From a virus: 64,000 nt of DNA. The position numbers and the translations under genes were made by a program. The stretch lies in the IMG/VR virus record IMGVR_UViG_3300025585_000040, positions 1 through 64,000 of that record; one strand, written 5' to 3'. Shown piece after piece: positions 1 through 64,000 of this stretch (within the stretch, counting starts at the first letter, position 1; the number at the start of each line of letters is the position of its first letter). Under the pieces are notes generated by a model, which saw nothing but the letters and a program-made list of their open reading frames with translations, searched no databases and had not been told where the DNA came from.

Positions 1-56
1 TGATAGAGAATCGCCCCTCTATACGGAGTGGGTGATTCGTGATCCTGAAGATCCGA

Positions 57-197
57 TCAACGTGCGTTCACCAGGGCGGATTCGTTCAATTCCCGACCCT
101 CTTTGGCAGTCTGCGCGACCGCAAAGGCCTGTTGCTTCGTAGTGCGGGCCAGTTTCTTCTGATTGGACTTGATGTAGGTGATGAATGCTGCGTTCAT
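57..197 (-). CDS. Small hypothetical protein (46 aa)
   Basis: Short minus-strand frame with ATG at 197 and TGA at 57-59. The product is hydrophilic, rich in Lys, Gln and Ala, with no Cys and no membrane segment, as in many small phage proteins. A TATAAATA box lies 17 nt upstream of the start, which supports it as a transcribed gene. A longer plus-strand frame covers the same DNA but is low-complexity and cysteine-rich in the wrong places. Function unknown. Confidence 0.5.
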   Translation of the reverse strand: MNAAFITYIKSNQKKLARTTKQQAFAVAQTAKEGRELNESALVNAR

Positions 198-214
198 TGT
201 CTTGATTCTGTAAC

Positions 215-222
215 TATTTATA
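215..222 (-). promoter_or_regulatory. TATAAATA late-promoter-like box
   Basis: On the minus strand the octamer TATAAATA is preceded by ACTG and followed by G, upstream of the 46-aa frame starting at 197. T4-like phages use TATAAATA as the late promoter. The same ACTGTATAAA string recurs at 13586. No gp55-like sigma factor is seen in this window, so the late-promoter reading is an inference. Confidence 0.35.
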
Positions 223-330
223 CAGTATCAGAACGGGAAAAATGCTGTAGTTCGCCGCGTAACACTGCTTTATGGTACTTCTGTACTAGCGCCCCGTGTA
301 TTGGCACTTCCAACGACCTAGCCAATACTC

Positions 331-368
331 CACCCCGAAAAGGGGTGACACCACCCCCAAACGGGGTG
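331..368 (+). other. Two tandem C/G stem-loops in a leader
   Basis: Two hairpins follow each other: CACCCC/GGGGTG around a GAAAA loop at 331-347, and CACCCC/GGGGTG around CAAAC at 352-368. They lie 26 nt before the ATG at 394. They could end transcription from upstream or control translation of the next gene; there is no T-tract, so a plain intrinsic terminator is unlikely. Confidence 0.45.
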
Positions 369-393
369 ACTCCGTCCCACCACAACCACCACC

Positions 394-570
394 ATGCCCA
401 CCACCAGTACTCACTCCTCAAGCGAGTTGCATCAGCCGACAGTCTCGCTATCGTACTACGCAGCTGGTCGACACCAGATCATCAGCTTCGCTACCTCCAG
501 CCCTGAGTTCCGCATCGCAATCCAAACTCTGAACGAACAGCGTCGCCCGTTCCGAATCATCTACCACTGA
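394..570 (+). CDS. Hypothetical protein (58 aa)
   Basis: ATG at 394 follows an A/C-rich leader (ACCACCACC) that is typical of starts in this part of the window and lacks a Shine-Dalgarno. The N-terminus is Ser/Thr-rich; the C-terminal half is an ordinary folded-looking sequence with Phe, Ile and Arg. It ends 6 nt before the next gene, so the two are probably co-transcribed. Longer frames in other phases over this stretch look like shadows. Family not recognised. Confidence 0.55.
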   Translation: MPTTSTHSSSELHQPTVSLSYYAAGRHQIISFATSSPEFRIAIQTLNEQRRPFRIIYH

Positions 571-575
571 ATCAA

Positions 576-749
576 ATGAATGAATCCAACCAACCGTTTG
601 ACATGATGAGTGATGAATGGCTCGATGAATTTGAACGGAACTGGGGAATCACTCCCCAAGCTGATAGCACTGATAAAGAACACCAGCGCAGAAACAGCAA
701 AAGAACCACAGATTCAGATCAAGGGGAAAGCTGTCCATCTGGAGAGTGA
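576..749 (+). CDS. Hypothetical acidic protein (57 aa)
   Basis: ATG at 576, TGA at 747-749. The N-terminal part is acidic with Trp residues (DEWLDEFERNWG); the C-terminal half is Lys/Arg/Ser-rich and probably disordered. It sits 6 nt after the preceding gene. It resembles small cyanophage proteins of unknown role, but no family is recognised. Confidence 0.5.
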   Translation: MNESNQPFDMMSDEWLDEFERNWGITPQADSTDKEHQRRNSKRTTDSDQGESCPSGE

Positions 750-839
750 GTAGAAATACCTACGCCCTTCAGTTTGCCGCTCCTTCCGCTCAATACCTGT
801 AACCCGCGACACATTGTCAACACATCAACACAAACCACC

Positions 840-1214
840 ATGATCTTCCAAGTCTTCCGTCACCGTAATCCGGTCCTCGTTGAACAATTCCTCATCAACT
901 CAACAGAAGGGCTCGACCCCAGCAAAATCCTCAGTCCTGATCAAAACCTAACGGCGCAGCAGCTGAAAGCGATGCACACCTTCGCATCGATGCGTCAGGT
1001 AGCAGAAGACGCAGATATGTGTTTCGCCGCAACATTCGTTACGCCCTCTGGCCATCACTACACCACTACAAATCTCCCAGGGGTAGCGGAAGCAAACAAC
1101 ATCCTTCAATACCTCCTATCTATACCGTTCGGAGAAGAAGTAACAGAAGGCTGTCTCCGTCTCGTTGAAACAGAGGATGGAGTACAACTTCAAATCGTGG
1201 CAGACGCACAATAA
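840..1214 (+). CDS. Hypothetical protein (124 aa)
   Basis: The start is taken at ATG 840, after the A/C leader CAAACCACC, rather than at the upstream in-frame start at 774, which would add an unlikely Pro/Thr-rich tail. The protein is a compact soluble alpha/beta type with a long helical middle and no Cys cluster. Function unknown; first of three small genes (to 1919) ahead of the tail-fibre cassette. Confidence 0.6.
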   Translation: MIFQVFRHRNPVLVEQFLINSTEGLDPSKILSPDQNLTAQQLKAMHTFASMRQVAEDADMCFAATFVTPSGHHYTTTNLPGVAEANNILQYLLSIPFGEEVTEGCLRLVETEDGVQLQIVADAQ

Positions 1215-1300
1215 GCTACTTGCGAATAATTCTCAACAACCCCTAAAGGTAAAAGAAAAGCATCGCCCTCCTAATGTGAATCAATACATCCCTTTTCACC

Positions 1301-1627
1301 ATGAGCTACAACATCTGGAATGCCATCGCCTATGAAATAACCAACCTACTGATCAACTACGACGCACGTTGGGAGCTGAATCAATGGGTCCGGATGATCC
1401 GTAGTCACTGCTTCCCCGACTGGGTCGAATGGAAGACAGAACGAACCATGAAGAATGTCGATCGTCAAATCGAAGACATCCAAGCTATGCAACAACTCGA
1501 ACACGACAAGAAGTACGTCACCCCGATCATCATCGAACACGAACCAGATGGTTCCAAGGCTCAAGAATTGTTAGGAGGAACACTTCAAATCAAGGCTCCA
1601 TGGGTTGACGGTAGTCAAAACAAGTAA
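1301..1627 (+). CDS. Hypothetical protein (108 aa)
   Basis: ATG at 1301 follows CTTTTCACC. The first 60 residues are Trp- and Ile-rich and helical, followed by a charged segment that could be coiled coil. The first half is moderately hydrophobic but not a clear transmembrane segment. No family recognised. Confidence 0.55.
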   Translation: MSYNIWNAIAYEITNLLINYDARWELNQWVRMIRSHCFPDWVEWKTERTMKNVDRQIEDIQAMQQLEHDKKYVTPIIIEHEPDGSKAQELLGGTLQIKAPWVDGSQNK

Positions 1628-1673
1628 AGGAAGCTACACTGCAGTGAACCTATACACCTACACAATCCGAATC

Positions 1674-1919
1674 ATGGCTTCGAGCGAATCGATTGAAAAG
1701 CATTTCAAGGCCATCCTCGAGAAAATCAACAGCATCATCTACACGCTCGATGATCTCCTAGAGGACCCCATCTTCCTGGACACAATTCACGGCGAACAAG
1801 AGCTGAGCCTCGACCTAGCCCTCGAGGTTCTTGACGGTATCGCAACTAAGTTCGAGCCCCAGGTGGAGGTAAAGCCTCAATATCCTCTCGTTGAAGACGA
1901 TAGTTTCGATGTTGACTGA
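1674..1919 (+). CDS. Hypothetical acidic helical protein (81 aa)
   Basis: The ATG at 1674 is preferred over the upstream frame opening at 1605, which lies inside the previous gene. The protein is strongly acidic and helical (repeating Leu/Ile at heptad-like spacing) with an acidic C-terminal tail. It may bind a basic partner, but nothing specific is recognised. Confidence 0.55.
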   Translation: MASSESIEKHFKAILEKINSIIYTLDDLLEDPIFLDTIHGEQELSLDLALEVLDGIATKFEPQVEVKPQYPLVEDDSFDVD

Positions 1920-1980
1920 GAAGCCAGCCGGGGCTAGATAACTTAATCTAAAATGTAGATAATAGATAGCTCTTTACCCT

Positions 1981-3327
1981 GTGGCATATATTGGTGTCCA
2001 ACCAAAAGCAGGACAGTATCGTAAGCTTGACGATATTTCCAGTGGGTTTAACGGTGCCACAACAACCTTCACTACGTCGGTTGATGGAGATAACGTAACA
2101 GCTCCGGCACCACAACAACTGCTGGTATCTATTGGTGGTGTAATCCAACAACCCAATGTTGATTACGTCACCAATACGAACAGCATTACATTTACAACTG
2201 CACCCACTGCTGGATTAAGCTTCTTCGCGATCCTTATGGGTGACGCCGTTAACATCGGTACCCCCAGTGATGGAAGCGTTACAACGGCAAAACTTGTAAA
2301 TGACAGTGTAACGACTGCGAAATTGGACTCTGCTGGGATCGCACCGATCGTAACCAGCCTTAACGGCGGACCACTGAGTGGCGCTAGGAACCGCATCATC
2401 AACGGTGATATGCGGATTGATCAGCGCAATGCTGGGGCGAGTGTTGGCACTGGTTCCGGTCTAGGCGTCTATACCGTTGATCGGTGGGCAGTCAGTTACG
2501 CACAGACCAATAAACTTACAGCGCAACAAAGCTCTGTTGCCCCCACAGGATTCAAAAACTCTCTTTTAATAACGTCCTCTTCTTCTTACAGCGTTCTCGC
2601 TGGTGATTACTTCTTTCTCCGGCAACACGTTGAAGGATTTAATACTGCTGATTTTGGGTGGGGTGCTGCAGGAGCACAAACGGTTACGTTGTCATTCTGG
2701 GTCAGGTCGTCATTAACTGGCACCTTTGGTGGTTCGTTTAGAAATAACAGCACAAACCGAAGCTATCCATTCACTTATACTATTTCTGCTGCAAATACTT
2801 GGGAGCAAAAAACTGTCACAGTTGCTGGAGATACTTCCGGTACATGGACAACTGACAACACAAGTGGGATCGAGATTGATTTTGCGCTTGGTGTTGGATC
2901 AACATTCAGCGGAACGGCGGGCTCTTGGTCGGGCAGCAATTTTGTTTCTGCCACTGGAGCTACCTCAGTCGTCGGCACCAACGGAGCCACGTTCTATATC
3001 ACGGGCGTCCAACTCGAAGCCGGAACCGTCGCCACCCCGTTTGAACGCAGGAGCTACGGGCAGGAGCTGGCGTTGTGTCAGAGGTATTACGAACAAGGAG
3101 ATTACTACATCCGAGCTGGCGTGTCGAACGCAAGTATCGTCACAAGTTACTATACATCGTGTTACTTTATGGTCGAAAAACGTATAGTTCCGACTGTTAC
3201 CGGGACGAATGATCAAGGCACGTTTGCTGTCCAAAACATACGAACAAACACTGCAGGAGTTGGTCGCAGCGATACTGTTGCAAACGTAAACAACAGCGGT
3301 ACATTTATTGCAGCTGCGGAGCTTTGA
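1981..3327 (+). CDS. Tail fibre protein (448 aa)
   Basis: GTG start at 1981. The N-terminal about 95 residues ('AYIGVQP...', 'LVSIGGVIQQ', 'FTTAP') form a virion-attachment domain shared with the fibre at 50443-52038. A conserved block LNGGPLSGARNRIINGDMRI follows, then a beta-rich receptor-binding region, the shared block GVQLEAGTVATPFERR plus SYGQELALCQRYY, and a variable tip. Its companion gene starts 3 nt downstream. Known cyanophage fibres share this plan. It lies on the opposite strand to the other three fibres in the window, suggesting an inverted cassette. Confidence 0.88.
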   Translation: MAYIGVQPKAGQYRKLDDISSGFNGATTTFTTSVDGDNVTAPAPQQLLVSIGGVIQQPNVDYVTNTNSITFTTAPTAGLSFFAILMGDAVNIGTPSDGSVTTAKLVNDSVTTAKLDSAGIAPIVTSLNGGPLSGARNRIINGDMRIDQRNAGASVGTGSGLGVYTVDRWAVSYAQTNKLTAQQSSVAPTGFKNSLLITSSSSYSVLAGDYFFLRQHVEGFNTADFGWGAAGAQTVTLSFWVRSSLTGTFGGSFRNNSTNRSYPFTYTISAANTWEQKTVTVAGDTSGTWTTDNTSGIEIDFALGVGSTFSGTAGSWSGSNFVSATGATSVVGTNGATFYITGVQLEAGTVATPFERRSYGQELALCQRYYEQGDYYIRAGVSNASIVTSYYTSCYFMVEKRIVPTVTGTNDQGTFAVQNIRTNTAGVGRSDTVANVNNSGTFIAAAEL

Positions 3328-3330
3328 TCA

Positions 3331-3564
3331 ATGACTTACCAACTTGTTGAACCTGGACTTATCAAACGACTCGCCGACGACGCCTTCATCCCACTCGCCG
3401 AAGGCAACACCGACTACCAGGCGTACCTCGCTTGGCTCGATGAAGGCAACACCCCCTTGCCTGCCCCTGAGCCTGAACCCGCCCCAGTGCTCACCACTGA
3501 GCAGAAGCTGAACGCCGCTGGGTTGACCGTGGCGGAACTGAAGGAACTGTTTGGGTTGGCGTAA
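3331..3564 (+). CDS. Tail-fibre companion protein (77 aa)
   Basis: Small protein with a 'MTYQL...' start, a central '[15 protein letters not shown]' segment, a PAPEPEPAP linker and a highly conserved C-terminus [20 protein letters not shown]. Copies follow the fibres at 50203-50439 and 52070-52303, and a broken copy lies at 31538-31785. The strict fibre/companion pairing suggests an assembly chaperone or tip component for the fibre; that role is inference. Confidence 0.75.
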   Translation: MTYQLVEPGLIKRLADDAFIPLAEGNTDYQAYLAWLDEGNTPLPAPEPEPAPVLTTEQKLNAAGLTVAELKELFGLA

Positions 3565-3601
3565 AATTACCCAAAACCCCTGGTACGACTGGGTCGATCA
3601 G

Positions 3602-3625
3602 TTAACTTAATGTTTGTTAAGTTAA
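3602..3625. repeat. AT-rich inverted repeat
   Basis: TTAACTTAA (3602-3610) and TTAAGTTAA (3617-3625) form a perfect 9-bp inverted repeat around TGTTTG, in the gap after the fibre cassette. It could be an operator, a weak terminator or an insertion scar. It marks the right border of the inverted fibre cassette. Confidence 0.45.
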
Positions 3626-3693
3626 TATGTTTCCGGTAATGGAATAGTATGGTCGACTCTGTGGTGTTAAAATAGAAAATAAATTATAGAAAA

Positions 3694-4065
3694 ATGGGTT
3701 CTACCGTAAAACGAGAAGGAAAATATCAATATCAGATCGCACCGACTCCAGATAGTCCTTCCAGAATGGCCGGTAACGTTATAACTATGCCAGCGGAGCT
3801 TGGGAAGGAGATCGATCCGAGAAACCGTTATCGGACCACGGGGGAAGAATCGTTCAAACAAGAACCGTTAGTGACGGAACAACCATTTGCACAGCCACAA
3901 CAACCTACTCAGACTCCACAACCTCAAGAAAGACGTAGAACAGGCACCTCGAATGTATCTTGGCATGACTTATTGCGGACGAAAAGTGATAAAGCATTCA
4001 GCGCTACGATTATTCAAAATGTTATGGAAGATGGGAACTTGCTCGGCCGAAAGAAAAACAATTAA
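3694..4065 (+). CDS. Hypothetical low-complexity protein (123 aa)
   Basis: ATG at 3694. The middle is rich in Pro, Gln and Thr (QPQQPTQTPQP type), so most of it is likely disordered; the C-terminal 35 residues (SWHDLLRTK...) look folded and helical. This layout is common for virion scaffold or accessory proteins. No family recognised. Confidence 0.55.
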   Translation: MGSTVKREGKYQYQIAPTPDSPSRMAGNVITMPAELGKEIDPRNRYRTTGEESFKQEPLVTEQPFAQPQQPTQTPQPQERRRTGTSNVSWHDLLRTKSDKAFSATIIQNVMEDGNLLGRKKNN

Positions 4066-4130
4066 AGAATACAAAATAAAATCGCTTCACACTATCGACT
4101 AAACTGGGTTCCTCTCCAGGGTCTCTTTCG

Positions 4131-4304
4131 ATGGATCCGATCTTCGTTCCCTTCATCGTCCAGGCCGCCTGCCAAATCGGCATAAGGGCAGGCGTCTGCC
4201 TGGGCGAACCACAAGTTCAACGAGCACCGACGTTGCCGGAACTGGTTACGATGCCTATCATTAACCAGTATCAGTACAGCTACTATGACTATATGTACAG
4301 GTAA
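4131..4304 (+). CDS. Hypothetical protein (57 aa), Tyr-rich tail
   Basis: ATG at 4131, TAA at 4302-4304. The N-terminus (PIFVPFIVQAACQIGIRAGV) is hydrophobic enough to insert in a membrane or pack against a partner; the C-terminus carries a run of Tyr (QYQYSYYDYMYR). It overlaps the start of the next gene by 20 nt, suggesting coupling. Function unknown. Confidence 0.45.
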   Translation: MDPIFVPFIVQAACQIGIRAGVCLGEPQVQRAPTLPELVTMPIINQYQYSYYDYMYR

Positions 4305-4632
4305 AAAGGACGTAACTGAAGACCAGTTCCAAATCCTCCTGGCGAACGTCATGGACAACTTCGACTTCGAGAAGGTCCACGATGTCATGGTCGAACTGGA
4401 TTGGCAATGGATCCACGTCAGTAGCGGAGAACTGAAGGTACCAACTGTCTTACAACTGAAGAACAGCGCCAGGCGTTACCTACGCCGTGCGTTCGATGGT
4501 TGCCACACCGTAGGAAGCGGGGGCCTCGAAGCCTCCTACCACCCTCCGATCGACGACGAGGACCCGGCTGGCTTTCTCTCTTTGAAATTCATCTTGGAAG
4601 AGTGGGACACAGAGGGCTGCCCAGTCGACTAA
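4285..4632 (+). CDS. Hypothetical protein (115 aa), cyanophage type
   Basis: ATG at 4285. A helical protein with Trp-rich core (ELDWQWIHV) and an acidic C-terminus. I recognise the general sequence style (LQLKNSARRYLRRAF...) from cyanophage hypothetical proteins but know no function. Overlaps the preceding gene by 20 nt. Confidence 0.65.
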   Translation: MTICTGKKDVTEDQFQILLANVMDNFDFEKVHDVMVELDWQWIHVSSGELKVPTVLQLKNSARRYLRRAFDGCHTVGSGGLEASYHPPIDDEDPAGFLSLKFILEEWDTEGCPVD

Positions 4633-4709
4633 ACCTGTGGTAGGGTTACGGCGTGGTTCGGGGGTGCGCCAGCTACCTCCTGCCACACCACACAACCGCA
4701 CGCACAACC

Positions 4710-4919
4710 ATGACAATGTTCATCCCCAGGGAGCAGCTGAACAATATGCTGCAAGCCCAAGCCAACCAAGTACTGACCAATAGCACCGATCCAACCGCCC
4801 GTCTGATCGCGCTCAACACGTTGGCGAACACCCAACCCAGGCAGCCTGCCGATCTGATGCAGCCAATCCCCATCAATAACAGCACCGACAGCTGGGGCTG
4901 GATCGACGAGATTTTCTGA
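4710..4919 (+). CDS. Hypothetical protein (69 aa)
   Basis: The ATG at 4710 after the A/C leader CGCACAACC is preferred over an upstream in-frame start at 4653. The protein has an N-terminal helix rich in Gln, Asn and Leu and a short Trp-containing end. A strong terminator follows 41 nt after the stop, so this closes a transcription unit. Confidence 0.55.
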   Translation: MTMFIPREQLNNMLQAQANQVLTNSTDPTARLIALNTLANTQPRQPADLMQPIPINNSTDSWGWIDEIF

Positions 4920-4960
4920 TCAGAAAAGCTTAACAATTCCTCCCTGTTCTGGGAGCCCGA

Positions 4961-5006
4961 CCATTGCTACCTTGGGACTCCAAACCCCAGTGGTAGCAAT
5001 GGTTTT
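4961..5006 (+). terminator. Intrinsic terminator
   Basis: An 11-bp perfect stem (CCATTGCTACC at 4961-4971 with GGTAGCAATGG at 4992-5002) is extended inward by GGG/CCC and followed by TTTT. It ends the plus-strand unit finishing at 4919. Confidence 0.75.
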
Positions 5007-5077
5007 CGAGTATTTACGGGACCTGAAAAAGATAGATTTATTCCCTCGAAAATGAAGTACGCGGATGAAATAAAGCG

Positions 5078-5251
5078 ATGGAAAACTCACTCGAAATCAG
5101 CAGCCGACTGGCCTGGGCAGTACTGGCACAGACACCCACCGGACGGAGCGAAGTAGTCAAGATCACAACAGATTGTTACGACGCAGATCGTACAATCCAG
5201 GACAATCCAACCCTCTACTTCAAGAGCGGTCCGTTTATCCTCCCGGCCTGA
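5078..5251 (+). CDS. Hypothetical protein (57 aa)
   Basis: ATG at 5078, TGA at 5249-5251. Reads as a small soluble protein with an N-terminal helix and a beta-strand-like middle (SEVVKITTDCYDAD). Placed just after the terminator, so it opens a new unit. No family recognised. Confidence 0.5.
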   Translation: MENSLEISSRLAWAVLAQTPTGRSEVVKITTDCYDADRTIQDNPTLYFKSGPFILPA

Positions 5252-5287
5252 AAAAAGCTGCTAGGCTTGGCGGGCTTCCAAAAAGCG

Positions 5288-5494
5288 ATGAAATTCCCCG
5301 TGACCTCGTACGTGGTCTTCGTTCATAACGGAGATATTGGCACGCACGCACCAGCATTCCCAACGTGGGACGAAGCCGAAGAATTCGCAAACTCACTGAG
5401 AGTCGTGAGTTCTAATCTTGTAGTCAGTGAACCATATCCTGTCACTCCGGTGCAGGAGATCACCTTCAAACCTAGAGTCAAGGTTGAAGATTAA
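5288..5494 (+). CDS. Hypothetical protein (68 aa)
   Basis: The ATG at 5288 is preferred to the in-frame TTG at 5267. Short alpha/beta sequence with 'YVVFVHNGDIGT', then a helix 'TWDEAEEFANSL', typical of a small sheet-helix fold. A terminator hairpin follows its stop by about 10 nt. Confidence 0.55.
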   Translation: MKFPVTSYVVFVHNGDIGTHAPAFPTWDEAEEFANSLRVVSSNLVVSEPYPVTPVQEITFKPRVKVED

Positions 5495-5504
5495 TAAGTT
5501 GCAG

Positions 5505-5538
5505 AGCTGTGTTATCCTTGTGGTATCACAGCTTTTTT
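5505..5538 (+). terminator. Intrinsic terminator
   Basis: AGCTGTG (5505-5511) pairs with CACAGCT (5527-5533) and is followed by five more T residues. It lies between the 68-aa gene and the RHH-like gene at 5551, whose leader starts right after it. Confidence 0.7.
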
Positions 5539-5550
5539 GTAGGTAAAGTT

Positions 5551-5802
5551 ATGGCCAAGGTGCTGAGTGTCAGTGTACCTGAAGTGCTGTATGAGAAGTG
5601 GCGAGAGTCGGATATTGATATCAGCCCTTCCACACTGTTCCAATCTGCACTGGAGACTGAACTGAACAAAACGAATCAGTTTCTACGTTACTGGAGCGAA
5701 AGGGCATTAAAAGCTGAAAAGAAGTTAAAGATTATCAGCGAGTTACTCCAGGCAAAAGATCAAGATGTGAAGAAGTTTCTTGTGTTTGCGGATACGGAGT
5801 GA
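5551..5802 (+). CDS. Ribbon-helix-helix-like DNA-binding protein (83 aa)
   Basis: Start taken at ATG 5551 because the upstream extension runs through the terminator hairpin. The first 45 residues (AKVLSVSVPEVLYEKWRESD...) match the strand-helix-helix pattern of CopG/CcdA-type ribbon-helix-helix proteins; the rest is a charged coiled coil (LKAEKKLKIISELLQ). Such proteins bind operators as dimers and often serve as antitoxins or repressors. No adjacent toxin is evident, so a phage regulator is as likely. Confidence 0.55.
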   Translation: MAKVLSVSVPEVLYEKWRESDIDISPSTLFQSALETELNKTNQFLRYWSERALKAEKKLKIISELLQAKDQDVKKFLVFADTE

Positions 5803-5849
5803 GTTGTCAGAGATTCACCCTTCGCTAGGATAGTGTGAATCGCTAAAAG

Positions 5850-6050
5850 ATGATGGACCTGAATAAGGCCACACGGCACTTCTACTCAATCGAATTAACA
5901 AACGATGAAAGGCTAGAAGCTGCTGCAATGATGGATGCGCTACGAGATGAGGGGATGATCCCTTTGAATATGAATATGGGTCACTTCCTGAGGGAATGTT
6001 TTGCTCGTGGGTATAACGATTACCGCAAAGATTTAGTCCGTAACGACTGA
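5850..6050 (+). CDS. Hypothetical protein (66 aa)
   Basis: ATG at 5850 or 5853. A helical protein with 'ELTNDERLEAAAMMDALRDEG'; it resembles small DNA-binding-adjacent phage proteins but no motif is clear. A TAGGAT box (about 5831-5836) upstream could be its -10. Confidence 0.5.
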   Translation: MMDLNKATRHFYSIELTNDERLEAAAMMDALRDEGMIPLNMNMGHFLRECFARGYNDYRKDLVRND

Positions 6051-6191
6051 TTCAAATTAATCGTTAATTTTATTTGCAGCAAAGTAGTGTACTGCTACTA
6101 AGTTACAAATAGAATCAATAGAAAAAGAAGACTGAATCGCATCCACCGCCAGGTGGTCTATATCTAGAATAGAAAGATACGTCTGTAAGAG

Positions 6192-6419
6192 ATGTCAAGA
6201 GATTACAAAGAAGAATATCGAGAGTATCACGGCCGCCCGGAGCAAATTAAGCGTCGGGCTGCCCGTGTAATGGCACGTCGCCATAAAGAACGGAATGGTG
6301 AAGCCCGTAAAGGAGACGGGAGAGACGTAGACCACAAGAATGGTAACCCGCTCGATAACCGACCGGAGAATCTTCGGATGCGGGATCGCAGTGCGAACCG
6401 TGGTGACAAGTCGAAGTAA
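6192..6419 (+). CDS. Small HNH-family protein (75 aa)
   Basis: ATG at 6192. The N-terminal half is Arg/Lys-rich; the C-terminal half has the HNH core 'DVDHKNGNPLDNRPENLR', with the catalytic His after Asp and the Asn/His positions of ββα-metal nucleases. At 75 aa it is about the size of stand-alone phage HNH proteins (short versus 120-180 aa homing enzymes). It may be a nicking nuclease or a nuclease-derived DNA-binding protein. Confidence 0.7.
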   Translation: MSRDYKEEYREYHGRPEQIKRRAARVMARRHKERNGEARKGDGRDVDHKNGNPLDNRPENLRMRDRSANRGDKSK

Positions 6420-6459
6420 AAGAAGGTAGAGCTCCGCCCGGCACCAGCGAAGCCCCATA

Positions 6460-6467
6460 TATAAATA
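6460..6467 (+). promoter_or_regulatory. TATAAATA box
   Basis: TATAAATA followed by GAG in the gap after the HNH gene; identical to the T4-type late promoter core. It points at the structured leader upstream of the gene at 6711. Whether this phage uses such promoters is not shown by the window. Confidence 0.35.
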
Positions 6468-6710
6468 GAGTAGAAGTAACTACAGGTAAACTAAACCAAC
6501 AAGAAATCCTTAAGAAAAGCTGAAGATCTCTACCCAAAAGAAAAGGGTCAGGTACCACCCCGACCCCCTGAGACACACAACACACTATGGGGAGTCTTCC
6601 AACCATGCACCCAACAGGCCGGAGCAACCGGCCACTTGCAATCTAGCGAGTTTCGGGTATCCTGGTCAAGCCAGCGGGTCAAACCCTGGCGCACACTACG
6701 ATGTCCAACC
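6468..6710 (+). other. Long structured leader
   Basis: About 240 nt without a convincing gene. It holds a GGGTC/GACCC stem (6545-6566) after an A-rich stretch, a perfect GGCCGG/CCGGCC stem (6617-6633), and two tiny frames of about 19-20 codons opening at 6587 and 6701. This looks like an mRNA leader with possible leader peptides for the gene at 6711. Confidence 0.4.
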
Positions 6711-7157
6711 GTGTCGACCTTCCAATTCAAGGCGGTGCAGCTTCTCCAGCTGGGAGAATCTGATAACCCCACCATCCAACTTGAGGATGGAACCCTGACA
6801 ATCTCGGCTAATCGTGACGGGGATCAAATTCTCATCACGACTCCCGTGCCTAGTACATTTGAACTGACTAAGCAAATTAGTCAGCCCATGCCCGAGAAGC
6901 GAGTCGTAAAAACCTCGCGACGAAAAAATCGATACTGGGATCGAAACGCACCTCGAGGCGAGGATCACGTCAAATCGAAACTGAAGGAACAGGATATCCG
7001 CGAAATGCGTGCTCTGTTCCGCGATGAGAAATACCGTAAAGGATTCGGAAGCTTGTACGCAATGTACATCGACATTGCGAAAGCCTATGACGTTCACTAC
7101 ACCACGGTGTACAAGATCGTCCACGGTCAAAGCTGGAGGCACGTGAAAGATGCCTGA
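6711..7157 (+). CDS. Putative HTH protein (148 aa)
   Basis: GTG at 6711 is the best in-frame start; the upstream extension to a TTG at 6636 runs through structured leader. The N-terminal 60 residues are beta-rich; the C-terminal 60 (DIREMRALF...IDIAKAYDVHYTTVYKIVHGQSW) match the helix-turn-helix plus wing found next to HNH nucleases and in small phage regulators. It overlaps the next gene by 8 nt and probably acts on DNA; target unknown. Confidence 0.6.
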   Translation: MSTFQFKAVQLLQLGESDNPTIQLEDGTLTISANRDGDQILITTPVPSTFELTKQISQPMPEKRVVKTSRRKNRYWDRNAPRGEDHVKSKLKEQDIREMRALFRDEKYRKGFGSLYAMYIDIAKAYDVHYTTVYKIVHGQSWRHVKDA

Positions 7158-7509
7158 TAAGATCTATTCCGTCCGCGTGGCGAAGGGTGATGGTCAACCC
7201 ATCGACCTCACAATTCGCGCCAAATCTGGTGTCCAGGCCCAGGATGAAGCCCGTCGTCAGCAGCCTGGCGCACGTCTGGTTTACATCCTGGGGGCACAGC
7301 CTGCACCTCACATCTTCTTTACCGAAGAACCGCCGGCTCCTGTATCAATTGATACTGAAATCCCGGTATGTGAAGGTGACGTTCAGCGCCAAGAGCAGAT
7401 TAAAACCTGCTTGACAATGCGTCACTCAGGGCAGTCACACGCTTCAATCGCTGGCTTACTGAACGTCAGCAAATCAACAGTTGGGCGCTGGCTCAAACAG
7501 TACGGCTGA
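7150..7509 (+). CDS. HTH-domain protein (119 aa)
   Basis: ATG at 7150, overlapping the previous gene by 8 nt. Residues 1-50 form a small beta/helix domain (YSVRVAKGDGQPIDL) seen in cyanophage proteins; residues about 78-119 form a resolvase/transposase-like helix-turn-helix (MRHSGQSHASIAGLLNVSKS followed by TVGRWLKQYG). No catalytic domain is attached, so a regulator is likely. Confidence 0.65.
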   Translation: MPDKIYSVRVAKGDGQPIDLTIRAKSGVQAQDEARRQQPGARLVYILGAQPAPHIFFTEEPPAPVSIDTEIPVCEGDVQRQEQIKTCLTMRHSGQSHASIAGLLNVSKSTVGRWLKQYG

Positions 7510-7538
7510 TGTAATCTGTGGCCAGGTACTTTCTGGCC

Positions 7539-7793
7539 ATGATTGAGATCAGTGAAAAAGACGGACTCCGAGTCGAATTTGAGGAGGAGTCCTCTACTTT
7601 TTCGTTCGTCTGGGACAATGTCACCCATCCAGAGTGGAACTTCCTGAAGGACATGACGAGCGAAGACTTCACCCAAATGCTTCAAGATTATCTCGACTAC
7701 TGCAATGGCAACCAAGAAGAAACAGGTCTTCAAGGTGGGGGATCGTGTTGCGGAACGCCCGAAATCAACGATGATTCCAGGGCTCCGGCTTGA
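7539..7793 (+). CDS. Hypothetical protein (84 aa), end overlaps next gene
   Basis: ATG at 7539 chosen over GTG 7518; a GGCCAG/CTGGCC hairpin (7520-7538) abuts the ATG and may gate translation. The first 55 residues (EISEKDGLRVEFEEES..., THPEWNFLKDMT) look like a real conserved domain. The last 28 residues, rich in Gly, Cys and Pro, lie inside the following gene in another frame and look like unselected read-through. Confidence 0.6.
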   Translation: MIEISEKDGLRVEFEEESSTFSFVWDNVTHPEWNFLKDMTSEDFTQMLQDYLDYCNGNQEETGLQGGGSCCGTPEINDDSRAPA

Positions 7794-8019
7794 GTCAAGG
7801 GAGAGAATCGCTCAGTACACAGTACAGCGTTACGGCGTTGTCGTTGATGTGTACACAAAAATGAGTGCTTCCCCAGGAAAGAAACCCATCAAACTGTCCT
7901 GCTTGAAGATTCTGTGGGACGGAATGAAAACCCCAAGTGAACACGCTCAAATGAGGATCTGCCATGAGTCAGAGCTGGAAAACATTCGGGAAGGCTTCTA
8001 CCATGCAACAGGAGGTTGA
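7705..8019 (+). CDS. Hypothetical small beta-barrel protein (104 aa)
   Basis: ATG at 7705. Sequence style 'KKKQVFKVGDRVAERPK...GVVVDVYT...LKILWDGM' fits an SH3/KOW-like small barrel, as in several cyanophage proteins. It overlaps the end of the preceding gene by 89 nt, an unusually long overlap. Function unknown. Confidence 0.65.
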   Translation: MATKKKQVFKVGDRVAERPKSTMIPGLRLESRERIAQYTVQRYGVVVDVYTKMSASPGKKPIKLSCLKILWDGMKTPSEHAQMRICHESELENIREGFYHATGG

Positions 8020-8200
8020 TCTGGACCGCAAGCGGAAATGCGATCAACTGCGCGGTTGGATTGCAGAGTACCTCGACGAAGGCATGACGAATGAGTTCTG
8101 GGAGGATCTCAAATTTATCTTGAAAGAAGAACAAGATAAATTCCTTCAGATGGCTAAGAATTATTCAGATGTCCTCGAGATGATGGACCGTGAAACCTAA
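8003..8200 (+). CDS. Hypothetical helical protein (65 aa)
   Basis: ATG at 8003, overlapping the previous gene by 17 nt; an alternative start at 7964 would add 13 residues. Highly charged helical protein (KRKCDQLRGWIAEYLDEGMT...). The next gene begins inside its last codons. No family recognised. Confidence 0.55.
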   Translation: MQQEVDLDRKRKCDQLRGWIAEYLDEGMTNEFWEDLKFILKEEQDKFLQMAKNYSDVLEMMDRET

Positions 8201-8369
8201 CTACTACGCAATCATTGAGGAATGTTTGGAGTTAGGCGTACCTAGAGGGTACAGGCGGGCTCACAAACATAACGAAGCCCCTTCCGAAGAAACAATCTTT
8301 TTAGAGATTGAAGAGGCAGTAATGGCTGAAATCTGTCAACGATTCTTCTTTGATCAAGAAGAGAAATGA
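8190..8369 (+). CDS. Conserved cyanophage-type protein (59 aa)
   Basis: GTG at 8190, overlapping the previous gene by 11 nt, TGA at 8367-8369 overlapping the next ATG. The sequence (KPNYYAIIEECLELGV..., YRRAHKH, EEAVMAEICQRF) matches a small family I recall from many cyanophages, always of unknown role. Confidence 0.65.
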   Translation: MKPNYYAIIEECLELGVPRGYRRAHKHNEAPSEETIFLEIEEAVMAEICQRFFFDQEEK

Positions 8370-8725
8370 TGTTCCCACCTCAGCTCCAGACATGCCCAGT
8401 ATGTAGGGAGCCTCAGCTCAAAACAATCGAATCCAGGCCATCGAAGGCATCAACGCGACGCCGTAAACAGTGTGGAGCGTGCGGTCACCGCGTGACGACA
8501 CACGAGGTTTCGGTTGAGTTTTACAACCAGGCAAAAGAAAACGCGATCCTGGTAGAGAAGTTCCGTAAACTGCTCGGTGCTTCTGCCGCTCAGACAGAGC
8601 AGGAAGAGTTCAAGTGTCCCACCTGTAAGTACAACATCGGCGGGGACTATTGTTCTTTCGATCTGCCCGAGTACAATACCAGCGATTGTTATGACTGCAA
8701 CCACTACGAACACCAGGCACCATGA
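8366..8725 (+). CDS. Zinc-ribbon protein, NrdR-like N-terminus (119 aa)
   Basis: ATG at 8366 overlaps the previous stop. Residues about 10-45 carry CPVC...CGACGH, in the style of the NrdR zinc ribbon (the 'RRRKQC...CGHR' pattern); the ATP-cone of NrdR is absent. A second pair of Cys motifs (CPTC, CYDC) near the C-terminus gives another zinc site. It lies just upstream of thyX, so a nucleic-acid-binding or regulatory role near nucleotide genes is possible. Confidence 0.65.
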   Translation: MMFPPQLQTCPVCREPQLKTIESRPSKASTRRRKQCGACGHRVTTHEVSVEFYNQAKENAILVEKFRKLLGASAAQTEQEEFKCPTCKYNIGGDYCSFDLPEYNTSDCYDCNHYEHQAP

Positions 8726-8889
8726 GTAAAGAAAAGATCCTGACCTCAGGAAGCTTCGACCCGCTCACCGAAGAGTACGTTCTATCGATCTCCAGCGGTG
8801 GTTTGATTGTAAGCTTCGATTTCTTGCGCGAGGAAGATCTCCGAGAGATTCGTTCCTGCATCAACTGCCTTCTCCCCTCTGAAGATTGA
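8722..8889 (+). CDS. Hypothetical protein (55 aa)
   Basis: ATG at 8722 overlaps the previous stop; TGA ends 3 nt before thyX starts. Short alpha/beta sequence with 'EYVLSISSGGLIVSFDFLRE' and a C-terminal helix with two Cys. Tight packing suggests it is translated with thyX. No family recognised. Confidence 0.55.
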   Translation: MSKEKILTSGSFDPLTEEYVLSISSGGLIVSFDFLREEDLREIRSCINCLLPSED

Positions 8890-8892
8890 ACC

Positions 8893-9549
8893 ATGACCAG
8901 CGTCGAATTAGTTTGGATCACGCCAGGGGCTGAGAACGTAATCAGCTACTGCGCCAGGGTCAGTAATCCTCAGAATCAGTATAACTACGACACGGCACCA
9001 GGGCTGCTCAAGTATTGCATCAAGAATCGCCACTGGAGTATCTTCGAGATGGCGAATATGTGTGTTGAAATTAACACAACTCGCGCAATTTCAGCCCAGA
9101 TTCTGCGTCACAGGTCCTTTTCCTTCCAGGAAATGTCAACGCGTTACCAAGACATTAGTGTTCTGGGCGGTAGCGTGATTCCACATCTGCGTCGGCAGGA
9201 TAATAAGAATCGTCAAAATTCAATTGATGATCTTGATACGGAATCAGTACAAGGTTACTACCGTCGAATCAGTACCTTATTTGAAGAAGCTGAGCACCTC
9301 TATAAAGAGATGGTGAGCGACGGTGTGGCTAAGGAGTGCGCCAGGAACATCCTTCCGCTCGCTACTCCGACACGGCTCTACATGCAAGGCTCAATCCGGT
9401 CATGGATAACCTACATTGCCCTTCGTGAGAAGCACGGAACTCAGCGTGAACACATGCTGATCGCAAAGGACGTGAAAAAGATCTTCTGTGGGCAGATGCC
9501 GGTCATCTCGGATGCCCTTGGTGGAGAGGCGGCTGACTGGGAGGTTTAA
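8893..9549 (+). CDS. thyX: Flavin-dependent thymidylate synthase ThyX
   Basis: Makes dTMP from dUMP using methylene-tetrahydrofolate, FAD and NADPH. The signature RHRxxSxxxxSxR is intact as RHRSFSFQEMSTR at about residues 73-85, and the length (218 aa) is normal for the family. The later segment 'GSIRSWITYIALRE...HG..REHMLIA' fits the nucleotide-binding helices. With the dCMP deaminase at 20262 it forms a phage thymidylate supply route. ATG at 8893 follows 3 nt after the previous stop. Confidence 0.95.
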   Translation: MTSVELVWITPGAENVISYCARVSNPQNQYNYDTAPGLLKYCIKNRHWSIFEMANMCVEINTTRAISAQILRHRSFSFQEMSTRYQDISVLGGSVIPHLRRQDNKNRQNSIDDLDTESVQGYYRRISTLFEEAEHLYKEMVSDGVAKECARNILPLATPTRLYMQGSIRSWITYIALREKHGTQREHMLIAKDVKKIFCGQMPVISDALGGEAADWEV

Positions 9550-9591
9550 TCTCACTAAGCGCACAAGATCTACACACTACGAGGTTCAACA

Positions 9592-9927
9592 ATGACTCAA
9601 GAACATCCGATTACCCCATCGTCGGAACTGGTGGAGAAGTGGTACGAGGCCATAGACAACTCGTCCACATCCTGGAAGCAGGAGCTAACTACCCAAGCCG
9701 CCCGCTGGGGCGCTGATCAGGAATTGGAAGCGTGCTGTAAGTGGCTGGTCAAAAACGACTGGAAGGCTGTGCATCAACATCTCCGCGCCGCAAGACGCCC
9801 AAAGCCGCTGAGCTTAAAGGAAAAGGCGCTACTGCAGCTAGATACGCTCAATGCAGATCTGGGTATGCACGGCCTGGGATGCGACCTGTCCCAAATCCGC
9901 CGCGCTCTTGAATCCCTGCCCGATTAG
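9592..9927 (+). CDS. 'HPITP..LV..W' family protein (111 aa)
   Basis: ATG at 9592. Plan: N-terminal 'HPITPSSELVEKW', a 'WGADQELEACCKWL' core and a C-terminal 'ARRPKPLSLKEKAL...IRRALESLP' segment. The gene at 10598 has the same plan, so these are paralogs. I know the family from Synechococcus and its phages; function unknown. It opens the array of short paralogous genes. Confidence 0.7.
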   Translation: MTQEHPITPSSELVEKWYEAIDNSSTSWKQELTTQAARWGADQELEACCKWLVKNDWKAVHQHLRAARRPKPLSLKEKALLQLDTLNADLGMHGLGCDLSQIRRALESLPD

Positions 9928-9948
9928 TCAACATCACTTCTCTTCCTC

Positions 9949-10164
9949 ATGACAAAACTTACACCCGCTGCAGAATCAGTCCACAATGCTTTTTGGTCTG
10001 GGCATGAGTATCCGGATAGTCTCAGCAATGAAGATCTTGCTGCTGCTCTTCGCGCTGCTGCGAACTATGACCCGCCCGACAATCCCGATGCTGCGTACGA
10101 CATGGGTTGGTATGCAGCAATGGAATTCATCCAATCCATTGCTGAAGAACTTGAAGCCCAATGA
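9949..10164 (+). CDS. 'LSPAA' family protein, copy 1 (71 aa)
   Basis: ATG at 9949. Family pattern: MTKLTPAAESV... at the N-terminus, a central 'ALRAAANY', and a C-terminal '...IAEELEAQ'. At least six related genes lie in the window. Helical, soluble, no Cys motif. The stop overlaps the start of the next copy (ATGA). Function unknown. Confidence 0.75.
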   Translation: MTKLTPAAESVHNAFWSGHEYPDSLSNEDLAAALRAAANYDPPDNPDAAYDMGWYAAMEFIQSIAEELEAQ

Positions 10165-10385
10165 CTAAACTCTCACCTGCTGCTGAAGCCGTGCTTGACG
10201 CGGCACTGCCTCACGTGGTTCACCGCTACTCCGTTGCCGCCGCCCTTCGCGCCGCTGCGGATCAGGTGGTGCCACCCGCACTTGAAGAGGAGTTCAACGA
10301 CAGGAATCAAGCGTTGCCGTTGAAGAAGATGGTGGAGATTCGTCAGAAGCTCAACGCCATTGCCGACGAGCTTGAAGCGCAGTAG
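10161..10385 (+). CDS. 'LSPAA' family protein, copy 2 (74 aa)
   Basis: ATG at 10161 overlaps the previous stop as ATGA, so the two copies are translationally coupled. Carries MTKLSPAAEAVLDA, AAALRAAADQV and IADELEAQ. Clear paralog of 9949-10164; the middle segment varies between copies while both ends are conserved. Confidence 0.78.
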   Translation: MTKLSPAAEAVLDAALPHVVHRYSVAAALRAAADQVVPPALEEEFNDRNQALPLKKMVEIRQKLNAIADELEAQ

Positions 10386-10406
10386 ACCACCTCACATCGA
10401 GGTCTG

Positions 10407-10476
10407 GCTCAACTATCCGGAATTACCGGATGGTTGGGCTTGGCATTAAAAAGGAGCAGGATCTCACCCCTGCCCC
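10407..10476 (+). other. Two stem-loops after the paralog pair
   Basis: A strong hairpin pairs 10407-10420 with 10426-10439 around AATTA (one or two GU pairs). A second, GCAGG/CCTGC extended by GG/CC (10453-10476), follows an A-run. Neither has a T-tract. They separate two small gene groups and may end or process the transcript. Confidence 0.5.
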
Positions 10477-10597
10477 CATGCAACGGAATGTCACAACCGT
10501 TGCGGTGCTTTGTCAGCCGCAGCACTGTAGCACATGGTAGTATGGTGGAGCAGCGGTGCGTCAACACCCTGCCCCTGGCCACAGTTCCCTAGAAACC

Positions 10598-10930
10598 ATG
10601 ACCCAAGAATCTTATAGGCACCCCATCACCCCACCGCCGGAGCTGGTGCAGCAGTGGATCAACGAGGAATATGGCCTCACTGCGGGGCACATCGCCGCCC
10701 GCGCTGCCCAATGGGGCGCCGACCAGGAGCTGGAGGCGTGCCTAAGGCTGGTTGAAATTGACGCTGGTGAGGATGCTTATGACTTTGCTCGCTACATCCG
10801 CGCCGCCCGCCGCCCCGAGTCGCCGAGCTTGAAGGAGCAGGCGCTAAAGGCAGCGCGCATTGAGCTTGTCGAAGGCGGCAAGAACGCTGAATTGATCTTG
10901 CGCGCACTGGAGGCGTTGCCCGATGACTGA
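10598..10930 (+). CDS. 'HPITP..LV..W' family protein (110 aa)
   Basis: ATG at 10598 preferred over the in-frame GTG at 10556. Shares 'HPITPPPELVQQW', 'WGADQELEAC', 'IRAARRPESPSLKEQAL' and a final 'ILRALEALP' with 9592-9927. Overlaps the next gene by 8 nt. Function unknown. Confidence 0.7.
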   Translation: MTQESYRHPITPPPELVQQWINEEYGLTAGHIAARAAQWGADQELEACLRLVEIDAGEDAYDFARYIRAARRPESPSLKEQALKAARIELVEGGKNAELILRALEALPDD

Positions 10931-11573
10931 TTACAAAGCAACACCCGAACAGTGGGAGCATGTACACATTTGCGCCGGTATGAAACACCAAGTCCCGTGG
11001 GCTACTGCGGATTGCCTTCTTGAACTCCGCGACAGGGTTCAGTTGCTGGAGGATGCAGTTCAGAAGCACATCGTCGAAACCAGTGCCAACATCTTGGCCC
11101 TGGCAAGCCGAGTCGAGACGCTGGAGCGCTCCCAGCAACAGCCTGAGCTGATTGACGCGGAAGAAAACAACCGCCGGTTTCATGAGTGTATGGACTTGAT
11201 CCGCAATGCCACGCCAGAACAGATCCGTGCAGCCGCCGAGTTGCCCGATCGTCCAGCATCAAAGGTCTACGAGATCAATGAACCGCTGAAGTTGACACCC
11301 GAGCAGGCGCAACAGGTCAGGGATCTGCTTGCGCCAGAGCCGCGACGCAACTATCCGGCCAAATCAGATAGTTCGCTGCTGGAGCGGGTGGCCATTGCCA
11401 TCAGCCGATGTGAAGACTCCTCCTGCTGGGACGACGAGGCTGTTAACTGGGAGCCCGAAGCGCGCGCCGCAATCCGTGAGGTGGCCTTGTGGCTTAACGA
11501 AGCTCCCTTGGATCTTTACCCCGGCGATCGCGGCATCGTCGTCAATGCCCTCTATGACCAAGCAAACCAATGA
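10923..11573 (+). CDS. Mosaic coiled-coil protein (216 aa)
   Basis: ATG at 10923. Residues 1-90 read as a 'YKATPEQWEH' module plus coiled coil (LRDRVQLLEDAV...LASRVETLERS); the middle has 'LTPEQAQQVRDLL'; residues about 140-216 form a separate module (LLERVAIAISRC...EARAAIREVALWLNE). I have seen these modules in different combinations in Synechococcus and cyanophage proteins, so this looks like a domain mosaic. No enzymatic motif. Confidence 0.6.
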   Translation: MTDYKATPEQWEHVHICAGMKHQVPWATADCLLELRDRVQLLEDAVQKHIVETSANILALASRVETLERSQQQPELIDAEENNRRFHECMDLIRNATPEQIRAAAELPDRPASKVYEINEPLKLTPEQAQQVRDLLAPEPRRNYPAKSDSSLLERVAIAISRCEDSSCWDDEAVNWEPEARAAIREVALWLNEAPLDLYPGDRGIVVNALYDQANQ

Positions 11574-11752
11574 CTGATTTCAAGTTCATGCCGCTGGACA
11601 GTCTTGAGGATCGTCTCGGCAATGCGCTCGGCCTGGCGCTGTTCATGATCCGCAACCCGAAGATTGTGGATAACAAGGCCATGGCTCAGATCGAGACACC
11701 CTTCAAGGAGTGGTGTGACGCGATCGTTGATGGGGGGCTGCTCAATGACTGA
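11570..11752 (+). CDS. Hypothetical protein (60 aa)
   Basis: ATG at 11570 overlaps the previous stop (ATGA), and its own stop overlaps the start at 11745. Helical with a hydrophobic middle (LGNALGLALFMIRNP) too short to be a sure membrane segment. No family recognised. Confidence 0.55.
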   Translation: MTDFKFMPLDSLEDRLGNALGLALFMIRNPKIVDNKAMAQIETPFKEWCDAIVDGGLLND

Positions 11753-12047
11753 CCTTTCTCCCGTCGCCCAGGCGGTGCTCACCGCTCAAGCCAAGGAGCG
11801 CTGCCTTTTTGAGTGGAGCGCCCTGAACGATCCTCCATGTCATCCGAGCGACTCTGGATGGAATGGCTGCGTCCAGTGCGTAGACCGCCGAGGCCTGGCC
11901 GCCGCCCTGCGAGCTGTTGCGGATCAGCTTCCACTTCAACCACTCACTCGAAAGCCTGCCGATCCGTTTGAGGAAGGACTTCGCCAAGGACAGGAGCTGA
12001 GTCGCGTCGAACTCCTCGCCATCGCTGATGAACTTGAAACCCAGTAG
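11745..12047 (+). CDS. 'LSPAA' family protein, long copy (100 aa)
   Basis: ATG at 11745, not the longer frame from 11664. Carries MTDLSPVAQAVLTA, AAALRAVADQL and LAIADELETQ, but with an inserted segment holding Cys residues (HPSDSGWNGCVQCVDRRG) that other copies lack. The insert could add a metal site or be simple divergence. Confidence 0.72.
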   Translation: MTDLSPVAQAVLTAQAKERCLFEWSALNDPPCHPSDSGWNGCVQCVDRRGLAAALRAVADQLPLQPLTRKPADPFEEGLRQGQELSRVELLAIADELETQ

Positions 12048-12061
12048 TCATTCCCACTTCT

Positions 12062-12295
12062 ATGCCTGAACTTTCACCCGCCGCACAAGTAGTGCTAGAT
12101 GCTGCCAATGGTGCTTCATCCTACGGTCCAGATGATTGCCTCAATGAATCTCGCTGGATTGCTGCCGCCGCCCTGCGAGCTGCTGCGGATCAGATTGAAA
12201 ACCTCTACTGCGATGGTGATGTGGAAGACAGTCCTGGCATCGTCTTCGCCTTGCGTCAGTTAATGCTTATTGCCAACGAGCTTGAAGCCCAGTAG
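12062..12295 (+). CDS. 'LSPAA' family protein (77 aa)
   Basis: ATG at 12062. MPELSPAAQVVLDAA, AAALRAAADQI and IANELEAQ mark it as a family member. The intergenic leader with CACTTCTNTATG is repeated before the next copy, suggesting duplication of whole gene units. Confidence 0.75.
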   Translation: MPELSPAAQVVLDAANGASSYGPDDCLNESRWIAAAALRAAADQIENLYCDGDVEDSPGIVFALRQLMLIANELEAQ

Positions 12296-12315
12296 TCACC
12301 TTCACTTCTCTTTCT

Positions 12316-12549
12316 ATGACCCAACTCTCACCCGCTGCTAAAGCAGTCCTGATTGCTTTTTTAGGTGATGCCGAAAATACGGGGCTGGAAATAGACGACA
12401 TGCGAGAAAACCTTGCCTCCTCCCTCCGCGTTGTGGCAACTGCCCTTGGTGCCGAAGAAATGCTTCGCACTGAATCAAAATGCACCGAAGGCGTGAAGTT
12501 GTGCGTGCAACGCATCTATGCCATTGCTGCAGAGCTTGAAGCCCAGTAG
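12316..12549 (+). CDS. 'LSPAA' family protein (77 aa)
   Basis: ATG at 12316. MTQLSPAAKAVLIAF at the start and IYAIAAELEAQ at the end; the centre (SSLRVVATALG) is diverged from the AAALRAAADQ consensus. Same length as the previous copy. Confidence 0.73.
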   Translation: MTQLSPAAKAVLIAFLGDAENTGLEIDDMRENLASSLRVVATALGAEEMLRTESKCTEGVKLCVQRIYAIAAELEAQ

Positions 12550-12563
12550 TCCGATCAACTACT

Positions 12564-12803
12564 ATGACTAAACTACCTCACCAAATGTGGCAATGGGACG
12601 ATGATGCAGAATCCGCTTTCGTCAACTGGTTTAATTCTCAAACCAGTGAATCCCTGTTCAATCTCATGTCTGAGTACTTCTACGAAGATTGCCGAGTAGA
12701 AGACGCGAAGACACGAGAGGACATGATGTACAAGTGGGTACACCTGGCTTTTGTAACCGGCTATATGTACGGGAAGCCTGTCACCTCAAGTGTGGAACCT
12801 TGA
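12564..12803 (+). CDS. Hypothetical protein (79 aa)
   Basis: ATG at 12564. The first residues MTKLPHQMW echo the start of the neighbouring paralogs, but the rest is different: Trp/Tyr/Phe-rich, acidic and helical. Possibly a distant hybrid that kept only the translation start. No family recognised. Confidence 0.55.
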   Translation: MTKLPHQMWQWDDDAESAFVNWFNSQTSESLFNLMSEYFYEDCRVEDAKTREDMMYKWVHLAFVTGYMYGKPVTSSVEP

Positions 12804-12924
12804 GGCAGGGCTTCCGTCAGGTCGAACCGGGCTTCACGAGGCTCCGGTCTTAACGACGCCTGAACGCCGGTAACGCCACATGAATGAACAAGTGGAACGT
12901 CAAATCTAACATCACACAACAACC

Positions 12925-13224
12925 ATGAAAGGGTTCAGCACCAAGAAACCCAACACCCGTAAAGCCACTTATTGGGTTGCTTGCTACGTCCAACACGACG
13001 AGGACGATCCCATCTCAATCCAAAAACAGCAGATTGAGTACGTTCCTGGACAGGATAAAGAGCAGCTGATGCTCAAGGCATGTCACAAGCTGTTTAAGCA
13101 GGATCCGACTGTCTGGGAGGTTCTTGTGCACCAGGGGCCGAATGAAGTCCCAGACTCTGGAGATCAGGTCGTCGCCAGGTTAAGCCGCGAAAAATTTGAC
13201 GGGGCAGAGGAGTTGACAATATGA
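12925..13224 (+). CDS. Hypothetical protein (99 aa)
   Basis: ATG at 12925 follows the A/C leader ACACAACAACC. Soluble alpha/beta protein (ATYWVACYVQHDEDD...). Its last codons contain the -35 box of a strong promoter that fires downstream. No family recognised. Confidence 0.6.
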   Translation: MKGFSTKKPNTRKATYWVACYVQHDEDDPISIQKQQIEYVPGQDKEQLMLKACHKLFKQDPTVWEVLVHQGPNEVPDSGDQVVARLSREKFDGAEELTI

Positions 13225-13242
13225 ACAGATTTGTTTTATATT
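13213..13242 (+). promoter_or_regulatory. Sigma70-type promoter
   Basis: Perfect -35 TTGACA at 13213-13218, 18-nt spacer, -10 TATATT at 13237-13242. This is the best consensus promoter I see in the window. Predicted start is near 13249, directly in front of the hairpin array, and no convincing protein frame follows for about 420 nt. Confidence 0.7.
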
Positions 13243-13243
13243 T

Positions 13244-13510
13244 TGATCGGTTCTGATCAGACCCCAGTGGCCACTGGTTTGTAATCGATCCTCGTCCCTC
13301 GATTACAGTATGCCTTCGATGGGTGGAAGCATCGAAGCACGATGAAGCAAAACGGTAAGGCACGGGCCGCACCCGGTAAGGTTCCTAACGCGGAACATCC
13401 TTACCCTTTGTTCAAAGCAAACCGCCAGTTTGGATCGGACGATAGGATTGACCGCGATAACGGAGCCACAGGGTCGGCCTGTGAGCTAGGTTCCACCAAT
13501 TGCGGTTACG
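13244..13510 (+). ncRNA. Candidate structured non-coding RNA (hairpin array)
   Basis: Successive perfect stems: TGATC/GATCA (13244-13259), the palindrome CCAGTGG/CCACTGG (13264-13277), GTAATCGA/TCGATTAC (13281-13306), CTTCGATG/CATCGAAG (13314-13337), GGTAAGG-TTCC/GGAA-CCTTACC (13375-13405), CTTT/AAAG (13406-13417), and CACAGG/CCTGTG (13467-13483) inside a possible closing pair ACCGC/GCGGT (13451-13455 with 13502-13506). The only frame here, 62 codons from 13342, is low-complexity. A strong promoter precedes it. It may be a regulatory RNA; a replication origin built of hairpins is the main alternative. Confidence 0.55.
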
Positions 13511-13585
13511 GAGCCCCTCTTCTTCCTTGAAGTACTTGGCGCCGCGATAAGTCAGTTGAGTCATGGGAATACCCACGTACTCTCT

Positions 13586-13625
13586 ACTGTATAAATAAAG
13601 ACTGAAATGTAGTCGTTTATACAGT
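13586..13625. repeat. 10-bp inverted repeat with TATAAATA
   Basis: ACTGTATAAA (13586-13595) and TTTATACAGT (13616-13625) are perfect complements, with GACT/AGTC nested inside. The left arm contains TATAAATA in the plus direction; the right arm gives TATAAAC in the minus direction. The ACTGTATAAA string also occurs near 215-226. It may be a divergent promoter or operator pair. Confidence 0.5.
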
Positions 13626-13673
13626 TACATTCAAAGTTAAATTAATATAAAGATTTGAGGGCGCGTCCCCACC

Positions 13674-13820
13674 GTGGCCAACGGAAAGGGACGGTCAGTT
13701 ACCAAGCGCAGGAGACAGCAAAAACTACGCTTCCCTCGGATAAAGGGCCTGACGCTGTCCTTCTTCGGCCCATATTATAATAAGGCTTATGCACTGTCTA
13801 AAATCCCTTACCCGTGGTAA
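13674..13820 (+). CDS. Small basic protein (48 aa)
   Basis: GTG at 13674, TAA at 13818-13820. N-terminus strongly basic (KGRSVTKRRRQQKLR), C-terminus aromatic (SFFGPYYNKAYAL). Its stop overlaps the GTG of the next gene, as in coupled pairs. Likely binds nucleic acid; not recognised. Confidence 0.45.
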   Translation: MANGKGRSVTKRRRQQKLRFPRIKGLTLSFFGPYYNKAYALSKIPYPW

Positions 13821-14044
13821 CCTTAAGCAAACCAAAATTAATAGGATGCGTCTCTAGTGATTCCGGCAACCTCAGTGTGCTGGACCCGTGCCATCTCACA
13901 GTGTCTGAATCTGGTGAGGTACGCCTTCCGGCCTGGAACCTACACACAAACTTCAGCACCGAGCTTGGCGACGGCGAGTTCACCGTCTATGAGCAGAGGG
14001 ACCGGCGAGGTAGACTGAGAAGAGTGGTAATTGAAATCGATTGA
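13814..14044 (+). CDS. Hypothetical protein (76 aa)
   Basis: GTG at 13814 overlaps the previous stop. The pattern 'DSGNLSVLDPCHL...LGDGEFTVYEQRDRRGRLRRV' recalls small bacterial and phage proteins with the 'DSGxLxxxDPxxL ... GDGxYPVY' layout (beta-rich, role unknown). It ends in TGA overlapping a TTG start at 14041. Confidence 0.6.
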   Translation: MVTLSKPKLIGCVSSDSGNLSVLDPCHLTVSESGEVRLPAWNLHTNFSTELGDGEFTVYEQRDRRGRLRRVVIEID

Positions 14045-14307
14045 CCCCGGTTGACCCCAGGAAAACGCCGAACAAGTGGCTGCAGGCAGCGCTGCTGGAC
14101 ATGCTCGAGCAGAACACCGAGGAGTCGCGAGCGGATCTGGTGGAAGCAATTCAAATCCTCAGCCAGTCAATAGAACCTGGAGTAGTTGACTCAAGTTTTG
14201 GTCCTTGGATAGATCAATATCTTGAGCTTTTGGCTGAACACGAAAGCAATCAAAATAACGTTCGCCAACAGTATTCGCCAGAGGATCAACAGGCATCACC
14301 CCAGTGA
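14041..14307 (+). CDS. Hypothetical protein (88 aa), antisense overlap
   Basis: TTG at 14041 overlaps the previous stop (TTGA). The first half (KTPNKWLQAALLDMLEQ, ADLVEAIQILSQS) reads as real helical protein. From 14159 it overlaps the end of a convergent minus-strand gene, so one of the two C-termini is constrained by the other or one frame is not used. Confidence 0.45.
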   Translation: MTPVDPRKTPNKWLQAALLDMLEQNTEESRADLVEAIQILSQSIEPGVVDSSFGPWIDQYLELLAEHESNQNNVRQQYSPEDQQASPQ

Positions 14308-14761
14308 TGTTGAAGGTTTTACGGATTGAATCATTCGCATAGGGCGGGCGATACCAGTAAAACTCTCGTTTGAAGGGGTCGATCACCCACTCAGGGTGGT
14401 AGCGGTGCCAGCGACTCCAGGCGCGGAACTGCCGATCTGGATCTCCTGAGGTGCAGTCCAGAACGATGGCGTCGCCAGGGGGAATCATCCATCGCATACG
14501 GAGCACTTCCTCGAAGCCCCGCTTGATGGCCTTGATCCCTGAACGACCGTGAAAATGATTATCAATCGAACGACGACGTTTATTCTTGCGCTTCCAATAC
14601 CAATCGTTTAGCTGACGGCGAGATTTACCGATAGCAAAACCTACATTCCACACCCAGAACCCTTCCTCGTACTGTGACAGAGGTTCAAAGAAAATTTTGC
14701 AGAGTTGACCATCGACAGTAAATGTAGAAGAGGTAAACTTGCGGCAAACTCTGTACGACAT
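14159..14761 (-). CDS. Conserved-looking hypothetical protein (200 aa)
   Basis: ATG at 14761 chosen over the longer frame to 14857, whose extension is Ser/Cys-rich and opposes the next plus-strand gene. The body (EEGFWVWNVGFAIGKS, Arg/Lys-rich middle, then FRAWSRWHRYHPEWVIDPF) is a coherent Trp-rich soluble protein in the style of cyanophage hypotheticals. It is a lone minus gene among plus genes and overlaps 14041-14307 by 149 nt. Function unknown. Confidence 0.6.
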   Translation of the reverse strand: MSYRVCRKFTSSTFTVDGQLCKIFFEPLSQYEEGFWVWNVGFAIGKSRRQLNDWYWKRKNKRRRSIDNHFHGRSGIKAIKRGFEEVLRMRWMIPPGDAIVLDCTSGDPDRQFRAWSRWHRYHPEWVIDPFKREFYWYRPPYANDSIRKTFNITGVMPVDPLANTVGERYFDCFRVQPKAQDIDLSKDQNLSQLLQVLLTG

Positions 14762-14762
14762 T

Positions 14763-15047
14763 GTGGAAGAACTCCTTAGACTTATACAGTCAGACCCAGA
14801 ACTCTGGGAAATTATTGAGCAATTAAAGCACCAGGACGAAAGCCCAGAAGACTTCATCCTCAGCGTAGCGCAAATGTTATCGGTTGAGTTCCAAGAGTTG
14901 CACCGTACGGATCTCAGCGATAAATTGGCCGCATTGTTCGGTGGTCTACCTCCTGCGGCATTTCAGATGGTTCCTCTGCTGTTGCACATTGCCCTCGATA
15001 TTTTCCTGCTGAAGGCAATTCCCAATCACGACGCGATTCGAGACTGA
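14763..15047 (+). CDS. Hypothetical helical protein (94 aa)
   Basis: GTG at 14763 is chosen because it begins 1 nt beyond the divergent minus-strand ATG; a TTG at 14739 is possible. The protein is helical (EELLRLIQSDPELWEIIEQL) with a hydrophobic C-terminal helix (FQMVPLLLHIALDIFLL) that could be a membrane anchor. No room for a promoter between the divergent starts, so its promoter lies inside the opposing gene. Confidence 0.55.
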   Translation: MEELLRLIQSDPELWEIIEQLKHQDESPEDFILSVAQMLSVEFQELHRTDLSDKLAALFGGLPPAAFQMVPLLLHIALDIFLLKAIPNHDAIRD

Positions 15048-15050
15048 GCC

Positions 15051-15284
15051 ATGCAGACAGGATACGTGATCTGCTCCCCAGATTTGGAGCATGTGTTGTG
15101 CCTGACGGAAGGCCGCGACGGTGTGCGGCTGGTCCCAGTTGAGACGACCAAGGAGCTGAACAAATCGATTTGCTTGTCGGACCTGACTGAGGCGAAAAAT
15201 ATTTACAAAAGGCTTCAGGATTCGGGGTTGATTAATAGCCTCGAGATCTGTAATGTGGCAAGGCTCTATAAAAAGTTCTACTGA
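15051..15284 (+). CDS. Hypothetical protein (77 aa)
   Basis: ATG at 15051, 3 nt after the previous stop and 9 nt before the polymerase gene, so probably in the polymerase transcript. Small alpha/beta protein (TGYVICSPDLEHVLCLTEGR...). Function unknown. Confidence 0.6.
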   Translation: MQTGYVICSPDLEHVLCLTEGRDGVRLVPVETTKELNKSICLSDLTEAKNIYKRLQDSGLINSLEICNVARLYKKFY

Positions 15285-15293
15285 TCCGATCTT

Positions 15294-17141
15294 ATGTTGA
15301 GTCTCATTTGCGACATTGAAACGAATGGGCTCCTCCACGAATTGGATCGGGTTCACTGCATAGTTCTGCGAGACGTAACTACTGGTGAGGTATGGAGCTG
15401 TGCTGACCAGCCAGGGTATGTACCACTAGGAGAAGCGCTCGAGCTGATCCGCCGTGCAGATCGGCTTGTCGGGCACAACCTGATAAATTTTGACCTCAGG
15501 GCGCTAAAGAAGGTTTATCCTAATCTCAACCTGAGACCCGACTGCGACATCGTAGACACACTCATCATGAGTCGTGTTCTGTGGCCAGAGTTAGATCCTG
15601 TTGACGAGCAAAAGTTCTCTCACATCGACAAGAAATACAGGGGGCGACACTCACTTGCTGCCTGGGGCGAGCGGTTGGGCGTAGCAAAGATCAAATTCCA
15701 AGAAAATCAGAAGAAAGATCCAGATGTCGACAATGTCTGGGATCATTGGAGCGCTGAGATGCAGGAATACTGCGTCGGCGACACACTGGTAACTCAAGAA
15801 CTCTATGCGTACCTTGTCACCCAAGAATTGGATCCCCGCTGCCATAAGTTGGAGCACGACTTTGCTAAAGTCATGGCACTCCAAGAGGAATTCGGTTTCC
15901 CATTTAATGAGAAAGCGGCCTTCGCATTGGTTAACACCCTTAAGGCTCGTAGGGGTGAGCTCGACGATCAGCTCCAGGAAATATTCCCACCTATTGTCGA
16001 AGAAAGAATCTCCGCTAAAACAGGACGCAAACTTAAAACTAAGGTCACTCCGTTTAACGCCGGTTCGCGTACGCAAATTGCCGATCGGTTACGAGAGCGT
16101 TATCCTGAAATTAAGTTCGAATACAGCGAAAAGGGGAATCCGAAAGTCGATGATGATGTTCTGGAGCTCCTTGGAGAGAAATATCCGGAAGCTAAAGTCC
16201 TCGCTGAATATCAACTACTGAATAAGCGTCTCGGCCAAATCGCTGACGGTAAGGAGGCTTGGCTGAAACACTGTCGGCGATATGGCGACGGCCGGATCCA
16301 CGGTGGCGTCAAGACGAATGCTTGTGTGAGCGGACGTTGTAGCCACGTTTCTCCAAACATGGCGCAAGTTCCGTCTGTCGGACACACCTACGGTGCTGAA
16401 TGTCGTGCGTTATTTACGGCACCAGAGGGTTGGATGTTGATCGGTACTGACGCGGCAGGTTTGGAGTTACGTGCGCTCGGAGCTTGGTTAGCGCATTTTG
16501 ATGGCGGAGAATATGCAAAACTTGTGAGTACAGACGGGTTCGATGTTCATACTTATAACGCCAAATTGTTTGGTATTTATGACGGCCAAGGTGAGATTCA
16601 GAAAGCAACTAGAGACCTGAGTAAGCGTCTAATTTACGCCCTGCTGTACGGGGCTGGGGCTAAAAAAGTAGGCAGCGTCGTCGATATAACGTTAAGTGAG
16701 CAACAGCAATATGAGGTAGGGAAAAAGACTATCGATACTTTCTACCGTAATCTACCAGCAATCAAGAAGTTGAAAGATAAAATTGATGAGCGAATTACGA
16801 CGCGTGGTTACCTCGTCGGGATCGACGGTAGGCATCTTCAAATCCGCTCCAGGCACTCAGCTTTGAATCAACTGCTTCAGTCGACTGGGGCTGTGGTAAT
16901 GAAGAAAGCTACCTGTATTTTACACGAAGATCTGGAAGCCGCTGGATTAAAGCACGGGAAAGATTACGGATTCTGTGCCAACATTCACGACGAATATCAG
17001 ATTGCTGTACTACCTAACTATGTAGAACAAGTGCAGGAAGTATCGATTAAAGCAATCGAGAAGTCGGGTGAGTTCTTTGGTTTACTGTGCCCGTTCACTG
17101 GGGAATCCAGGTCTGGATACAATTGGAAAGAAACTCATTGA
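15294..17141 (+). CDS. Family A DNA polymerase with 3'-5' exonuclease
   Basis: Replicative polymerase. Exonuclease motifs: Exo I DIETNGL (D7, E9), Exo II around NLINFDL, Exo III YCVGDTLVT. Polymerase motifs: A 'DAAGLELRALG' near residue 385, B 'RDLSKRLIYALLYGAG' near 440, C 'IHDEYQIAV' near 564. At 615 aa it is shorter than T7 gp5 (704 aa) and about the size of other phage PolA enzymes; no 5' nuclease domain. The primase-helicase, SSB and exonuclease of the same replication set lie within 14 kb downstream. Confidence 0.96.
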   Translation: MLSLICDIETNGLLHELDRVHCIVLRDVTTGEVWSCADQPGYVPLGEALELIRRADRLVGHNLINFDLRALKKVYPNLNLRPDCDIVDTLIMSRVLWPELDPVDEQKFSHIDKKYRGRHSLAAWGERLGVAKIKFQENQKKDPDVDNVWDHWSAEMQEYCVGDTLVTQELYAYLVTQELDPRCHKLEHDFAKVMALQEEFGFPFNEKAAFALVNTLKARRGELDDQLQEIFPPIVEERISAKTGRKLKTKVTPFNAGSRTQIADRLRERYPEIKFEYSEKGNPKVDDDVLELLGEKYPEAKVLAEYQLLNKRLGQIADGKEAWLKHCRRYGDGRIHGGVKTNACVSGRCSHVSPNMAQVPSVGHTYGAECRALFTAPEGWMLIGTDAAGLELRALGAWLAHFDGGEYAKLVSTDGFDVHTYNAKLFGIYDGQGEIQKATRDLSKRLIYALLYGAGAKKVGSVVDITLSEQQQYEVGKKTIDTFYRNLPAIKKLKDKIDERITTRGYLVGIDGRHLQIRSRHSALNQLLQSTGAVVMKKATCILHEDLEAAGLKHGKDYGFCANIHDEYQIAVLPNYVEQVQEVSIKAIEKSGEFFGLLCPFTGESRSGYNWKETH

Positions 17142-18452
17142 TTAACGACTAATCTCTTCAAAGTCCATTGAGGCGTGAATAGCCGCAGTATTTATATCCG
17201 CTGCGGCAGTCAGTGTCAACTCAAAGGGAGTGGAAGTAAAAGAATCTCTTTCTAATTGGAAAGAAAATAACGCTTCCTTTAGGATGTCGACAACCGCAGA
17301 ACCCTGGTTAGAGCCAAATGTAAAACCGCTGGCTAATGTCCTGCCTGTGCCAGTGGTAAAGCTGGTTCCGGTAATGTTGTACTCCACGGCAGAATCTGTC
17401 GCTGCACTAACCCATGTTCCACCTGTTGTGGTGCCGCTGGCAACTACACGCCAATTATATGTAGCATTGTTGGTCAGACCGAGGATGGATAAGGCAGTGA
17501 GGATAACGATGGCGTCTAAGCGATCCGGAGATGTTTTAAGTCGAACTGAAATAACTGGGTAATAAGTACCAGCAGTTGCCAGTGAGCTAGGCGTGAGAAT
17601 AGGAGTAGAAACAGCCCGCTGTGCACCGCGTAATTCATATCCACCCTCTGAAATCACAGTAGAGCACACCTGTTTTAATGTGCTGCTACTTGCAGTTACG
17701 CCTAAATTCTCGATCTCGTAACGTAATGGAAGAGACGCGGTCGTGATGTAAGTCGCTGTGATGAAATTAGCATGATTGAATGAATGGCAGTGAACGAATG
17801 TACCGTCAATTACAAAGCCAAGACGAACAGTACCAAGGCCCAACCATTCAACATCCATCCAAAAAATTTGAGCTTTCGTAATATCAAGTACAACTCCAGA
17901 AGGACCGGTTCCGTCTAGCTTGTCGACATTCCAATCTGCTTGTGCAACCCGCGTTTCTAATGGCGATCCACTAACTGAACTACGCTCTACTAAAGATAAT
18001 GTGCTTCCTGAGAGTTCAATGTACATCCCATTTGCAGCTCCAAAATAACCGACACGCTGCCGTAAATTTGTTTTGGCTGGATTTAGTACAAAAGTACTGA
18101 GAACAAGAAGACTCTTCCCTGGCTGATAAGAAAATACTTTTTTGGTTTCGCGGTAAACTTTAGATCCTGATGTAGTGTCAACAGTCAGATTCACAAGACC
18201 TTCATTAACACTAAATGTCGCCGCTCCTCCGCTGGCTGTACTTGTTGACCATAAACCATTATCTGCGTAGCGGTGACTCGAATCAAATAGCGTGAGCGGC
18301 TGAGCAACGCGCAAGCGACCGAATGCATCTCCAGATGTTGAGGCTTCCCCAGGTAGTTGAGGCGAAATAGCAACGTTCAGGACCCTGTCGTCAGGATTGA
18401 TAACCTGGACAACTTCGTAGCGGTTATGGTCCCGAGCGATGACTGTTGCCAT
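17142..18452 (-). CDS. Virion structural protein (436 aa)
   Basis: ATG at 18452. The N-terminal part has 'GDAFGRLRVAQPLTLFD' and 'YQPGKSLLVLSTFVLNP', a pattern I recognise in tail/baseplate-associated virion proteins of marine phages; the rest is beta-rich with a Thr/Gly-rich C-terminal third. It converges tail to tail with the polymerase gene (stops adjacent). It is a displaced late gene within the replication block. Confidence 0.75.
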   Translation of the reverse strand: MATVIARDHNRYEVVQVINPDDRVLNVAISPQLPGEASTSGDAFGRLRVAQPLTLFDSSHRYADNGLWSTSTASGGAATFSVNEGLVNLTVDTTSGSKVYRETKKVFSYQPGKSLLVLSTFVLNPAKTNLRQRVGYFGAANGMYIELSGSTLSLVERSSVSGSPLETRVAQADWNVDKLDGTGPSGVVLDITKAQIFWMDVEWLGLGTVRLGFVIDGTFVHCHSFNHANFITATYITTASLPLRYEIENLGVTASSSTLKQVCSTVISEGGYELRGAQRAVSTPILTPSSLATAGTYYPVISVRLKTSPDRLDAIVILTALSILGLTNNATYNWRVVASGTTTGGTWVSAATDSAVEYNITGTSFTTGTGRTLASGFTFGSNQGSAVVDILKEALFSFQLERDSFTSTPFELTLTAAADINTAAIHASMDFEEISR

Positions 18453-18454
18453 TG

Positions 18455-20020
18455 TTACCTATTGAAATAAGGAAGCCTGCCCCTCTGGAGCTGACCAAAG
18501 AAGTATTGTAACTCGTTTCCAGCCTTTCTAGTCCTGTTAGCCCAAGCACTTCTTGCTTGCTGTGCAGCAGATTGTGCCTGAGTGATAATATTACCCTCTC
18601 CGGCTACAGATCCTCTTGGAACAATTACCGGTTTATTGTTCTTGTAAGCAATTCCCTTGTTCGTGTATCTTCCCTGAGGATCAAGAACGGTATTGCTCCT
18701 TGTGTCAACGAATTGACCCTCCGGTCCGAGTCGTTCAATTGCTGCCGTAGGTCTGCCTCCCAGACTTTCAGAACTGATTGGATCAGTTAAAGCACTTACC
18801 AAAGATTCTTGAGGAGAAGCACCTAGAGCGTAGTTAATTCCTGCATCAAGTAAAAATGCTTTGGTTGCAGGCTTGGCAGAAGAAAGGGCAACTTGTGGCA
18901 CGGCACGCGCAGCTCTCACAGGAGCTCCGAGAGACCCGCGACCTTCGAGTATGTTCCGACCAATTAAATAATTACGCGTACCAACAGCCTTTTGGAATGG
19001 TGTGAAATCAGGAGCAGGACCAGTTCCAAGCGCACTTGGCTTAGATGCGTCGAAGTTATCTAAGAACTCTGTATATGGCTGGATAGGTAATAGACGTTCG
19101 CTGCCTCTGGTAAACATTTGTACGTTACCAGACGAACCCCCATATGGACCTTTAATCTCCACTTCTGTCATGGGGCCAGCTAACCCCGCCTTTTCATATA
19201 AATTTGCCCTCCAGTATTCATCACCACCTGGGCGCAACGTTCTGGAGGATTCACGTACTGGCGTTAGTTGAGAGACAGAACCAAAAGGTTTTTCAGCTTG
19301 TAAGATTTGTTCTTTAAAAGTATCAAGAGTTGATTGTTTGAGATTTTGTGGTAACTCAAATCCACGATCTCTCCAATAAGATGGCGTTGCCATCTCACCA
19401 CTCGGTCTAATTATTGCTGAGGGCCTTTTGCTCAGTCTGTCAATTTCCTCTTGAGATGATGCTCTTAAGGGTCCTGACTCCGCTAAAGGTGTACCTGCGT
19501 CCTCTGCTTGGTAAGCAGCTCGACTATTCTCATAGTTTCGTGGATCTTGAAATATTTCCTCGATATCACGCTTATTCACATCGCTAACATTTGGTGCAGT
19601 TTCAAACCCGTAGTCCACAGTTGTTCCTGTGGGTACGCGAAAATCTTTCAAAAAACGCTGAGCTGCACTAGTAGGAGTTCCACCACCAGGGAAAGGTAGT
19701 GACTCAAATTTCATTTGCCAAGGGTTTTTTGTCGTCGGATCAACTGCTCCGGGTATATCTATAATGCTTTCTTTACCACCGGAAAGGCCAAATAAGCTAT
19801 CAGATTCCTGGATCTCCCGCCTTACATTAGGACGCCCGCCAAATAATCGCTGCGCATCAAATGTTTGATTAACAATATTGTCTTTGTCGATTCCTTTGCG
19901 ACCGATAATATTACCTTCGCCATAGAAATCAAGGATTTCCTGATCGGTGGTTGTATTACGAAGGTAATTGGTAAAGAAATCGTCTATCTTGCCACGAATT
20001 CCTTTGGTATCTTCAGGCAC
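18455..20020 (-). CDS. Hypothetical virion-associated protein (521 aa)
   Basis: GTG at 20020. Long hydrophilic protein rich in Gly, Pro, Arg and Ser with few predicted domains; the C-terminal 100 residues are Ala/Gln-rich and helical. It ends 3 nt before the structural gene at 18452, so both are one late transcript. Length and composition suggest a virion or internal protein; no family recognised. Confidence 0.6.
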   Translation of the reverse strand: MPEDTKGIRGKIDDFFTNYLRNTTTDQEILDFYGEGNIIGRKGIDKDNIVNQTFDAQRLFGGRPNVRREIQESDSLFGLSGGKESIIDIPGAVDPTTKNPWQMKFESLPFPGGGTPTSAAQRFLKDFRVPTGTTVDYGFETAPNVSDVNKRDIEEIFQDPRNYENSRAAYQAEDAGTPLAESGPLRASSQEEIDRLSKRPSAIIRPSGEMATPSYWRDRGFELPQNLKQSTLDTFKEQILQAEKPFGSVSQLTPVRESSRTLRPGGDEYWRANLYEKAGLAGPMTEVEIKGPYGGSSGNVQMFTRGSERLLPIQPYTEFLDNFDASKPSALGTGPAPDFTPFQKAVGTRNYLIGRNILEGRGSLGAPVRAARAVPQVALSSAKPATKAFLLDAGINYALGASPQESLVSALTDPISSESLGGRPTAAIERLGPEGQFVDTRSNTVLDPQGRYTNKGIAYKNNKPVIVPRGSVAGEGNIITQAQSAAQQARSAWANRTRKAGNELQYFFGQLQRGRLPYFNR

Positions 20021-20094
20021 AGTTTGGCTTAATAGTCTCTTCTACTTGCCATTCTACATAAACCTAGTACACTGTACATGCTTCCGCTACTCCC

Positions 20095-20265
20095 ATGGAA
20101 CACCAACGGTTCTACGACATCAAGAAGTCGCTCGAGGACATGTCGATGGATGAGCTCGAGCAGATGAGTAAAGATCTTAACAAATTGGTACATGTGCTCG
20201 TCTCGCGCCAGATTGCGGTAGAAGACACAATCCTGGAGCGCCTGGAGGGTGTGTTCGCTCAGTGA
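20095..20265 (+). CDS. Hypothetical helical protein (56 aa)
   Basis: ATG at 20095, TGA at 20263-20265 overlapping the GTG of the next gene. Fully helical and charged (KKSLEDMSMDELEQMSKDL...). The stop/start overlap (GTGA) indicates coupling with the dCMP deaminase. No family recognised. Confidence 0.55.
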   Translation: MEHQRFYDIKKSLEDMSMDELEQMSKDLNKLVHVLVSRQIAVEDTILERLEGVFAQ

Positions 20266-20714
20266 CAAATGATGAACGAAAGTGGCACTACCGCTTCCTT
20301 CGATTAGCAAGTGAGATCGCGGAATTCAGTAAGGATCCATCAACCAAAGTAGGCTGCATCCTTGTCCGTGATCGCCGCATCATCAGCACTGGCTACAACG
20401 GTTTCCCTAGAGGGATCAGTGACTCCTTCGACCGGTTGCTGGACCGAGACAAGAAGTACGAAATGACCGTCCACGCTGAGATCAACGCAGTCACAACCGC
20501 TGCTCTCCATGGGGTCAGTACGGAGGGGTCGACAGCTTATGTCACCTTTCAACCATGTAGCCGCTGCGCTGCAGTACTGATCAACGCTGGCATCCGAGAG
20601 GTCTATGTAACAGCTGATACCTTGATTCCGGATCGGTGGTTGGACAACATGATCCTTGCCGCTAACCTCTTGAAGGAGGCTGGCATCCTCCTCACAACAC
20701 TAGACCCGTCTTGA
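20262..20714 (+). CDS. dCMP deaminase
   Basis: Zinc enzyme converting dCMP to dUMP, feeding ThyX. Motifs are complete: HAE at residues about 71-73 and PCSRC at about 97-101, which bind zinc and activate water; length 150 aa is normal. GTG at 20262 overlaps the preceding stop. Followed 4 nt later by the SSB gene. Confidence 0.93.
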   Translation: MTNDERKWHYRFLRLASEIAEFSKDPSTKVGCILVRDRRIISTGYNGFPRGISDSFDRLLDRDKKYEMTVHAEINAVTTAALHGVSTEGSTAYVTFQPCSRCAAVLINAGIREVYVTADTLIPDRWLDNMILAANLLKEAGILLTTLDPS

Positions 20715-20718
20715 ACCC

Positions 20719-21435
20719 ATGAATTTGATCGTTGCCTCCGCCAACTACGTCGGTGAAACCTTTACCGATAGCGGCCTCCGCTTCATGGAATTGACGATTG
20801 CTGCGAGCGGAAAAAACAACGCCCCGGTTCCCCTATTCCTTGTCCCGAACAAGGCTGCAGGAGACTCCTTTGATGCGTTCGCTCCAGGTTGTCAGCTCCT
20901 GGTGAGCGGTCGGCTGTACCCAAATCGTAACGACTACAAGATGTATGTCGTACCGACACAGCCGCTGCAGGTGGTCTCGAAGGACCTGAGCATGAATCAG
21001 GTAAACCTTGCAGGCGGTGTCGGTTTCATCCAGGAGAAGAAGCTGGAAGATCTCTTCGGTTTCAGCCTGATGTGCAAAGCTCCCAGCCAGCAGCTGCTCG
21101 GTCACACCTGGCAAGATTCGATGGGATTCCGGATCGAAAGCTGGGGCGATGACGCCAAGCGTCTCGAGGCTCTGCTGTATGTAGGCCGGCAGATGGCGTT
21201 GACTGGTTCGCTCCGTTACAACACCTGGACTGCTAAGGATGGTGGTCAACGTGGCACCTACCAAGTGCGGGTACGGGCGTCACAATACTCCGTGTTTGGT
21301 AAAAACCAAGCCCGTGGTGAGGAGCAGACCACTGAGGTAGCCGCTGTGAAAGCAGCAGCGCCCGCACCGAAACTCCCACTCCAACAGGGTGCTGGAACAC
21401 CAGCAAGTGTTGAGATGGACGAGATTCCCTTTTGA
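20719..21435 (+). CDS. Single-stranded DNA-binding protein (238 aa)
   Basis: ATG at 20719. An N-terminal OB-fold-like domain (ANYVGETF...RFMELTIAAS...LLVSGRLY), a second similar segment (residues about 110-190, MALTGSLRYNTWTAKDG) and a linker ending in the acidic tip EMDEIPF, the hallmark of bacterial and phage SSB tails that recruit partners. A terminator follows. Two OB-like units make it longer than E. coli SSB (178 aa). Confidence 0.82.
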   Translation: MNLIVASANYVGETFTDSGLRFMELTIAASGKNNAPVPLFLVPNKAAGDSFDAFAPGCQLLVSGRLYPNRNDYKMYVVPTQPLQVVSKDLSMNQVNLAGGVGFIQEKKLEDLFGFSLMCKAPSQQLLGHTWQDSMGFRIESWGDDAKRLEALLYVGRQMALTGSLRYNTWTAKDGGQRGTYQVRVRASQYSVFGKNQARGEEQTTEVAAVKAAAPAPKLPLQQGAGTPASVEMDEIPF

Positions 21436-21453
21436 TTCATAAGTAAATTTAAT

Positions 21454-21495
21454 CCCCGGCCTCTTCCCGTTTTTCGGGGAGGGGCTATCGTTTTA
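21454..21495 (+). terminator. Intrinsic terminator after SSB
   Basis: GC-rich stem (GCCTCTTCCCG against CGGGGAGGGGC) with a TTTTT loop, then TATCGTTTT. It separates the deaminase/SSB unit from the next gene. Confidence 0.6.
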
Positions 21496-21535
21496 GATGC
21501 ACCCACAAAGTGCGAGAACCCCTGCAACGACTGAA

Positions 21536-22459
21536 ATGTCTGTTTTAGACCGGTACCTGAACACAGAAAAATACCAAGGTGAAATGCGGGAGCTGGTGAA
21601 TGCCCAGATCCTGAACGACAAATCCCAGTGTGGCCTCTTCCTGAAGGACACCGCCCTGGCTCGCATCGGCTGGTCCGGTGACGTGAAGGACTTCCCCAAG
21701 GCGGAAGAGTATGTCCACACCTACAACAACGGTGACAAGAACGAGGGCATCTTCTTTAAGACCCCTCGCATGGTGATCCTCCACTGCGGTTTCCGCAAGG
21801 ATGTGACCTTCATCGAGAACTCCGAGAAGGGCGGCATCGACGGTATCTATCCCCGCGACAGCTACCTCTACGACGATTGGGAGGAGCAGAACCCTGGCAA
21901 GCCCTCCCCCTTCAAGCGCCGTCGCCTGGTGCTGATGTTCCTGGTGAACGCTGATGGTTTGGCCGTTCACAAGAAGCCGCTGATCCTCTCGATCCACGGG
22001 GGTGCCTCGAACCTGTTCTGCGACGCCTACGCCACGTTCATCGAACAGCTTGAGTCTGCCTTCGCCGACCGCATGGGCCTAAAGTCCGCTGCTGGTTTCG
22101 ACCCCAAGCAGGCGGCTGCTGCGATCTTCACCCCGACCTTCGGCGCCCAACTCTATGGCGGCGACAAGGCTAAGAGCTGGATCGCTTACCCCGAGAAGTG
22201 GCTCGTCCCTACGGCGGAAACCGTGGAAGACTTCTTCCCCAAGGAGTCTGATGACATCGACTTCATCGAAACCGTGTGGGAGACGTGCCCGCCCACCGTT
22301 TACGCTGCCAACTTCTTCAAGCAGTGTGAGAAGGAGATCGGCTACCACGCGATCAAGCCTGGTCTTGACTTCACCCTGCCTCCCGTGGATGGCGGTCGTG
22401 GAACCAAAGCTCTGTTCGGAGTTCGTGACGAAGAGACCGGGGAAGTTGTCCTCTCTTGA
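21536..22459 (+). CDS. Conserved phage protein, possibly DNA-binding (307 aa)
   Basis: ATG at 21536 (MSVLDRYLN...) chosen; ATG 21497 would add 13 residues. Soluble alpha/beta protein with Trp/Phe-rich strands (GLFLKDTALARIGWSGD, RMVILHCGF). Codon choice is richer in C/G-ending codons than neighbours, suggesting high expression. I recall similar proteins next to SSB genes in cyanobacterial phages and plasmids (a DUF5895-like style), but I cannot confirm the family. Terminator directly downstream. Confidence 0.6.
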   Translation: MSVLDRYLNTEKYQGEMRELVNAQILNDKSQCGLFLKDTALARIGWSGDVKDFPKAEEYVHTYNNGDKNEGIFFKTPRMVILHCGFRKDVTFIENSEKGGIDGIYPRDSYLYDDWEEQNPGKPSPFKRRRLVLMFLVNADGLAVHKKPLILSIHGGASNLFCDAYATFIEQLESAFADRMGLKSAAGFDPKQAAAAIFTPTFGAQLYGGDKAKSWIAYPEKWLVPTAETVEDFFPKESDDIDFIETVWETCPPTVYAANFFKQCEKEIGYHAIKPGLDFTLPPVDGGRGTKALFGVRDEETGEVVLS

Positions 22460-22485
22460 CCTAGTCGCTAGCCTGTAACTGGTGC

Positions 22486-22516
22486 AGGAGCCGCTCCTTC
22501 GGGGGCGGTTTTTTAT
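22486..22516. terminator. Terminator between convergent genes
   Basis: Stem CCGCTCC/GGGGGCGG with a TTCG loop followed by TTTTTT. It ends the plus-strand gene at 22459 and overlaps the stop of the minus-strand gene at 22513. Confidence 0.78.
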
Positions 22517-22758
22517 TCGCTGCGGATTGTGCGAGTGCCGCCCATCTCCAGGTCAGCCAACCGACGTACCAAACCACGGATGACAGCCTGTCGTCCGACA
22601 GCAAGCTGAAGCAGCTTCTTGGCTCCTTCGCGGAGGTGATCGGGGTCGGTCGCCTTATCTAATTCGTTGCTCAATCTTGCGATCTGGAATTCGTCCTCCA
22701 TCGACAAGGAAAAATCATCCGGATCAAACTGAAATTCTATGAGCTCAAAGCTGGACAT
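22513..22758 (-). CDS. Conserved cyanophage protein (81 aa)
   Basis: ATG at 22758; a GTG two codons earlier is possible. 'FDPDDFSLSMEDEFQIARLSNELDKA...' then a helix-rich C-terminus: I recognise this pattern from small cyanophage proteins present in many genomes, role unknown. It is divergent from the small basic gene at 22895. Confidence 0.65.
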   Translation of the reverse strand: MSSFELIEFQFDPDDFSLSMEDEFQIARLSNELDKATDPDHLREGAKKLLQLAVGRQAVIRGLVRRLADLEMGGTRTIRSE

Positions 22759-22842
22759 AGCCACCGAGCATAATGTTTAGTCTAACTAGATACAATTCTT
22801 AGTGTGTAATAGAGACTACAAAGAGAAAGTTAAGATTAAGGC

Positions 22843-22870
22843 TTGCACAGCTGGAAAAATACGGTAGCCT
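22843..22870 (+). promoter_or_regulatory. Probable promoter for the small basic gene
   Basis: TTGCAC (22843-22848), 16-nt spacer, TAGCCT (22865-22870), placed 25 nt before ATG 22895 in a divergent gap. Moderate match to sigma70 consensus. Confidence 0.4.
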
Positions 22871-22894
22871 GTCAAGGCCAACCACTTCACCACT

Positions 22895-23035
22895 ATGGCT
22901 ACCAAGAGGTCCTTGACTGGTCAACTGCACCGCGAGCCAGTCAAGAAGCGCACGTCCATCGGGCACGGGATGCGTAAGCGCGGCTCATTTAAAAAGCGTG
23001 GCGAAAAACGTTACGCGGCCCAAGGTAAAGGCTAA
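22895..23035 (+). CDS. Small basic 'LTGQLHREPVKKR' protein (46 aa)
   Basis: ATG at 22895 after the leader TTCACCACT. Very basic (about a third Lys/Arg) with 'RSLTGQLHREPVKKRTSIG' and a 'KRYAAQGKG' end. I recall near-identical short proteins in many marine phages; function unknown, perhaps RNA- or DNA-binding. Its stop overlaps the end of the convergent HNH gene by 4 nt. Confidence 0.78.
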   Translation: MATKRSLTGQLHREPVKKRTSIGHGMRKRGSFKKRGEKRYAAQGKG

Positions 23036-23529
23036 CAAGTTTCCCCGAAAAATCTAATTTCGGCTTCCTTCCTCACCTTGGCAGCTTCTTCAACTGTAGA
23101 AAAGCTGCCAAGGTGCACTGCCTTCTGATTTACTTTTATCTGTGCATAATAAACATTATCGCGTTTATTGTAGCTAACGCCGCGCACGCCAGTTTTATTA
23201 TGTTTGAATAATCCAGTATTTATAGCATTGAGTGAATGAGGTACTAAGCGTAAATTTTGAATCCGGTTATCAAGCGGATCTCTATTGATATGGTCTACAA
23301 CCCTGTCTCCTGGGTCTTCTCCGTAATGAAGAGCATATACGATTCTCTGTACCGTATAATACTGTCCATCTATGGCTACAAACCAATACTTGCCTTTAGT
23401 GCCAGCAGGTAAGCCCGCTTTTAGGCGACCTCTAGTTACTAGATTCCTAAGACCACTGGGGGAGGTTTCATCAATTTCGAAAACTTGACGCAGCCTGTCT
23501 ATTGAAGGAAGGGGCTTGAATGTGGCCAT
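23032..23529 (-). CDS. HNH homing endonuclease with AP2 domain (165 aa)
   Basis: Start at ATG 23529 (MATFKPLPS...); the extension to 23601 is Cys/Phe-rich and unlikely. HNH core 'VVDHINRDPLDNRIQNLRLV' at about residues 79-98, then an AP2 DNA-binding domain (GVRGVSYNKRDNVYYAQIKV and LGSFSTVEEAAKV). This is the standard layout of free-standing phage homing nucleases. It sits between cyanophage genes as a likely mobile insert. Confidence 0.88.
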   Translation of the reverse strand: MATFKPLPSIDRLRQVFEIDETSPSGLRNLVTRGRLKAGLPAGTKGKYWFVAIDGQYYTVQRIVYALHYGEDPGDRVVDHINRDPLDNRIQNLRLVPHSLNAINTGLFKHNKTGVRGVSYNKRDNVYYAQIKVNQKAVHLGSFSTVEEAAKVRKEAEIRFFGETC

Positions 23530-23644
23530 ATACTTGTGTAGAGTTTTTTCTCGAAAACAAAAGACGATTCCGCAAAAATTATAGGCCAAGGGGCCGGCCA
23601 AGGTAAGTAAGCCGTACCTAGAAGTAGGGTTTCTTAGGTTCTGA

Positions 23645-23691
23645 CTCGTGTTTCAGCTCTGCCACAATAAATGCAGTTGCTGAAACACGAG
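23645..23691. repeat. 12-bp perfect inverted repeat
   Basis: CTCGTGTTTCAG (23645-23656) and CTGAAACACGAG (23680-23691) with a 23-nt loop that itself contains TGC/GCA. It precedes the gene at 23740 by about 50 nt. Could be an operator or a transcript-ending/processing stem; there is no T-tract. Confidence 0.6.
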
Positions 23692-23739
23692 CAAATGTAC
23701 GTTATTGCCCCTACACTACGGAAACCCAAACAAACCGAA

Positions 23740-23940
23740 ATGGCTCTCTCCACTCAGGTAAAAGAAGCGACCGAAAAGGCAGCTGCAGCATTGCGTGAAG
23801 CACTGGCATTTGCTGCACGCACTGAACATCCCGTTACGATCTCGACTCTCACTGATATCTTGGTGCGGCTCGAATCAATGGAGACGATCGAGGAACTGAT
23901 GGAAAAGTTTGGGAAGCAGGAAATCCCCAAATCCATCTGA
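23740..23940 (+). CDS. Hypothetical helical protein (66 aa)
   Basis: ATG at 23740 chosen over 23671, which lies in the inverted repeat. Ala-rich helical protein (STQVKEATEKAAAALREALA, VRLESMETIEELMEKFG). I recall similar short proteins in cyanophages; role unknown. Confidence 0.62.
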   Translation: MALSTQVKEATEKAAAALREALAFAARTEHPVTISTLTDILVRLESMETIEELMEKFGKQEIPKSI

Positions 23941-24234
23941 ATTTGATACAATATTAAAGTCCCCGCTCTCCTCGATCGGCAGACATGGTCACGCGTCAGG
24001 CAGACAGCCTGGAGGGCGGCCACGGTTCTGGAGGCGTCCGATAACGTCTCCCCGACATCCAGTCCGAGCTAACGGATAAGACGGCCTCCTGATCGACGCT
24101 GGACGCAGCGTTTTGAAGCAGGGTCAGGCGATGCGGGTTCGAATCCTGCCTGGGTGATTTATTGACGATATGCGCACACGGGTAGCCCCAAAGGGAAATC
24201 CCGGTAGAATGTGCTGGTCAATCGGATCCAATCT
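23941..24234 (+). other. Structured non-coding region
   Basis: About 290 nt with no credible gene. Before the tRNA-like segment it has stems CAGGC/GCCTG (about 23997-24011), GGAGGCGT/ACGTCTCC (about 24030-24052, one mismatch) and TCCG/CGGA. A TAGAAT box lies near 24205, 30 nt before the gene at 24235. Confidence 0.45.
24056..24157 (+). ncRNA. tRNA-like structure without a clear anticodon arm
   Basis: The 3' part has a textbook T-arm (GCGGG-TTCGAAT-CCTGC, 24133-24149) followed by CTGGGTG-A (24150-24157). CATCCAG at 24056-24062 pairs fully with that 3' strand as a 7-bp acceptor stem (one GU). The D-like segment CTAACGGATAAGAC is also tRNA-like. But the interior is about 20 nt too long and no normal 5-7-5 anticodon arm is found; CCTGA/TCAGG could form one only around a 31-nt loop containing an ACGCTG/CAGCGT hairpin. 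It may be a decayed tRNA, an intron-bearing tRNA or a mimic. Confidence 0.4.
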
Positions 24235-24564
24235 ATGTCCGAGTACAAATCGGAAGATTTCGAAACCTACGCCAAATGCTTCAGTGTTGAAGCTACACGT
24301 ATGGTGGAGCTAATGCGAATCTTCGATGAGAAGCTTCAGTCCGAGCTCAACATGCACTCCGTACGGCCTAAGGATTTGTTCCGAATGGTAATGGATCTGA
24401 GTTATGACACGGATCGTGCATACAAGAAAGAAAAAAATATTGAGGATGAACCTTTCAACATCACGACTTTCATCTCGAAAGATGAGCTCTCATCTCAGCT
24501 GCGAACACTCCTCCGGGATGAACTTCAACGTTACTTTAATGCAGTCGACAGTAATGCTGAATGA
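24235..24564 (+). CDS. Hypothetical protein (109 aa)
   Basis: ATG at 24235 preferred over GTG 24211. Helical, charged protein (DFETYAKCFSVEATRMVELM, DELSSQLRTLLRDELQRYF). Overlaps the next gene by 11 nt. No family recognised. Confidence 0.6.
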   Translation: MSEYKSEDFETYAKCFSVEATRMVELMRIFDEKLQSELNMHSVRPKDLFRMVMDLSYDTDRAYKKEKNIEDEPFNITTFISKDELSSQLRTLLRDELQRYFNAVDSNAE

Positions 24565-24757
24565 AGCTAACAGTTGGGTACTACCTGTTGATGAGGAAGG
24601 TGTTCTCACCCTACCCGATGAGGTTTGGCAGACCCTCGGTTGGCGAGAGGGAGATGAGATCGAGTTTCTTGAACAGGAGGACGGTTCCTTTCTTTTGGTA
24701 AAAGTCGATGAAACTACACACATTGAAGGAGCGACTGATCCGACGACTGTCGGTTAA
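24554..24757 (+). CDS. AbrB/MazE-like DNA-binding protein (67 aa)
   Basis: ATG at 24554. The segment 'WVLPVDEEGVLTLPDEVWQT' then 'LGWREGDEIEFLEQEDGSFL' is the swapped-hairpin fold of SpoVT/AbrB and MazE antitoxins. Such proteins bind DNA as dimers and often repress their own operon. No adjacent toxin of the MazF or VapC type is seen, so it is an orphan or a phage regulator. Confidence 0.72.
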   Translation: MLNEANSWVLPVDEEGVLTLPDEVWQTLGWREGDEIEFLEQEDGSFLLVKVDETTHIEGATDPTTVG

Positions 24758-24770
24758 TTACGTCGCCTAC

Positions 24771-24881
24771 ATGGGTCAAAAAGAAGTCACGCCAGAGTGG
24801 CTAGAAGGTTACTTTCAAGCTAAAAAGGATGCAGAACACTTCATCGAGCAACAGGAGGTCTATGAGCCTTACGATGGATGA
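24771..24881 (+). CDS. Very small hypothetical protein (36 aa)
   Basis: ATG at 24771, TGA at 24879-24881. 'VTPEWLEGYFQAKKDAEHFI' is helical; its end carries the AGGAGG ribosome site of the next gene and overlaps that gene by 20 nt. Supported mainly by spacing and composition. Confidence 0.4.
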   Translation: MGQKEVTPEWLEGYFQAKKDAEHFIEQQEVYEPYDG

Positions 24882-25023
24882 AATGATTAAGGCGCAACAA
24901 ACGCTTCAACGCGAAGAACTGGCTTGGGTCAGCAACGTTTACCGTCAGCGGCTCAAGGATCTACAGGAAACTGAAATTCAGCGCCAGAAATGGCTGAAGT
25001 CCCAGAAGGAAACAAAAGAATGA
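24862..25023 (+). CDS. Small coiled-coil protein (53 aa)
   Basis: ATG at 24862 is preceded by a strong AGGAGGT site, one of few in the plus-strand genes, which fixes the start. Highly charged continuous helix rich in Gln, Lys and Glu. Stop overlaps the next ATG (ATGA). Confidence 0.5.
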   Translation: MSLTMDEMIKAQQTLQREELAWVSNVYRQRLKDLQETEIQRQKWLKSQKETKE

Positions 25024-25232
25024 CCGAATACACACCAATTGTTCCAACACTGGAGCAGCTGAAAGCATGGGAAACAGAGTTCTTCGATGAAGAACAAAAC
25101 CTTGATGTTTTGCTGTGCCGAGCTTATGAAGCTGGTTATTGGAGGTGTCAGGGTGAATATGACGCTGGTGCCTCTCAACTTGTTAATCCCCTTGACGTGG
25201 GTATAATTCTGGAGCCAGATGACGATGACTGA
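25020..25232 (+). CDS. Hypothetical acidic protein (70 aa)
   Basis: ATG at 25020 overlaps the previous stop; 24990 is an alternative. Helical with Trp and Tyr (AYEAGYWRCQGEYDAG) and an acidic DDDD tail. The following gene starts inside its last codons. Confidence 0.55.
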   Translation: MTEYTPIVPTLEQLKAWETEFFDEEQNLDVLLCRAYEAGYWRCQGEYDAGASQLVNPLDVGIILEPDDDD

Positions 25233-25425
25233 ACTCTCACCTGCTGCTCAGGCAGTCCTGGACGCCTATCATTTCGCCCCCTTGGACGACGAGCTCACAA
25301 TTGCTGCTGTTCTCCACGCCCTCGCCACTCACTGTAAGACACAGAAGAGTGTCGGGCCTTACATTTCGCAGTACGAAGTACTGAGCATCGCCAAAGAACT
25401 GGAGCGTAAACATGAACTGGCCTGA
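25225..25425 (+). CDS. 'LSPAA' family protein, distant copy (66 aa)
   Basis: ATG at 25225 (an ATG two codons upstream is possible). MTELSPAAQAVLDAYHF and AAVLHALATH plus 'SIAKELERK' make it a member of the family arrayed at 9949-12549, here 13 kb away in a different operon. Confidence 0.72.
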   Translation: MTELSPAAQAVLDAYHFAPLDDELTIAAVLHALATHCKTQKSVGPYISQYEVLSIAKELERKHELA

Positions 25426-25513
25426 AGCCATGGTCACCATCGCTGGGATGGTTTGCTTTGTTCACCTCGTTAAAACAATCTTGAAATTTGCGGTAGGTAA
25501 AAACCGTTTCTGA
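25412..25513 (+). CDS. Small membrane protein (33 aa)
   Basis: ATG at 25412, overlapping the previous gene by 14 nt; TGA overlaps the next ATG. The middle (AMVTIAGMVCFVHLVKTIL) is long and hydrophobic enough for one membrane pass, followed by a basic end. Could be a small lysis or membrane-remodelling peptide; function unknown. Confidence 0.42.
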   Translation: MNWPEAMVTIAGMVCFVHLVKTILKFAVGKNRF

Positions 25514-25734
25514 TGGAGCATATCTCAATAAAACAACCCGATTGGGTGTGCCATGACTGCGGACAACAGTGGGGTCGGTGGTACGAAGACGGAGAATATT
25601 TCGGCCCCAAACCGCATTACGCTACGTATCACATCGAAGAATGTGGGGTCTGTCACCAGGAGAAATCCGTGACTGAGGCTCGAGACTACGGCTTTCTGCG
25701 GCGTGGTTGGGATAAAACCTTGTCGCCTAAGTGA
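25513..25734 (+). CDS. Zinc-ribbon cyanophage protein (73 aa)
   Basis: ATG at 25513. 'DWVCHDCGQQWGRW...TYHIEECGVCHQEK' provides CxxC...CxxC for one zinc, plus conserved His. I recognise this compact protein from many cyanophages (DWVCxDCGxxWGxW pattern). Role unknown; zinc ribbons of this kind usually bind nucleic acid or protein. Confidence 0.75.
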   Translation: MEHISIKQPDWVCHDCGQQWGRWYEDGEYFGPKPHYATYHIEECGVCHQEKSVTEARDYGFLRRGWDKTLSPK

Positions 25735-25770
25735 ATACAGCTAAGCTTTGTTTGTTGTAATACTTCACCA

Positions 25771-26010
25771 ATGAAGATCCGCAAGCAGGGTAAGTACCGT
25801 GGCGGTCCCTCCGAAATCCTCGAGCCCATCGAATTTGAGGGTTACCAGATCAAAAGCCTGAAGCACGGTAATACCAACCACGTTTTGTACTACTTCCCCA
25901 GCGAAGCGCATGACTGGGAAGGTTGCTGGACGATGGACCTTGAAACCGCTAAAAAAGGTGTAACTAAATACAATAAACACCTCAAGGAACTTGATTCAGT
26001 GCAAGGGTAA
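25771..26010 (+). CDS. Hypothetical protein (79 aa)
   Basis: ATG at 25771 after CTTCACCA, with a TAATAC box (25758-25763) upstream. Beta-rich small protein (EPIEFEGYQIKSLKHGN, HDWEGCWTMDLETAKKG). No family recognised. Confidence 0.58.
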   Translation: MKIRKQGKYRGGPSEILEPIEFEGYQIKSLKHGNTNHVLYYFPSEAHDWEGCWTMDLETAKKGVTKYNKHLKELDSVQG

Positions 26011-26017
26011 GCACTCG

Positions 26018-26023
26018 TATAAT
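26018..26023 (+). promoter_or_regulatory. -10 box TATAAT
   Basis: Exact TATAAT 30 nt before the GTG at 26053. The -35 is weak (TTGATT lies too far at 21 nt), so an activator or extended element may be needed. Confidence 0.4.
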
Positions 26024-26052
26024 CAGCTTTGTATTGATAACAGGCCTAAGAA

Positions 26053-26319
26053 GTGGTCCGACCTGCATTCCGACACAGCGACCTCATGGACGATCTGGCC
26101 ATGGGGATTCACGCTTACCTACTAGAGATTTCGACTGAATTTAAAGGTAATAACCTCGTCCTGATTCCTGTTACGGAAATCGTAAAGAAGTTCGAACGTA
26201 ATCACCGGACAATTCAGCGCCGTCTCAGTGCTCTGCAGGATGAAGGTCTACTTACCCCAGTGATTCGGAAACAAACTATTGTTCTGTATCACGTCAAGGA
26301 TCAGAAGGATCAACCATGA
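26053..26319 (+). CDS. Winged-helix DNA-binding protein (88 aa)
   Basis: GTG at 26053; ATG 26086 is an alternative. 'LIPVTEIVKKFERNHRTIQR' then 'RLSALQDEGLLTPV' fits a winged helix-turn-helix, where the second helix reads DNA, followed by two wing strands. Likely a phage transcription regulator. Overlaps the next gene as ATGA. Confidence 0.65.
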   Translation: MVRPAFRHSDLMDDLAMGIHAYLLEISTEFKGNNLVLIPVTEIVKKFERNHRTIQRRLSALQDEGLLTPVIRKQTIVLYHVKDQKDQP

Positions 26320-26630
26320 GCGAGGAAAAAGCAACGGGCCATCTGGAAGCAATTTCGTTTCTCCTCTCGTCGTTCACTGACAACGGGAGGAGTCTTCGGG
26401 CTTTCACAACAAATCCCCAGGAATTGGCCATTACAATCCTGACCGCAGGATTGATTTCAAACAGCAAATTGATGCTGAATCCGGATGAGGCTGTACGCTC
26501 CGCCTTTGAAATCCACGCCAGGATTCAACGCCACGTTGGAAACTTTCAATCGATGCAGTTCGCAGCTAACATCGAGGATTGCTTCAAACCGTCACAACAT
26601 CCCGAAATTGGGGAGGTTGAGGGTGACTGA
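26316..26630 (+). CDS. Hypothetical protein (104 aa)
   Basis: ATG at 26316 overlaps the previous stop. Helical protein (EAISFLLSSFTDNGRSLRAF, ELAITILTAGLIS). Its end overlaps the convergent AdoMet decarboxylase gene by 47 nt. Function unknown. Confidence 0.6.
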   Translation: MSEEKATGHLEAISFLLSSFTDNGRSLRAFTTNPQELAITILTAGLISNSKLMLNPDEAVRSAFEIHARIQRHVGNFQSMQFAANIEDCFKPSQHPEIGEVEGD

Positions 26631-26988
26631 ACGCTGCGTCCCTCTTCAGTAAACGCATCGATCCGTGAGTTGATTCAAAAGCATACTTCAGGCTGTGACA
26701 CGCAGCTTCCGGATCGGTGTGACTACCACAAGTGTAAGCATCGATGGAAGCGTACCCGTACTGCGGCCACGAGTGGAAGGAAATGTGTGATTCCGCTAGG
26801 AGGGCGATCGCTGTCACGCCCTGAGGTTCAAATTTGTGGGTGACGAGGTCCAGTAACGTCGCACCAGCTGACTCGGCCGCTTCAGTTAGAGACTTCTTCA
26901 CAAAGTCTTCATCATCGAGCAGGGTCGGATTACCCCCAAAAAGCTCGTAAATAGCGTGGCGACCTACTACCTGGGGAACTTCGTACAA
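26584..26988 (-). CDS. speD: S-adenosylmethionine decarboxylase
   Basis: Decarboxylates AdoMet to supply aminopropyl groups for spermidine. The self-cleavage motif AESHISFHSWP is present; Ser67 would become the pyruvoyl cofactor after cleavage at Glu66-Ser67. The body closely follows small cyanobacterial enzymes (VGRHAIYELFG, THKFEPQGVTA, YASIDAYTCG); 134 aa is normal for the short bacterial class. TTG start at 26988. Known as an auxiliary metabolic gene of cyanophages; it probably tunes polyamines during infection. Confidence 0.92.
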   Translation of the reverse strand: MYEVPQVVGRHAIYELFGGNPTLLDDEDFVKKSLTEAAESAGATLLDLVTHKFEPQGVTAIALLAESHISFHSWPQYGYASIDAYTCGSHTDPEAACHSLKYAFESTHGSMRLLKRDAAFSHPQPPQFRDVVTV

Positions 26989-27095
26989 CCCGCTGTACCG
27001 ATTGTTTTTTAAACAGTCTAAGGCCTCAAATCCTGGACGGCCACTAGAAAATACGGTACGTTGCCCAGAGCTGCGTAACCCTCGTGCCCCTAGTG

Positions 27096-27974
27096 ATGGA
27101 TGAAAAAGTCGCAGAAATCTCGGCGAGAGGCGAAGTAGGGCGAAAAGTTTATACAGAGTACTCTGCCGAGAAAGATTATCGGCAGTTCATGGATTATCGG
27201 TCGGATGGAGATACCCGCCTAACAATCAATGGCTCCCGTCACTACAAGACTCCCTACGGAGCACTACCTTCAGTCACGACAATCCTGTCTGCAACTGGCG
27301 GAAATAAGGCAGCATTAGAGAGGTGGGCTAAAAAAAATCCTGGTGGGAGAGAGGCTGCCGCAGCACGGGGAACCAAGGTTCACTCCCTGATGGAGGAGTA
27401 TCTTCTCGGCATCAACAAGAATCCAGTCATCGAAGATGAGGAGATCGCTCAGTTCTGGAACGGTCTTCCCGAAAACCTCGATAAGCTCGGTCGCGTGATC
27501 TGGGCGGAAAATCCAGCTGGTGACGCATTCCCATGGACAATGGGAGGTGACGGAATTAGCCGGGTTTGGCATCCAGGTGTAAAAGAAGGTGAAAATTGGG
27601 GGTGGGCAGGAGCCCCCGACATCGTGGCGGAGTACAAAAACAAAGTCGTACTGGGAGATCTCAAGACCTCAAACGGCCCTTACTACGCAAAATGGCCCGG
27701 TCCGGACACCATCAAATCGGAGTACGGGATGAAGCGGGCTGGCTTCATGAAATACCAAAAATGCATGATGCAGATGGGTGCGTACGCTATGGCGTTGGAG
27801 CACACAGTAGGTATCATCCCTGAAATTCTGATGATTTTCGTCGCCACGAGGGACCGTTCCCAGGTGTTCGCGGTCCAGGGCGGAACCATCGAGAAGTACA
27901 AACAGAAGTGGCTCGATGCCGTAGAGAAGTACTACAGCGAAATTCTACCCGGATTGGCGGAAGAAGACTCCTGA
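27096..27974 (+). CDS. RecB-like PD-(D/E)XK exonuclease (292 aa)
   Basis: ATG at 27096 (GTG 27084 possible). Motifs: 'RGTKVHSLMEEYL' (motif with conserved His), 'GAPDIVAEYKNKVVLGDLKT' (catalytic Asp, Asp-x-Lys) and 'QMGAYAMAL' (QxxxY). This is the nuclease type that stands in for T7 gp6 or lambda exonuclease in cyanophages, used in recombination and host DNA breakdown. It lies just upstream of the primase-helicase. Confidence 0.85.
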   Translation: MDEKVAEISARGEVGRKVYTEYSAEKDYRQFMDYRSDGDTRLTINGSRHYKTPYGALPSVTTILSATGGNKAALERWAKKNPGGREAAAARGTKVHSLMEEYLLGINKNPVIEDEEIAQFWNGLPENLDKLGRVIWAENPAGDAFPWTMGGDGISRVWHPGVKEGENWGWAGAPDIVAEYKNKVVLGDLKTSNGPYYAKWPGPDTIKSEYGMKRAGFMKYQKCMMQMGAYAMALEHTVGIIPEILMIFVATRDRSQVFAVQGGTIEKYKQKWLDAVEKYYSEILPGLAEEDS

Positions 27975-28115
27975 GATTCGGCATAAGACCCGTTCAGTAC
28001 AGATGTGGTCCCGCTACGTTGGATCTACAGGAAGGGCACAGGTTTCAGGGTAGCCATAGCAGAAAATGCAGGCTAACTTGGCCCTGGCGTCCAAAACGCT
28101 TGCAATAACAGGACT

Positions 28116-30704
28116 GTGACGACCGCTACACCCGAACCCCAACGACCACGGAAGCATCTCAAGCCGGGACAGATTGATCTCAATCTGATTCCGCCAGATT
28201 GGGGTTTAACACCGCTTAATGGTAAGCGGGCTTACGTAGCGGGCTGGACTACCACTCCCTATACCGTCGATCAGATCAAGCAGGAGCTAGATCAGGGTCG
28301 CGCCACTGGTGTTGGCCTTTTAACGGGTCAGTGGTCTAATGAAGGCGGCCTGATTTGGGTTGATATCGATGGTCCCGACGCAATCCCTGCGTTAGAAGAA
28401 CTGGCTGGTGGTTCGTTAGACGTTGTTTTCCCGCCGACACTGACGATTTCATCCGGTAAAGAAGGCCGGATGCGGATGTTGTACAGCGTCCCGACGGCGA
28501 AGCTTCCGTTGCTGCCGGATAAGGCGACGATCAAAATCGGAATTCCGTCGTTTGAAATCCTGTTCCGCTCCAGGCAAGGTGCGGTCATGGGCGCTCACCC
28601 GGAAACAGACGGTTACTTTACGACACCACATGGCGGCTTTGAATATGCTAAGAACCCCCCCGAATTACCAGAGTGGCTGTACCAAGCTATTGCCAAGGCA
28701 TTTCCAACCAACAAGTACCGTAAGCCTGTAACAGGTGGCGTCATCACCCAACAGGTGAATCTCACCTATGAGGAAGGTTCGAAATATCAGATCGAGGAGG
28801 CTGAAAATGAGGCCAGGGTTTACCTGGAGAACCTCGATCTGGAGCGTGCTGAAGATTACGAGGAGTGGCTTGCGGTTGGCATGAGCCTCCACCAAGTCTC
28901 CGAGAACCTGCTCGAGGACTGGGTTGAGTGGTCTTCTACCGCCGATAACTTCCAAGCAGGCGTCTGCGAAGAGAAATGGCGGTCGTTTGAACGGCTGCCC
29001 GGTGGACCGAGTCCTGAGGGTGCCAGGGGTCTGCAGACTCTCCGTGCCAAAGCCAAGGAAGACGGTTTCATTGATCTTGGCGGCTTTGTTGTTGAGTCGC
29101 CAGAAGTGCTTGCGCAGAAGGCTGCTGAGCTGTTCGGTGATGACGAAGAGCCACCGATGCCACGAGGCAACTATGACTTCAACCGGAAAGTCAATCAGAT
29201 GCTTGGGGGTCCTGAAGAAGACGATGAAGAAGAAGTTCGTCAACGCGTCAACGGTAAAGGCCGTCCCAGGACTCCGCCTGCCTCGGAACTAGCCGAGACG
29301 GTCACTGTGATGATGAAGCAAAGCGGATGGTTATACGATCCAAAGTTCGACATCTTCATGTTTTATCAGAGTGATTCTGGTACTTGGCGACGTGAAAACC
29401 ATGCAAATGAGTATAAATACGCAATTCAGGATCTTTTCCTGTTTGAAAAGAATATACAAGTCCCTGGTGGCTTTACATCTCACCTACTGACCGATGTATG
29501 TAACCTCACGAAAGCATATCTTCTCCACGATTATTGGGACGATGACCCCGATAAACTAGCCTTCAAGAATGGCGTTTTAGAGATCAGTACAGGTGAATTC
29601 CTGGCGCATGACCGGGAAAATTACATGACGTGGGGTCTTGATTTCAACTATGATCCCGGTGCTGATCCCGGTCCAATTATTGAGTGGCTTCAGCGTACCC
29701 AGTATGGTGATGAGGGCCGGGTCCAAGTGTTGCGGGCCTGGCTGCGGGCCTGTTTGGTGGCACAAGGCCAGGAATTGCAGCGCTTCCTCGAAGTGATCGG
29801 TCCTGGTGGCCGAGGTAAGTCCACCTTCGCCAATCTGTGTTGCGCCATGGTTGGCAGTGGTAACTATGCCAGCACCACCCTCAACCAGTTAGAGCAGAGT
29901 CGATTTGAGGTGGCATCGATTAAGGGTAAACGGATGACGCTGATCAATGATTCGGAGCGTTATGGCGGTTCTGCTCAGATCTTTAAGGCTTTGACTGGTG
30001 GTGACAACCTCCGTTTCGAGGAGAAAAACAAGAACGTCGGTGAACCTTTTGTGTACACCGGTATGGTCATGGTGGTGGCCAACGAACCGATTCAGACCAC
30101 GGATAATACTTCTGGTTTGAGTCGCCGTCGCCTCACGATTGAATTTAATCGCCCGCTGTACGACAAGAGTTCGGAGGCCAAGGAGATGATCAAGCTCGAT
30201 CAGGGCATCGTAAAGGGCTTATGGAAGCATTATTTACCCGGCTTAGTGAACTGGGTGTTGCAGATGAGCGACGATGAAATGCGTCAGTATCTGCTCGACA
30301 CCTACGAAATGGTGCCTTCGCTAAAGAGGGTACGAAATGAAATCCTCCTGAACAGCAATAACCTCGTGGAATGGCTCCAATCGGAGATCGTTCTAGACGA
30401 CAAGGCTGTTACTGCTGTCGGAAAGCGCATCCCTGCTGCTAAAGACGCCGGGGAACGGTATCACAACTCGAAGTATCATTTGTATGCCAGCTATTGCTCG
30501 TATTGCGAGGACACTGGCAGTAAACCTGTCGGCCAAAAGCGCTTCATCGCACTGGTGATGGACTGTTGCACCAACCAGCTTGGTTTTAAAAATATTCGGA
30601 GCTTTTCTAAAGGTGGTAGGCCCTTTATCAAGGGTTTAGCTATTCGGGCTTCTGACCCCAAATATGACCGTTTTCCGACTATCTTGCCTGAAGGTAAAGA
30701 ATAA
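28116..30704 (+). CDS. AEP primase / SF3 helicase (862 aa)
   Basis: Bifunctional replication protein. N-terminal archaeo-eukaryotic primase fold: 'WVDIDG' (DxD near residues 81-83), 'SSGKEGRMRMLY' near 115 and 'GAHPETDGY' near 157. A PriCT-like segment (EEWLAVGMSLHQVSEN) links to a D5-type superfamily 3 helicase: Walker A GPGGRGKST near 562, Walker B TLINDSE near 606, motif C 'VVANEPI' near 653. GTG at 28116 overlaps the stop of a 17-codon frame that opens at 28066, a possible leader. This would prime and unwind for the family A polymerase. Confidence 0.9.
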   Translation: MTTATPEPQRPRKHLKPGQIDLNLIPPDWGLTPLNGKRAYVAGWTTTPYTVDQIKQELDQGRATGVGLLTGQWSNEGGLIWVDIDGPDAIPALEELAGGSLDVVFPPTLTISSGKEGRMRMLYSVPTAKLPLLPDKATIKIGIPSFEILFRSRQGAVMGAHPETDGYFTTPHGGFEYAKNPPELPEWLYQAIAKAFPTNKYRKPVTGGVITQQVNLTYEEGSKYQIEEAENEARVYLENLDLERAEDYEEWLAVGMSLHQVSENLLEDWVEWSSTADNFQAGVCEEKWRSFERLPGGPSPEGARGLQTLRAKAKEDGFIDLGGFVVESPEVLAQKAAELFGDDEEPPMPRGNYDFNRKVNQMLGGPEEDDEEEVRQRVNGKGRPRTPPASELAETVTVMMKQSGWLYDPKFDIFMFYQSDSGTWRRENHANEYKYAIQDLFLFEKNIQVPGGFTSHLLTDVCNLTKAYLLHDYWDDDPDKLAFKNGVLEISTGEFLAHDRENYMTWGLDFNYDPGADPGPIIEWLQRTQYGDEGRVQVLRAWLRACLVAQGQELQRFLEVIGPGGRGKSTFANLCCAMVGSGNYASTTLNQLEQSRFEVASIKGKRMTLINDSERYGGSAQIFKALTGGDNLRFEEKNKNVGEPFVYTGMVMVVANEPIQTTDNTSGLSRRRLTIEFNRPLYDKSSEAKEMIKLDQGIVKGLWKHYLPGLVNWVLQMSDDEMRQYLLDTYEMVPSLKRVRNEILLNSNNLVEWLQSEIVLDDKAVTAVGKRIPAAKDAGERYHNSKYHLYASYCSYCEDTGSKPVGQKRFIALVMDCCTNQLGFKNIRSFSKGGRPFIKGLAIRASDPKYDRFPTILPEGKE

Positions 30705-30720
30705 TTCTTGTAAAATTTAA

Positions 30721-30747
30721 GGGCAGCGGAGCGTCAACTCCCTGCCC
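30721..30747 (+). other. G/C stem-loop
   Basis: GGGCAG pairs with CTGCCC, extended by GGAG/CTCC with one bulge, after an A/T-rich stretch. Third member of a recurring hairpin style (also at 6545 and 10453), in the leader of the next gene; no T-tract. Confidence 0.5.
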
Positions 30748-30772
30748 AACGGTAACCACTTCTACTGGTCAC

Positions 30773-31495
30773 ATGAATAGTATAGACGGGCTCAAGACCT
30801 GCCGCAAAGGTCTGCATCAATATCCGGCGGATAAAAAGCGATGCCCAGAATGCAGTAGGGCAAGTAGTCGGCGGTGGCGACAGAAAAATCCTGATCGGAG
30901 ACAGGAGTACAACCGGCAGTGGCGAAAACAGAATCCTGATTATGATCGACTTTATTACCAGCAAAATCATGAACAGCAGCTGGAATATGATCGACGTTAT
31001 CGCGAACAGAATCGTGAGCGGATGCGGGAACTAGAACGCCTTCGCTACAAGCAAAATTCGGAACAGCAACGAAAAAAGAGTCAGCAGTGGCGCCAACAGA
31101 ATCCTGAGCGACAAAGAGATAACAACCGACGTTGGCGCGAGCAAAATCCAAACTATAGTCAACAGTGGCGCGAGCAAAATCCTGATAAAACTCGCGCATA
31201 CAAAAGTCGCCGTCGAGCGCTACAAAAACAAGCTGCACCTCCATGGGCAGATTACACTGCAATCAATGCAATCTACGACGAAGCCGTACGCCTGGAAAAA
31301 GAAACAGGAATTAAATACGAAGTTGATCACATCTACCCACTTCAAAGCGATTACATGTGCGGCTTACACGTGGAAACAAACCTTCAGATTTTAACTGTAG
31401 AGGAAAATAGATCAAAAGGTAACCGCACGTGGCCAGGTCAACTTGAGTGTCAGCGTTTATCACTTAAAGAAAATGGTTTTGATTTGATGGATTGA
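30773..31495 (+). CDS. HNH endonuclease with Arg/Gln/Trp repeats (240 aa)
   Basis: ATG at 30773. Residues 1-35 form a zinc knuckle (CRKGLH...CPEC). Residues about 35-150 are seven or eight imperfect repeats of the type 'RQWRxQNPD/E', basic and helical, likely lying along DNA. Residues about 170-225 hold the HNH core 'YEVDHIYPLQSD..., LHVETNLQILTVEENRSKGN'. A homing-type nuclease with an unusual repeat linker. Confidence 0.85.
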   Translation: MNSIDGLKTCRKGLHQYPADKKRCPECSRASSRRWRQKNPDRRQEYNRQWRKQNPDYDRLYYQQNHEQQLEYDRRYREQNRERMRELERLRYKQNSEQQRKKSQQWRQQNPERQRDNNRRWREQNPNYSQQWREQNPDKTRAYKSRRRALQKQAAPPWADYTAINAIYDEAVRLEKETGIKYEVDHIYPLQSDYMCGLHVETNLQILTVEENRSKGNRTWPGQLECQRLSLKENGFDLMD

Positions 31496-31537
31496 TAAGT
31501 TCCCGACTGTTCTCCCTGAAGGCCGAGAGGACTAGAC

Positions 31538-31785
31538 CTAAGCTAGCCCGAACAGTTCCTTCAGTTCCGCCACGGTCAACCCAGCGGCGTTCAGCTTCTG
31601 TTCAGTGGTGATCACGGGGTTACCTCAGGTTCATCTGCCGGAAGCGGTTCGTTGCCTTCGGCTAGCCAGGCGACAAAATCGGGATACTCAGCACTGCAGG
31701 TCAGACGGCAAACGCCATCGTCATCAATGCGAGCGTAGATCTGAGGATCTTCAGGGTTGAATTTGGGAAGTTCTTTGTAGGTCAT
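31538..31785 (-). pseudogene. Split tail-fibre companion gene
   Basis: ATG at 31785 opens a 57-codon frame (MTYKELPKF..., WLAEGNEPLPADEPE) ending TGA at 31612-31614. A second frame from GTG 31615 (31538-31615, 25 codons) encodes the conserved tail [20 protein letters not shown] in the -1 phase. Together they equal the intact companions at 3331, 50203 and 52070. The junction ACC-CCG-TGA would give the full protein if the ribosome slipped -1 from CCG to CCC. Either a simple frameshift mutation or a regulated one. Confidence 0.7.
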
Positions 31786-32855
31786 AGCTCAGCACTCCAG
31801 GCGAGGTAACCGTCTCCAGTGTTTTGTAAGGATAAGAAACTGCAGTTTCCGGCAGTCAATCCGCTGGCAACAGAAACTCGAAGTGTTGCAGTATTTAAGG
31901 AACCAGTTTGATGCGTCGGAACTGCACTTGCAGTAATAAATGACCCGTTGCTGCTTAAAACTTGATAATCTGCTGCAGTACCAGATTGTTCAAGAGCTGT
32001 GGGCGAATCTCGCATCGTAACAGGATACTGAACCATATAATCTCCAGTGCCAGTGCCGATAGCTTGTCCCACGCCAATACGAATATCGACACTAGCGTTT
32101 CTGGTAATTCTGTAGTAATACCTCTGACACAACGCCAGCTCCTGTCCGTAGCTTCTGCGTTCAAACGGGGTGGCGACGGTTCCTGGTTCAACCTGCACCT
32201 GCGCGAGGTCCAGCGTATAGGTGCTGTTGATCGGCACCATAAACGTGAGACCAACGTAGTGATTAGTGCCGATGGTCTTGCCACTGATTGAGCCAACGTT
32301 GACGGTGTAGGTGTATTTCGTCCAGCTTGCGTTCAGCGCAACATTGGTTGCCAACGTGTAAGCCACTTGAGTAGAGCCGCCAGATCCAAAGGTCTGGGTT
32401 AGATAAATGTTGGGCAGGGTGCCTGTGCCCTTAGCATAAAAACTGATTGTTGCTGTTCGTCCTGCCAGAGTGCGTACGTCCTCAATGCGCTGCTCGACAT
32501 AGCAGCTACCCGTAGTTTGCCCACTCGGGGCGGAAGTAATTTGCCAACGCAGGAAATAAGTTGGTTCACCAGGAACGTCTGTCTGACCAGCAGTAAACGC
32601 TTGCTGCGAAACAGAACCATTACCACCAGTGCCGGCTGAACTGAAAACCCAACGATCAGGCCAGTAGAAGTTGCTAATTGGAGCCACCCATGTCGCTGTG
32701 CTGGTCCCTCTTTGCCAGATGTCGAAGTTGCCGTTGATAATGCGGTTCCTAGTGCCAGCAAGTGGTCCGCCGTTTAGGCTATTTACAGTCGCGTCATCAA
32801 ATGTTACATCCTGACTGGCTGTACCCGCGATTAATTGAGCTTTAGTTTGTGACAT
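31782..32855 (-). CDS. Tail fibre protein (357 aa)
   Basis: ATG at 32855. Short N-terminus, then the shared block LNGGPLAGTRNRIINGNFDI, a jelly-roll-like beta region and the shared GTVATPFERRSYGQELALCQ block before a unique tip. Lacks the long attachment domain of the 448- and 531-aa fibres, so it may assemble on another fibre part. The stop overlaps the start of the split companion (ATGA). Confidence 0.85.
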   Translation of the reverse strand: MSQTKAQLIAGTASQDVTFDDATVNSLNGGPLAGTRNRIINGNFDIWQRGTSTATWVAPISNFYWPDRWVFSSAGTGGNGSVSQQAFTAGQTDVPGEPTYFLRWQITSAPSGQTTGSCYVEQRIEDVRTLAGRTATISFYAKGTGTLPNIYLTQTFGSGGSTQVAYTLATNVALNASWTKYTYTVNVGSISGKTIGTNHYVGLTFMVPINSTYTLDLAQVQVEPGTVATPFERRSYGQELALCQRYYYRITRNASVDIRIGVGQAIGTGTGDYMVQYPVTMRDSPTALEQSGTAADYQVLSSNGSFITASAVPTHQTGSLNTATLRVSVASGLTAGNCSFLSLQNTGDGYLAWSAEL

Positions 32856-33024
32856 CGCTATTACCTTCTGAATTCATTTTACAAGAGCAGGACTTGCATT
32901 TTTTGCACCACGTTTTATCCCCAGGGATTGGCTCAGTGCCGTACGGAAAGTCATCGTAATCTTGCTGATTACGTAACCAACGCGCAAACTCTTCAATGTA
33001 CTTTTTGATGAGTTGCGTAGGCAT
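32842..33024 (-). CDS. Small Cys-rich protein (60 aa)
   Basis: ATG at 33024. Helical N-terminus (KKYIEEFARWLRNQQDYDD) and a Cys/Lys-rich end 'WCKKCKSCSCK' that may bind a metal. Overlaps the fibre gene start by 14 nt. No family recognised. Confidence 0.55.
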   Translation of the reverse strand: MPTQLIKKYIEEFARWLRNQQDYDDFPYGTEPIPGDKTWCKKCKSCSCKMNSEGNSDVTN

Positions 33025-33025
33025 A

Positions 33026-33340
33026 TCAAAGAAAACTAGGCAGCTGCGGCCCCTTGGGGCCAGGAGGCTTTAGTGGTTTGAAATCGCGCCTGATTAGCTC
33101 ATCCATATAAGGCGAATCAAGATGCGGAGTCTTGATTATAGCATTCGGCGGAGAGTAGCGAATAGTCCGAGAAATCAAAGGTCCACCCTGTTCTTGGGCA
33201 TACTCTTGTTTAAAGCCAAAATCCGGAATATTTTCACCTGCTTGGCTATAATCTTGCATACCGCTAGCGTATTGCTGCAAGAAACCAATAGCGTTATTTT
33301 TTCCACCAAATTGTACTGGAAAATCGTTATCGATCAGCAT
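33026..33340 (-). CDS. Hypothetical virion-associated protein (104 aa)
   Basis: ATG at 33340. Gln/Gly-rich N-terminal half and Pro-rich C-terminus (FKPLKPPGPKGPQLPSF). Packed 1-2 nt from both neighbours in the late operon 34290-31538. Probably a virion or assembly factor; not recognised. Confidence 0.58.
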   Translation of the reverse strand: MLIDNDFPVQFGGKNNAIGFLQQYASGMQDYSQAGENIPDFGFKQEYAQEQGGPLISRTIRYSPPNAIIKTPHLDSPYMDELIRRDFKPLKPPGPKGPQLPSFL

Positions 33341-33342
33341 AA

Positions 33343-34290
33343 TCAGAAAAGGGTCCTAATATTCGGGCGCTTCAGGAATTCAGCAGCTTTCTCACCAGTC
33401 GTCTGGAACGCGGGCATGCCTTCGCCAGTGGTCTTAGCAGCTTGGAACGGTACAACACCAGAAAACTCGGCCGAAACCTTCTCACCTTGTGTATTCCAAG
33501 GAGCAGGAACGCCATTCGCAGCCATCGAGAAGCTGTCGATGTCACTCAGCGGTTGAGCGCCCGCCTCATAACCAGGGGTTACAGGGGCTTCGGTAGGTGC
33601 AGCAGCTTGCTTTTTAGCGTAGAGGCGCTGGGCAAGCATCGGGTTAGCGGCAGCCCACTTGGCCAGGTCAGAACCTTCTGCGTAACCGAGACCTTTCTGA
33701 ATCTCAGGCATCTGAGCACGGCCCATGGCGCTTTGAGCACGGTAGTAGCTCGAGAGCGGTACGTCCTGAGGTGCAGTCAGCTCACCCGCTAACGCCTTCA
33801 TCTGACCCACGTCAGCCGGTGCACCTTTACCACGGGAAGCAGCGCCGAAGTACTGATCCATCTCAGGAGTCTTGAAGTAACGCTCGAACTGACCTTCTGG
33901 AGTTTGGGCGTACTGCTTGTAGGTATCGCTCTTCCTGCGATCTACGTTACCTGCTCCGTCAAGTCCAGAAACAACAGTTCGCTCGTTCTCGGGGCCGATG
34001 AAACGACCGGAGCGCCTGTCAAAGTATCCGATGCCAGGCTGAAGATAAACGTCTTGAGTTGGTCCCTGCTGTCCGGTTGGAGCTGCTACTGCGGCCCGAC
34101 CAATTTGAGGTAGCTGACCACTCAAAAGATTTGTGTAGTCTTGCGCAGCTTTTTCGCTACTTAAATATTGACCTGCACGACCAAGTTTGCGTCCTACGCC
34201 TTGCAACAGTCCCCAGATTTGTCCAGGCACTGCCTCAACGTTAGCCGCAGCCTGACGGGAAAACGGCCCTGTTTGCTTAAAATCGGACAC
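33343..34290 (-). CDS. Hypothetical virion-associated protein (315 aa)
   Basis: ATG at 34290. Gly/Ala/Gln-rich, largely hydrophilic, with an N-terminal helix (QIWGLLQGVGRKLGRAGQYL) that could be amphipathic. First gene of the late minus operon here. Composition is similar to the 521-aa protein at 18455. Function unknown. Confidence 0.58.
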   Translation of the reverse strand: MSDFKQTGPFSRQAAANVEAVPGQIWGLLQGVGRKLGRAGQYLSSEKAAQDYTNLLSGQLPQIGRAAVAAPTGQQGPTQDVYLQPGIGYFDRRSGRFIGPENERTVVSGLDGAGNVDRRKSDTYKQYAQTPEGQFERYFKTPEMDQYFGAASRGKGAPADVGQMKALAGELTAPQDVPLSSYYRAQSAMGRAQMPEIQKGLGYAEGSDLAKWAAANPMLAQRLYAKKQAAAPTEAPVTPGYEAGAQPLSDIDSFSMAANGVPAPWNTQGEKVSAEFSGVVPFQAAKTTGEGMPAFQTTGEKAAEFLKRPNIRTLF

Positions 34291-34340
34291 TTCTAACTAA
34301 ACAATCCTTTCTTACAATAATAGTAGGCCTAAATAAAACC

Positions 34341-34529
34341 ATGGAAGTTATTCAAACCTACCCGAATGGGACCACGATTGAGTTGGGAGTCGATAGCCAT
34401 GGGAATCAGGTCCATCGCGTCTGCACGGCGGGTGGATCGATGTGCCGCTACGTAGAACCAATCCACTGCGCCATGGTTTACGCGCAGCAGTTCGAGGAGC
34501 CGTACGCGATTAAGCCCGAATCAGAGTGA
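34341..34529 (+). CDS. Hypothetical protein (62 aa)
   Basis: ATG at 34341. Small beta-rich protein with two Cys and several His (VHRVCTAGGSMCRYVEPIHC). Divergent from the late operon at 34290. No family recognised. Confidence 0.55.
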   Translation: MEVIQTYPNGTTIELGVDSHGNQVHRVCTAGGSMCRYVEPIHCAMVYAQQFEEPYAIKPESE

Positions 34530-34662
34530 GTCTCACGAGAAAAAAGTGAGAAAACGTGAGGGAGAGCGTGAGAAGCGGTCAGAGTCGTTGTGCTGCAACG
34601 GATTTTGAGTTGCACTCAGTATTTCCGTTTTATACCCCTCTACCCTTAAGCGCTTGAGAGGT

Positions 34663-34723
34663 TGGGTCTGGGTCTAAGTGTATATATGTACATTCTGTGC
34701 ATGTACACTCAGACCCAAACCCA
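34663..34723. repeat. 61-nt imperfect hairpin
   Basis: Arms 34663-34682 and 34704-34723 pair over about 18 positions with two mismatches; the tip contains two copies of TGTACA, itself a palindrome. One of the longest stems in the window. Confidence 0.65.
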
Positions 34724-34783
34724 GTCAGATAAGAAAATATATAAACCCTAGGTAACACTGGAAATACTGACTGTACATGAAAA

Positions 34784-34816
34784 CCCTTGACACAAGGGCA
34801 ATTCCGCTGCTACCGT
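34784..34816 (+). promoter_or_regulatory. Promoter with operator-like repeat
   Basis: -35 TTGACA at 34787-34792, 18-nt spacer, -10-like TACCGT at 34811-34816. The -35 box lies inside a perfect repeat CCCTTG-ACA-CAAGGG (34784-34798), so a repressor bound there would block polymerase. It drives the gene at 34839. Confidence 0.55.
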
Positions 34817-34838
34817 CCGGTTTAAGCGCACTGACCCA

Positions 34839-35987
34839 ATGAACATCCACTCCCTCTTCCGTGACGCTGGCGTCTCCAGGGAGGAATTGGTGGCATTTGT
34901 CAAGAGCATTGAAATATGTTGTAAACTACATGGGAGGGATTCCTGCTGGTCGATAGACCGAGCGCATCACGCAGCCTTCTCGGGATTCAACACGGCAAAT
35001 CCCAAGAATCTCCGCTACTGCGGAGTAGACGCAAGACCTTTGATCCTCTCCATCAGCGGTCAGTTCCAACCGGATGAGTCTCACGTTGCGATTCGTAAGT
35101 CCATTTGCAAATCTCAGTACTGCCTCAACCCCGCGCACTACTACTGGGGGACCAAGAGTGAGGTGGCGTTGGAGGGGCAGCGGAAGAAGAAGGACGGTCT
35201 GACTCCAGATGTGATCCGTGCACTCCAAGAAGGGCGTAGAGAGGGGAAGCGGGTCCTCGATCTGGCGCGTAAATATAAGGTTGCTTATCACACAGCACGG
35301 CGGATCTGCGCGGGCGAGACCTACGAAACTCAAAATAAGACCAGAGAATCCGTGCCAGATCAGGAGCTGTGGGCATTAGTCGATGCCATTTGCAAGGAAC
35401 TAATCTCTCGCTATCCTGAAGAGGCTAGAGAGTATCGATTAGGGGTCTACGTGGCAAACGAACTTGAATGCCCCTGGCACCAACGAGGCGAACCAGGCCA
35501 CAAAGGTAACTTCGGCCTCATGGGCGAGTGCCTGGACTGTATGGAGGAAGTCAGAAAGGGACGCTGTTCTGTCGATGTAACTAACTTTGATATGCAGTGG
35601 TACTGGCAAGTAAAACGCTTCTGGGAACAGGTTGAAATTAGAGGAGAGGATGAGTGCTGGCCTTGGAATGGTGCCACGCGTCGAAACGGGAACGAGTCGC
35701 TTGCCTATTTCCCTAGCCCGTTCCACTCAGGTAAGACTCAGTCTGCCTCCAGGGTGGCATTCTGGTTGAGCCGAGGCTATACCGGGAAATACAAAGTCTT
35801 CACCAAGCCGGAGTGCGAATCCTTCTGCTGCAACCCCCGTCATCTCCATATTCGGGAGTTCAAAGACATGCTTGACCCCGCTAAAATTGGAGAAATTCGA
35901 CTGAACCACGGTGACATCTTCGCCCACCACCGAAAAAATCTACCAGAAAAGCAGCCAGGTGTTTCCCAGCAATCACCACCTGCCTGA
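34839..35987 (+). CDS. Double HNH-like zinc-finger/HTH protein (382 aa)
   Basis: ATG at 34839. Residues about 35-110 end in 'CKSQYCLNPAHYYWGT', the zinc-bound HNH (CxNPxH) form. Residues about 120-165 are a helix-turn-helix (VIRALQEGRREGKRVLDLAR then KYKVAYHTARRI). A central CPWH...CLDC pair suggests another zinc site. Residues about 265-340 hold a second HNH-like unit, 'CWPWNGATRRNG' to 'CCNPRHLHI'. Two nuclease-type modules around an HTH is unusual; homing nuclease or DNA-binding derivative. Confidence 0.75.
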   Translation: MNIHSLFRDAGVSREELVAFVKSIEICCKLHGRDSCWSIDRAHHAAFSGFNTANPKNLRYCGVDARPLILSISGQFQPDESHVAIRKSICKSQYCLNPAHYYWGTKSEVALEGQRKKKDGLTPDVIRALQEGRREGKRVLDLARKYKVAYHTARRICAGETYETQNKTRESVPDQELWALVDAICKELISRYPEEAREYRLGVYVANELECPWHQRGEPGHKGNFGLMGECLDCMEEVRKGRCSVDVTNFDMQWYWQVKRFWEQVEIRGEDECWPWNGATRRNGNESLAYFPSPFHSGKTQSASRVAFWLSRGYTGKYKVFTKPECESFCCNPRHLHIREFKDMLDPAKIGEIRLNHGDIFAHHRKNLPEKQPGVSQQSPPA

Positions 35988-36267
35988 GAAGAGTTATTAT
36001 GGATGCGTCAAGATCGGTAAGTCTTATCACTACACAGACTTCTATCCGACTCTTGATGAAGCAGTAATTGAACTCCGCTGCCTCGAGAAACGCCTTAGCT
36101 ACGAGTTAGTTAATACCGTCGAAATGGAGGGTATGTATCCCCAGCGTGCTATTCTTATTGAAGAAGCATACCAGAAGTCAGGCCGTACTAACGGCCTTTA
36201 CACTGGGCTAATGACGGAAGATGGCGAGGTTTCTAACAACAATTCCGACGAATCTGGGGTTCTTTAA
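35959..36267 (+). CDS. Hypothetical protein (102 aa)
   Basis: GTG at 35959 chosen; a longer frame from 35911 would lie deeper in the preceding gene. 'KSYYGCVKIGKSYHYTDFYP' then helix 'TLDEAVIELRCLEKRL' looks like a small AP2- or DUF-type alpha/beta unit. Overlaps both neighbours. Confidence 0.5.
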   Translation: MFPSNHHLPEKSYYGCVKIGKSYHYTDFYPTLDEAVIELRCLEKRLSYELVNTVEMEGMYPQRAILIEEAYQKSGRTNGLYTGLMTEDGEVSNNNSDESGVL

Positions 36268-36886
36268 TTTAGGTACTGTACAAGCTTATCCCACAGGAGG
36301 TACTGGACCTACAGCCTATGGGCCTACGAGCTACTACGGTAGTGACCCCTTACCAGAACAACCTGGAGATTCGATATACACCGCAATCAATCTTGGTGAT
36401 TTCTCCGGTGTATTCCGAACGGTCACATTAACCAATAGTCATGGTGGATTGTCTCGTAAACAGTCCACCTTTTACCGTTTTACGCTGCGGCGCCCAAGGT
36501 CTGTACAATTTGCACAGAACTTTAGCCAATTCGCATATACAGAAAATACCAACAGAAACACACTTCTTGCATTCTATAAAATTGAAGACGGAAATAGACG
36601 GGAAGAATTACCAATCAATGATCAAGGTTACGTCTATACTTCTACGGCGATTGACTACGAGGAAATTGCAACACCAACAGCAGATTATCCCAACGTTCGT
36701 TTAGGTCCAGGGGAGTACCTCTTCCTGATCACCAACGATATACGCTACCTCGAAACGACTTACTCAATCTCTATAGCTATTGCGGTAACAGATTGGAGGT
36801 TTGTAAATGAAGAGATTGAAGAGTCTCTTGATTTCGATTTAGTTTCGGAAGGAACTGATGAAATCATTGATTTTGGCGCGATCTAG
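36221..36886 (+). CDS. Beta-sandwich virion or surface protein (221 aa)
   Basis: ATG at 36221. Gly/Tyr/Pro-rich N-terminus, then 'AINLGDFSGVFRTVTL' to 'RLGPGEYLFLITNDI', resembling the pre-peptidase C-terminal beta-sandwich fold used by secreted and virion proteins to bind carbohydrate. A lone plus-strand structural-looking gene. Overlaps the previous gene by 47 nt. Confidence 0.6.
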   Translation: MARFLTTIPTNLGFFNLGTVQAYPTGGTGPTAYGPTSYYGSDPLPEQPGDSIYTAINLGDFSGVFRTVTLTNSHGGLSRKQSTFYRFTLRRPRSVQFAQNFSQFAYTENTNRNTLLAFYKIEDGNRREELPINDQGYVYTSTAIDYEEIATPTADYPNVRLGPGEYLFLITNDIRYLETTYSISIAIAVTDWRFVNEEIEESLDFDLVSEGTDEIIDFGAI

Positions 36887-36933
36887 CACTTATTGTTTTA
36901 AGCTGCTAAGCTACACAAATCGATTATGGAACG

Positions 36934-37173
36934 ATGAAAGTCATCACCGCAGACCAGTTCGAGCGCGATTTCGAAGCCATTATCGACGATGTAGCAGATA
37001 ATAAGCAGTACTACCGCATACAAGGTGAACAGGGAGACTTTATGCTGGTCCCCTACAATGAATATGAAGTTTTAAAAGAGACTTATAAGGAGTGGGTCGA
37101 GGAGCCGAAAATCGACCCCGACCCTCTCCCTATCCAATACATTGGAGATGCTGAACCTGAGAAGTTCAGCTGA
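36934..37173 (+). CDS. Phd/YefM-like antitoxin fold protein (79 aa)
   Basis: ATG at 36934. 'MKVITADQFERDFEAIIDDV' then 'YYRIQGEQGDFMLVPYNEYE' matches the Phd/YefM layout: N-terminal strand-helix DNA-binding part and a short tail. Such proteins repress their promoter and neutralise RelE- or Doc-type toxins; no partner is seen next to it. Confidence 0.68.
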   Translation: MKVITADQFERDFEAIIDDVADNKQYYRIQGEQGDFMLVPYNEYEVLKETYKEWVEEPKIDPDPLPIQYIGDAEPEKFS

Positions 37174-37608
37174 TCAAGTCACAGTGCGTTTAGCCCAAGA
37201 CGGAGTTTCTGAAATTGTAGGCTCGGGGGGCTTGCGGCCTAACTTCTGCATAGCTTCAGCATACGCTTTTTGAGCGTCAGTCAGCTCACCCTCGACAGCC
37301 TCTCGGATCGGCTTGTACGGATCCTGTACGCCTGTAGTTTGCTCGATAGCCTTATCGCCAGTAGGTAATGAGGCTAAATAGGCAGCCGACTCTCGTGCAC
37401 GAATACCTGCTTGACGCGCACCAAGCTCCTCAGGTGTACCGACTTCAGTGAAACGCTGCGATTGCAGTTTGCCGGTTTCTTCCTGAATACGTTTTAACTG
37501 TCCGGCTAAGTCCTGGTAACTCTCTAAGGGTGTTACCGATTGGTACAGCGTCGGAGCAGTTGGCGTCGGCATCACTACCTTGGGAGCCGATGGCCTAGAA
37601 CCACCCAT
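37174..37608 (-). CDS. Structural or assembly protein (144 aa)
   Basis: ATG at 37608. Pro-rich N-terminus, central helical heptads (YQDLAGQLKRIQEETGKLQ) and a Pro-rich end. I recall this build in small cyanophage virion proteins. Convergent with the antitoxin-like gene (stops adjacent). Confidence 0.6.
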   Translation of the reverse strand: MGGSRPSAPKVVMPTPTAPTLYQSVTPLESYQDLAGQLKRIQEETGKLQSQRFTEVGTPEELGARQAGIRARESAAYLASLPTGDKAIEQTTGVQDPYKPIREAVEGELTDAQKAYAEAMQKLGRKPPEPTISETPSWAKRTVT

Positions 37609-37663
37609 TGTCTTACTTCACTTTTATTTCTATACTGATTCTATCGGTGATGAATCCGTACAA

Positions 37664-38056
37664 ATGCTGAACTCCGATAACGCCCAAGGGGCCAAGAACC
37701 AGAATCAACAAGAGCTCAGCATAGGTGATAGGCCTCTTCATGGAAACGAATACCCGTTTATTAAGGAGTTTAGCGAATTTTTGGCTTCTGTGCCAACCAA
37801 AGCTTTAAAGCACGTCCTAATGACCTACCAACAAAGGCTAACCGCTAAAACCTTCTGGGAGGCTGAAAACTATGGAGGATCTAAAGAAAAGTGCATAAAG
37901 CAGCTTACCGAGATATATGGACCAAACTGGCGTAGCATCACCAGACTCGAAGACCACATGGAAGAGGAACGCGTTTACTGCGAGTACGTACTGATCCTGG
38001 ATCATATGAAACAGTGGGACAAACATCAAAAATTAGCTAAACTGCGACAAAGCTGA
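37664..38056 (+). CDS. Hypothetical protein (130 aa)
   Basis: ATG at 37664 chosen over 37580, which lies in the divergent gene. Helical protein (YPFIKEFSEFLASVPTKALK, TRLEDHMEEERVYCEYVL). Followed 8 nt later by the next gene. Function unknown. Confidence 0.6.
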   Translation: MLNSDNAQGAKNQNQQELSIGDRPLHGNEYPFIKEFSEFLASVPTKALKHVLMTYQQRLTAKTFWEAENYGGSKEKCIKQLTEIYGPNWRSITRLEDHMEEERVYCEYVLILDHMKQWDKHQKLAKLRQS

Positions 38057-38063
38057 GCTCCTA

Positions 38064-38657
38064 ATGGTCAAAAGCGACGTTGAAAACTGGATAGATTTCC
38101 TCGATAAAACCGCATTTGAGGTGAACGACGAAGCTCCTACTACTTACCAGAGCTACCGTTTCGTTAACCTGGAGATCAACGAAGTTACCGTTGACAACTA
38201 TAAGGATCTGCTCGTGGACTCGCTTGCGATCCAAGTCGAGCCTTTTATTCCACCAATTGGAAGCTTCGAGACGCCAGATCTGAGGCGCTATCTAGAGTTG
38301 ATCTGTAGCTACGAAACCAGTACGACAGATCTGATGATGGGGCTTTCGCTTGCTGATCAAATCAGGCTTACCTTCAGCGACATGCGTACGAGCACAATCT
38401 GTGACCGCTATCCGGATATCGGACTGGCTGAAAAACGACGCTACCGTTGTGTGGCTGAGTATCTGATTCGCCAGGGGGAGCTCACGAAGCTACGCGATGA
38501 GAACGGGAAACTCATTAAAAAAATCGGTAATATGCAGAAAGCTGTCGTCCTTTACAAACCGCTGCCGAAACTACTCGAAACTCTGAAGCGGTCTGGACTT
38601 GGTCACATGATCAAAAAGAACCAGAGCGCCGAACCAGCAAAATCCGCTGAAACTTGA
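38064..38657 (+). CDS. Hypothetical protein (197 aa)
   Basis: ATG at 38064. Mixed alpha/beta N-terminal half and a helical, basic C-terminal half ending in a Lys/Ala tail. In an apparent operon 37664-39713. No family recognised. Confidence 0.6.
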   Translation: MVKSDVENWIDFLDKTAFEVNDEAPTTYQSYRFVNLEINEVTVDNYKDLLVDSLAIQVEPFIPPIGSFETPDLRRYLELICSYETSTTDLMMGLSLADQIRLTFSDMRTSTICDRYPDIGLAEKRRYRCVAEYLIRQGELTKLRDENGKLIKKIGNMQKAVVLYKPLPKLLETLKRSGLGHMIKKNQSAEPAKSAET

Positions 38658-38682
38658 TAAACTAACTCAACTGGAGAGAACA

Positions 38683-39090
38683 ATGAGCGAACGCCGTAAG
38701 AAAATGATCAGCAAAATGATGCTGTCAGCCCCCACTGAGGCAGAGCAGACCATGATGAAACTCGTGGTCGAGCGGATCTGCGTCGACATGTGCGATTTTT
38801 TTAAGAAATTTTACGGTTTTGAAGGCCCTGGAGCTGTTGTTTATGTCCCCGATGCGGAAAATGAGGATGATTCGATGTTCTATCTACCGGTAGATTCCTT
38901 AATGAACGGGCTTAATGATTTTAATAGTCGGGATATGGAGGGTCCTGCAGAAGTAATGAAGAAAGCCATTGCCAGGGCAGAGGCCATTGATCCCGAAAAA
39001 GAGGCACTATTTATCATCCAAGACAAAGATCAAATGTCGTTAGTGCATTACAAGTATGACGCTGACGGTACTTCGCTTCTGAAGATGTGA
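38683..39090 (+). CDS. Hypothetical protein (135 aa)
   Basis: ATG at 38683. Acidic alpha/beta protein with Met-rich N-terminal helix (KKMISKMMLSAPTEAEQTMM) and 'GPGAVVYVPDAENEDD'. Overlaps the following gene by 4 nt (GTGA). Confidence 0.6.
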   Translation: MSERRKKMISKMMLSAPTEAEQTMMKLVVERICVDMCDFFKKFYGFEGPGAVVYVPDAENEDDSMFYLPVDSLMNGLNDFNSRDMEGPAEVMKKAIARAEAIDPEKEALFIIQDKDQMSLVHYKYDADGTSLLKM

Positions 39091-39713
39091 GTTTACATAC
39101 CCAGCGATTTATGAGGCGGAGCCGGCTCCTAAGTCGGATCCGTCACATTAAAGATGATTGGCTTACTCCAGTTGAATATCTTCCTTACATTGATGCGCTT
39201 TTGGGGGATATCGATCTCGACCCATGCTCGACGCATTTTGCCAATGGTCAATTTTTACGGGCAAAAAATATTTTCACTTTAGAAGATGACGGCTTAAATA
39301 TTCAAGAACCTTGGAAAGGCAAGACTTACTTATTTCCACCTACCTATGGAAGATGCTCCTTCAATAAACAACGTGGAACCTGGAGATGGAGTCTAAGTGC
39401 TGGTACAAACGCTAGGGCTCCATCAGTGATCTGGTTTCGTCGTTTGCTGAAAGAATGGAAACTCCGAAATATACCCGAAGCTCTGTTTTACACTACGAAT
39501 CCAGAAATGATGAGGGTTTGTCCTGAAATGTGGGATTTTCCTATCTGTATGCCGAAAGACCGGGCTAACCTTATTCATGGTAGAGATCTGTACAGGATGC
39601 CCTCTCCCGTTTTCTGGGGTTACTTTATCTACCTTCCACCTGTTTCGTTTGGATTCGATCAAATAAATCGATTCCGATCAATATTCAGTCATCTAGGCAA
39701 ACTTATAACCTAA
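39087..39713 (+). CDS. Phage adenine-methyltransferase-like protein (208 aa)
   Basis: GTG at 39087. 'DDWLTPVEYLPYIDALLGDI' + 'DLDPCSTHFANGQFLRAKNI' + 'DDGLNIQEPWKG' is the start of the phage DNA N6-adenine methyltransferase family, whose usual order is W-xTP, DLDPxS, W.G and then a catalytic (D/N)PPY. Here the last is replaced by FPPTYGR, so methylation cannot be assumed. May be a diverged or inactive enzyme. Confidence 0.68.
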   Translation: MSLHTQRFMRRSRLLSRIRHIKDDWLTPVEYLPYIDALLGDIDLDPCSTHFANGQFLRAKNIFTLEDDGLNIQEPWKGKTYLFPPTYGRCSFNKQRGTWRWSLSAGTNARAPSVIWFRRLLKEWKLRNIPEALFYTTNPEMMRVCPEMWDFPICMPKDRANLIHGRDLYRMPSPVFWGYFIYLPPVSFGFDQINRFRSIFSHLGKLIT

Positions 39714-39937
39714 CCTGCACGGAAACCGTTTCGGAAGCTGTATGTACTATCGCCTGGCCCCGCAACAATAAATTTATTTTCTGTTACCGCGTCAGGTCCG
39801 TAAGGGAGATTCTGTATTTGTCGGCGACCTTGGATAAATCGCATCACAAAAGCCTTTCCTGCAGTATTATCAACTGAACCTTTGCCACCCTTGTATCGGG
39901 CGTCAACGTCGTAATCCTGACTAAGGCGTGTCTCCAT
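39710..39937 (-). CDS. Hypothetical protein (75 aa)
   Basis: ATG at 39937. Gly/Arg/Asp-rich, 'YKGGKGSVDNTAGKAFVMRF...PYGPDAVTENKF': resembles a short virion component. Convergent overlap of 4 nt with the methylase-like gene. Confidence 0.55.
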   Translation of the reverse strand: METRLSQDYDVDARYKGGKGSVDNTAGKAFVMRFIQGRRQIQNLPYGPDAVTENKFIVAGPGDSTYSFRNGFRAG

Positions 39938-39962
39938 TTGTTAATTATCGCAGACCCTAACT

Positions 39963-40253
39963 ATGACTAGATTTCTAGACACTCAAACCCACATCGCACT
40001 AATCTGCGACCAAGTGAAAGAATTATTGCTGGAAAAAAACAGGAAATACGGTGACAGCGCTTTAAACCCGACGAGAGTTTTTAGTAAAGCCGATCCAGTA
40101 GAACAGCTCTTAGTGAGAATTGACGATAAACTTAATCGAATTAAACAAGGTGCGGGACTCTTGGCTAACGATGAGGATGTGATCATGGATTTAATTGGTT
40201 ATCTGATCCTTCTCAAAATTGCCTTAAGTCGCAATACAGAGGTAGAAGTGTGA
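39963..40253 (+). CDS. Phage 'EKNRKYGDSALNP' family protein (96 aa)
   Basis: ATG at 39963. 'LLEKNRKYGDSALNPTRVFS' and 'VRIDDKLNRI' with 'EDVIMDLIGYLILLKIAL' define a small helical family common in phages, related in look to nucleotide-modification-associated (DUF1599-type) and MazG-like proteins. Probably acts on nucleotides; catalytic role unproven. Confidence 0.7.
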   Translation: MTRFLDTQTHIALICDQVKELLLEKNRKYGDSALNPTRVFSKADPVEQLLVRIDDKLNRIKQGAGLLANDEDVIMDLIGYLILLKIALSRNTEVEV

Positions 40254-40429
40254 TGGAATACGAAGAGTTTTTAGCAAACTATACGCCTGAATTGCAGCTT
40301 ATTGAGGCTCTGGATCTTCTTCAAAGGGGTAAACCAGTGGAGGCTGCTCAGCTCCTAGAGAGACTGGGCGTTGGGACCACAAGCGGAAAAAATACCGAAG
40401 AGATGCGCCACTTGGATCCCACTCCATGA
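40253..40429 (+). CDS. Hypothetical protein (58 aa)
   Basis: ATG at 40253 overlaps the previous stop; TGA at 40427-40429. Helical (ELQLIEALDLLQRGKPVEAAQLLERL). It overlaps the end of the convergent lysozyme gene by 131 nt on the opposite strand. The 1-nt stop/start overlap supports it. Confidence 0.5.
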   Translation: MEYEEFLANYTPELQLIEALDLLQRGKPVEAAQLLERLGVGTTSGKNTEEMRHLDPTP

Positions 40430-41048
40430 TCTTTCGTTCTAGATACTCAATCGCTCGTATCTGAGTCGGTAGATATTTGTATGTTTCTACTATGTTCAGA
40501 AGACACCCCTCTGTTTTACACACATGAGGAGTCATTGTCGGAATCTCTTTATCAGCCGTGAAATAAGTATCTAACTCCGTTCTGCGACGATTGACTACTA
40601 TTTCGCCGCCAGAGCGCCAAATTGTATTGATATGCGGCGACCATTCTCGAATAATCTCTTTTCTCGAAGCGTGCCCGTTGATCAACGCAAGCAACCGACA
40701 CTTCTTGAACGGCACAATGCCTAGACTATGCGCAAAACTAAGTAAAGCCGCTTTCCGATTTGTATTTAGAGGAACAAAAACATACTCTGCAACTTGATTT
40801 GAAAACTCTTTAAGATCCTCAATCAGCTGCTTTTCAATTTGTGCGTACGTAGCCGTCTCTCTTAAGTTAACCCAGTGTTTGCCTAATTTCTGGCTTCCCC
40901 AGCCAATGCGCCAAATATCCTCACCGTATTCCTTGTATGAACCATAACGCCCCATACCGAGATGAGTACGGGGCTCGCTATAGGTTTTTATGATGTCAAT
41001 ACCCTTTTGTGTTAGAAAAGGGTAATCCTTCCAAGCCTTACGGGACAA
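40299..41048 (-). CDS. GH24 lysozyme-like protein (249 aa)
   Basis: TTG at 41048. Residues about 1-165 carry the T4-type muramidase plan: Glu in 'YSEPRTHLGMGRYGSY', then 'IGWGSQKLGK...YAQIEKQLIEDL', 'RKAALLSFAHSLGI' and 'RSGGEIVVNRRRTELDTYF'. Such enzymes cut the NAM-NAG bond. The C-terminal 80 residues are unique. Placed among virion genes, so either a tail-associated lysin or a second endolysin beside the one at 48651. Confidence 0.75.
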   Translation of the reverse strand: MSRKAWKDYPFLTQKGIDIIKTYSEPRTHLGMGRYGSYKEYGEDIWRIGWGSQKLGKHWVNLRETATYAQIEKQLIEDLKEFSNQVAEYVFVPLNTNRKAALLSFAHSLGIVPFKKCRLLALINGHASRKEIIREWSPHINTIWRSGGEIVVNRRRTELDTYFTADKEIPTMTPHVCKTEGCLLNIVETYKYLPTQIRAIEYLERKIMEWDPSGASLRYFFRLWSQRPVSLGAEQPPLVYPFEEDPEPQ

Positions 41049-41424
41049 CTACAGTTCCGACGTACTGCACCTCACTATACCCATCAAGAGTCAGAAGCAC
41101 AATATAGTTTTTTGTTGCATTGGTGACCGTAACGCCCACAGCGCCGCCGCCTTTACCTGCTTTAGCGATGTTGCTGAACTTCGTATAACCAGTGGGGGCA
41201 GCACCTGCGCTGTAATCGTCTTCTTGAAAAATTTCCACCGTGTTAACGCCTGAGGTGTTGTCTAACGTCACAACAATGTCACCTGTGGTTGAGGGGTTAA
41301 CACGGAAACCACGGATATTAAGACCTCCGGTGCTACCAGCCGAAGTATTGCCCACGTAGGTTACTTCTGAACCAGAATCGACCTGGAAGGTGTCAAGGGT
41401 ACCTTTGATGATGCGGGTGGCCAT
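41038..41424 (-). CDS. Small virion protein (128 aa)
   Basis: ATG at 41424. Gly/Thr/Val-rich beta protein (VTYVGNTSAGSTGGLNIRGF), typical of tail or decoration proteins. Overlaps the lysozyme start by 11 nt. Confidence 0.65.
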   Translation of the reverse strand: MATRIIKGTLDTFQVDSGSEVTYVGNTSAGSTGGLNIRGFRVNPSTTGDIVVTLDNTSGVNTVEIFQEDDYSAGAAPTGYTKFSNIAKAGKGGGAVGVTVTNATKNYIVLLTLDGYSEVQYVGTVVVP

Positions 41425-41429
41425 TTTAC

Positions 41430-41645
41430 TTAGGAGATCTGTCCGAGCGTGGAGTAATTAAAGCTGATGTTGGCATCGATGCCGTGGTCTTTAAGGATGC
41501 CGAGAAACATCTGTCGATCCAAGGCTTTCTGGTGAAGCACCTCGATGAATGCTTCTTCTAAATCCTCTCGATCCATGTTTTGAATCGCCAGAGCCGCAGC
41601 GTGGATTGTGAATTCCACGTCCATCGGCAGATCTACTGCATCCAT
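41430..41645 (-). CDS. Hypothetical helical protein (71 aa)
   Basis: ATG at 41645 chosen because the extension to 41699 would run into the preceding gene. 'VEFTIHAAALAIQNMDREDL' then 'EEAFIEVLHQKALDRQMFLG': a two-helix family I recall from cyanophages with a 'MDREQLEExxxxLL' motif. Role unknown. Confidence 0.65.
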   Translation of the reverse strand: MDAVDLPMDVEFTIHAAALAIQNMDREDLEEAFIEVLHQKALDRQMFLGILKDHGIDANISFNYSTLGQIS

Positions 41646-41695
41646 GGTTGATCCAAACCTTATAGCTATCCTAACAGCGCTGAACTGATCGTCAA

Positions 41696-41851
41696 TCAAA
41701 CAGGATAAGGAGTCTCTTCTAACGGCTTGAATCGCTGGTCCACTGTAAAATCTGGGATATCAGGTACGCCTTTAGAAGGTTCTGGGCCCCCGTGCTTGAC
41801 TACGTACTCTTTTAAGAAGCTTTGCGGGGTCCTGTCGCCAATCGTTTGCAT
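41696..41851 (-). CDS. Small hypothetical protein (51 aa)
   Basis: ATG at 41851, TGA at 41696-41698. 'TIGDRTPQSFLKEYVVKHGG' and a Pro-rich end. Overlaps the small membrane protein gene by 80 nt in another frame. Both frames read sensibly. Confidence 0.5.
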   Translation of the reverse strand: MQTIGDRTPQSFLKEYVVKHGGPEPSKGVPDIPDFTVDQRFKPLEETPYPV

Positions 41852-41927
41852 CTTGCCCAAGAAGAATGGAACTTAAGCCGTAAATGCTGCCGAAAACCAA
41901 ACCAAACGTTAAAATAACCAGCTCCAC
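41772..41927 (-). CDS. Small membrane protein (51 aa)
   Basis: GTG at 41927, TAA at 41772-41774. The N-terminal 22 residues (LVILTFGLVFGSIYGLSSIL) form a strong membrane segment, followed by a basic tail. Overlaps the next gene by 80 nt, as lysis or holin-like genes often do. Function unknown. Confidence 0.45.
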   Translation of the reverse strand: MELVILTFGLVFGSIYGLSSILLGQDANDWRQDPAKLLKRVRSQARGPRTF

Positions 41928-41969
41928 GTTATGGACAGCATTTTGACCTAAGATATTCTACAGAAGGTG

Positions 41970-42770
41970 ATGCCACAGATGAACAACACAATGGAAGGCG
42001 AGTTCCTGAGCGCAGCTGTTTCAGGCGCCAGCAGGACACACCTAATTCGTTTATACAAAAAACAATACGGTTTAACGGATAAAGAAATAGAGCAGTTGAT
42101 TAAACTGTGTTCATTCCGGGAAAAACCGGATATTATCAATTACGCACGTTTTTACGACGCGGCTATTACCTTGAAGGGAAAGAGGATTTGCTACCCTTTT
42201 ACACAGGTCTATACTTACAATAATCTCGTAACAGAAGAAGAATGTGGTCGGTTAATTGAAAAAATTGAACAGAATCTCAACCCTTCAACTGTAGCAAATA
42301 AAGATGATGAAGATTTTATATCTCCCTACAGGACAAGCAAAAGCGCTAATTTAAATTATTTCCACGATGATTTATATCTTGCCGTAGACAAGAGAATAAC
42401 AGACATTATGGGACTGTACCCGTTTCTAGGGGAATCAATGCAGTGCCAGAAGTATGAAGTTGGACAGTACTATAAAGAACATCATGACTTCTTCACTCCC
42501 TTTACTAAGGAGTATGAGACGTACTGCACTTGGATGGGGCAGAGAACGTGGACTGCTATGGTTTACCTAAATGATGTAGAAGAAGGTGGTGAAACATGGT
42601 TCAAGCACCTAAAATTACGAGTGAGACCAAAAAGAGGGATGTTAATCGCGTGGAATAACCTTTATCGAAATGGGTTACCTAACTTCAAAACATTACATGA
42701 GGCGCTCCCTCCAGTAAGCGGCGAAAAATATGTAATTACTAAATGGTTCAGGAGCTGGAGTTTAATTTAG
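41970..42770 (+). CDS. 2OG-Fe(II) oxygenase, prolyl-4-hydroxylase type (266 aa)
   Basis: ATG at 41970 (GTG 41967 upstream). The iron triad is visible: HxD in 'YYKEHHDFFTPF' near residue 170 and the distal His in 'TLHEALPPVSGEKY' near 243, with Lys further on to hold 2-oxoglutarate. 'WTAMVYLNDVEEGGETWF' and 'PKRGMLIAWNN' are typical strands. Hydroxylates a protein (often Pro) or another substrate. Such genes are frequent in cyanophages and are thought to modify virion proteins. Confidence 0.87.
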   Translation: MPQMNNTMEGEFLSAAVSGASRTHLIRLYKKQYGLTDKEIEQLIKLCSFREKPDIINYARFYDAAITLKGKRICYPFTQVYTYNNLVTEEECGRLIEKIEQNLNPSTVANKDDEDFISPYRTSKSANLNYFHDDLYLAVDKRITDIMGLYPFLGESMQCQKYEVGQYYKEHHDFFTPFTKEYETYCTWMGQRTWTAMVYLNDVEEGGETWFKHLKLRVRPKRGMLIAWNNLYRNGLPNFKTLHEALPPVSGEKYVITKWFRSWSLI

Positions 42771-43111
42771 TTGGCGGCAATACTAAACTTAACGACAGCT
42801 CTTACTCCCCCTGTTTCTTTAAAAAAATTCCCCCGAAGATGGCCAACAGGCGCCCCTTCTACGTAATAAATGTACGTTCCATCTTTGGTAATCGTGTTCG
42901 AAATTAAAGGTCCAAAATTTGTGCCATCTACGCTCCCGTCTAAGCGAACCACTACGCTTTCGTCAATATCGTAGACAGTAACCGAAAGAGTGTAGTTCCT
43001 TGTGGTTAGATAATTAGACACATAAACATCAACTACATCCGTAGTGGCAGGGAACTCCAATTCTGGAAAATCAAAAAAAGCAGTTTGTTGCTTGCTTTCG
43101 AAGAAGGTCAT
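42767..43111 (-). CDS. Small virion protein (114 aa), paralog A
   Basis: ATG at 43111. 'NYTLSVTVYDIDESVVVRLD' 'GSVDGTNFGPLI' and a C-terminal 'VKFSIAAN' match the 115-aa protein at 59272-59619, so these are paralogs with a beta-sandwich look. Probable virion decoration or tail component. Confidence 0.68.
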   Translation of the reverse strand: MTFFESKQQTAFFDFPELEFPATTDVVDVYVSNYLTTRNYTLSVTVYDIDESVVVRLDGSVDGTNFGPLISNTITKDGTYIYYVEGAPVGHLRGNFFKETGGVRAVVKFSIAAN

Positions 43112-43139
43112 AGTGAAGTTATCAATGTATTAAATACGA

Positions 43140-46019
43140 TTATGCCCAAGCACCGATTGAGGTGTCAGCGCCAGAGGCTCCAACTGGATATATTTTGATG
43201 TAGCTTCCAGTTTCTGTTGAATACTGTATCCCAGTGCTGGCAGAAAGAGTGTACTGAGGGATAAAAGTGCCACTTGCGTTGACGCTAAAAGATCCTCTAA
43301 TTTGCACAGAAATGCTATAGGTTGCGATTGTAATACCAGTAGCTAGGTTTATATTGGTAGCCACTGTTCTGAAGCCCAAAACTGGCGTGCTCGCCGTCGC
43401 GGTGCTTGTATTAACAGCAGCCACAACATACTGGTAGGCGATGTTGTTAAACGTGGCTGTCCCTCCAAATGAAATGCCAAAGCTATGAGAAGTAGTACCA
43501 GAACCCCTGGAAAATCTATATACAGCTTCAAACAAATACACCGTAGATCCGGCTACGGTGACGCTTTCCCCAAAAACGCTTTGGGCCGATGTGCCAGTGC
43601 CACCGGGCAATGCACTATTTAGCCTGTAAATCAGGACGGAAGGAGAAAGCCCTCGGCCAGCTGTGGCACTCGGCGTTGTGTAGACGACGTTGCCGTCGTA
43701 TTCGACTGCGCCAGCCGTTGCTGTCGTCAGGTTGGTGCCTGACTGCATGGTGAGCGGTGACAGCGAAGTGGTGCCAGCCGCAAGCGTCAGGTTGCTTGTC
43801 AGCGTACCTCCGGTAAAGCCGCCACTAGGTGGGGCCGCCCAAGTGCCGTCTGCTCTTAAGAAATTGGTGGTGCCACCGCCTGAAGAAGGGGTTAAACCGG
43901 CTAGGGTGTCAGTGAACAAGGGCAAAGTGACATCAGTGCCGGTGCTCGACTCAAGAAGCCTACTGCTGGCTGTGTACGACAGATCGGTGCCGGCTTGGGT
44001 GTTACTGAGCGTTCCCCCACTTAACGACAACCCGGTACCAACACTAATTTCCTCCGCGACACCTGTTCCTGCGGTTGTTCGACCGAGAAGCCGGTTTGTC
44101 GCCATGGAAGTGGAAATGGTCGGCGTAGTTCCTCCACTGCTTGTAATTGGACCAGTAGCCGAAACTGTTGTTACAGGTGCAGTTCCGTTAGAAGCTGAAG
44201 TGACCCGTCCTTTGGCATCAACAGTAATGCTGGCGTATGTATAAGAATCTGCTGTTACACCAGTATTTGAAAGCGTAGCTGCAAACGAGCCAGTACCCGA
44301 ACCGGTGACATCTCCAGTTAAGGTAATAGTCTGATCGCCTGTATTTGTTCCGCTACTAGTACCAGAAAAAGTACCATTCTGCGTCGCAAGAGTTCCGAGG
44401 CCTAGAGTAGTTCGCTGAGCTGCTGCATCTACGTCATCTAATAAGGCACGTCCAGCTGATGTGCAAGTAATCTCCTCGATAACACCGGCGCCTGAGCTAC
44501 TGCGGCCTAATAATTTATCGGTTGCAGATACGTCTTGAATCTTGCCATAGGTGACTGTACTGTTGTCGATTGTCCAAGTAGCACCTGACGAAGAAACAGT
44601 AATATCACCTTTGTCACCATCAGTTAATCCAACAACATTAGAAGATAGTGTTCCACCAGAGAGACTTAAACCTGTACCGACACTGATCTCCTCCGCAACG
44701 CCTGTTCCTGCAGTAGACCGACCGAGGAGCCGGTTGGTCGTCATCGACGTAGAAATTGTTGGGGTAGTTCCTCCACTACTGGTAATTGGACCAGTAGCAG
44801 ACACTGTTGTTACAGGTGCAGTTCCATTAGAAGCTGAAGTGATTCGTCCTTTAGCATCAACAGTAATGCTGGCGTATGTATAAGAATCTGCTGTTACACC
44901 AGTATTTGAAAGCGTAGTTGCAAATGAACCAGTACCTGAGCCAGTAACGTCACCGGTCAATGTAATAGTCTGGTCACCTGTATTTGTTCCACTGCTCGTG
45001 CCAGAAAAAGTACCATTCTGCGTCGCAAGAGTTCCGAGGCCTAGAGTAGTTCGCTGAGCTGCTGCATCTACGTCATCTAATAAGGCACGTCCAGCTGATG
45101 TGCAAGTAATCTCCTCGATAACACCGGCGCCTGAGCTACTGCGACCTAATAGTTTATCGGTTGCGGATACGTCCTGAATTTTGGCGTAGCTAATTGCACT
45201 ATTATCTACCGACCATGTGGCCCCTGATGCGGAAACAGTAATATCGCCTTTGTCTCCGTCAGTTAATCCAACAACATTAGAAGATAGTGTTCCACCAGAG
45301 AGACTTAAACCTGTACCAACACTGATCTCCTCCGCGACGCCCGTTCCTGCAGTAGACCGACCGAGGAGCCGGTTGGTCGACATGGAGGTAGAAATAGTCG
45401 GCGTTGTGCCCCCACTGCTTGTGATCGGGCCAGTAGCGGCTACTGAAGTAACAGGAGAAGTACCGCTTGAGGCAGAGGTAATCCTGCCTTTAGCGTCGAC
45501 TGTTACAGTCGCATACGTATAAGAATTTGCGGTGACACCTGTATTTGAAAGCGTAGCTGCAAATGAACCAGTGCCTGAACCGGTTACATCTCCAGTTAAG
45601 GTAATAGTCTGATCGCCTGTATTTGTTCCGCTACTAGTACCAGAAAAAGTACCATTCTGCGTCGCAAGCGTTCCGAGGCCTAGAGTAGTTCGCTGAGCTG
45701 CTGCATCTACGTCATCTAATAGGGCACGTCCAGCTGATGTACAAGTAATTTCCTCGATAATACCAGCGCCTGAGCTACTGCGACCTAATAGTTTATCGGT
45801 TGCGGATACATTTTGAATTTTGGCATAAGTAACAGCGCCATTATCGATCAGCCAACTAGTACCGCTTCCTGAGACGGTAATATCGCCTTTATCTCCATCA
45901 GTGACGCCAGGGGTTCCCGGAGGTCCCTGCGGGCCGGCCGTTTTTACCTTGACAATTTTGCTATTGACCGCATTGACAACGGTTTTATTGGAGTTCGTGG
46001 TAATAATAATGCGGGTCAT
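43140..46019 (-). CDS. Large repeat tail fibre (959 aa)
   Basis: ATG at 46019. N-terminus with a short collagen-like run (GPQGPPGTPG), then three tandem repeats of 213 aa built on 'DGDKGDITVS', 'ATDKLLGRSSSGAG', 'AAQRTTLGLGTLATQ', 'LTGDVTGSGTGSF' and 'TNRLLGRSTAGTGVAEE', and a C-terminal about 290-residue tip with a receptor-binding look. Trimeric phage fibres carry such repeats. The start overlaps the end of the baseplate-like gene at 46016. Confidence 0.87.
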   Translation of the reverse strand: MTRIIITTNSNKTVVNAVNSKIVKVKTAGPQGPPGTPGVTDGDKGDITVSGSGTSWLIDNGAVTYAKIQNVSATDKLLGRSSSGAGIIEEITCTSAGRALLDDVDAAAQRTTLGLGTLATQNGTFSGTSSGTNTGDQTITLTGDVTGSGTGSFAATLSNTGVTANSYTYATVTVDAKGRITSASSGTSPVTSVAATGPITSSGGTTPTISTSMSTNRLLGRSTAGTGVAEEISVGTGLSLSGGTLSSNVVGLTDGDKGDITVSASGATWSVDNSAISYAKIQDVSATDKLLGRSSSGAGVIEEITCTSAGRALLDDVDAAAQRTTLGLGTLATQNGTFSGTSSGTNTGDQTITLTGDVTGSGTGSFATTLSNTGVTADSYTYASITVDAKGRITSASNGTAPVTTVSATGPITSSGGTTPTISTSMTTNRLLGRSTAGTGVAEEISVGTGLSLSGGTLSSNVVGLTDGDKGDITVSSSGATWTIDNSTVTYGKIQDVSATDKLLGRSSSGAGVIEEITCTSAGRALLDDVDAAAQRTTLGLGTLATQNGTFSGTSSGTNTGDQTITLTGDVTGSGTGSFAATLSNTGVTADSYTYASITVDAKGRVTSASNGTAPVTTVSATGPITSSGGTTPTISTSMATNRLLGRTTAGTGVAEEISVGTGLSLSGGTLSNTQAGTDLSYTASSRLLESSTGTDVTLPLFTDTLAGLTPSSGGGTTNFLRADGTWAAPPSGGFTGGTLTSNLTLAAGTTSLSPLTMQSGTNLTTATAGAVEYDGNVVYTTPSATAGRGLSPSVLIYRLNSALPGGTGTSAQSVFGESVTVAGSTVYLFEAVYRFSRGSGTTSHSFGISFGGTATFNNIAYQYVVAAVNTSTATASTPVLGFRTVATNINLATGITIATYSISVQIRGSFSVNASGTFIPQYTLSASTGIQYSTETGSYIKIYPVGASGADTSIGAWA
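43990..45907 (-). repeat. Three tandem 639-bp repeats
   Basis: The string GTACCATTCTGCGTCGCAAG recurs at 44371, 45010 and 45649, exactly 639 bp apart each time, with near-identical flanks. The unit encodes 213 aa of the fibre. Boundaries given are approximate. Near-identity suggests recent expansion or gene conversion. Confidence 0.8.
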
Positions 46020-46357
46020 GACGTATATCCCTCAGATACGTAAAATGTCCCCTGAATATAGTAATCTTTAATCCCACCAGGACTTGTCAATAGGACATCG
46101 TAGTAACACTTATCAACGGTCAACGTAGCCGTTTGCGTATCTGTCAAACTCAACTTAACTTGCCCTTTCGGCCTGTTTACATAAGTGACCGTAAAATCTA
46201 GATACTTAACTGTTCTATCGACATTCCAGAGCTGAGAAGCAACTGTCCAACCAGTTAAATCAATCGGATTCTCATCGTCATCTTCAAACTGCAAATCCAT
46301 GTCGTAAACAGCACGACGTTGTAGTTCGTCATCATAACGCGCTGGACGTACCGACAT
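46016..46357 (-). CDS. BppU-like N-terminal domain protein (113 aa)
   Basis: ATG at 46357. 'DMDLQFEDDDENPIDLTGWT' and a later 'KLSLTDTQTATL' resemble the Ig-like domain at the base of phage fibres and baseplate proteins (BppU N-terminal style), which grips the virion. It directly precedes the fibre gene (overlap ATGA). Confidence 0.68.
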   Translation of the reverse strand: MSVRPARYDDELQRRAVYDMDLQFEDDDENPIDLTGWTVASQLWNVDRTVKYLDFTVTYVNRPKGQVKLSLTDTQTATLTVDKCYYDVLLTSPGGIKDYYIQGTFYVSEGYTS

Positions 46358-46360
46358 TTT

Positions 46361-46846
46361 TTAACCGTTGCAATCTAGTAACGATTTTAACAGCCATTGG
46401 AATTTTTTATGTGCCCGACCTCTTTCTACACCTAAATCGAGGGTAAGTTGATCACCCATCATCTCTGATTTTGCGGCTAAATCCTCAAAGCGCATGGCCA
46501 ACGAATTATGATTGGCCGCCAATTGAGCGATAATCCCCTCTTGGTTGAAACAATCCTCTAAAGGGATAGAAGGCAGCGTTGAATAAGTAAGGTCTTCAAC
46601 TGTTTTAGGAGTGGCAATATTTAACGAACGGATATGCTCAGCAATTGTGTCGATCCCTGCCTGCATTTCTTCATAAATCGCCTCAGTCAACTTGTGAACT
46701 TGATAAAACTTGCCTCCCATTAAGCCCCAGTGAACCAGTAGGGTCTGCTGGTACAGGTGCATGGAGTCCCGCAAGCACTGCACTAAATGGCAATAACAAG
46801 ATGATTTGGCTTCTTCTTCCTTAATCTTTGCCACTTTAATTACCAT
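46361..46846 (-). CDS. Dps/ferritin-like protein (161 aa)
   Basis: ATG at 46846. 'LLVHWGLMGGKFYQVHKLTE' then 'AIYEEMQAGIDTIAEHIRSL' matches Dps, with the ferroxidase ligands in register: H39, H51, E55 (Asp in E. coli), D66 and E70. A later 'MRFEDLAAKSEMMGDQLTLD' fits helix D. Dps stores iron and shields DNA from peroxide. Placed among late genes, so it may be a virion or late protective protein. Confidence 0.82.
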   Translation of the reverse strand: MVIKVAKIKEEEAKSSCYCHLVQCLRDSMHLYQQTLLVHWGLMGGKFYQVHKLTEAIYEEMQAGIDTIAEHIRSLNIATPKTVEDLTYSTLPSIPLEDCFNQEGIIAQLAANHNSLAMRFEDLAAKSEMMGDQLTLDLGVERGRAHKKFQWLLKSLLDCNG

Positions 46847-47139
46847 TTTACGCGATCAGCCCAGTAGGCTGCAGATCCTTTGCCCTTGGCAATATTCTTG
46901 GCGTGCCTCGCTTTGAAGCTGGCACGCTTTTGTTTCATTCTAGCTGACTCACCTTCCTTCGGCTTCCCGGCTGTTTCGGCTCCTTGTTCACCAAATCGGA
47001 TTATCTTTTCACCGCCAGGCACATCATCTCCGCACGCTTTTACAACGTGAGATTTGGTTGGATGATCTGGAGTACGTACCGGCTTGTTACACTGTAATCG
47101 ATCTTTTGCTAGCCGCTTAGCTTTAGCTCGATCTGCCAT
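46840..47139 (-). CDS. Conserved basic phage protein (99 aa)
   Basis: ATG at 47139. 'CNKPVRTPDHPTKSHVVKAC' and 'KQKRASFKARHAKNIAKGKG' with a final 'SAAYWADRVKW' is a family I recognise in many marine phages. Strongly basic; unknown function, often near structural genes. Overlaps the Dps-like gene by 7 nt. Confidence 0.8.
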   Translation of the reverse strand: MADRAKAKRLAKDRLQCNKPVRTPDHPTKSHVVKACGDDVPGGEKIIRFGEQGAETAGKPKEGESARMKQKRASFKARHAKNIAKGKGSAAYWADRVKW

Positions 47140-47141
47140 CT

Positions 47142-47321
47142 TTACACCACGATTTGACCAGCAGCTGCCTTTGTCTTGATGTCATCGGCAATAGCACCAT
47201 GCGCCAGCTGCTCAAAACCGGAAGGGATCCGCTCTTTACCAAGCTTTACAATCATATCTTCGACCTTCCCCTCTAGAAACTGTTTTGCGTTAGGTCGCGA
47301 CCCAGCCGATGTAGTAATCAT
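47142..47321 (-). CDS. Hypothetical protein (59 aa)
   Basis: ATG at 47321, TAA at 47142-47144. Helical protein (AKQFLEGKVEDMIVKLGKER, SGFEQLAHGAIADDIKTKAA). It starts inside the HNH gene (32-nt overlap) and ends 2 nt before the basic protein gene begins. Coherent composition over its full length. Confidence 0.55.
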   Translation of the reverse strand: MITTSAGSRPNAKQFLEGKVEDMIVKLGKERIPSGFEQLAHGAIADDIKTKAAAGQIVV

Positions 47322-47700
47322 TGGATATGTACGGGACCGCAGAGTCCGCCGAAGTTAATTTAATTGAGCAGGGTCTCTGCTCCATCCACTTATTTAGTTT
47401 ATCAAGCCTCTGCTCGCAGTAATTTGGATTACCATCTGTATAAAAAACAGATAAAGGTAAAGAACCCTTGTTTCTGTTGCAACGACAGCAACAGCAAACC
47501 ATATTATTTTTTACGTTTTGACCACCTTTGTGTTTGGGCACGACGTGATCGATTGTCGCCGTGTCCTCTGTTAACTGCTGATCACAATAAGCACATTTCC
47601 ATCCCCACTCTTCAAAAATGTGTTGACGGAACTGACGGCGGGCCAGTTTTGGGGTCAGCGCGACTAGATTGACCAAAAGGTCATCTGCACAAAGGTACAT
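47290..47700 (-). CDS. HNH endonuclease (136 aa)
   Basis: ATG at 47700. 'WKCAYCDQQLTEDTATIDHV' + 'VPKHKGGQNVKNNMVCCCCR' + 'CNRNKGSLPL' is a full HNH with CxxC/CxxC zinc pairs. Homing-type nuclease; next to a tRNA gene, a common insertion neighbour. Confidence 0.87.
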   Translation of the reverse strand: MYLCADDLLVNLVALTPKLARRQFRQHIFEEWGWKCAYCDQQLTEDTATIDHVVPKHKGGQNVKNNMVCCCCRCNRNKGSLPLSVFYTDGNPNYCEQRLDKLNKWMEQRPCSIKLTSADSAVPYISNDYYIGWVAT

Positions 47701-47771
47701 GGTTTGTCATGCATCCATAACAAAACTGTAGGGTGCACACATCTCTCCAATCCGCTAATATTCGAGCGCTA

Positions 47772-47855
47772 GCCACCATGCCGGAACGGTCTACGGATCG
47801 CACTTAAAATGCGTCGGGAGTTTCTCCCTTGTGGGTTCGAATCCCACTGGTGGTA
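47772..47855 (+). tRNA. tRNA-Leu (anticodon TAA)
   Basis: Acceptor GCCACCA pairs with TGGTGGT (discriminator A47855). D-arm CCG/CGG, anticodon loop CTTAAAA giving TAA, one mismatch at the stem top (T27-T43), long variable arm GGGAG/CTCCC, T-arm GTGGG-TTCGAAT-CCCAC. Class II structure fits tRNA-Leu reading UUA. CCA is not encoded. A single good tRNA among HNH genes; UUA codons are rare in many Synechococcus. Confidence 0.92.
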
Positions 47856-47899
47856 TCTAAATTCACATAGTTTAAATTTCCGCAGACTTAGTTCTGTGC

Positions 47900-48193
47900 G
47901 TGAGCGTCGAAAAGACTCGAGCAGCCAATAAACGAGCACGTGAAGCTAGACGCCAGTGGTATCAAGCCTTGATGGAAGGGCGTCAATGTGAACTTTGTGG
48001 TGAAGATGACCCAGTCACACTGGATTGGCATCACCGTGATCCGACTCAGAAGGAGTACTCAGTTGCCAAAATGTGGAAGGATCGAGGAAGGCAGTCGATA
48101 TTAGACGAAATCGCCAAATGTCAGTGCCTGTGCTCCAACTGTCACAGGAAGGTGCACAGAGACCTGCGGCTTCAGTCCGTCAAACCGATGTGA
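47900..48193 (+). CDS. HNH-family protein (97 aa)
   Basis: GTG at 47900. Basic N-terminus (KTRAANKRAREARRQWYQ), then 'CELCGEDDPVTLDWHHRDPT' and 'CQCLCSNCHRKVH': HNH-like with zinc CxxC/CxxC and the WHHR active-site His. I know short stand-alone proteins of this type from phages and cyanobacteria. Overlaps a convergent gene by 22 nt. Confidence 0.78.
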   Translation: MSVEKTRAANKRAREARRQWYQALMEGRQCELCGEDDPVTLDWHHRDPTQKEYSVAKMWKDRGRQSILDEIAKCQCLCSNCHRKVHRDLRLQSVKPM

Positions 48194-48444
48194 TGTAGAA
48201 AAACATCCTCTTCCTCATCAGCTGGGTCGTAATCCGCGTCCTCGAGAAGACGGAGGACAAAGTAACGAATGCGGTCGGTAACCCACCGAAGATCTTCTTC
48301 TGAAACGTCACAGACAATGGCGTCTAGACGAAGCTCTCGAGATGGTTCACGAATGTGATCTGCCAATAACTCAAGAGCTCGGTAGCGTCCTCGGTTTAGT
48401 TCCCCTAGCATTTCATCCCATCGCTGCAGCAAGTTTATTTTCAT
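48172..48444 (-). CDS. Hypothetical protein (90 aa)
   Basis: ATG at 48444 (48453 possible). Helical with acidic C-terminus ending in a run of Glu. Overlaps the start of the next coiled-coil gene. Sits between HNH and lysis genes. Function unknown. Confidence 0.55.
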   Translation of the reverse strand: MKINLLQRWDEMLGELNRGRYRALELLADHIREPSRELRLDAIVCDVSEEDLRWVTDRIRYFVLRLLEDADYDPADEEEDVFLHHIGLTD

Positions 48445-48625
48445 CCTCAGCATCTTTCAATTTTTCTTTGAGGATGCTGAGGATTTCAAGGGCTCCTTGA
48501 ACTTTCAAGAAACCTTCCTTGGTTGCGATCAATGAGGATTCAGCGGCACGAATGTCTTTGGCTAGGCTGTCTAATTGTGCTCGAAGGCTGATTTCTAGTT
48601 CGTTGATTAAGTCCAACATGGTCAT
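48413..48625 (-). CDS. Small coiled-coil protein (70 aa)
   Basis: ATG at 48625. Continuous coiled coil (LINELEISLRAQLDSLAKDI, QGALEILSILKEKLKDAEDE) with no signal or membrane segment. It lies just downstream of the endolysin gene in the same direction, so it could be a lysis accessory, but it lacks the anchor of a spanin. Confidence 0.55.
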   Translation of the reverse strand: MTMLDLINELEISLRAQLDSLAKDIRAAESSLIATKEGFLKVQGALEILSILKEKLKDAEDENKLAAAMG

Positions 48626-48650
48626 CGAAATGCATTAAGAGTCTAACTGA

Positions 48651-49904
48651 TTACTTTTTGAGGAATTTAAATCCGACCCAACACCACCCACTGGCTCCGC
48701 CGCCAGGGCAAAATCGCCCCTCAAAATTCTTGTAAGAATACCGGATATTGCGTCCAACAGTAGGGCCTGTCTTTTCCCAACCACCGTTCACCATATCCAG
48801 CTCCCCGTAAGGGTCCTGAACTAACCAACTTTTTTTATCATATCCAGTAATAACAACGAAGTGCCCGCCGCCAGTAGGACGAGCAGCAGTTCCATGATGA
48901 AGAATACCGGCAGCAACAGGGAGTCCTTTGTCAATCTGCGCTTTAACAATGTCAGCGTCTGCAGTTGTAATAAAATTAGCACCAACTCCTAATTCAGCAA
49001 GAGCCCGGAAGTGTGGCTCTCTGTGGGTGGTATCCCCATATTTGTTGACGATCCTCAGGTAATCTAGATCGTCGTTGATGCCTGGGGTATCGATGTACTT
49101 CAGACACATGGCAATGCTGCTGGTCTGGCACTGACGCCAGCCCTCTGGGCCGTTGTCGCGTTGGTAGAAGTAAGGGAAATTACGAAGGTAGCGCAGATCC
49201 CCGTCGACGGCATACGGGTGCATCGAGTTATCTGTGATGAGCCCCTTCCAATGCTTGTCGAACACCCACCAGTTACCGAGACCGAACCCAAACTCAAGGA
49301 GGGTATGTCCATCCTTACGGTCTAGGACATGGCAGTTGCGGTATGTGCGGACACCAGAAACGTTGGCCTTCTCGTCGTTCGGTAGTTCATAAGACGGGAT
49401 CGGTTTCTTCTTGAGCCAGGTCTGCTGAATAGATGTAATTTCAATCAAACCAGTCTTCGGTCGCGGTGGTTCTTTACAGAATAATTCAACTTCGGCGGAG
49501 CGACGGCGTTTTAAACCTTCCAGAGGTTTGCCGTTCGCTTTGTCCCAGCGGGGGAGTTCCGCTTTAGCGACAGTGCAGGGATCTTCACCAGAATTGAGAC
49601 GGCGTATAAGGGTAGATGAGGTAAACGCACTTACGCCAACGTTAAAGGCAAACGCGACCAAAGCGTCGAATTGATTCTGCTCGAGCTTGATGGTAACATT
49701 CTTATTGATCGTGTCTTCAAAGCGGATTAGATCCTGTTTAAGTAGGTATTCGGCTCTCGATGCCTTAACCTCCATACCTTCTTTTACATCTGGCCCGGTG
49801 TGTCCGTAGCCTATTGTCCACACGCCAGCGGGACATAAATAGCTTTTAGTGCGGAAACCTTCGAATTGTTTAATTAAATCGACGCCAACCTGAGATGTCT
49901 TCAT
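48651..49904 (-). CDS. Bifunctional endolysin: GH24 muramidase + C39-like peptidase (417 aa)
   Basis: ATG at 49904. Residues 1-150: T4-type lysozyme, catalytic Glu in 'FEGFRTKSYLCPAGVWTIGY' and 'WDKANGKPLEGLKRRRSAEV'. Residues about 155-235: SH3-like segment (LIEITSIQQTWLKK...). Residues about 240-417: papain-like peptidase of the C39 type with Cys in 'RQCQTSSIAM', His in 'GGGHFVVITGYD' and Asp in 'VQDPYG'. It should cut both glycan and peptide of peptidoglycan. The fusion of muramidase and C39-like peptidase is uncommon in phage lysins. Confidence 0.88.
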   Translation of the reverse strand: MKTSQVGVDLIKQFEGFRTKSYLCPAGVWTIGYGHTGPDVKEGMEVKASRAEYLLKQDLIRFEDTINKNVTIKLEQNQFDALVAFAFNVGVSAFTSSTLIRRLNSGEDPCTVAKAELPRWDKANGKPLEGLKRRRSAEVELFCKEPPRPKTGLIEITSIQQTWLKKKPIPSYELPNDEKANVSGVRTYRNCHVLDRKDGHTLLEFGFGLGNWWVFDKHWKGLITDNSMHPYAVDGDLRYLRNFPYFYQRDNGPEGWRQCQTSSIAMCLKYIDTPGINDDLDYLRIVNKYGDTTHREPHFRALAELGVGANFITTADADIVKAQIDKGLPVAAGILHHGTAARPTGGGHFVVITGYDKKSWLVQDPYGELDMVNGGWEKTGPTVGRNIRYSYKNFEGRFCPGGGASGWCWVGFKFLKK

Positions 49905-49941
49905 GGAAGTTTTGTAGTTACTTCCAGTTTACATATCAAAT

Positions 49942-50196
49942 TTATTCAGCGTTACGAGATAAGCTAATCAACGTTGTAAGTACTCCCATCATTACGGTAA
50001 TGGTACGAGAGTCGACATCGACGCATCCCATAGGCGCAGGATCAATCTTTTCACTTTGATCTGTACCTACATATTTGGCATACCAAGGCCAGACGGTAGG
50101 AAGAACATAGAACCGGCAAGAACCCCACTGAAGTACAGATACAACAAGAATGGCTGTAGAACAACCAACAATAGAGCGCCACAGCCAGTTAGTCAT
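49942..50196 (-). CDS. Candidate holin (84 aa)
   Basis: ATG at 50196. Two hydrophobic stretches: residues about 7-23 (RSIVGCSTAILVVSVLQW) and 66-80 (TITVMMGVLTTLISLS). The end 'CVDVDSRTITVMMGVLTTLI' + 'SLSRNAE' is a pattern I recall from cyanophage membrane proteins beside lysin genes. Next to the endolysin, so holin is the best guess. Pore formation not provable here. Confidence 0.65.
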   Translation of the reverse strand: MTNWLWRSIVGCSTAILVVSVLQWGSCRFYVLPTVWPWYAKYVGTDQSEKIDPAPMGCVDVDSRTITVMMGVLTTLISLSRNAE

Positions 50197-50202
50197 TGTA
50201 CT

Positions 50203-50439
50203 TTATTGAAGAAGACCAAACAGTTCCTTCAGTTCCGCCACGGTCAACCCAGCGGCGTTCAACTTCTGTTCAGTGGTAAGCACTGGGGCGGGTTCGGGTT
50301 CAGGGGCAGGCTCAGGCGTGTTGCCTTCAGCGAGCCAAGCGAGATACGCCTGGTAATCGGTGTTGGCAGGGTCTCGGGGGATAAAGGCGTTATCAGAAAG
50401 GCGAAGGATGGTGTCGCTGGTGGTGAGTTGGTAGGTCAT
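50203..50439 (-). CDS. Tail-fibre companion protein (78 aa)
   Basis: ATG at 50439. Same plan as 3331-3564: '[20 protein letters not shown]', '[20 protein letters not shown]', [20 protein letters not shown]. Immediately follows the 531-aa fibre (3-nt gap). Confidence 0.78.
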
Positions 50440-50442
50440 TGG

Positions 50443-52038
50443 TTACAGCTCAATGGAGGCAGCCCAAGTTACGGTTGTGTAAAAGTAGCTTCCGCTTGTT
50501 GGAGGTGACGAAGTTCCACCAACACTGGGTCCAAACCCTTGCAAGCTATTATATTGATTTCCAAGGTTCCAATTTGTGATATAAGTTCCAGGGGAAAAAT
50601 TGGTATTGGTGGTTGGAGTCCCAAAACTAATAGTAGGAAATGCGCGCTTACTTGCATTGAAGCCAACGTTCGAGGAAAACCAAATGCCGTTGCCATAAGT
50701 AGTTGTATAGCTAAAGCTCAGCACAAGAGAGCCGGTCTCGTAGTACCTCTGACACAACGCCAGCTCCTGCCCGTAGCTCCTGCGTTCAAACGGGGTGGCG
50801 ACGGTTCCGGCTTCGAGTTGGACGCCCGTGACGCGGAATGTCGAGCCGTTGGTAGAGATCGGATCAACAGCACCAGTGACAGACCACAGTGATGATCCAG
50901 ACCAAGCGCCTGCTGTGCCTTTGAATGAGCTACCAACGCCAAGTGAAAAAGCCAGGTTGATACCAACGCCGGTATCAGTCAACCAAGTACCACTTGTGTC
51001 CCCGGTGATCGAAACTGTTTTTTGCTCCCAAGTATTTGCGGCGCTGATTGAATAACTGAATGGGTAGCTGCGATCCCCAGCAGAGTTTCTGACGACACCT
51101 CCAAAGGTTCCGGTAAGCGAGGAGAATACCCAAAACGAAAGCGTAACCGCTTTTGCACTAGCAGTACCCCAGGCAAGATCGGAAACGTTATTACCTTCAA
51201 TACGCTGAGCAATGATGTATCGCTGAGATGCACCAATCGAAGCGTCTGCAGTGGTAACTGTCGCCAGCAATGAGTTGGTAAAACCAGCCGGTGCGCTAGT
51301 GCTTGAGGCAAGCGTAAAAACACCATCAGTAGCTTCTCCGGTACCGAGCCAGCGATCTACTGAGTAGAAATTGGTCGATCCGTCATTAACTGTTTGAGTT
51401 GCGTTTCTCTGATTGATCCGCATATCACCGTTGATGATGCGGTTGCGGGCGCCACTCAGTGGTCCGCCGTTAAGGCTATTTACTTGTGCATCTCCCGCCA
51501 CATGTAACAAAGTAGCTGGGCTCGAAGTTCCAATGCCCACTCGATTATTAATTGCATCAACATAAACAGTGTTACTGTCAATATTGATTGATCCACTAGA
51601 ATCAACAGTTGCTCGGGAAACACCAGCCGTAACAATACCAAGCTGATTCGACGCTGGGTTATAAATACCTGTATCCAAATCTGTATCGAACGTAATGCTA
51701 GGCGTAGAAGCAGAACCGCTAGGGAAATTAGCGCCAACGTTAATGTAATCAGCACCGGCGAGTATTACGCCGAAGAAGTCCTCTCCTGTGTTAGGCGCAG
51801 AACTAAAAACAATACTGCCGCCACTCAAACGAAAACCTTCTGCGCCAGTATCATCAGGACGTTGTACAACGCCGCCGACTGAGATCATGCATTGATTAGA
51901 ACTCAGCGGCGCAGGAACTGGGGCAACACCCCCAACAGTCAGCGCAAATGAAGTGGTTACACCATTAAAAGAACCACTGATGTCATCGATGTTGGTGTAG
52001 CTTGGGTATGCAACCTGAAGGCTCTGCCCGATATACAC
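50443..52038 (-). CDS. Tail fibre protein (531 aa)
   Basis: ATG at 52038. N-terminal attachment domain like 1981-3327 (QVAYPSYTNIDDISGSFNG), then 'FDTDLDTGIYNPASNQLGIV' and 'RVGIGTSSPATLLHVAGDAQ' (pyocin/phage-fibre shaft repeat), the shared LNGGPLSGARNRIINGDMRI and GTVATPFERRSYGQELALCQ blocks, and a unique tip. The longest of the four related fibres. Confidence 0.88.
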   Translation of the reverse strand: MYIGQSLQVAYPSYTNIDDISGSFNGVTTSFALTVGGVAPVPAPLSSNQCMISVGGVVQRPDDTGAEGFRLSGGSIVFSSAPNTGEDFFGVILAGADYINVGANFPSGSASTPSITFDTDLDTGIYNPASNQLGIVTAGVSRATVDSSGSINIDSNTVYVDAINNRVGIGTSSPATLLHVAGDAQVNSLNGGPLSGARNRIINGDMRINQRNATQTVNDGSTNFYSVDRWLGTGEATDGVFTLASSTSAPAGFTNSLLATVTTADASIGASQRYIIAQRIEGNNVSDLAWGTASAKAVTLSFWVFSSLTGTFGGVVRNSAGDRSYPFSYSISAANTWEQKTVSITGDTSGTWLTDTGVGINLAFSLGVGSSFKGTAGAWSGSSLWSVTGAVDPISTNGSTFRVTGVQLEAGTVATPFERRSYGQELALCQRYYETGSLVLSFSYTTTYGNGIWFSSNVGFNASKRAFPTISFGTPTTNTNFSPGTYITNWNLGNQYNSLQGFGPSVGGTSSPPTSGSYFYTTVTWAASIEL

Positions 52039-52069
52039 AGCGTGTTTTTCCGTTTAGTCTTATTCTACT

Positions 52070-52303
52070 TTAAATTAGACCAAACAACTCCTTCAGCTCC
52101 GCCACGGTCAACCCAGCCGCTTCTAGCTTCTGTTCAGTGGTGAGCACTGGGGCGGGTTCAGGTTCTGGTGCAGGCAAGGGGGTGTTGCCTTCATCGAGCC
52201 AAGCAAGGTACGCCTGGTAGTCGGTGTTGGCGGGGTCAGGGGGGATGAAGGCGTTATCAGAAAGGCGAAGGATGATGTCGCCTGTGGTGAGTTGGTAGGT
52301 CAT
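52070..52303 (-). CDS. Tail-fibre companion protein (77 aa)
   Basis: ATG at 52303. Same plan as the other companions: '[20 protein letters not shown]', '[20 protein letters not shown]', then [20 protein letters not shown] with one Asn-to-Glu change. Pairs with the fibre at 52307. Confidence 0.78.
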
Positions 52304-52306
52304 GGG

Positions 52307-53362
52307 TTACAGCTCGGCGTTAAACGTCATCGTCGCTGTTGCGCTTGCCGTGCGAAGTATGCACCCAGCGTTGGCGGTAGTGCCTGAGCAACTTAAGTTC
52401 ACGGCAACAGCAGTGGGGCTGGCCAAATCTAAAACTATAGCTGTGCCGGAACGACCAGATGATCCAGAATCCATAATTGCAAACGTGTTTGCTGCAGTGC
52501 TAGAAAAAGTTGGCGTAGCCCGCATTGCTACAGGCAGCGCGGCTGAAGTTTTTCCAATGGTAGCAGTTTCGTATCCGCTGCCAAAGGGAGCGTTATCACT
52601 ATTACCAAAAACCCAGCAATACCTCTGACACAACGCCAGCTCCTGCCCGTAGCTCCTACGTTCAAACGGGGTGGCGACGGTTCCTGGTTCGAGCTGGACG
52701 CCCGTGATCTCAAAGAAATCGTTGGCTCCTGCAGTACCGGTTAGACTACCTTGGAAAATGACGCCAAGTTGCGTAGCGGATGCGCCGACAGACCCGGTAA
52801 GCGTGAACTTCTGCCAAGAAGTCGTCAACGTAGCACCACTATTGATGATTGCAGTCTGTCCTGTCCAAGATCCACTCATAAAAGAACTTGCAGACTGGTC
52901 TGTTCCGGTTCCCGTGTAAACGGCGGCAGTCAGCCCACTGCCGGTTGCTGAATAGTTTGCACCAGCCCTAGCCCAAAACGAAAGTGTTACCGAGCCGCCA
53001 GCCAAATCGGTGCAGTTAAGCGTTTCTAAAATCTGAATGACAGACAAGTTACCAGTCGCAGTTTGGCCACTTGTTCTCTGAGCACGAGCGCAGTTGGTAA
53101 AACCAGCCAACCCTCCAGTGGACTGCTGGCTCAGTGTTCCTGTGACGCTAGTGCTGTAAAGCCCTGCAAAGCGATCCAGAAAGTACGTAGGTGTCGTCCC
53201 CAGTGCAACAGAAGTCCCGCGCTGTGCAATCCGCATATCACCGTTGATGATGCGGTTCCTAGCGCCACTCAGTGGTCCGCCGTTTAATGCAGAGATCTGT
53301 ACGTTGCTAATTGTGCCAAGATCACCATCAATCCGGAACAGATTAACTTCAGTTAAAGCCAT
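52307..53362 (-). CDS. Tail fibre protein (351 aa)
   Basis: ATG at 53362 (MALTEVNLFRIDGDLGTISN) preferred over 53392. Shared blocks LNGGPLSGARNRIINGDMRI and GTVATPFERRSYGQELALCQ flank a beta-rich domain; unique C-terminal tip. Short N-terminus like the 357-aa fibre. Confidence 0.86.
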   Translation of the reverse strand: MALTEVNLFRIDGDLGTISNVQISALNGGPLSGARNRIINGDMRIAQRGTSVALGTTPTYFLDRFAGLYSTSVTGTLSQQSTGGLAGFTNCARAQRTSGQTATGNLSVIQILETLNCTDLAGGSVTLSFWARAGANYSATGSGLTAAVYTGTGTDQSASSFMSGSWTGQTAIINSGATLTTSWQKFTLTGSVGASATQLGVIFQGSLTGTAGANDFFEITGVQLEPGTVATPFERRSYGQELALCQRYCWVFGNSDNAPFGSGYETATIGKTSAALPVAMRATPTFSSTAANTFAIMDSGSSGRSGTAIVLDLASPTAVAVNLSCSGTTANAGCILRTASATATMTFNAEL

Positions 53363-53375
53363 TATCCAATCCTCC

Positions 53376-53720
53376 TTACGGGGTCTGCTCAAGATAGCTG
53401 ACTGTTAAATCAACAGCAGACGCTGTTCCACACCTAGCTTGTAGCTTATCGGCAGATTCAAGAATGACTTTGTTGCCATTGATGATCTCAAGTGTAGAGC
53501 CCGAAGGAACAGGTGCATTGCGGATTAGATAAACATCATCACCAGTAGATTTGTCAATGTAAATATCAACATTAGCACTCGTACCAGTCTTGTTAGATGC
53601 CAGTACACTCAAGATAATCAGTGTTGCTGTACCACCGGCAGTGACAACCGTTGCGCTTGGATCCGTAATGACAGCAGTTACAAGGCTGGCCTTAGTGTCG
53701 TTTTTGAAAGTATTTGCCAT
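53376..53720 (-). CDS. Virion accessory protein (114 aa)
   Basis: ATG at 53720. 'LVTAVITDPSATVVTAGGTA' and 'TSANVDIYIDKSTGDDVYLI' give a small beta-sandwich typical of phage tail or decoration proteins. In the fibre cluster. Confidence 0.68.
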   Translation of the reverse strand: MANTFKNDTKASLVTAVITDPSATVVTAGGTATLIILSVLASNKTGTSANVDIYIDKSTGDDVYLIRNAPVPSGSTLEIINGNKVILESADKLQARCGTASAVDLTVSYLEQTP

Positions 53721-53721
53721 A

Positions 53722-54126
53722 TCAGCTTAGAGCAACAATAAGGGCCAGAGTGTCACTGGAGTTAAGCGAACCTGTAACGGTCAAGCTACCCGAAATGGTT
53801 GTGTTCCCTGGGATTGTGACCGAACCTGCTGAATCTATTGTAAGTCTAGTAACACCACCAGTTACCAAGGCGACTTGATCAGGTCCAGGGCTGTACAAAC
53901 CTGTATTAGGATCACCTGCAAACTTTAACGCACAACTACTTAGAGAACCTAATGAAAAGGAAGAATTCGTGCCATCTTCTCTGAGAAGTGGGAATCCACC
54001 CGCCTGAAATGCGTCGTGAACAACACAAGTTTTTTTAGTGCTGTCAACAGTTACTTCGCCATCGGCGCCAATAAAAGTCGCAGTCTGTCCTGTTGTCCCG
54101 CGCCTAAACTGTACCTGTGTGGCCAT
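53722..54126 (-). CDS. Fibre-type protein with Mtd-like N-terminus (134 aa)
   Basis: ATG at 54126. 'ATQVQFRRGTTGQTATFIGA' 'DGEVTVDSTKKTCVVHDAFQ' is the N-terminal domain of phage tropism/fibre proteins (Mtd_N-like), followed by 'NTGLYSPGPDQVALVTGGVT' and a short shaft repeat. Probably a short fibre or adaptor. Confidence 0.72.
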   Translation of the reverse strand: MATQVQFRRGTTGQTATFIGADGEVTVDSTKKTCVVHDAFQAGGFPLLREDGTNSSFSLGSLSSCALKFAGDPNTGLYSPGPDQVALVTGGVTRLTIDSAGSVTIPGNTTISGSLTVTGSLNSSDTLALIVALS

Positions 54127-54294
54127 AGTTCCTTTAACTGCTAATTTATTCTACTCAATGTAACCAAGAGCATGTACAAGCATAGCCTCTGCTTACCGAA
54201 CGCCTCCTCAGTGATCGATTTACCAAGATACACAACTAATCAGCGGCGTTGAGATGTTTCTTCATCTTAAAATAATAAAAAACATATCTGCCTT

Positions 54295-54546
54295 GTGACG
54301 CCAGAATTGATTGTAGCTGTTCTTTCTGGCAGCGCCGGTGCATTTGCTGGTTTGTCAAGAGCACTTACGAATTTTAATCGTAAACTTGAACGCCGTTTCG
54401 AAGCAATTGAAAAAGATTTAGACAACTTCCAAGACCGTGTTATTCATGATTACGTCTTGAAAGAGGACTTTCTTAGGGAAATGCAGGCAGTGCATACCAA
54501 ACTAGATCGCATCTTGGATCACATCTTGAATCATCCTAGAGGTTAA
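54295..54546 (+). CDS. Membrane-anchored coiled-coil protein (83 aa)
   Basis: GTG at 54295. N-terminal hydrophobic segment (LIVAVLSGSAGAFAGLSRAL) then a charged coiled coil (LERRFEAIEKDLDNFQDRVI). This N-in anchor plus coil layout is seen in cyanophage and cyanobacterial membrane proteins and in holin/spanin-like proteins. A lone plus-strand gene in the late region; overlap of 4 nt with the convergent gene. Confidence 0.6.
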   Translation: MTPELIVAVLSGSAGAFAGLSRALTNFNRKLERRFEAIEKDLDNFQDRVIHDYVLKEDFLREMQAVHTKLDRILDHILNHPRG

Positions 54547-54968
54547 ATAGCGACCCAAGAAGCAGTAGCAGCGTTATACATGAATAATCCGGGTATCAGC
54601 TTATCGTAATGAAGCTGCCCATCTACAGGATTGACTGGTTTGCCGTTACTATTTGACACTACAGCTTTAGGTGTCTGCCAACTGGTACCGTCAAATAACT
54701 TGTAAATATACGTACTAGATGTATCGAGCCAAGACTCTCCACGACTATTCAACGTGAAGCCAGCTGCAGGGGTATTGGGTGCCGTAGTGCCGATAAAAGT
54801 TGGACCTACTTTAATGAGGCCCGTGGAAGGTGAAACAGTACTATCTGCAAAATACAGCCCAGGATCGCCTGGATTGTTGTTGATGGCGAGCTCAGCGGTT
54901 CCCAAGCGAATTGGAAATGGCCTATCGTGCAATACGCTGGAACGACGGGATAAGATTTGAACAGCCAT
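54543..54968 (-). CDS. Virion accessory protein (141 aa)
   Basis: ATG at 54968. 'PIRLGTAELAINNNPGDPGL' 'YFADSTVSPSTGLIKVGPTF' and 'FDGTSWQTPKAV' form a beta-rich protein of the fibre N-terminal/adaptor type. Directly downstream of the 766-aa virion gene. Confidence 0.65.
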   Translation of the reverse strand: MAVQILSRRSSVLHDRPFPIRLGTAELAINNNPGDPGLYFADSTVSPSTGLIKVGPTFIGTTAPNTPAAGFTLNSRGESWLDTSSTYIYKLFDGTSWQTPKAVVSNSNGKPVNPVDGQLHYDKLIPGLFMYNAATASWVAI

Positions 54969-54970
54969 GG

Positions 54971-57271
54971 CTACGAATTAATGTATAAACCACCGTCTAC
55001 AACGGTGTCCTGTGCTGTAAGGGGAGAATACGTTTCACAGTCTATCGTGCTTGTTGCTGATGCCGGCTCAACAGGATTGCCATTAAGATAAGTACCCCCA
55101 AAAATTAAACCAAATTCAAAATCAGGAACGTAATTGACCAACGGCTCGTCCAACATCCCAAACTTTGTGTCTTGGATCAAAGTAGGCTGAATGTTCAACA
55201 GCTTACTCATCATCGAAATCATTCGATTTGTCGCATTAAGTTCAGTCCCGTTGCGATCTAGCTCGCCTGCCGCATTCCTGCGAATATTATCGGTCATCAT
55301 CATAGTGAGGAGTTGCGGATCGTAATCCGCGACTTGCTCCGGCTGGTTCCGGGAACCTGTAATGGACTTACCACCGGTCCACTTCATACCCATCTCCATC
55401 ATTCCAAGGCGTTCTGCCGCTTGATATACACGTTCGTTTTCTTTTCTAAAGTTCTCGTAAAATTTATCTAAAGCGTTACCAATCGGCTTATCACTCGGTT
55501 CTAGAATCCAAGATCCAACAAAATCATGTTCACGCAAATTACTAACGGTAACGTAACCACCTGTTGATTCACTAAACGGATATACAACAGTAAACGTATT
55601 TCTATCGGGAACACTAGTTATCGTATATTGTCCTGAAATGGCATCCCCACTGGTAAAATCTAATTGAATACGAGTGTTAGCAAGAAGGCCATGATCCGGA
55701 GCTGTAACCGTGATGCTTGGTCCAGACTGACTATAAGTGGCAGCTAAAGCAATTGGCTCATTACCTTCATCATGAAGGATTGAGAACATAGCCGCATAAA
55801 TATGTTTACACCAACGAATTTGGTGATAAAACAAATTAGGGTATGAAAAATCCGTCTTATCTTGATAATCCGGAAGCTGATAAAAATTGCCGGTAACTGT
55901 ATAGCCCAGATCGGAGAATAGGCCAGGGCTGTCTCGAATCTCATCAATCGTATTGTCAGCATTCTGAGTTTCTCCGGGCTTCGTAGATGTTATTGCTGTT
56001 ACAGGAAAACGTTTCGATGTTTTATCGCTGTATAAATCATAACTGTCCCGGCGCATGAAGTCCGAGCAAGAACACTGCCACCGTAAATCCGTAGTCAAAA
56101 ATCTTCCCACCGCAAAACCACGAGATGCGGGAACATCTGTGACATATCTAGTATTTACAAGGCGTGTGCCATAGCTATCACCACGTTGGAATATGATTTC
56201 GTTCGTAGAAGTATCTACACCTGTAACGGTATAACCAACGTAATCGTCGTACCTAAAACCAGGGATTAATCTGTTAACGATCAAGTTACCACTTGTTGAA
56301 CCACTATCGATCGTCGTAAAAGTTAACTGTGTGGGACTAGTGACAGTTATATCATATTGCCCGGATGAAACTAGTCCAGAGGTTACAGCAACGAAGATTC
56401 TATTCCCCGTAGCGAGCCCGTGAGCAGCAGTACAGTTAACCGTAACCGTAGAACCAGTTCTGGAATACGTACTGAAAATCCCAGGGTCGCGCTCAACTAT
56501 GCGGTCTACCAACCGCTCACCGGCAAAGAAACGGACTGGCGTTGGTATTGAGCGTAGACGCACACGAGTAGTAGTCCAACGCGTATCAGCAAATGTAGTA
56601 GAAAGATAATAAATTACATTTCCACTTGTCGTGAAAGGGTTAGTCGCTGTGACAGTAAACGTATTTTGAGTTACGCTAATAATAGTCAACGTTTCATCAA
56701 CGGCTGCTCCAGTCTGATAATCAAGATAAACGCTTTCTCCAACAAATAGCCCGTGATTGCTTTTGGTAATAGTTACAGTTGTACCTGACTGCGAATAAGG
56801 GGCGGTTACAGAAGGGCCTAGATAACGTACAGCAAGAATTGGAAGACCAAAGTTGTAGAAGTTGAAACCATTGGCATCACGCATGCCAACAATTTGCTCC
56901 TTAATCTCTCTATCTGTACTTGGAAACGTAAAAACACGCGCCGGGATAAAAACACCTGGGAATTGCTGGAATGTGCAATACATTCTGAAATCCCCTCGCG
57001 AACGCCGCTCATTTGCAAATGAACCGAGTACACTTTGTGTGATGGTGTATAACTCATAACCGCGTCTCCATCTAGTCCAAAGGGAGTCATAATCGTAAAA
57101 ACGAATACGACTCATTAATTTTGGATTCTGCGGAAGAAATTGAAACTTCTGTGTTTCCTTCGCGTAATCTGGCACAGCTTTAAATGGGTTTTCTTCCGGG
57201 AATTTTCCGAAATTAGCCCCATTAAAACTTTTCTTTGATGGAGGATTAAAGCCGCCAGCACTAAAAGGCAT
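54971..57271 (-). CDS. Large virion protein with three Ig-like 'HGL' repeats (766 aa)
   Basis: ATG at 57271. Three copies of a 60-70-aa unit of the form 'YSQSGTTVTITKSNHGLFVG' ... 'DYQTGAAVDETLTIISVTQ', also seen as 'NCTAAHGLATGNRIFVAVTS' and 'TAPDHGLLANTRIQLDFTSG'. Flanking regions (LWTRWRRGYELYTIT, WQCSCSDFMRRDSYDLY, IRWCKHIYAAMFSILHDEGN) are unique and Cys/Trp-rich. A virion protein of tail or baseplate; similar repeats occur in the 262-aa neighbour. Confidence 0.75.
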   Translation of the reverse strand: MPFSAGGFNPPSKKSFNGANFGKFPEENPFKAVPDYAKETQKFQFLPQNPKLMSRIRFYDYDSLWTRWRRGYELYTITQSVLGSFANERRSRGDFRMYCTFQQFPGVFIPARVFTFPSTDREIKEQIVGMRDANGFNFYNFGLPILAVRYLGPSVTAPYSQSGTTVTITKSNHGLFVGESVYLDYQTGAAVDETLTIISVTQNTFTVTATNPFTTSGNVIYYLSTTFADTRWTTTRVRLRSIPTPVRFFAGERLVDRIVERDPGIFSTYSRTGSTVTVNCTAAHGLATGNRIFVAVTSGLVSSGQYDITVTSPTQLTFTTIDSGSTSGNLIVNRLIPGFRYDDYVGYTVTGVDTSTNEIIFQRGDSYGTRLVNTRYVTDVPASRGFAVGRFLTTDLRWQCSCSDFMRRDSYDLYSDKTSKRFPVTAITSTKPGETQNADNTIDEIRDSPGLFSDLGYTVTGNFYQLPDYQDKTDFSYPNLFYHQIRWCKHIYAAMFSILHDEGNEPIALAATYSQSGPSITVTAPDHGLLANTRIQLDFTSGDAISGQYTITSVPDRNTFTVVYPFSESTGGYVTVSNLREHDFVGSWILEPSDKPIGNALDKFYENFRKENERVYQAAERLGMMEMGMKWTGGKSITGSRNQPEQVADYDPQLLTMMMTDNIRRNAAGELDRNGTELNATNRMISMMSKLLNIQPTLIQDTKFGMLDEPLVNYVPDFEFGLIFGGTYLNGNPVEPASATSTIDCETYSPLTAQDTVVDGGLYINS

Positions 57272-57280
57272 GGCTCTCGA

Positions 57281-58069
57281 TCAATAGTAGCCGCCCTGGA
57301 CGCCTACGTAAAAACCATTCGTCAATGACGTAGAACCTGAAACGGCAGCATATAACGCTTGGCCACGTTGCAGCATCAGACCGCGCATTTTAGGTGATGT
57401 GGTGCTGTTAGTGCTCGCAAAATTAGCACCAGCCTGCACGACGGGGTGATTGATCAGCGGAAGAACGTTATTGAGCGTCAGACTATAGAACTGATTCTCG
57501 TAAGTTGCTGGAACACTGGCAACAAACAGAGGAAAAAATTGATTAGTGTTTGTGATCGTGCCAGTGCTGATAAGATAGAAACACACATCGATCGGTAAAC
57601 GACAGCTTACGTTACCAGTGATCGGGCCAGACACGCTGGGAATCGTTCCCGTGAAAGTCGTTGGGGTGACTGCGGTAATAGTTACGGCCTGATCAATAGG
57701 AACTGAACCAGAGCTGTACGATGTGAAATCGAGATAAACTTTCTGCCCGACCTGAACGTTATGTCCCCCAGAAATCGTGACGACGACATCAGTGCCATTT
57801 GCGGAGTACGTGCCACTGGTAGCAGCCGCTGCGTCGATAAATTCCGTATTACGCTTCGAGTATTGCAACCAAATCTCATCGATGTAAGCACCGCTGATTG
57901 ACGTATCAGTCAATGCCGAATCAACATCAAAGACTTTAGTTGCGTTACCAACGGCAGTTGGTACCAGGCTGGTTGAGAACGCTTGGCCAGAAGCAACAGT
58001 CACCAGGGTGGATGACGTTGCCGGCCTGTCAACCATTGCCGGCTGCTTGTTACTTGAGGAGGAGGACAA
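57281..58069 (-). CDS. Virion protein with one Ig-like repeat (262 aa)
   Basis: ATG at 58069. Low-complexity Ser-rich N-terminus, then one 'ISGGHNVQVGQKVYLDFTSY' repeat related to those in the 766-aa protein, and a C-terminal 'MRGLMLQRGQALYAAVSGST'. Probably interacts with the larger protein. No family beyond the repeat. Confidence 0.68.
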   Translation of the reverse strand: MSSSSSNKQPAMVDRPATSSTLVTVASGQAFSTSLVPTAVGNATKVFDVDSALTDTSISGAYIDEIWLQYSKRNTEFIDAAAATSGTYSANGTDVVVTISGGHNVQVGQKVYLDFTSYSSGSVPIDQAVTITAVTPTTFTGTIPSVSGPITGNVSCRLPIDVCFYLISTGTITNTNQFFPLFVASVPATYENQFYSLTLNNVLPLINHPVVQAGANFASTNSTTSPKMRGLMLQRGQALYAAVSGSTSLTNGFYVGVQGGYY

Positions 58070-58094
58070 TTCTTTTACCTAGACGCAGTTGAAT

Positions 58095-58235
58095 TTATTG
58101 TAGCGCAGCTGCCTTTTTAGCTGCTTTTTGTTTTTTCTTATCTAACAACCAAAGCCGGAAATACTGTATCTCTGCAGGAGAATAGAGCTCAGGACGCTTT
58201 AGTGCTTCCTTTACCAGCTTTTTCTTCTTCGTCAT
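58095..58235 (-). CDS. Small conserved phage protein (46 aa)
   Basis: ATG at 58235, TAA at 58095-58097, overlapping the 70-aa gene by 47 nt in another frame. 'MTKKKKLVKEALKRPELYSP' + 'AEIQYFRLWLLDKKKQKAAK': a family I recall as very widespread in marine phages. Basic and helical; role unknown. Confidence 0.72.
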   Translation of the reverse strand: MTKKKKLVKEALKRPELYSPAEIQYFRLWLLDKKKQKAAKKAAALQ

Positions 58236-58401
58236 CGCGCTTCCCTCGCTTACTTTTCTCTAGTCTAACGCGGGCTTTCTTCACAGCAACACGACGACGC
58301 TCTTTGTCGCTACCTTCTTTTTCGTCGGAGTCATTTACTTCCTCGTTCTTCTTTTTGAAGTGAGCAAGTAGCTCGGGAGGCATAGCTTTTTTCTTGGTCA
58401 T
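58189..58401 (-). CDS. Basic Lys/Arg-rich phage protein (70 aa)
   Basis: ATG at 58401. 'MTKKKAMPPELLAHFKKKNE' then mostly charged sequence. Family known from cyanophages, unknown function. Shares its first residues MTKKK with the overlapping 46-aa gene, suggesting duplicated start regions. Confidence 0.68.
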   Translation of the reverse strand: MTKKKAMPPELLAHFKKKNEEVNDSDEKEGSDKERRRVAVKKARVRLEKSKRGKRDDEEEKAGKGSTKAS

Positions 58402-58402
58402 G

Positions 58403-58639
58403 TCAGGTTCCGCTGATATCTAAATTGCGGAGTTCGGCACCACCAATATAAGGAGGTGGTAGCGTAGGCGGTTGTCCAGTGCCTGATACTAAGTCTATCC
58501 CTAGTGCACTTCCAGCCTTACGGCGCGGTTCCCGACTCTGCGCAAATTTATCACTGCCAGAATAGCTCGGGCGATCCGCAGGCTCTTTGTCGTAATTCAG
58601 TCCATAGTAATAGCCAAGCTTCGTTGTCGGCTTAACCAC
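58403..58639 (-). CDS. Hypothetical virion-associated protein (78 aa)
   Basis: ATG at 58639. Gly/Pro/Tyr-rich (KLGYYYGLNYDKEPADRPSY, PPTLPPPYIGGAEL). One nt from the next gene, overlaps the preceding one by 8 nt. No family recognised. Confidence 0.6.
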   Translation of the reverse strand: MVKPTTKLGYYYGLNYDKEPADRPSYSGSDKFAQSREPRRKAGSALGIDLVSGTGQPPTLPPPYIGGAELRNLDISGT

Positions 58640-58850
58640 GTTGTTTCCTCCTGGAGGCTAAATCCACTGCTCGACGTGCCTTACGAGCACGCTCTGTATT
58701 AGGAACAAACTGTTTTCCTTTACGCGATTCCCGCTGTTTTTTCTCGTCTGTGCGTTCACGCTCCTCAGGGGATAACTGCGCCCAGGCCTCCCGTGGTAAA
58801 TACCGCTCAGTACTCTTCTTGCCTGGCTCAATAGCTTTATCGGCCATCAT
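58632..58850 (-). CDS. C-terminal-half-like DUF5872-type protein (72 aa)
   Basis: ATG at 58850 (58847 possible). 'STERYLPREAWAQLSPEERE' 'RTDEKKQRESRKGKQFVPNT' is, as I recall, the second half of the DUF5872-type phage protein whose first half is at 59651-59926. Here the halves are separate genes with two others between them. Confidence 0.65.
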   Translation of the reverse strand: MMADKAIEPGKKSTERYLPREAWAQLSPEERERTDEKKQRESRKGKQFVPNTERARKARRAVDLASRRKQRG

Positions 58851-59272
58851 TCCTCTTTGATCGGACCACCATAAAGCCAAGCATCACAGGTGCGGGCACT
58901 GGCACACTTAAATTTAAACAACTGACAATAACCGAGATCAGCACGCTCCAAAACATCCATCGGATTTGCGGCTTGCTTCTCGTTGATTCCTTCTAGGATG
59001 CACTCCAAGATTTTATTCGATTGATCAAAAGCGGCACAATTACCACACCGTGCTGTTTGTACAGTTTCTACATCTGAATTCCAAAGCTCTGCTTTTCTTT
59101 CCCAAAATCCTGGATCGGGATAATCAGGATTCAGTGGGCCGTACGCGAAATGATCAATGGTCCAGTTACGATTCTTGGCATTCTCTTCAACATCAAGCGT
59201 CGCTTTAGGGCAGGAGGGACCAACCGCTGTAACAGTCTTATTGAGAAGAATCGATGCCTTGGGATTTATCAC
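58847..59272 (-). CDS. Cys-rich phage protein, HiPIP-like pattern (141 aa)
   Basis: GTG at 59272. 'CGNCAAFDQSNKILECI' then 'LGYCQLFKFKCASARTCDAW' with 'LYGGP' carries six Cys in the spacing of a phage family likened to high-potential iron-sulphur proteins. A 4Fe-4S or zinc site is likely. Overlaps both neighbours by 1-4 nt. Confidence 0.7.
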   Translation of the reverse strand: MINPKASILLNKTVTAVGPSCPKATLDVEENAKNRNWTIDHFAYGPLNPDYPDPGFWERKAELWNSDVETVQTARCGNCAAFDQSNKILECILEGINEKQAANPMDVLERADLGYCQLFKFKCASARTCDAWLYGGPIKEE

Positions 59273-59619
59273 TATGCAGCCGCAACATGAAAGGTAACCG
59301 TAGCAGCAGTGCCACCAGCTTCAGAGACAAATACTGGGCGAATGAATTTTACAGGGCGTCCGGAAACACTGAGGCTATAGGTACCATTGGCGGTGTATTG
59401 CGTACTGGCAATAATAGGCGCGAAGTTAGTACCATCAATGCTGCCCTCAAGAGAGACGTTAACACTCGTGTTAATCGAAGCAACGATAGTAATGAGGGTG
59501 TAGTTAGAAGTAGAAAAAAGATTATTCTCTGCAACTTGAATTGTGTTTCCGTTGCCGGGAGCGGTCAGCGCTGTCCCAACGTTAAAAATTGTATCTGAAA
59601 AAGTAGTGTTAACGGACAT
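59272..59619 (-). CDS. Small virion protein (115 aa), paralog B
   Basis: ATG at 59619. Shares 'NYTLITIVASINTSVNVSLE' 'GSIDGTNFAPII' and a C-terminal 'VTFHVAAA' with the protein at 42767-43111. Beta-sandwich decoration-type protein. Immediately downstream of the bypass-candidate gene. Confidence 0.68.
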   Translation of the reverse strand: MSVNTTFSDTIFNVGTALTAPGNGNTIQVAENNLFSTSNYTLITIVASINTSVNVSLEGSIDGTNFAPIIASTQYTANGTYSLSVSGRPVKFIRPVFVSEAGGTAATVTFHVAAA

Positions 59620-59650
59620 TTTGTTTTGTGCTCTGTAGTAAATTCTAGTC

Positions 59651-59926
59651 CTACTTGTTCTTCTTCTCGTATTCTTCTTTGGTCATCCACTCTTGTTCAC
59701 CCCAGCGCTTCAGTGACTCCTGACCTTCGGTTTCTTCACCCCTGTAACCACCACCTCGTTTTTTGTACGCCTGGGCGAGTAGTTGTGCTTTCCTAGCCGA
59801 ATAAATTAGTTAGCCTTACGGCTACGACCACTCTCCACTCTTGCCACCTTTGGACCCACGCATGATCTGCTGTTTCAGTCGTTCACGAAGATCAGGTTTG
59901 GTATAGCGCCCTTTGTTTTCAGCCAT
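59651..59926 (-). CDS. Candidate ribosomal-bypass gene, DUF5872-type N-terminal half (82 aa if bypassed)
   Basis: ATG at 59926 opens 34 codons ending in Ser TCG (59825-59827), directly followed by TAG. After 24 nt with three in-frame stops (TAG, TAA, TAA) comes a second TCG (59798-59800), and the same frame continues for 48 codons to TAG at 59651. The two parts join seamlessly as '...KSGEWS' + 'ARKAQLLAQAYKKRGGGYRG', matching a family in which WSARKAQ is continuous. Ribosome hopping from TCG to TCG would give one 82-aa protein. Alternatives: two separate peptides, or a broken gene. Confidence 0.75.
59798..59827 (-). other. Stop-bearing insert with matched TCG borders (bypass-like)
   Basis: Reading the minus strand: take-off TCG, then a 24-nt gap, then landing TCG. 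The gap begins with the hairpin TAGCC-GTAA-GGCTA (5 bp, GNRA tetraloop) that contains the stop codon, and AAGG at its 3' arm could act as a Shine-Dalgarno-like anchor about a dozen nt before landing. Equal codons, a stop at take-off and a take-off hairpin are the known features of T4 gene 60. Confidence 0.65.
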
Positions 59927-60524
59927 AACTACCTCTGGTTTTCAGATAATTTAAAGAGTTTTCCAATGTAATTATGCTATCACCCAATAATCCAATTCCC
60001 CGGTTACAGTTTCTGCATAAGAGTCCGCGCACATCTCCAGTTTCATGGTTGTGGTCGACGACTAAACCTTGAGTTGGCTTTGGTGGCGTACAGCAAATTG
60101 CACAGGCACCGTTTTGGGCCTCGAGCATAACCTCATACTGATCTTTAGTTATTCCATGTCGGTGATATTTTTTATAGTCCTCGTGACACTTTCTGTCTGA
60201 TTCAAGTTTTTTGTCCTTGTATTCCGGGTGTAAATCAACCCATTTACCCCATGCGCGGGAAGAGCATTCTTTGCATTTAGACCTTAAGTACCTCTTCCCG
60301 TCTTGAACGCGATAAGAGAACTGATCCCACTGAAGAATTCTTTTGCACGCACTACATTCCTTTTTCCCTGAGGTACCGTACAGTTCTACCAGACGGACGT
60401 GAACACTGGATTTACAGTTTCTGCAAACGGTATCGCGTCTTACAGCACCGGTCTTAGTTTTACCTTTTGAATGAAAAAGGTCGTAAGGCAGCGCTTTCTT
60501 ACATTCTTTACAGGTCTTAAGCAT
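59919..60524 (-). CDS. Endonuclease VII-family nuclease with zinc ribbons (201 aa)
   Basis: ATG at 60524. N-terminal Cys pairs (CKECKKAL...CRNCK, CSACKRIL...CKECS) give two zinc ribbons. The C-terminal 90 residues follow T4 gp49-type endonuclease VII: 'HGITKDQYEVMLEAQNGACA' + 'ICCTPPKPTQGLVVDHNHET' + 'GDVRGLLCRNCNRGIGLLGD'. In T4 it resolves Holliday junctions, but in many phages such proteins behave as free-standing homing nucleases. Its stop overlaps the start of the bypass-candidate gene by 8 nt. Confidence 0.88.
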   Translation of the reverse strand: MLKTCKECKKALPYDLFHSKGKTKTGAVRRDTVCRNCKSSVHVRLVELYGTSGKKECSACKRILQWDQFSYRVQDGKRYLRSKCKECSSRAWGKWVDLHPEYKDKKLESDRKCHEDYKKYHRHGITKDQYEVMLEAQNGACAICCTPPKPTQGLVVDHNHETGDVRGLLCRNCNRGIGLLGDSIITLENSLNYLKTRGSYG

Positions 60525-60561
60525 GCGCCTTTCGGATTTTTAAAATCCTAGCACAAAAAGC

Positions 60562-61212
60562 TCAAGTCATTAATTGTTGATTTTGGCCAAATGCCGAAGT
60601 TAGAAGTGCAGCAGGATCAATCATTGATTTAATCTGCGGCTGCTGAGAGATTAAAGAATTTTGAATATAAGACGAAAGGAAATCAGCCCCTGGCTCCTCT
60701 TCTTTCTTTTTACGTCCACCCATAACGTAAATATAAGTATCTCCGCCTTGAGTAGATGCTTGCGGAGGAGATTGAGCTACGGATTCTGCTGGCTTACCTC
60801 CTTTCGTATGGAGAAGACGAATCTCGTAAGGCTTACCCTCAATATCCGTAGTTTTAATCGTACCGTAGCCTTTCCCAGGGGTGAATGTGCCTGGACCTTC
60901 CCAAGTCAGTGGAGTCTTAGCGGCGATTGCATAATCTTGCCCCATGTGTTGAGTCGAGGCTCCAGCTGTTGGGGCTGTACGTTTGCCGAAGGGAGAAGTA
61001 ATTGTGAAGCTTGGCTTCCATTCCTCTCCCTGTTGCTGCCAAAGTGCCTTCTGCTCTTTACCTACCTTCAATCGGGTTAGAAGTGAGCGTATAGTACCTG
61101 GATCAATATACTTACCGTCCTTTAGTACACGGACATCCAGGTGCGGTCCTGTGGTGGGGAAAATATCCTCACCAGGGGCAGCAACGTAACCTACGTCCAG
61201 CCGTGAAGTCAC
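60562..61212 (-). CDS. Virion protein with M23-like peptidase fold (216 aa)
   Basis: ATG at 61212. 'ITSPFGKRTAPTAGASTQHM' + 'GQDYAIAAKTPL' gives the M23 HxxxD pair (H and D in QHMGQDY), with a later His in 'IRLLHTKGG'. A tail-lysis peptidase role is plausible. The N-terminal 70 and C-terminal 60 residues are unique; overall motif completeness is moderate, so it may be a degenerate M23. Overlaps the muramidase gene start. Confidence 0.68.
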   Translation of the reverse strand: MTSRLDVGYVAAPGEDIFPTTGPHLDVRVLKDGKYIDPGTIRSLLTRLKVGKEQKALWQQQGEEWKPSFTITSPFGKRTAPTAGASTQHMGQDYAIAAKTPLTWEGPGTFTPGKGYGTIKTTDIEGKPYEIRLLHTKGGKPAESVAQSPPQASTQGGDTYIYVMGGRKKKEEEPGADFLSSYIQNSLISQQPQIKSMIDPAALLTSAFGQNQQLMT

Positions 61213-61835
61213 TACTGTTCTCCTCCAAGGTAGTTAGGAGTTTGGAACATTGCCTGTGTCAAAACAGACACAGGATCGAAGCCAGTGTCAATCTTCTTCG
61301 GTGCACGTTCCACTAAAGAAGCTAAATTCTGTAAGCCATCGAATCCTGGCTTGAACTTATCTGTATAACCGCGTAAAAAATCAAGTCCTGGATCTTCACC
61401 ATAAATGATGTACGTATTTCCTTTCGGACCTGCTGCAACTCGTTCAGGCTTTTGCGTCGGTTGCTGCTGTCCTAGTTGTTGAACCGCTTGTTGAGCTTGA
61501 GGAAGAAACTCTTTGTATTTGCCGCTTTTATAGACAGACCAAGCGCCGAGACCTTGGCTACCTAATATGCCCTTAGCGGCACGTACGTTTGTCGCAGGAT
61601 CAAAAAGCTCTTGTTCGCTTTTTAAACCAAATTGCTTCATCCGCGCTGGACCAAGCCCACCGTACATGTTCACTTGGAATAAACCGTACGATTTATCTAA
61701 GCCACGGGGATTAAAAGCTTGTGGACGGCCACCTGATTCCGCCAAAGCAATGGCAGTCATCGTAGGGATCTTTTCTTTATCAAATCCCTGTTGCTGAAGC
61801 AGAGATGCGATTTCTTGAGCTTTGAGTTGTGCCAC
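61212..61835 (-). CDS. Lytic transglycosylase (SLT) of the virion (207 aa)
   Basis: GTG at 61835 (VAQLKAQEIASLL...) is preferred because the longer frame to 61994 lies in the neighbour's coding sequence. Catalytic Glu in 'MTAIALAESGGRPQ', 'KSYGLFQVNMYGG', 'NVRAAKGILGSQGLGAWSVY' mark the lysozyme-like SLT fold. It cuts the glycan during DNA entry, working with the M23-like partner. The unused upstream extension happens to look like a lipoprotein signal. Confidence 0.85.
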   Translation of the reverse strand: MAQLKAQEIASLLQQQGFDKEKIPTMTAIALAESGGRPQAFNPRGLDKSYGLFQVNMYGGLGPARMKQFGLKSEQELFDPATNVRAAKGILGSQGLGAWSVYKSGKYKEFLPQAQQAVQQLGQQQPTQKPERVAAGPKGNTYIIYGEDPGLDFLRGYTDKFKPGFDGLQNLASLVERAPKKIDTGFDPVSVLTQAMFQTPNYLGGEQ

Positions 61836-61857
61836 GTTCTTATACCTCGTTACTGCA

Positions 61858-62337
61858 TCAGCGGAAGTTGGTTGCAAACATGAGCCGAGTACCGACAGCA
61901 ACATCGGCAGGACCAGGAAGCGCTTGAATGAATTCAGAACCTTCCCGGTTGAATCGATACCGAGCTTGCTCGGGATTTCGATAATTGGGGACATAAAGAT
62001 GTAGGGCTAATCGATCCGTCTCGTATATGTAAATTGCCGTCCATGTTTTCAGCGTGTCCCTAAAATCTGAAGTTGCAATCGTACGGTCAACGTCACCGGC
62101 AATACTCTCAATACGACTACGAGGAACAGTATTATTATTCACGCTGCCAGTCATATCGGTGCGTTTTTCAGCTTCGTCGCACCGATTGATCTGTTCGACA
62201 ATTTTCGAATACCAGAACGAATCTTGGATGTTGTTGACAGCTTCCTCAAGACGCGCCAGGTCACCTGCCGGAATAGACGTGGTGTTATAGCCTAGGTGCC
62301 AGCGAACCTTGGATTTGAGGAAATTATCGAGTTGCAT
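61858..62337 (-). CDS. Probable neck/adaptor protein (159 aa)
   Basis: ATG at 62337. 'LKSKVRWHLGYNTTSIPAGD' at the N-terminus and 'IQALPGPADVAVGTRLMFAT' at the C-terminus match a protein I recall between capsid and tail genes of cyanophages; it is likely a head-tail adaptor. The location next to the HhH protein supports it. Confidence 0.72.
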   Translation of the reverse strand: MQLDNFLKSKVRWHLGYNTTSIPAGDLARLEEAVNNIQDSFWYSKIVEQINRCDEAEKRTDMTGSVNNNTVPRSRIESIAGDVDRTIATSDFRDTLKTWTAIYIYETDRLALHLYVPNYRNPEQARYRFNREGSEFIQALPGPADVAVGTRLMFATNFR

Positions 62338-62408
62338 TACTCAGAAGAATGCGTTACGGGTACATGAGGCCTAGATGTACCCAGTAACACACTAGCACGC
62401 GCAAATTA

Positions 62409-62849
62409 TCACTCGACACGTACTAAGTTGTCCTTAAAAATCTCGTCCCAATCAACACGCTTAATAGACTTCAATTGCTCAAGGCGTTGAAACTTCTCCG
62501 TAGGCAAAGAAAGCTGCAGATCCTTGATGTCACGTGCAGTTTTCAGGCCGACTCCAGGGAGGGCATCGGCAATCTGACGTGCGCTGGCAGTATTGATGTT
62601 AAGCCGGGTATCAAGGGGAAAGGTCTCCTTCTTTGTTGGCTTAGCGGGATTAACACCTTCCGCCTGCAGTTGAGCCGTCAACCGTTCCTCAGTTTTAATC
62701 TGCTCGGTAGTTGCCTCAAGATGCGGAATTAAATCCGCTTCCTCGACGTAAAGGACTTCATCTTGAGAGTCAAGGCACATGACGATTCCGTCACCATGCT
62801 TTGACACCATCTCCACTAGACCACCAGTGACACGGTATTGGTACAGCAT
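62409..62849 (-). CDS. Helix-hairpin-helix protein (146 aa)
   Basis: ATG at 62849. N-terminal KOW/SH3-like start (VTGGLVEMVSKHGDGIVMCL), a charged helix, then a ComEA-type HhH (LNINTASARQIADALPGVGL + KTARDIKDLQ) that binds DNA non-specifically. In the head-to-tail gene order this suggests a connector protein touching packaged DNA. Confidence 0.75.
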   Translation of the reverse strand: MLYQYRVTGGLVEMVSKHGDGIVMCLDSQDEVLYVEEADLIPHLEATTEQIKTEERLTAQLQAEGVNPAKPTKKETFPLDTRLNINTASARQIADALPGVGLKTARDIKDLQLSLPTEKFQRLEQLKSIKRVDWDEIFKDNLVRVE

Positions 62850-62909
62850 CTGTGTAATTATTGTCTCTGCTTAGCCTAACAAACTACACCCACAACTTCA
62901 AGAAGGCAT

Positions 62910-62937
62910 AAAAAAACGGGCTCCGAAGAGCCCGTCC
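62910..62937 (-). terminator. Intrinsic terminator of the capsid unit
   Basis: Minus strand: CGGGCTC-TTCG-GAGCCCG followed by seven T. It follows the gene ending at 62954 and would reduce read-through into the neck genes. Confidence 0.88.
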
Positions 62938-62953
62938 TTTATTTGTAGCGTTA

Positions 62954-63772
62954 TCAGCTATCAGTACCACCAACCTGAGAAGCGAAATCAATGAACTCAT
63001 TGATGTCTTCCCAGACCACGGCGGCTGCGGGGCGCAGGTAGTTCACGCGGCAGATGATGTAGCCGGCCTTACCAGCATCCTTATCAGCCTGGCTGATGAA
63101 CACACCGTCGCCATCCACGGTGGTGGAGGTGACGCCATTCACGTTGAACACCTTGAAGGTGGTGTCAGCAGTGACCTTGTAGAACATGGAGTTCGCTGCA
63201 TCCTGGTCGTCGATACCAGCAGTGGTAACGGCGGTCCAGAAGGGCAGGTCAGCCACGGTGGTGTCGCTCAAGCCCTGAGCAAACAGCGAGCTGGTTGCAG
63301 AGATGATCGAGCTGGCAGCAGCCAGACCATTGGCTTGAGTTGCAGGCACACCGAATGGAGCACCAGCGTTGTTAGGACCGAGCAGCAGACCCTCAGTGCT
63401 GGTGCCACCGATATCGGCGGTCACAGGCGAAGCAGGGAAGCCAGCGAGGCCACCAGCAGGGATATCCTGGGCCACAGCGATAGAAGCGCCGTAGACGTAT
63501 GCAGGACGAGCCGAGCTGGCTTGCACCACGAGGGAAGTGCGGTTATCGCGCACACGATCATCGGTACGACGATCGGGAGAGGGCACGATGATGTCGAAGC
63601 TCTTGTAAGAGGCTTTGTCGGCAGAAAGGTTATCAATCTTGACGTAGCCAATCAGCTCGAAAGCTTCCACGCCAGGCCAGCCGTACACACCTTCGGTGTT
63701 GTAGGAGGAAAGGCGGTTGATCTGATTACCGGGCTGGAGAATAGCACCGGCTTCTTCTTTGTAAGCAGCCAT
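62954..63772 (-). CDS. Virion head protein (272 aa)
   Basis: ATG at 63772 with a perfect AGGAGGT ribosome site (63782-63788), the strongest in the window, and codon choice biased toward C/G-ending codons: a highly made protein. 'GYVKIDNLSADKASYKSFDI' and Ala/Gly/Thr-rich beta sequence suit a capsid decoration or second capsid protein. Directly downstream of the capsid gene; terminator follows. Confidence 0.75.
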   Translation of the reverse strand: MAAYKEEAGAILQPGNQINRLSSYNTEGVYGWPGVEAFELIGYVKIDNLSADKASYKSFDIIVPSPDRRTDDRVRDNRTSLVVQASSARPAYVYGASIAVAQDIPAGGLAGFPASPVTADIGGTSTEGLLLGPNNAGAPFGVPATQANGLAAASSIISATSSLFAQGLSDTTVADLPFWTAVTTAGIDDQDAANSMFYKVTADTTFKVFNVNGVTSTTVDGDGVFISQADKDAGKAGYIICRVNYLRPAAAVVWEDINEFIDFASQVGGTDS

Positions 63773-63791
63773 TAGTTAGTTACCTCCTTTA

Positions 63792-64000
63792 TCACTCTAC
63801 GATGGTAAAGGCAGTGGTCACGAAGTCCTTGTTCAGGTTCGCGAAGCCAGCGTACAGCTGCCAAATCAGAATGATAAAGCGGCTGAAGTCGTCGTTGTTG
63901 TTGATGAGAACTTGAGCGTTCGGGCCACCGATACCCACGCCCACAGCCTGAGGGCCGAAGAACAGACCAGCAGGAGTGGTGCGAGTCGCAGCACCGCCAC
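63792..64000 (-). CDS. Probable major capsid protein (C-terminal 68 aa, partial)
   Basis: The frame enters at the window edge and stops with TGA at 63792-63794. The visible end, 'TTPAGLFFGPQAVGVGIGGP' then 'NNNDDFSRFIILIWQLYAGF' and 'DFVTTAFTIVE', is of the type seen at the C-termini of cyanophage major capsid proteins. Strong codon bias like the next gene. The rest is outside the window. Confidence 0.68.
   Translation of the reverse strand, partial: GGAATRTTPAGLFFGPQAVGVGIGGPNAQVLINNNDDFSRFIILIWQLYAGFANLNKDFVTTAFTIVE

Follow-up and report, generated by a model that had tools for sequence, protein, structure and literature searches.

The plus strand of the window (the whole stretch analysed here, bases 1-64000 of a virus record that is 77,651 bases long) very probably encodes an independent, structured, non-coding small RNA of about 165 nt that belongs to S-EIV1-type cyanophages and lies between 13249 and about 13414, the 3' end being inferred from pairing. 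We consider it an independent non-coding RNA because its first base stands at a fixed distance from a promoter-like box, its helices change in compensatory fashion, no reading frame is kept through it, it occurs in single copies, and its neighbours differ between phages. Its structure is visibly kept by selection, with shape conserved more than sequence, and it falls outside all 4227 Rfam models. A preliminary description, made from the letters of the window, had proposed an unannotated phage RNA here, and this proposal is now strongly supported by sequence. Relatives were collected and compared with R1, a covariance model built from 20 sequences, the window included.

Regarding the phage itself, IMG/VR contigs contain 25 relatives of the window's DNA polymerase A (15294-17141), which shares 41% identity with its counterpart in the cultured freshwater cyanophage S-EIV1, and the large terminase (TerL) matches that of S-EIV1 in two pieces with 63% and 66% identity. 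On these two matches the window phage is taken as an S-EIV1-type cyanophage, and its host is probably a Synechococcus-like cyanobacterium. In the terminase comparison, residues 199-530 of the S-EIV1 protein (L197:11081-13621) had no match in the window's record (G000:C1:68833-70335), where the two matches adjoin, each reporting a 510-aa frame, and residues 189-286 matched a Brevundimonas phage sequence carrying the annotation ribonucleotide reductase; the S-EIV1 terminase may contain an intein. Moreover, four of 20 scanned proteins of the window (1981-3327, 31782-32855, 50443-52038, and 52307-53392) matched the tail-fibre family phrog_4492, so the phage seems to carry several fibre paralogues.

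The R1 model matched the window's own record once only, at 13249-13410 over model positions 1-163 of 163 with 104.4 bits, a score to be expected by construction, the window being one of the sequences behind R1. The RNA was carried by 13 of the 25 polymerase-relative loci, and no R1 match was found in the searched loci of the other 12, 11 of which also lacked a match across the record at E <= 1; therefore, it is either dispensable for some relatives or diverged beyond the model there. Pattern scans followed by R1 raised the number of IMG/VR contigs with the RNA to 48 by our count, some of them near-copies, and the pattern matches not counted as R1 RNA amounted to 2 of 24, 2 of 19, 2 of 24, 91 of 112, and 2 of 19 over five scans (likewise our counts); one of the two from the third scan, L083, scored 11.6 bits (E 0.56) with R1. 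Thirty of the 48 contigs were close to the window (at least 54.9 bits) and 18 were more divergent, 14 of the latter being S-EIV1-like by sequence and neighbours, including L099 with a weak R1 match (E 0.0093). L134, of the S-EIV1-like kind with its 5' end cut off, matched at E 0.008, and L124, L187, and L150 stood apart among the divergent contigs, the first two having a DUF4278-like neighbour as in the window group. An abiF RNA was also detected in L150 at 1886-1922 (+; 55.7 bits, above gathering), about 1.1 kb from the R1 RNA. In S-EIV1, which is not in the model, a divergent copy was found at 40161-40322 (+; 21.3 bits, E 9e-5) in a gap that carries no annotation and is flanked on both sides by minus-strand genes, meaning that the R1 RNA occurs in a cultured phage with a named host, Synechococcus sp. 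PCCC-A2c, and is directly testable. In the whole-record search, 9 of 20 records matched, each with one full-length copy. Many family sequences are closely related, and counts within the family do not represent independent events.

Other searches marked out the limits of this distribution. A near-identity DNA search of 12.5-14.5 kb in a phage collection gave zero matches, and so did an exact search of IMG/VR with helix P3 of the window, which is the most variable helix and uninformative on the family. In distant blastn searches with the RNA as query, L008 gave short matches in four records (E 2-6), L109 matched S-EIV1 alone (84.6% over 52 nt), and none was found for L124. In 84,980 species genomes of cellular organisms, the P1-P2 pattern was found 11 times, with a best R1 match covering model positions 1-28 or 1-13 in seven cases, 1-163 at no more than 15.0 bits in three, and 2-12 in one; these matches, selected by pattern, were taken as chance.

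The helices of the predicted RNA all lie on the plus strand. The RNA opens with the 5'-terminal hairpin P1 (13249-13263; GGU[U]CU-GAUC-AGACC), whose stem has a bulged U and whose loop is self-complementary; among 39 sequences, three of its four pairs change on both sides. Next comes the palindromic P2 (13264-13277; CCAGU-GGCC-ACUGG; four of five pairs change on both sides). P3 (13281-13306), with UCCUCGUC in its loop in the window, is variable and sometimes absent, as in L011 and L022, while P4 (13311-13339; eight of eight pairs; missing from L014) carries the loop GGUGGAAG in the window and often AGUGGAAG or similar in relatives. A conserved linker, CGAUGAAGCA or similar (13340-13349), leads to P5, which pairs 13354-13360 with 13399-13405 (seven of seven pairs) and closes a three-way junction with P5a (13363-13375; CGGG-CCGCA-CCCG; five of seven modelled pairs) and P5b (13381-13396; GUUCC-UAACGC-GGAAC; four of four modelled pairs). 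The P5a loop is CCGCA or CCGA across the family. The first four hairpins of the preliminary description are therefore present where it had placed them (P1-P4, 13249-13339), and P5, P5a, and P5b come after them as far as 13405, but its array of at least seven hairpins reaching 13510 fails beyond 13412, in a minus-strand gene to which the last ~100 nt of the proposed RNA belong. The distal ACAGG..CCTGT stem at 13468-13482, compared by eye, was not kept in six relatives.

The linker may additionally pair with the 3' tail as a root of P5. The linker-own-tail duplex had a mean energy of -6.58 versus -4.61 with swapped tails, and none of 2000 permutations was as low (n = 39); the own tail was better than swapped tails in 26 of the 39 sequences, with the window among the other 13 (own -4.4 vs. 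swapped -5.7). If formed in the window, this root would bring the 3' end to about 13414, so that the RNA overlaps the minus-strand gene at its stop codon.

Covariation across relatives supports this fold. When the window and 11 loci were aligned behind the upstream plus-strand gene, a conserved -10 box and hairpins changing in matched pairs were seen. In A1, an alignment of 20 sequences made by sequence alone (L014 and L038 were left out of 22 distinct ones) and scored on the structure taken from one member, L008, 87.0% of 768 cells were paired and both sides had changed in 26 of 41 pairs, with a covariation score of 0.382 versus 0.172 in shuffles and 0.070-0.126 with partners slid by 1-3 columns. 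P3 was badly aligned by sequence (64.0% of its cells paired), lowering the A1 figures. Fitting 39 sequences to the model gave 93.0% paired cells, changes on both sides in 37 of 41 pairs, and a covariation score of 0.541, compared with 0.162 after shuffling and 0.037-0.107 after sliding. Because the 39-sequence alignment was fitted to the structure, A1 provides the fairer test. Folding energy was less telling, since the 162-nt window RNA had z = -0.86 (36 of 200 shuffles as stable) and a 321-nt stretch z = -2.9 (1 of 100 shuffles as stable; reverse strand z = -1.65). Single-sequence folding energy is thus weak evidence, and covariation, promoter phasing, and structural conservation are strong evidence. 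Two further pairings were considered and rejected: kissing of the P5a loop with that of P5b, in which by eye the letters mismatch in some subgroups, and pairing of P2 with a repeated gene leader (CACTGG...), which looks like the end of an upstream gene. Among 31 sequences scanned for the leader form, it was found once in L009, once in L153, and as four loose matches in one S-EIV1 stretch, and not in the other 28.

The two 5' hairpins deserve separate attention. In divergent members, P1 reads GUC[U]CC, GCU[U]CC, or GUCU with mostly matching partners, and the 12 stem variants of P2 keep their partners, in two cases by G-U pairing (a spurious row was excluded). The P1 tetraloop was self-complementary in 37 of 39 sequences (UGCA in 25, GAUC in 7, UCGA in 4, and GGCC in 1), as was the P2 tetraloop (37 of 39; GGCC in 35, AGCU in 1, and GCGC in 1), compared with 1/16 for a random tetramer. 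The exceptions to the rule were L151 (P1), L093 (P1 and P2), and L107 (P2; a misreading by the rule, the usual P2 being present by eye). A switch between self-complementary loops requires two or more changes, and none of the loops read was an intermediate. That both loops stay self-complementary when their letters change suggests homodimerisation. Consistent with this, in four sequences tried, the computed duplex of the first 31 nt was more stable than two monomers by 19.7-20.7 kcal/mol, versus a mean gain of 6.8-7.7 and a best of 16.1 with random non-self-complementary loops, although palindromic hairpins of any kind can form a duplex. On these loop sequences and computed energies, it is possible, at a tentative level, that the RNA acts as a dimer via P1 and P2. 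A natural homodimer or chain, with two linking points per molecule and multivalent display of P4/P5 to a host target, is a speculative extension in which we place little more than a quarter of our confidence.

Alternatively, P1 and P2 could be DNA operators bound by a dimeric repressor just behind the transcription start, with the RNA part additional. Their location at +1 to +30 and the persistent self-complementarity of their centres agree with this arrangement, but the P2 half-sites vary as matched pairs through the 12 stem variants, unlike the half-sites expected for a protein, and the dyad is broken by the bulged U of P1, making operators improbable.

The promoter also points to transcription of the element. 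A sigma-70-type promoter with the TTGACA-18-TATATT boxes of the preliminary description is present at 13213-13242 (+), matching 11 of 12 consensus positions, and its predicted start, G13249, coincides with the first base of the conserved RNA. Promoter-like sites numbered four in the 1.2-kb region versus a mean of 1.3 in shuffles. Among 40 homologues (the 39 plus L099), a -10-like hexamer lies at exactly -12..-7, 6 nt before the first base, with at least four of six matches in 32 and a poor match (three of six or fewer) in 8; the TATAAT match averages 4.65 of 6 at this offset and 1.68 at other offsets. The -35 box reads TTGACA in 3 of the 40 and TCGACA in 8, all of the window group, and is weaker or absent in many others. 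The S-EIV1 copy has TATACT six bases ahead of its first G. A clear intrinsic terminator was not found at the 3' end of the RNA, the only plus-strand terminator-like site being P2 itself.

The pairing bias gives the strand. On the plus strand, G-U pairs outnumber A-C pairs by 36 to 18 in the sequence-only alignment A1 (P3 left out) and by 53 to 22 in the fitted alignment, which indicates that the plus strand is the functional one, as a nucleic acid tolerating G-U. The same bias bears on the suggestion, made alongside the RNA in the preliminary description, of a hairpin-type replication origin or, more broadly, a cruciform acting as DNA. In the window, the DNA polymerase gene does follow the element at a distance of 1.9 kb, and the cumulative GC skew of the window reaches its minimum at the end of the 12-14 kb bin, albeit with small amplitude. 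However, the twofold excess of G-U over A-C, the promoter-like box phased to base 1, and the location in S-EIV1, where the copy is about 7.6 kb from the polymerase gene and the skew minimum (1-43 kb) falls in the 32-34 kb bin and not at 40 kb, are all contrary to a DNA-level element, which we regard as very unlikely.

The preliminary description held that no sensible frame is present. This is true of the RNA, through which no conserved reading frame was found: 24 of the 39 sequences lacked an open frame in any of the six, the open frames of the other 15 were spread over all six with at most 6 sequences per frame, and two window ORFs overlapping the RNA gave partial matches only, in a few records. 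It fails beyond 13412, where the minus-strand gene at 13412-13564, convergent with the RNA and containing the distal stems, is conserved as protein and lies outside the RNA. This gene encodes a DUF4278-like small protein (Pfam PF14105, E 1.6e-4, 22.4 bits, below the cut-off of 25.3) that is 64.8-82.0% identical (best match per locus) in 9 of the 25 polymerase relatives, with mismatches of 159, 111, and 340 at codon positions 1, 2, and 3 over 13 distinct homologues. Stem conservation, compensatory changes across relatives, and the search for a protein frame, i.e., three of the points on which the early proposal was to be judged, all came out in favour of an RNA in A1, the 39-sequence alignment, and the frame scan. 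Of 40 records examined, 18 had a DUF4278-related gene no more than 2.5 kb from the RNA.

Gene order around the RNA differs between the two phage groups. In the neighbourhood comparison (INDEPENDENCE), the RNA of the window group is co-oriented with the replication genes, whereas in the S-EIV1-like set the nearest shared small genes are on the strand opposite the RNA. One gene family is upstream on the RNA's strand in six window-group records and downstream on the other strand in five S-EIV1-like records. A same-direction gene directly downstream, as a leader or riboswitch would have, was found neither in the window, where a minus-strand gene follows, nor in S-EIV1, where the next annotated plus-strand gene starts at 44548, 4.2 kb downstream of the RNA. 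Since neighbours and relative direction differ in this way, the R1 RNA is probably independent and trans-acting, and not a leader or terminator. A cis-acting leader, attenuator, or bidirectional terminator would fit the position between convergent genes in the window and the terminator-like score of P2 followed by TTTG; yet the gene behind the RNA is on the opposite strand in the window, both flanking genes of the S-EIV1 copy are on the other strand, P2 starts 15 nt from the transcript start of its own promoter, and the P4/P5 part is conserved as well, so that such a cis element has very little probability in our view.

Taken together, an independent RNA acting in trans may work as follows. 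A host-type RNA polymerase would transcribe the R1 RNA, probably early, given that the small genes surrounding R1 are close to the replication genes. At the 5' terminus, P1 would shield the transcript end, and the P5 three-way junction would close the 3' part. Two copies would then pair through the self-complementary tetraloops of P1 and P2, and the RNA, most likely as a dimer, would act in trans on a host protein or complex, which it would bind and draw away, serving as a decoy or as a regulator in host RNA metabolism or defence. That the target is a host protein is a tentative guess, to which we assign about a third of our confidence.

In addition to R1, the locus contains a CyVA-1-like match at 13734-13817 (-; 22.5 bits, E 0.038, below the gathering threshold of 41.4), whose place is conserved. 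A second CyVA-1 match was found in L068 at 2426-2493 (-; 26.1 bits, E 0.16, also below 41.4), and none in five further whole loci scanned to E 3. In 13 sequences, the site shows a TATTATA-like box and two hairpins (L011 being misaligned by eye), with 95.6% of hairpin cells paired, both partners changed in 9 of 11 pairs, and a covariation score of 0.632 versus 0.211 shuffled and 0.098-0.150 slid. The hairpins are also present in L003 and L013, whose records have no R1 match. Judged by these pairing patterns, the CyVA-1-like element is a second structured, covarying RNA in the same locus, pointing opposite to R1.

With respect to known families, the 4227 models of Rfam 15 gave no match within 13249-13414 at the gathering threshold; at E up to 10 over 12850-14100, three weak matches appeared, all outside the R1 RNA, and no Rfam match at the place of R1 was reported in the scanned relatives. 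In L002, a weak PhotoRC-I match was seen at 9855-9884 (+), its 22.6 bits (E 0.14) falling short of the cut-off of 45. By title and abstract start, no published description of the R1 RNA was found among the matches listed for S-EIV1 or cyanophages, CyVA-1, and structured RNAs of phages or viral metagenomes, a scope outside which the S-EIV1 genome paper fell. The kind is already known, i.e., phage-encoded structured RNAs with an open role such as GOLLD and ROOL, and the R1 architecture is absent from the families searched. R1 differs from CyVA-1 (RF02965), whose weak match lies about 320 bp past the R1 end on the other strand, in being a separate molecule that itself has no CyVA-1 match.

The pRNA of phage phi29 combines a three-way junction with loop-loop contacts between copies, and R1, with its three-way junction and suggested inter-copy loop contacts, resembles it in both themes while belonging to a different phage type; a packaging RNA forming a ring on the portal is nevertheless the least probable alternative, given no Rfam family match in the RNA, a TerL 63-66% identical to that of S-EIV1 and of a type not known to need an RNA, and relatives without a model match. 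The manA and wcaG RNAs have been described in T4-like cyanophages, manA commonly in potential 5' UTRs (PMC2864571). R1 is like manA, wcaG, PhotoRC-II, and CFrI in being a non-coding RNA element carried by a cyanophage (PMC2864571, PMC9964418), and unlike them in having no Rfam match and no close same-direction gene behind it in the window and in S-EIV1.

Close parallels are also GOLLD and ROOL, phage or prophage RNAs that form RNA-only cages, with intermolecular contacts, kissing loops included, reported as conserved; GOLLD often exceeds 800 nt, and tRNA islands are frequent neighbours of both (PMC12286853). Relative to that account, R1 is likewise a phage-encoded structured non-coding RNA whose self-complementary loops suggest, by computation, contacts between copies, whereas it is only ~165 nt long, does not match the Rfam models of GOLLD and ROOL, and lies far from the window's only tRNA, at 47.8 kb. 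The latter, a tRNA-Leu (TAA) at 47772-47855 (+), was the only tRNA found in the window. If R1 does dimerise, RNA-only assemblies would be extended from large RNAs to a compact phage RNA of about 165 nt.

Follow-up and report, generated by a model that had tools for sequence, protein, structure and literature searches.

Interrupted DUF5872 gene and its surroundings

The window analyzed in this work, a stretch of 64,000 nucleotides, comes from a virus record of 77.6 kb that is a distant relative of Synechococcus phage S-EIV1, and carries on its minus strand a DUF5872 gene that is broken after codon 34. Read from 59926 to 59651, this strand translates as MAENKGRYTKPDLRERLKQQIMRGSKGGKSGEWS, stop, P, stop, G, stop, LIY, SARKAQLLAQAYKKRGGGYRGEETEGQESLKRWGEQEWMTKEEYEKKNK, stop; the first part closes with GKSGEW and the codon TCG, which is followed by the codons TAG CCG TAA GGC TAA CTA ATT TAT, and then by a second TCG and ARKAQLLAQAYKKRGGGY, from which the frame runs to a stop. 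When the strand was read again, the coordinates, codons, stops and hairpin described for this gene in an earlier note proved to be exact, and the AAGG reported upstream of the second TCG was indeed found, placed inside the hairpin (Table 1). The hairpin sequence TAGCCNNNNGGCTA occurs only once in the whole record. When both parts are joined, the product matches PF19197 with an E-value of 2.7e-5, slightly below the cut-off of the family. Directly upstream, on the same strand, lies a putative homing endonuclease gene, whose stop codon overlaps the DUF5872 start. The sole tRNA gene found in the window is a tRNA-Leu (anticodon TAA, 47772-47855, plus strand), and no tRNA-Ser for reading TCG codons was found there.

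Table 1. Features of the interrupted DUF5872 locus, in window coordinates; take-off and landing are named after the proposed bypass
Feature	Position	Strand	Remarks
Putative homing endonuclease, HNH/endonuclease VII-type, 201 aa	59919..60524	-	Pfam PF02945, 6e-23; PHROG endonuclease VII, 1e-34
DUF5872 gene, 5' half (MAEN...GEWS), 34 codons, the last being the take-off codon	59825..59926	-	Purifying selection, median dN/dS 0.137 among element-bearing relatives
Shine-Dalgarno-like purine run GGAGAG, spanning the G-E codons, with 3 nt between it and the take-off codon	59831..59836	-	Putative role
Take-off codon TCG (Ser)	59825..59827	-	
Take-off hairpin TAGCC-GTAA-GGCTA, 5 bp, the UAG stop being its first three bases	59811..59824	-	
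Spacer ACTAATTTAT, A+T-rich, containing a stop	59801..59810	-	Varies between relatives; 20 distinct gaps, 20-30 nt in all
Landing codon TCG	59798..59800	-	24 nt from the take-off TCG
DUF5872 gene, 3' half (ARKAQ...EEYEKKNK) and stop	59651..59797	-	Open in 49/49; closest to insert-free relatives

The interruption is no base-calling slip, because a separately assembled contig (L083) is identical to the window across 7,024 bases; a sequencing error is ruled out by this contig together with the diverged relatives. The interrupted arrangement is far beyond chance, since diverged forms of it are present on dozens of further contigs.

Inserts at one codon of the DUF5872 gene

A first scan of IMG/VR, for the hairpin after TGG-TCN, returned 52 contigs, 48 of them with DUF5872 genes. 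Because this pattern presupposed the hairpin, a second scan demanding none (GGK..G.W-TCN-stop) was run, and 48 of its 54 matches were again DUF5872 genes, 47 with the hairpin. One more member, L104 (its contig being L221), was found by endonuclease search; it is 67% identical and carries an insert at the same codon (TCG, TAGCCGTAAGGCTACTTACTTAATGA, TCG), with a gap of 26 nt versus 24 in the window, so that its second half lies in another frame, both halves being conserved. The element was thus found on 49 contigs, 48 of them with the hairpin, as 20 distinct inserts all at one codon of the DUF5872 gene, and counts across these members are not independent because of their shared ancestry. Gaps of 20 (2 contigs), 21 (13), 24 (21), 25 (7), 26 (5) and 30 nt (1) were observed, often a multiple of three, and because the inserts vary from 20 to 30 nt the 3' half uses all three frames relative to the 5' half (35, 7 and 7 contigs).

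The stem TAGCC/GGCTA directly follows TCG in 48/49 members, and the loops are all GNRA (GTAA in 31, GTGA in 12, GGGA in 2, GCAA in 2 and GAAA in 1); as the stem hardly varies, covariation is unable to support it. TAG follows the take-off codon in 49/49, where the scan pattern required a TRR codon, and the take-off codon is TCG in all 48 element genes read, where the pattern required TCN. The landing codon was left unconstrained by the pattern and is TCG in 47/49 and TCT in 2/49. At this serine, TCG is the landing codon in 37 of 39 distinct element genes and is found in 14 of 75 uninterrupted ones (Fisher 5e-16, uncorrected for kinship). At the glycine three codons ahead of take-off, all 39 distinct element genes use GGA or GGG, as against 20/75 uninterrupted genes, and this choice creates a purine run GGRGAR just ahead of the take-off codon, possibly a Shine-Dalgarno-like pause signal. 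The two TCT landings, in L177 and L224, are natural mismatches to the take-off TCG. The sole member devoid of the hairpin, L225, has TAGCTATAATATTAAATAATT ahead of TCG and a 3' half that is still open, and represents a natural test of the necessity of the hairpin.

All 49 members have a 3' half free of stops between the landing codon and the conserved C-terminus, that of L176 being open as far as the contig end. Among element-bearing genes the 3' half has a median dN/dS of 0.122 (0.097, 0.127 and 0.07 in its frame classes) and the 5' half one of 0.137; the third codon position is the most variable, and synonymous divergence in the 3' half is high (pooled pS 0.77). A non-coding gap therefore lies within the coding sequence of one conserved protein, as seen in the 49 interrupted genes against 75 distinct uninterrupted homologues, in which WSARKAQ is continuous, as the earlier note had anticipated. 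Relatives with a frame decayed on both sides, which that note had named as a sign against its reading, are contradicted by the 49 interrupted genes, whose halves are both intact in three frames with dN/dS of about 0.13.

A rival reading is a split gene, in which translation terminates at the TAG and the 3' half is reinitiated separately from a non-standard start close to the landing codon. We regard this as very improbable. In 5 of the 20 gap types the landing frame has TGA as the codon immediately preceding the landing codon, and other types have a stop one or two codons before it. Many gaps do have an ATT or ATA in the landing frame shortly before the landing codon, with the AAGG a little upstream, and the gap-20 class (L178 and L185) has an in-frame ATG overlapping the Trp codon; besides these two contigs, however, no ATG, GTG or TTG occurs before the landing codon once the last in-frame stop is passed. 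The first possible start in the 3' half of the window is codon 39 of 49, and the codons preceding it are conserved. Although in other phages DUF5872 is split into two reading frames at a point further downstream, separate reinitiation would leave the matched TCG and the stop-led hairpin unexplained, and in a structure predicted for one uninterrupted relative (mean pLDDT 74) the cut site falls between the first two helices. The DUF5872 fold had no significant match when compared with the PDB.

Other DUF5872 lineages show arrangements of their own. In L009, L017-L021 and many of L023-L081, the uninterrupted gene often has its stop just behind GGGYK or close by, and what is left of the C-terminal part apparently occupies its own reading frame. 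L167, L168, L169, L171, L172 and L173 have, around TGGTCAGCTCGACATTCGGAA, a 7-nt insert (CGACATT) directly after WSA, which shifts the frame, and 9 of 12 variable sites past this insert are third positions of the shifted frame. This lineage is a separate candidate for frameshifting, or for a hop of 4 nt with take-off at CGA and landing at CGG, and no endonuclease relative was found at its loci.

None of the isolated phages in the collection carries the element, and the S-EIV1 gene is uninterrupted; the element is therefore known from metagenome contigs. GTDB genomes scanned for the element gave no match, and a scan of IMG/VR for TAGCCGTAAGGCTA revealed no convincing second gene among the matches listed. 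A detector of stop-led hairpins with matched codons, applied to 1.8 Mb of DNA, recovered T4 gene 60 and the DUF5872 elements, along with a few matches that look like chance. In the open-licence literature, nothing was found on bypass in cyanophages or in DUF5872, although an earlier report elsewhere is possible.

Endonuclease linkage and mobility

The endonuclease gene ends 94 nt before take-off in 41 of the 48 element loci with upstream sequence, and stubs at that spacing in five more raise to 46/48 the loci with the gene or a remnant, versus none of 78 uninterrupted DUF5872 genes with an endonuclease at that place. A distant relative of the endonuclease lies some hundred bases upstream of the uninterrupted gene of L032, and no relatives were found in the GTDB genomes searched. 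Nine loci retain only a remnant of the endonuclease and two (L188 and L204) have none, with the gap and the 3' half intact in all of them; L179, L195, L200 and L215, like L188 and L204, exemplify an insert and intact 3' half that outlast a lost or stub endonuclease.

The two closest insert-free relatives, L084 and L085, match the window at approximately 77% identity on either side of a segment (between 60564 and 59797) in which homology is lost and which comprises the endonuclease, the 5' half and the gap. Their DUF5872 gene is continuous (W-AGC-GCC-AGG). The 3' half in the window is closest to these empty relatives (82-83% identity), whereas the 5' half is 65% identical to that of L084, with its best identities to L092 (76%) and to element-bearing contigs (74%). 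Such a contrast between the halves is as expected if the endonuclease, the 5' half and the gap arrived together. In the tree of the neighbor gene upstream, the presence of the element is patchy among close relatives and switches at least 3-4 times, the lineage of the window grouping with the empty L084 and L085, and the empty L003 standing amid the element-bearing L181 and L211.

The gene in the window looks like a chimera of an incoming 5' half and a resident 3' half, in keeping with a fairly recent insertion, and might suggest a dead gene, a scar of endonuclease insertion that broke DUF5872 and left halves yet to decay. This is extremely improbable for an arrangement found on 49 contigs, with the synonymous divergence reported above for the 3' half and a dN/dS of about 0.12; moreover, no 3' half has acquired a stop, and the insert persists past the decay of the endonuclease.

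The gap and the upstream endonuclease VII-type gene appear instead to constitute one mobile unit, whose spread by the endonuclease we infer from anatomy and distribution. The probable target of the endonuclease is the uninterrupted gene, cut near GxWSARK at a site that the gap would destroy, and repair would then copy the endonuclease, the 5' half and the gap into the recipient. Judged by its sequence, the insert itself is conserved, indifferent to frame and filled with stops, has a T4-like take-off anatomy, is linked to the endonuclease and is patchily distributed.

Proposed ribosomal bypass and its known counterparts

By analogy to T4 gene 60, the 24-nt gap is very probably a programmed ribosomal bypass element from which a fused protein would be made. 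The ribosome would pause with peptidyl-tRNA-Ser on the first TCG, and the take-off hairpin would fold in the A site, keeping the release factor out; the tRNA would then let go, the ribosome would slide across the gap, and re-pairing of the tRNA at the second TCG would allow translation to resume, yielding in the window one DUF5872 protein of 82 aa. The bypass reading had been put forward in the earlier note and is supported here, with the fused product as its inferred outcome, but that note had overlooked the adjoining endonuclease, the variable gap length and the wide spread of the element.

It is very improbable, in our judgment, that a fused product is reached by another path, either removal of the insert from the RNA or a recoding event other than a hop between matched codons. 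To our knowledge, all self-splicing introns are far larger than an insert of 20-30 nt. Frameshifting alone, in turn, cannot serve three frames through stops. The landing at TCT in two members and the loss of the hairpin in one would be more easily accommodated by such a path, and sequence alone cannot separate ribosomal skipping from RNA removal; nevertheless, the anatomy of the element corresponds to that of the established T4 gene 60 bypass part by part (PMC11194080).

Beyond the window, S-EIV1-like cyanophages are likely to harbor a second, widespread family of bypass elements, with a minimal module (matched TCG codons, UAG, a 5-bp GNRA hairpin and a freely variable gap of 20-30 nt) that would have spread with an endonuclease VII-type homing gene, would operate without the known nascent-peptide signal of T4, would include natural in-frame bypass and would outlive the endonuclease. 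A KKYK nascent-peptide signal is absent from the 5' half of the element genes; another conserved basic stretch there could serve, although it is largely conserved in uninterrupted genes too. RNAalifold revealed no clearly supported 5' stem-loop in the element genes, and a 6-bp hairpin at the MLARA codons is present in most of the gap-25/26/30 class but also in the uninterrupted L086.

Efficient programmed bypass outside mitochondria has so far rested on one gene of one phage, and these elements, if truly bypassed, would be a second and much larger natural family of ribosome hopping. Their 20 natural variants set apart what is fixed (TCG, UAG, the stem, the GNRA loop and the purine run) from what is free (the sequence, length and frame of the spacer), and with a shorter and simpler element the minimal requirements for ribosome hopping become open to testing. 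If an endonuclease is linked to bypass in a second system as well, bypass would be a recurring response to homing, by which a mobile gene could mark coding DNA with neither an intron nor an intein. Because gene callers miss such genes, more bypass genes may be hidden.

Bypass in T4 begins with a halt of the ribosome at GGA and the formation of a small stem-loop in its A site, after which the ribosome slides to a second GGA, helped by the nascent-chain KKYK, a 5' stem-loop and a 3' stem-loop (PMC11194080). The ancestor of T4 had its gene 39 split by a homing endonuclease, and the gap may protect from cleavage (PMC5009743); the endonuclease at gene 60 is mobA (PMC2988022). The T4 record (AF158101) reads GGA, TAGCC TTCG GGCTA TCTATAGAAATACCTCATAATTAAGAGATTATT, GGA in gene 60, and bears out the likeness that the earlier note had drawn, even in the letters of the stem: in both systems UAGCC/GGCUA begins at the UAG after take-off, a stable tetraloop closes it, the gap contains stop codons, the gene belongs to a phage, and an HNH-type homing endonuclease is found nearby upstream (PMC5009743; PMC2988022). 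Since UAG fixes three of the five pairs, the shared stem favors the same function over common descent, which is not claimed here, as the identity beyond UAG amounts to two base pairs. We also considered whether the insert arose by tandem duplication of the ARKAQ codons and later decay, since CGTAAGGCT in the gap can be read as R-K-A; this resemblance is probably a by-product of the hairpin, because the stem recurs in the T4 gap, where the encoded protein is a different one. The differences from T4 are several: the matched codons are GGA in T4 and TCG in the DUF5872 elements, 47 nt apart in the former and 20-30 nt in the latter; the loop is UUCG in T4 and GNRA here, and the T4 stem is extendable to 10 bp, whereas here it has 5 bp. 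The gene and the phage group also differ, the nuclease is here of the endonuclease VII type, with its gene overlapping the start of the interrupted gene, the distance to be bypassed varies in nature and in many members is divisible by three, and KKYK is missing.

Besides T4 gene 60, the literature searched gives as natural cases of bypass those in mitochondria of the yeast Magnusiomyces capitatus, while a Prevotella adhesin and the terminase of Streptomyces phage Hau3 are candidates (PMC5009743). The Hau3 terminase also has a candidate short bypass, in which a Shine-Dalgarno-like sequence precedes the gap and a Trp stands immediately ahead of the site, but it is keyed to a UUA codon rather than to a stop and hairpin, and no endonuclease has been described for it (PMC5009743). 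M. capitatus mitochondria have 81 bypass inserts and Saprochaete clavata likewise has inserts, and both resemble the DUF5872 family in their many natural, short skipped inserts with take-off and landing codons that are often alike (PMC5009743). However, those inserts are skipped by mitochondrial ribosomes, seemingly independent of mRNA context, whereas the DUF5872 element is found in a phage gene, at one site, with a fixed hairpin and an attached endonuclease.
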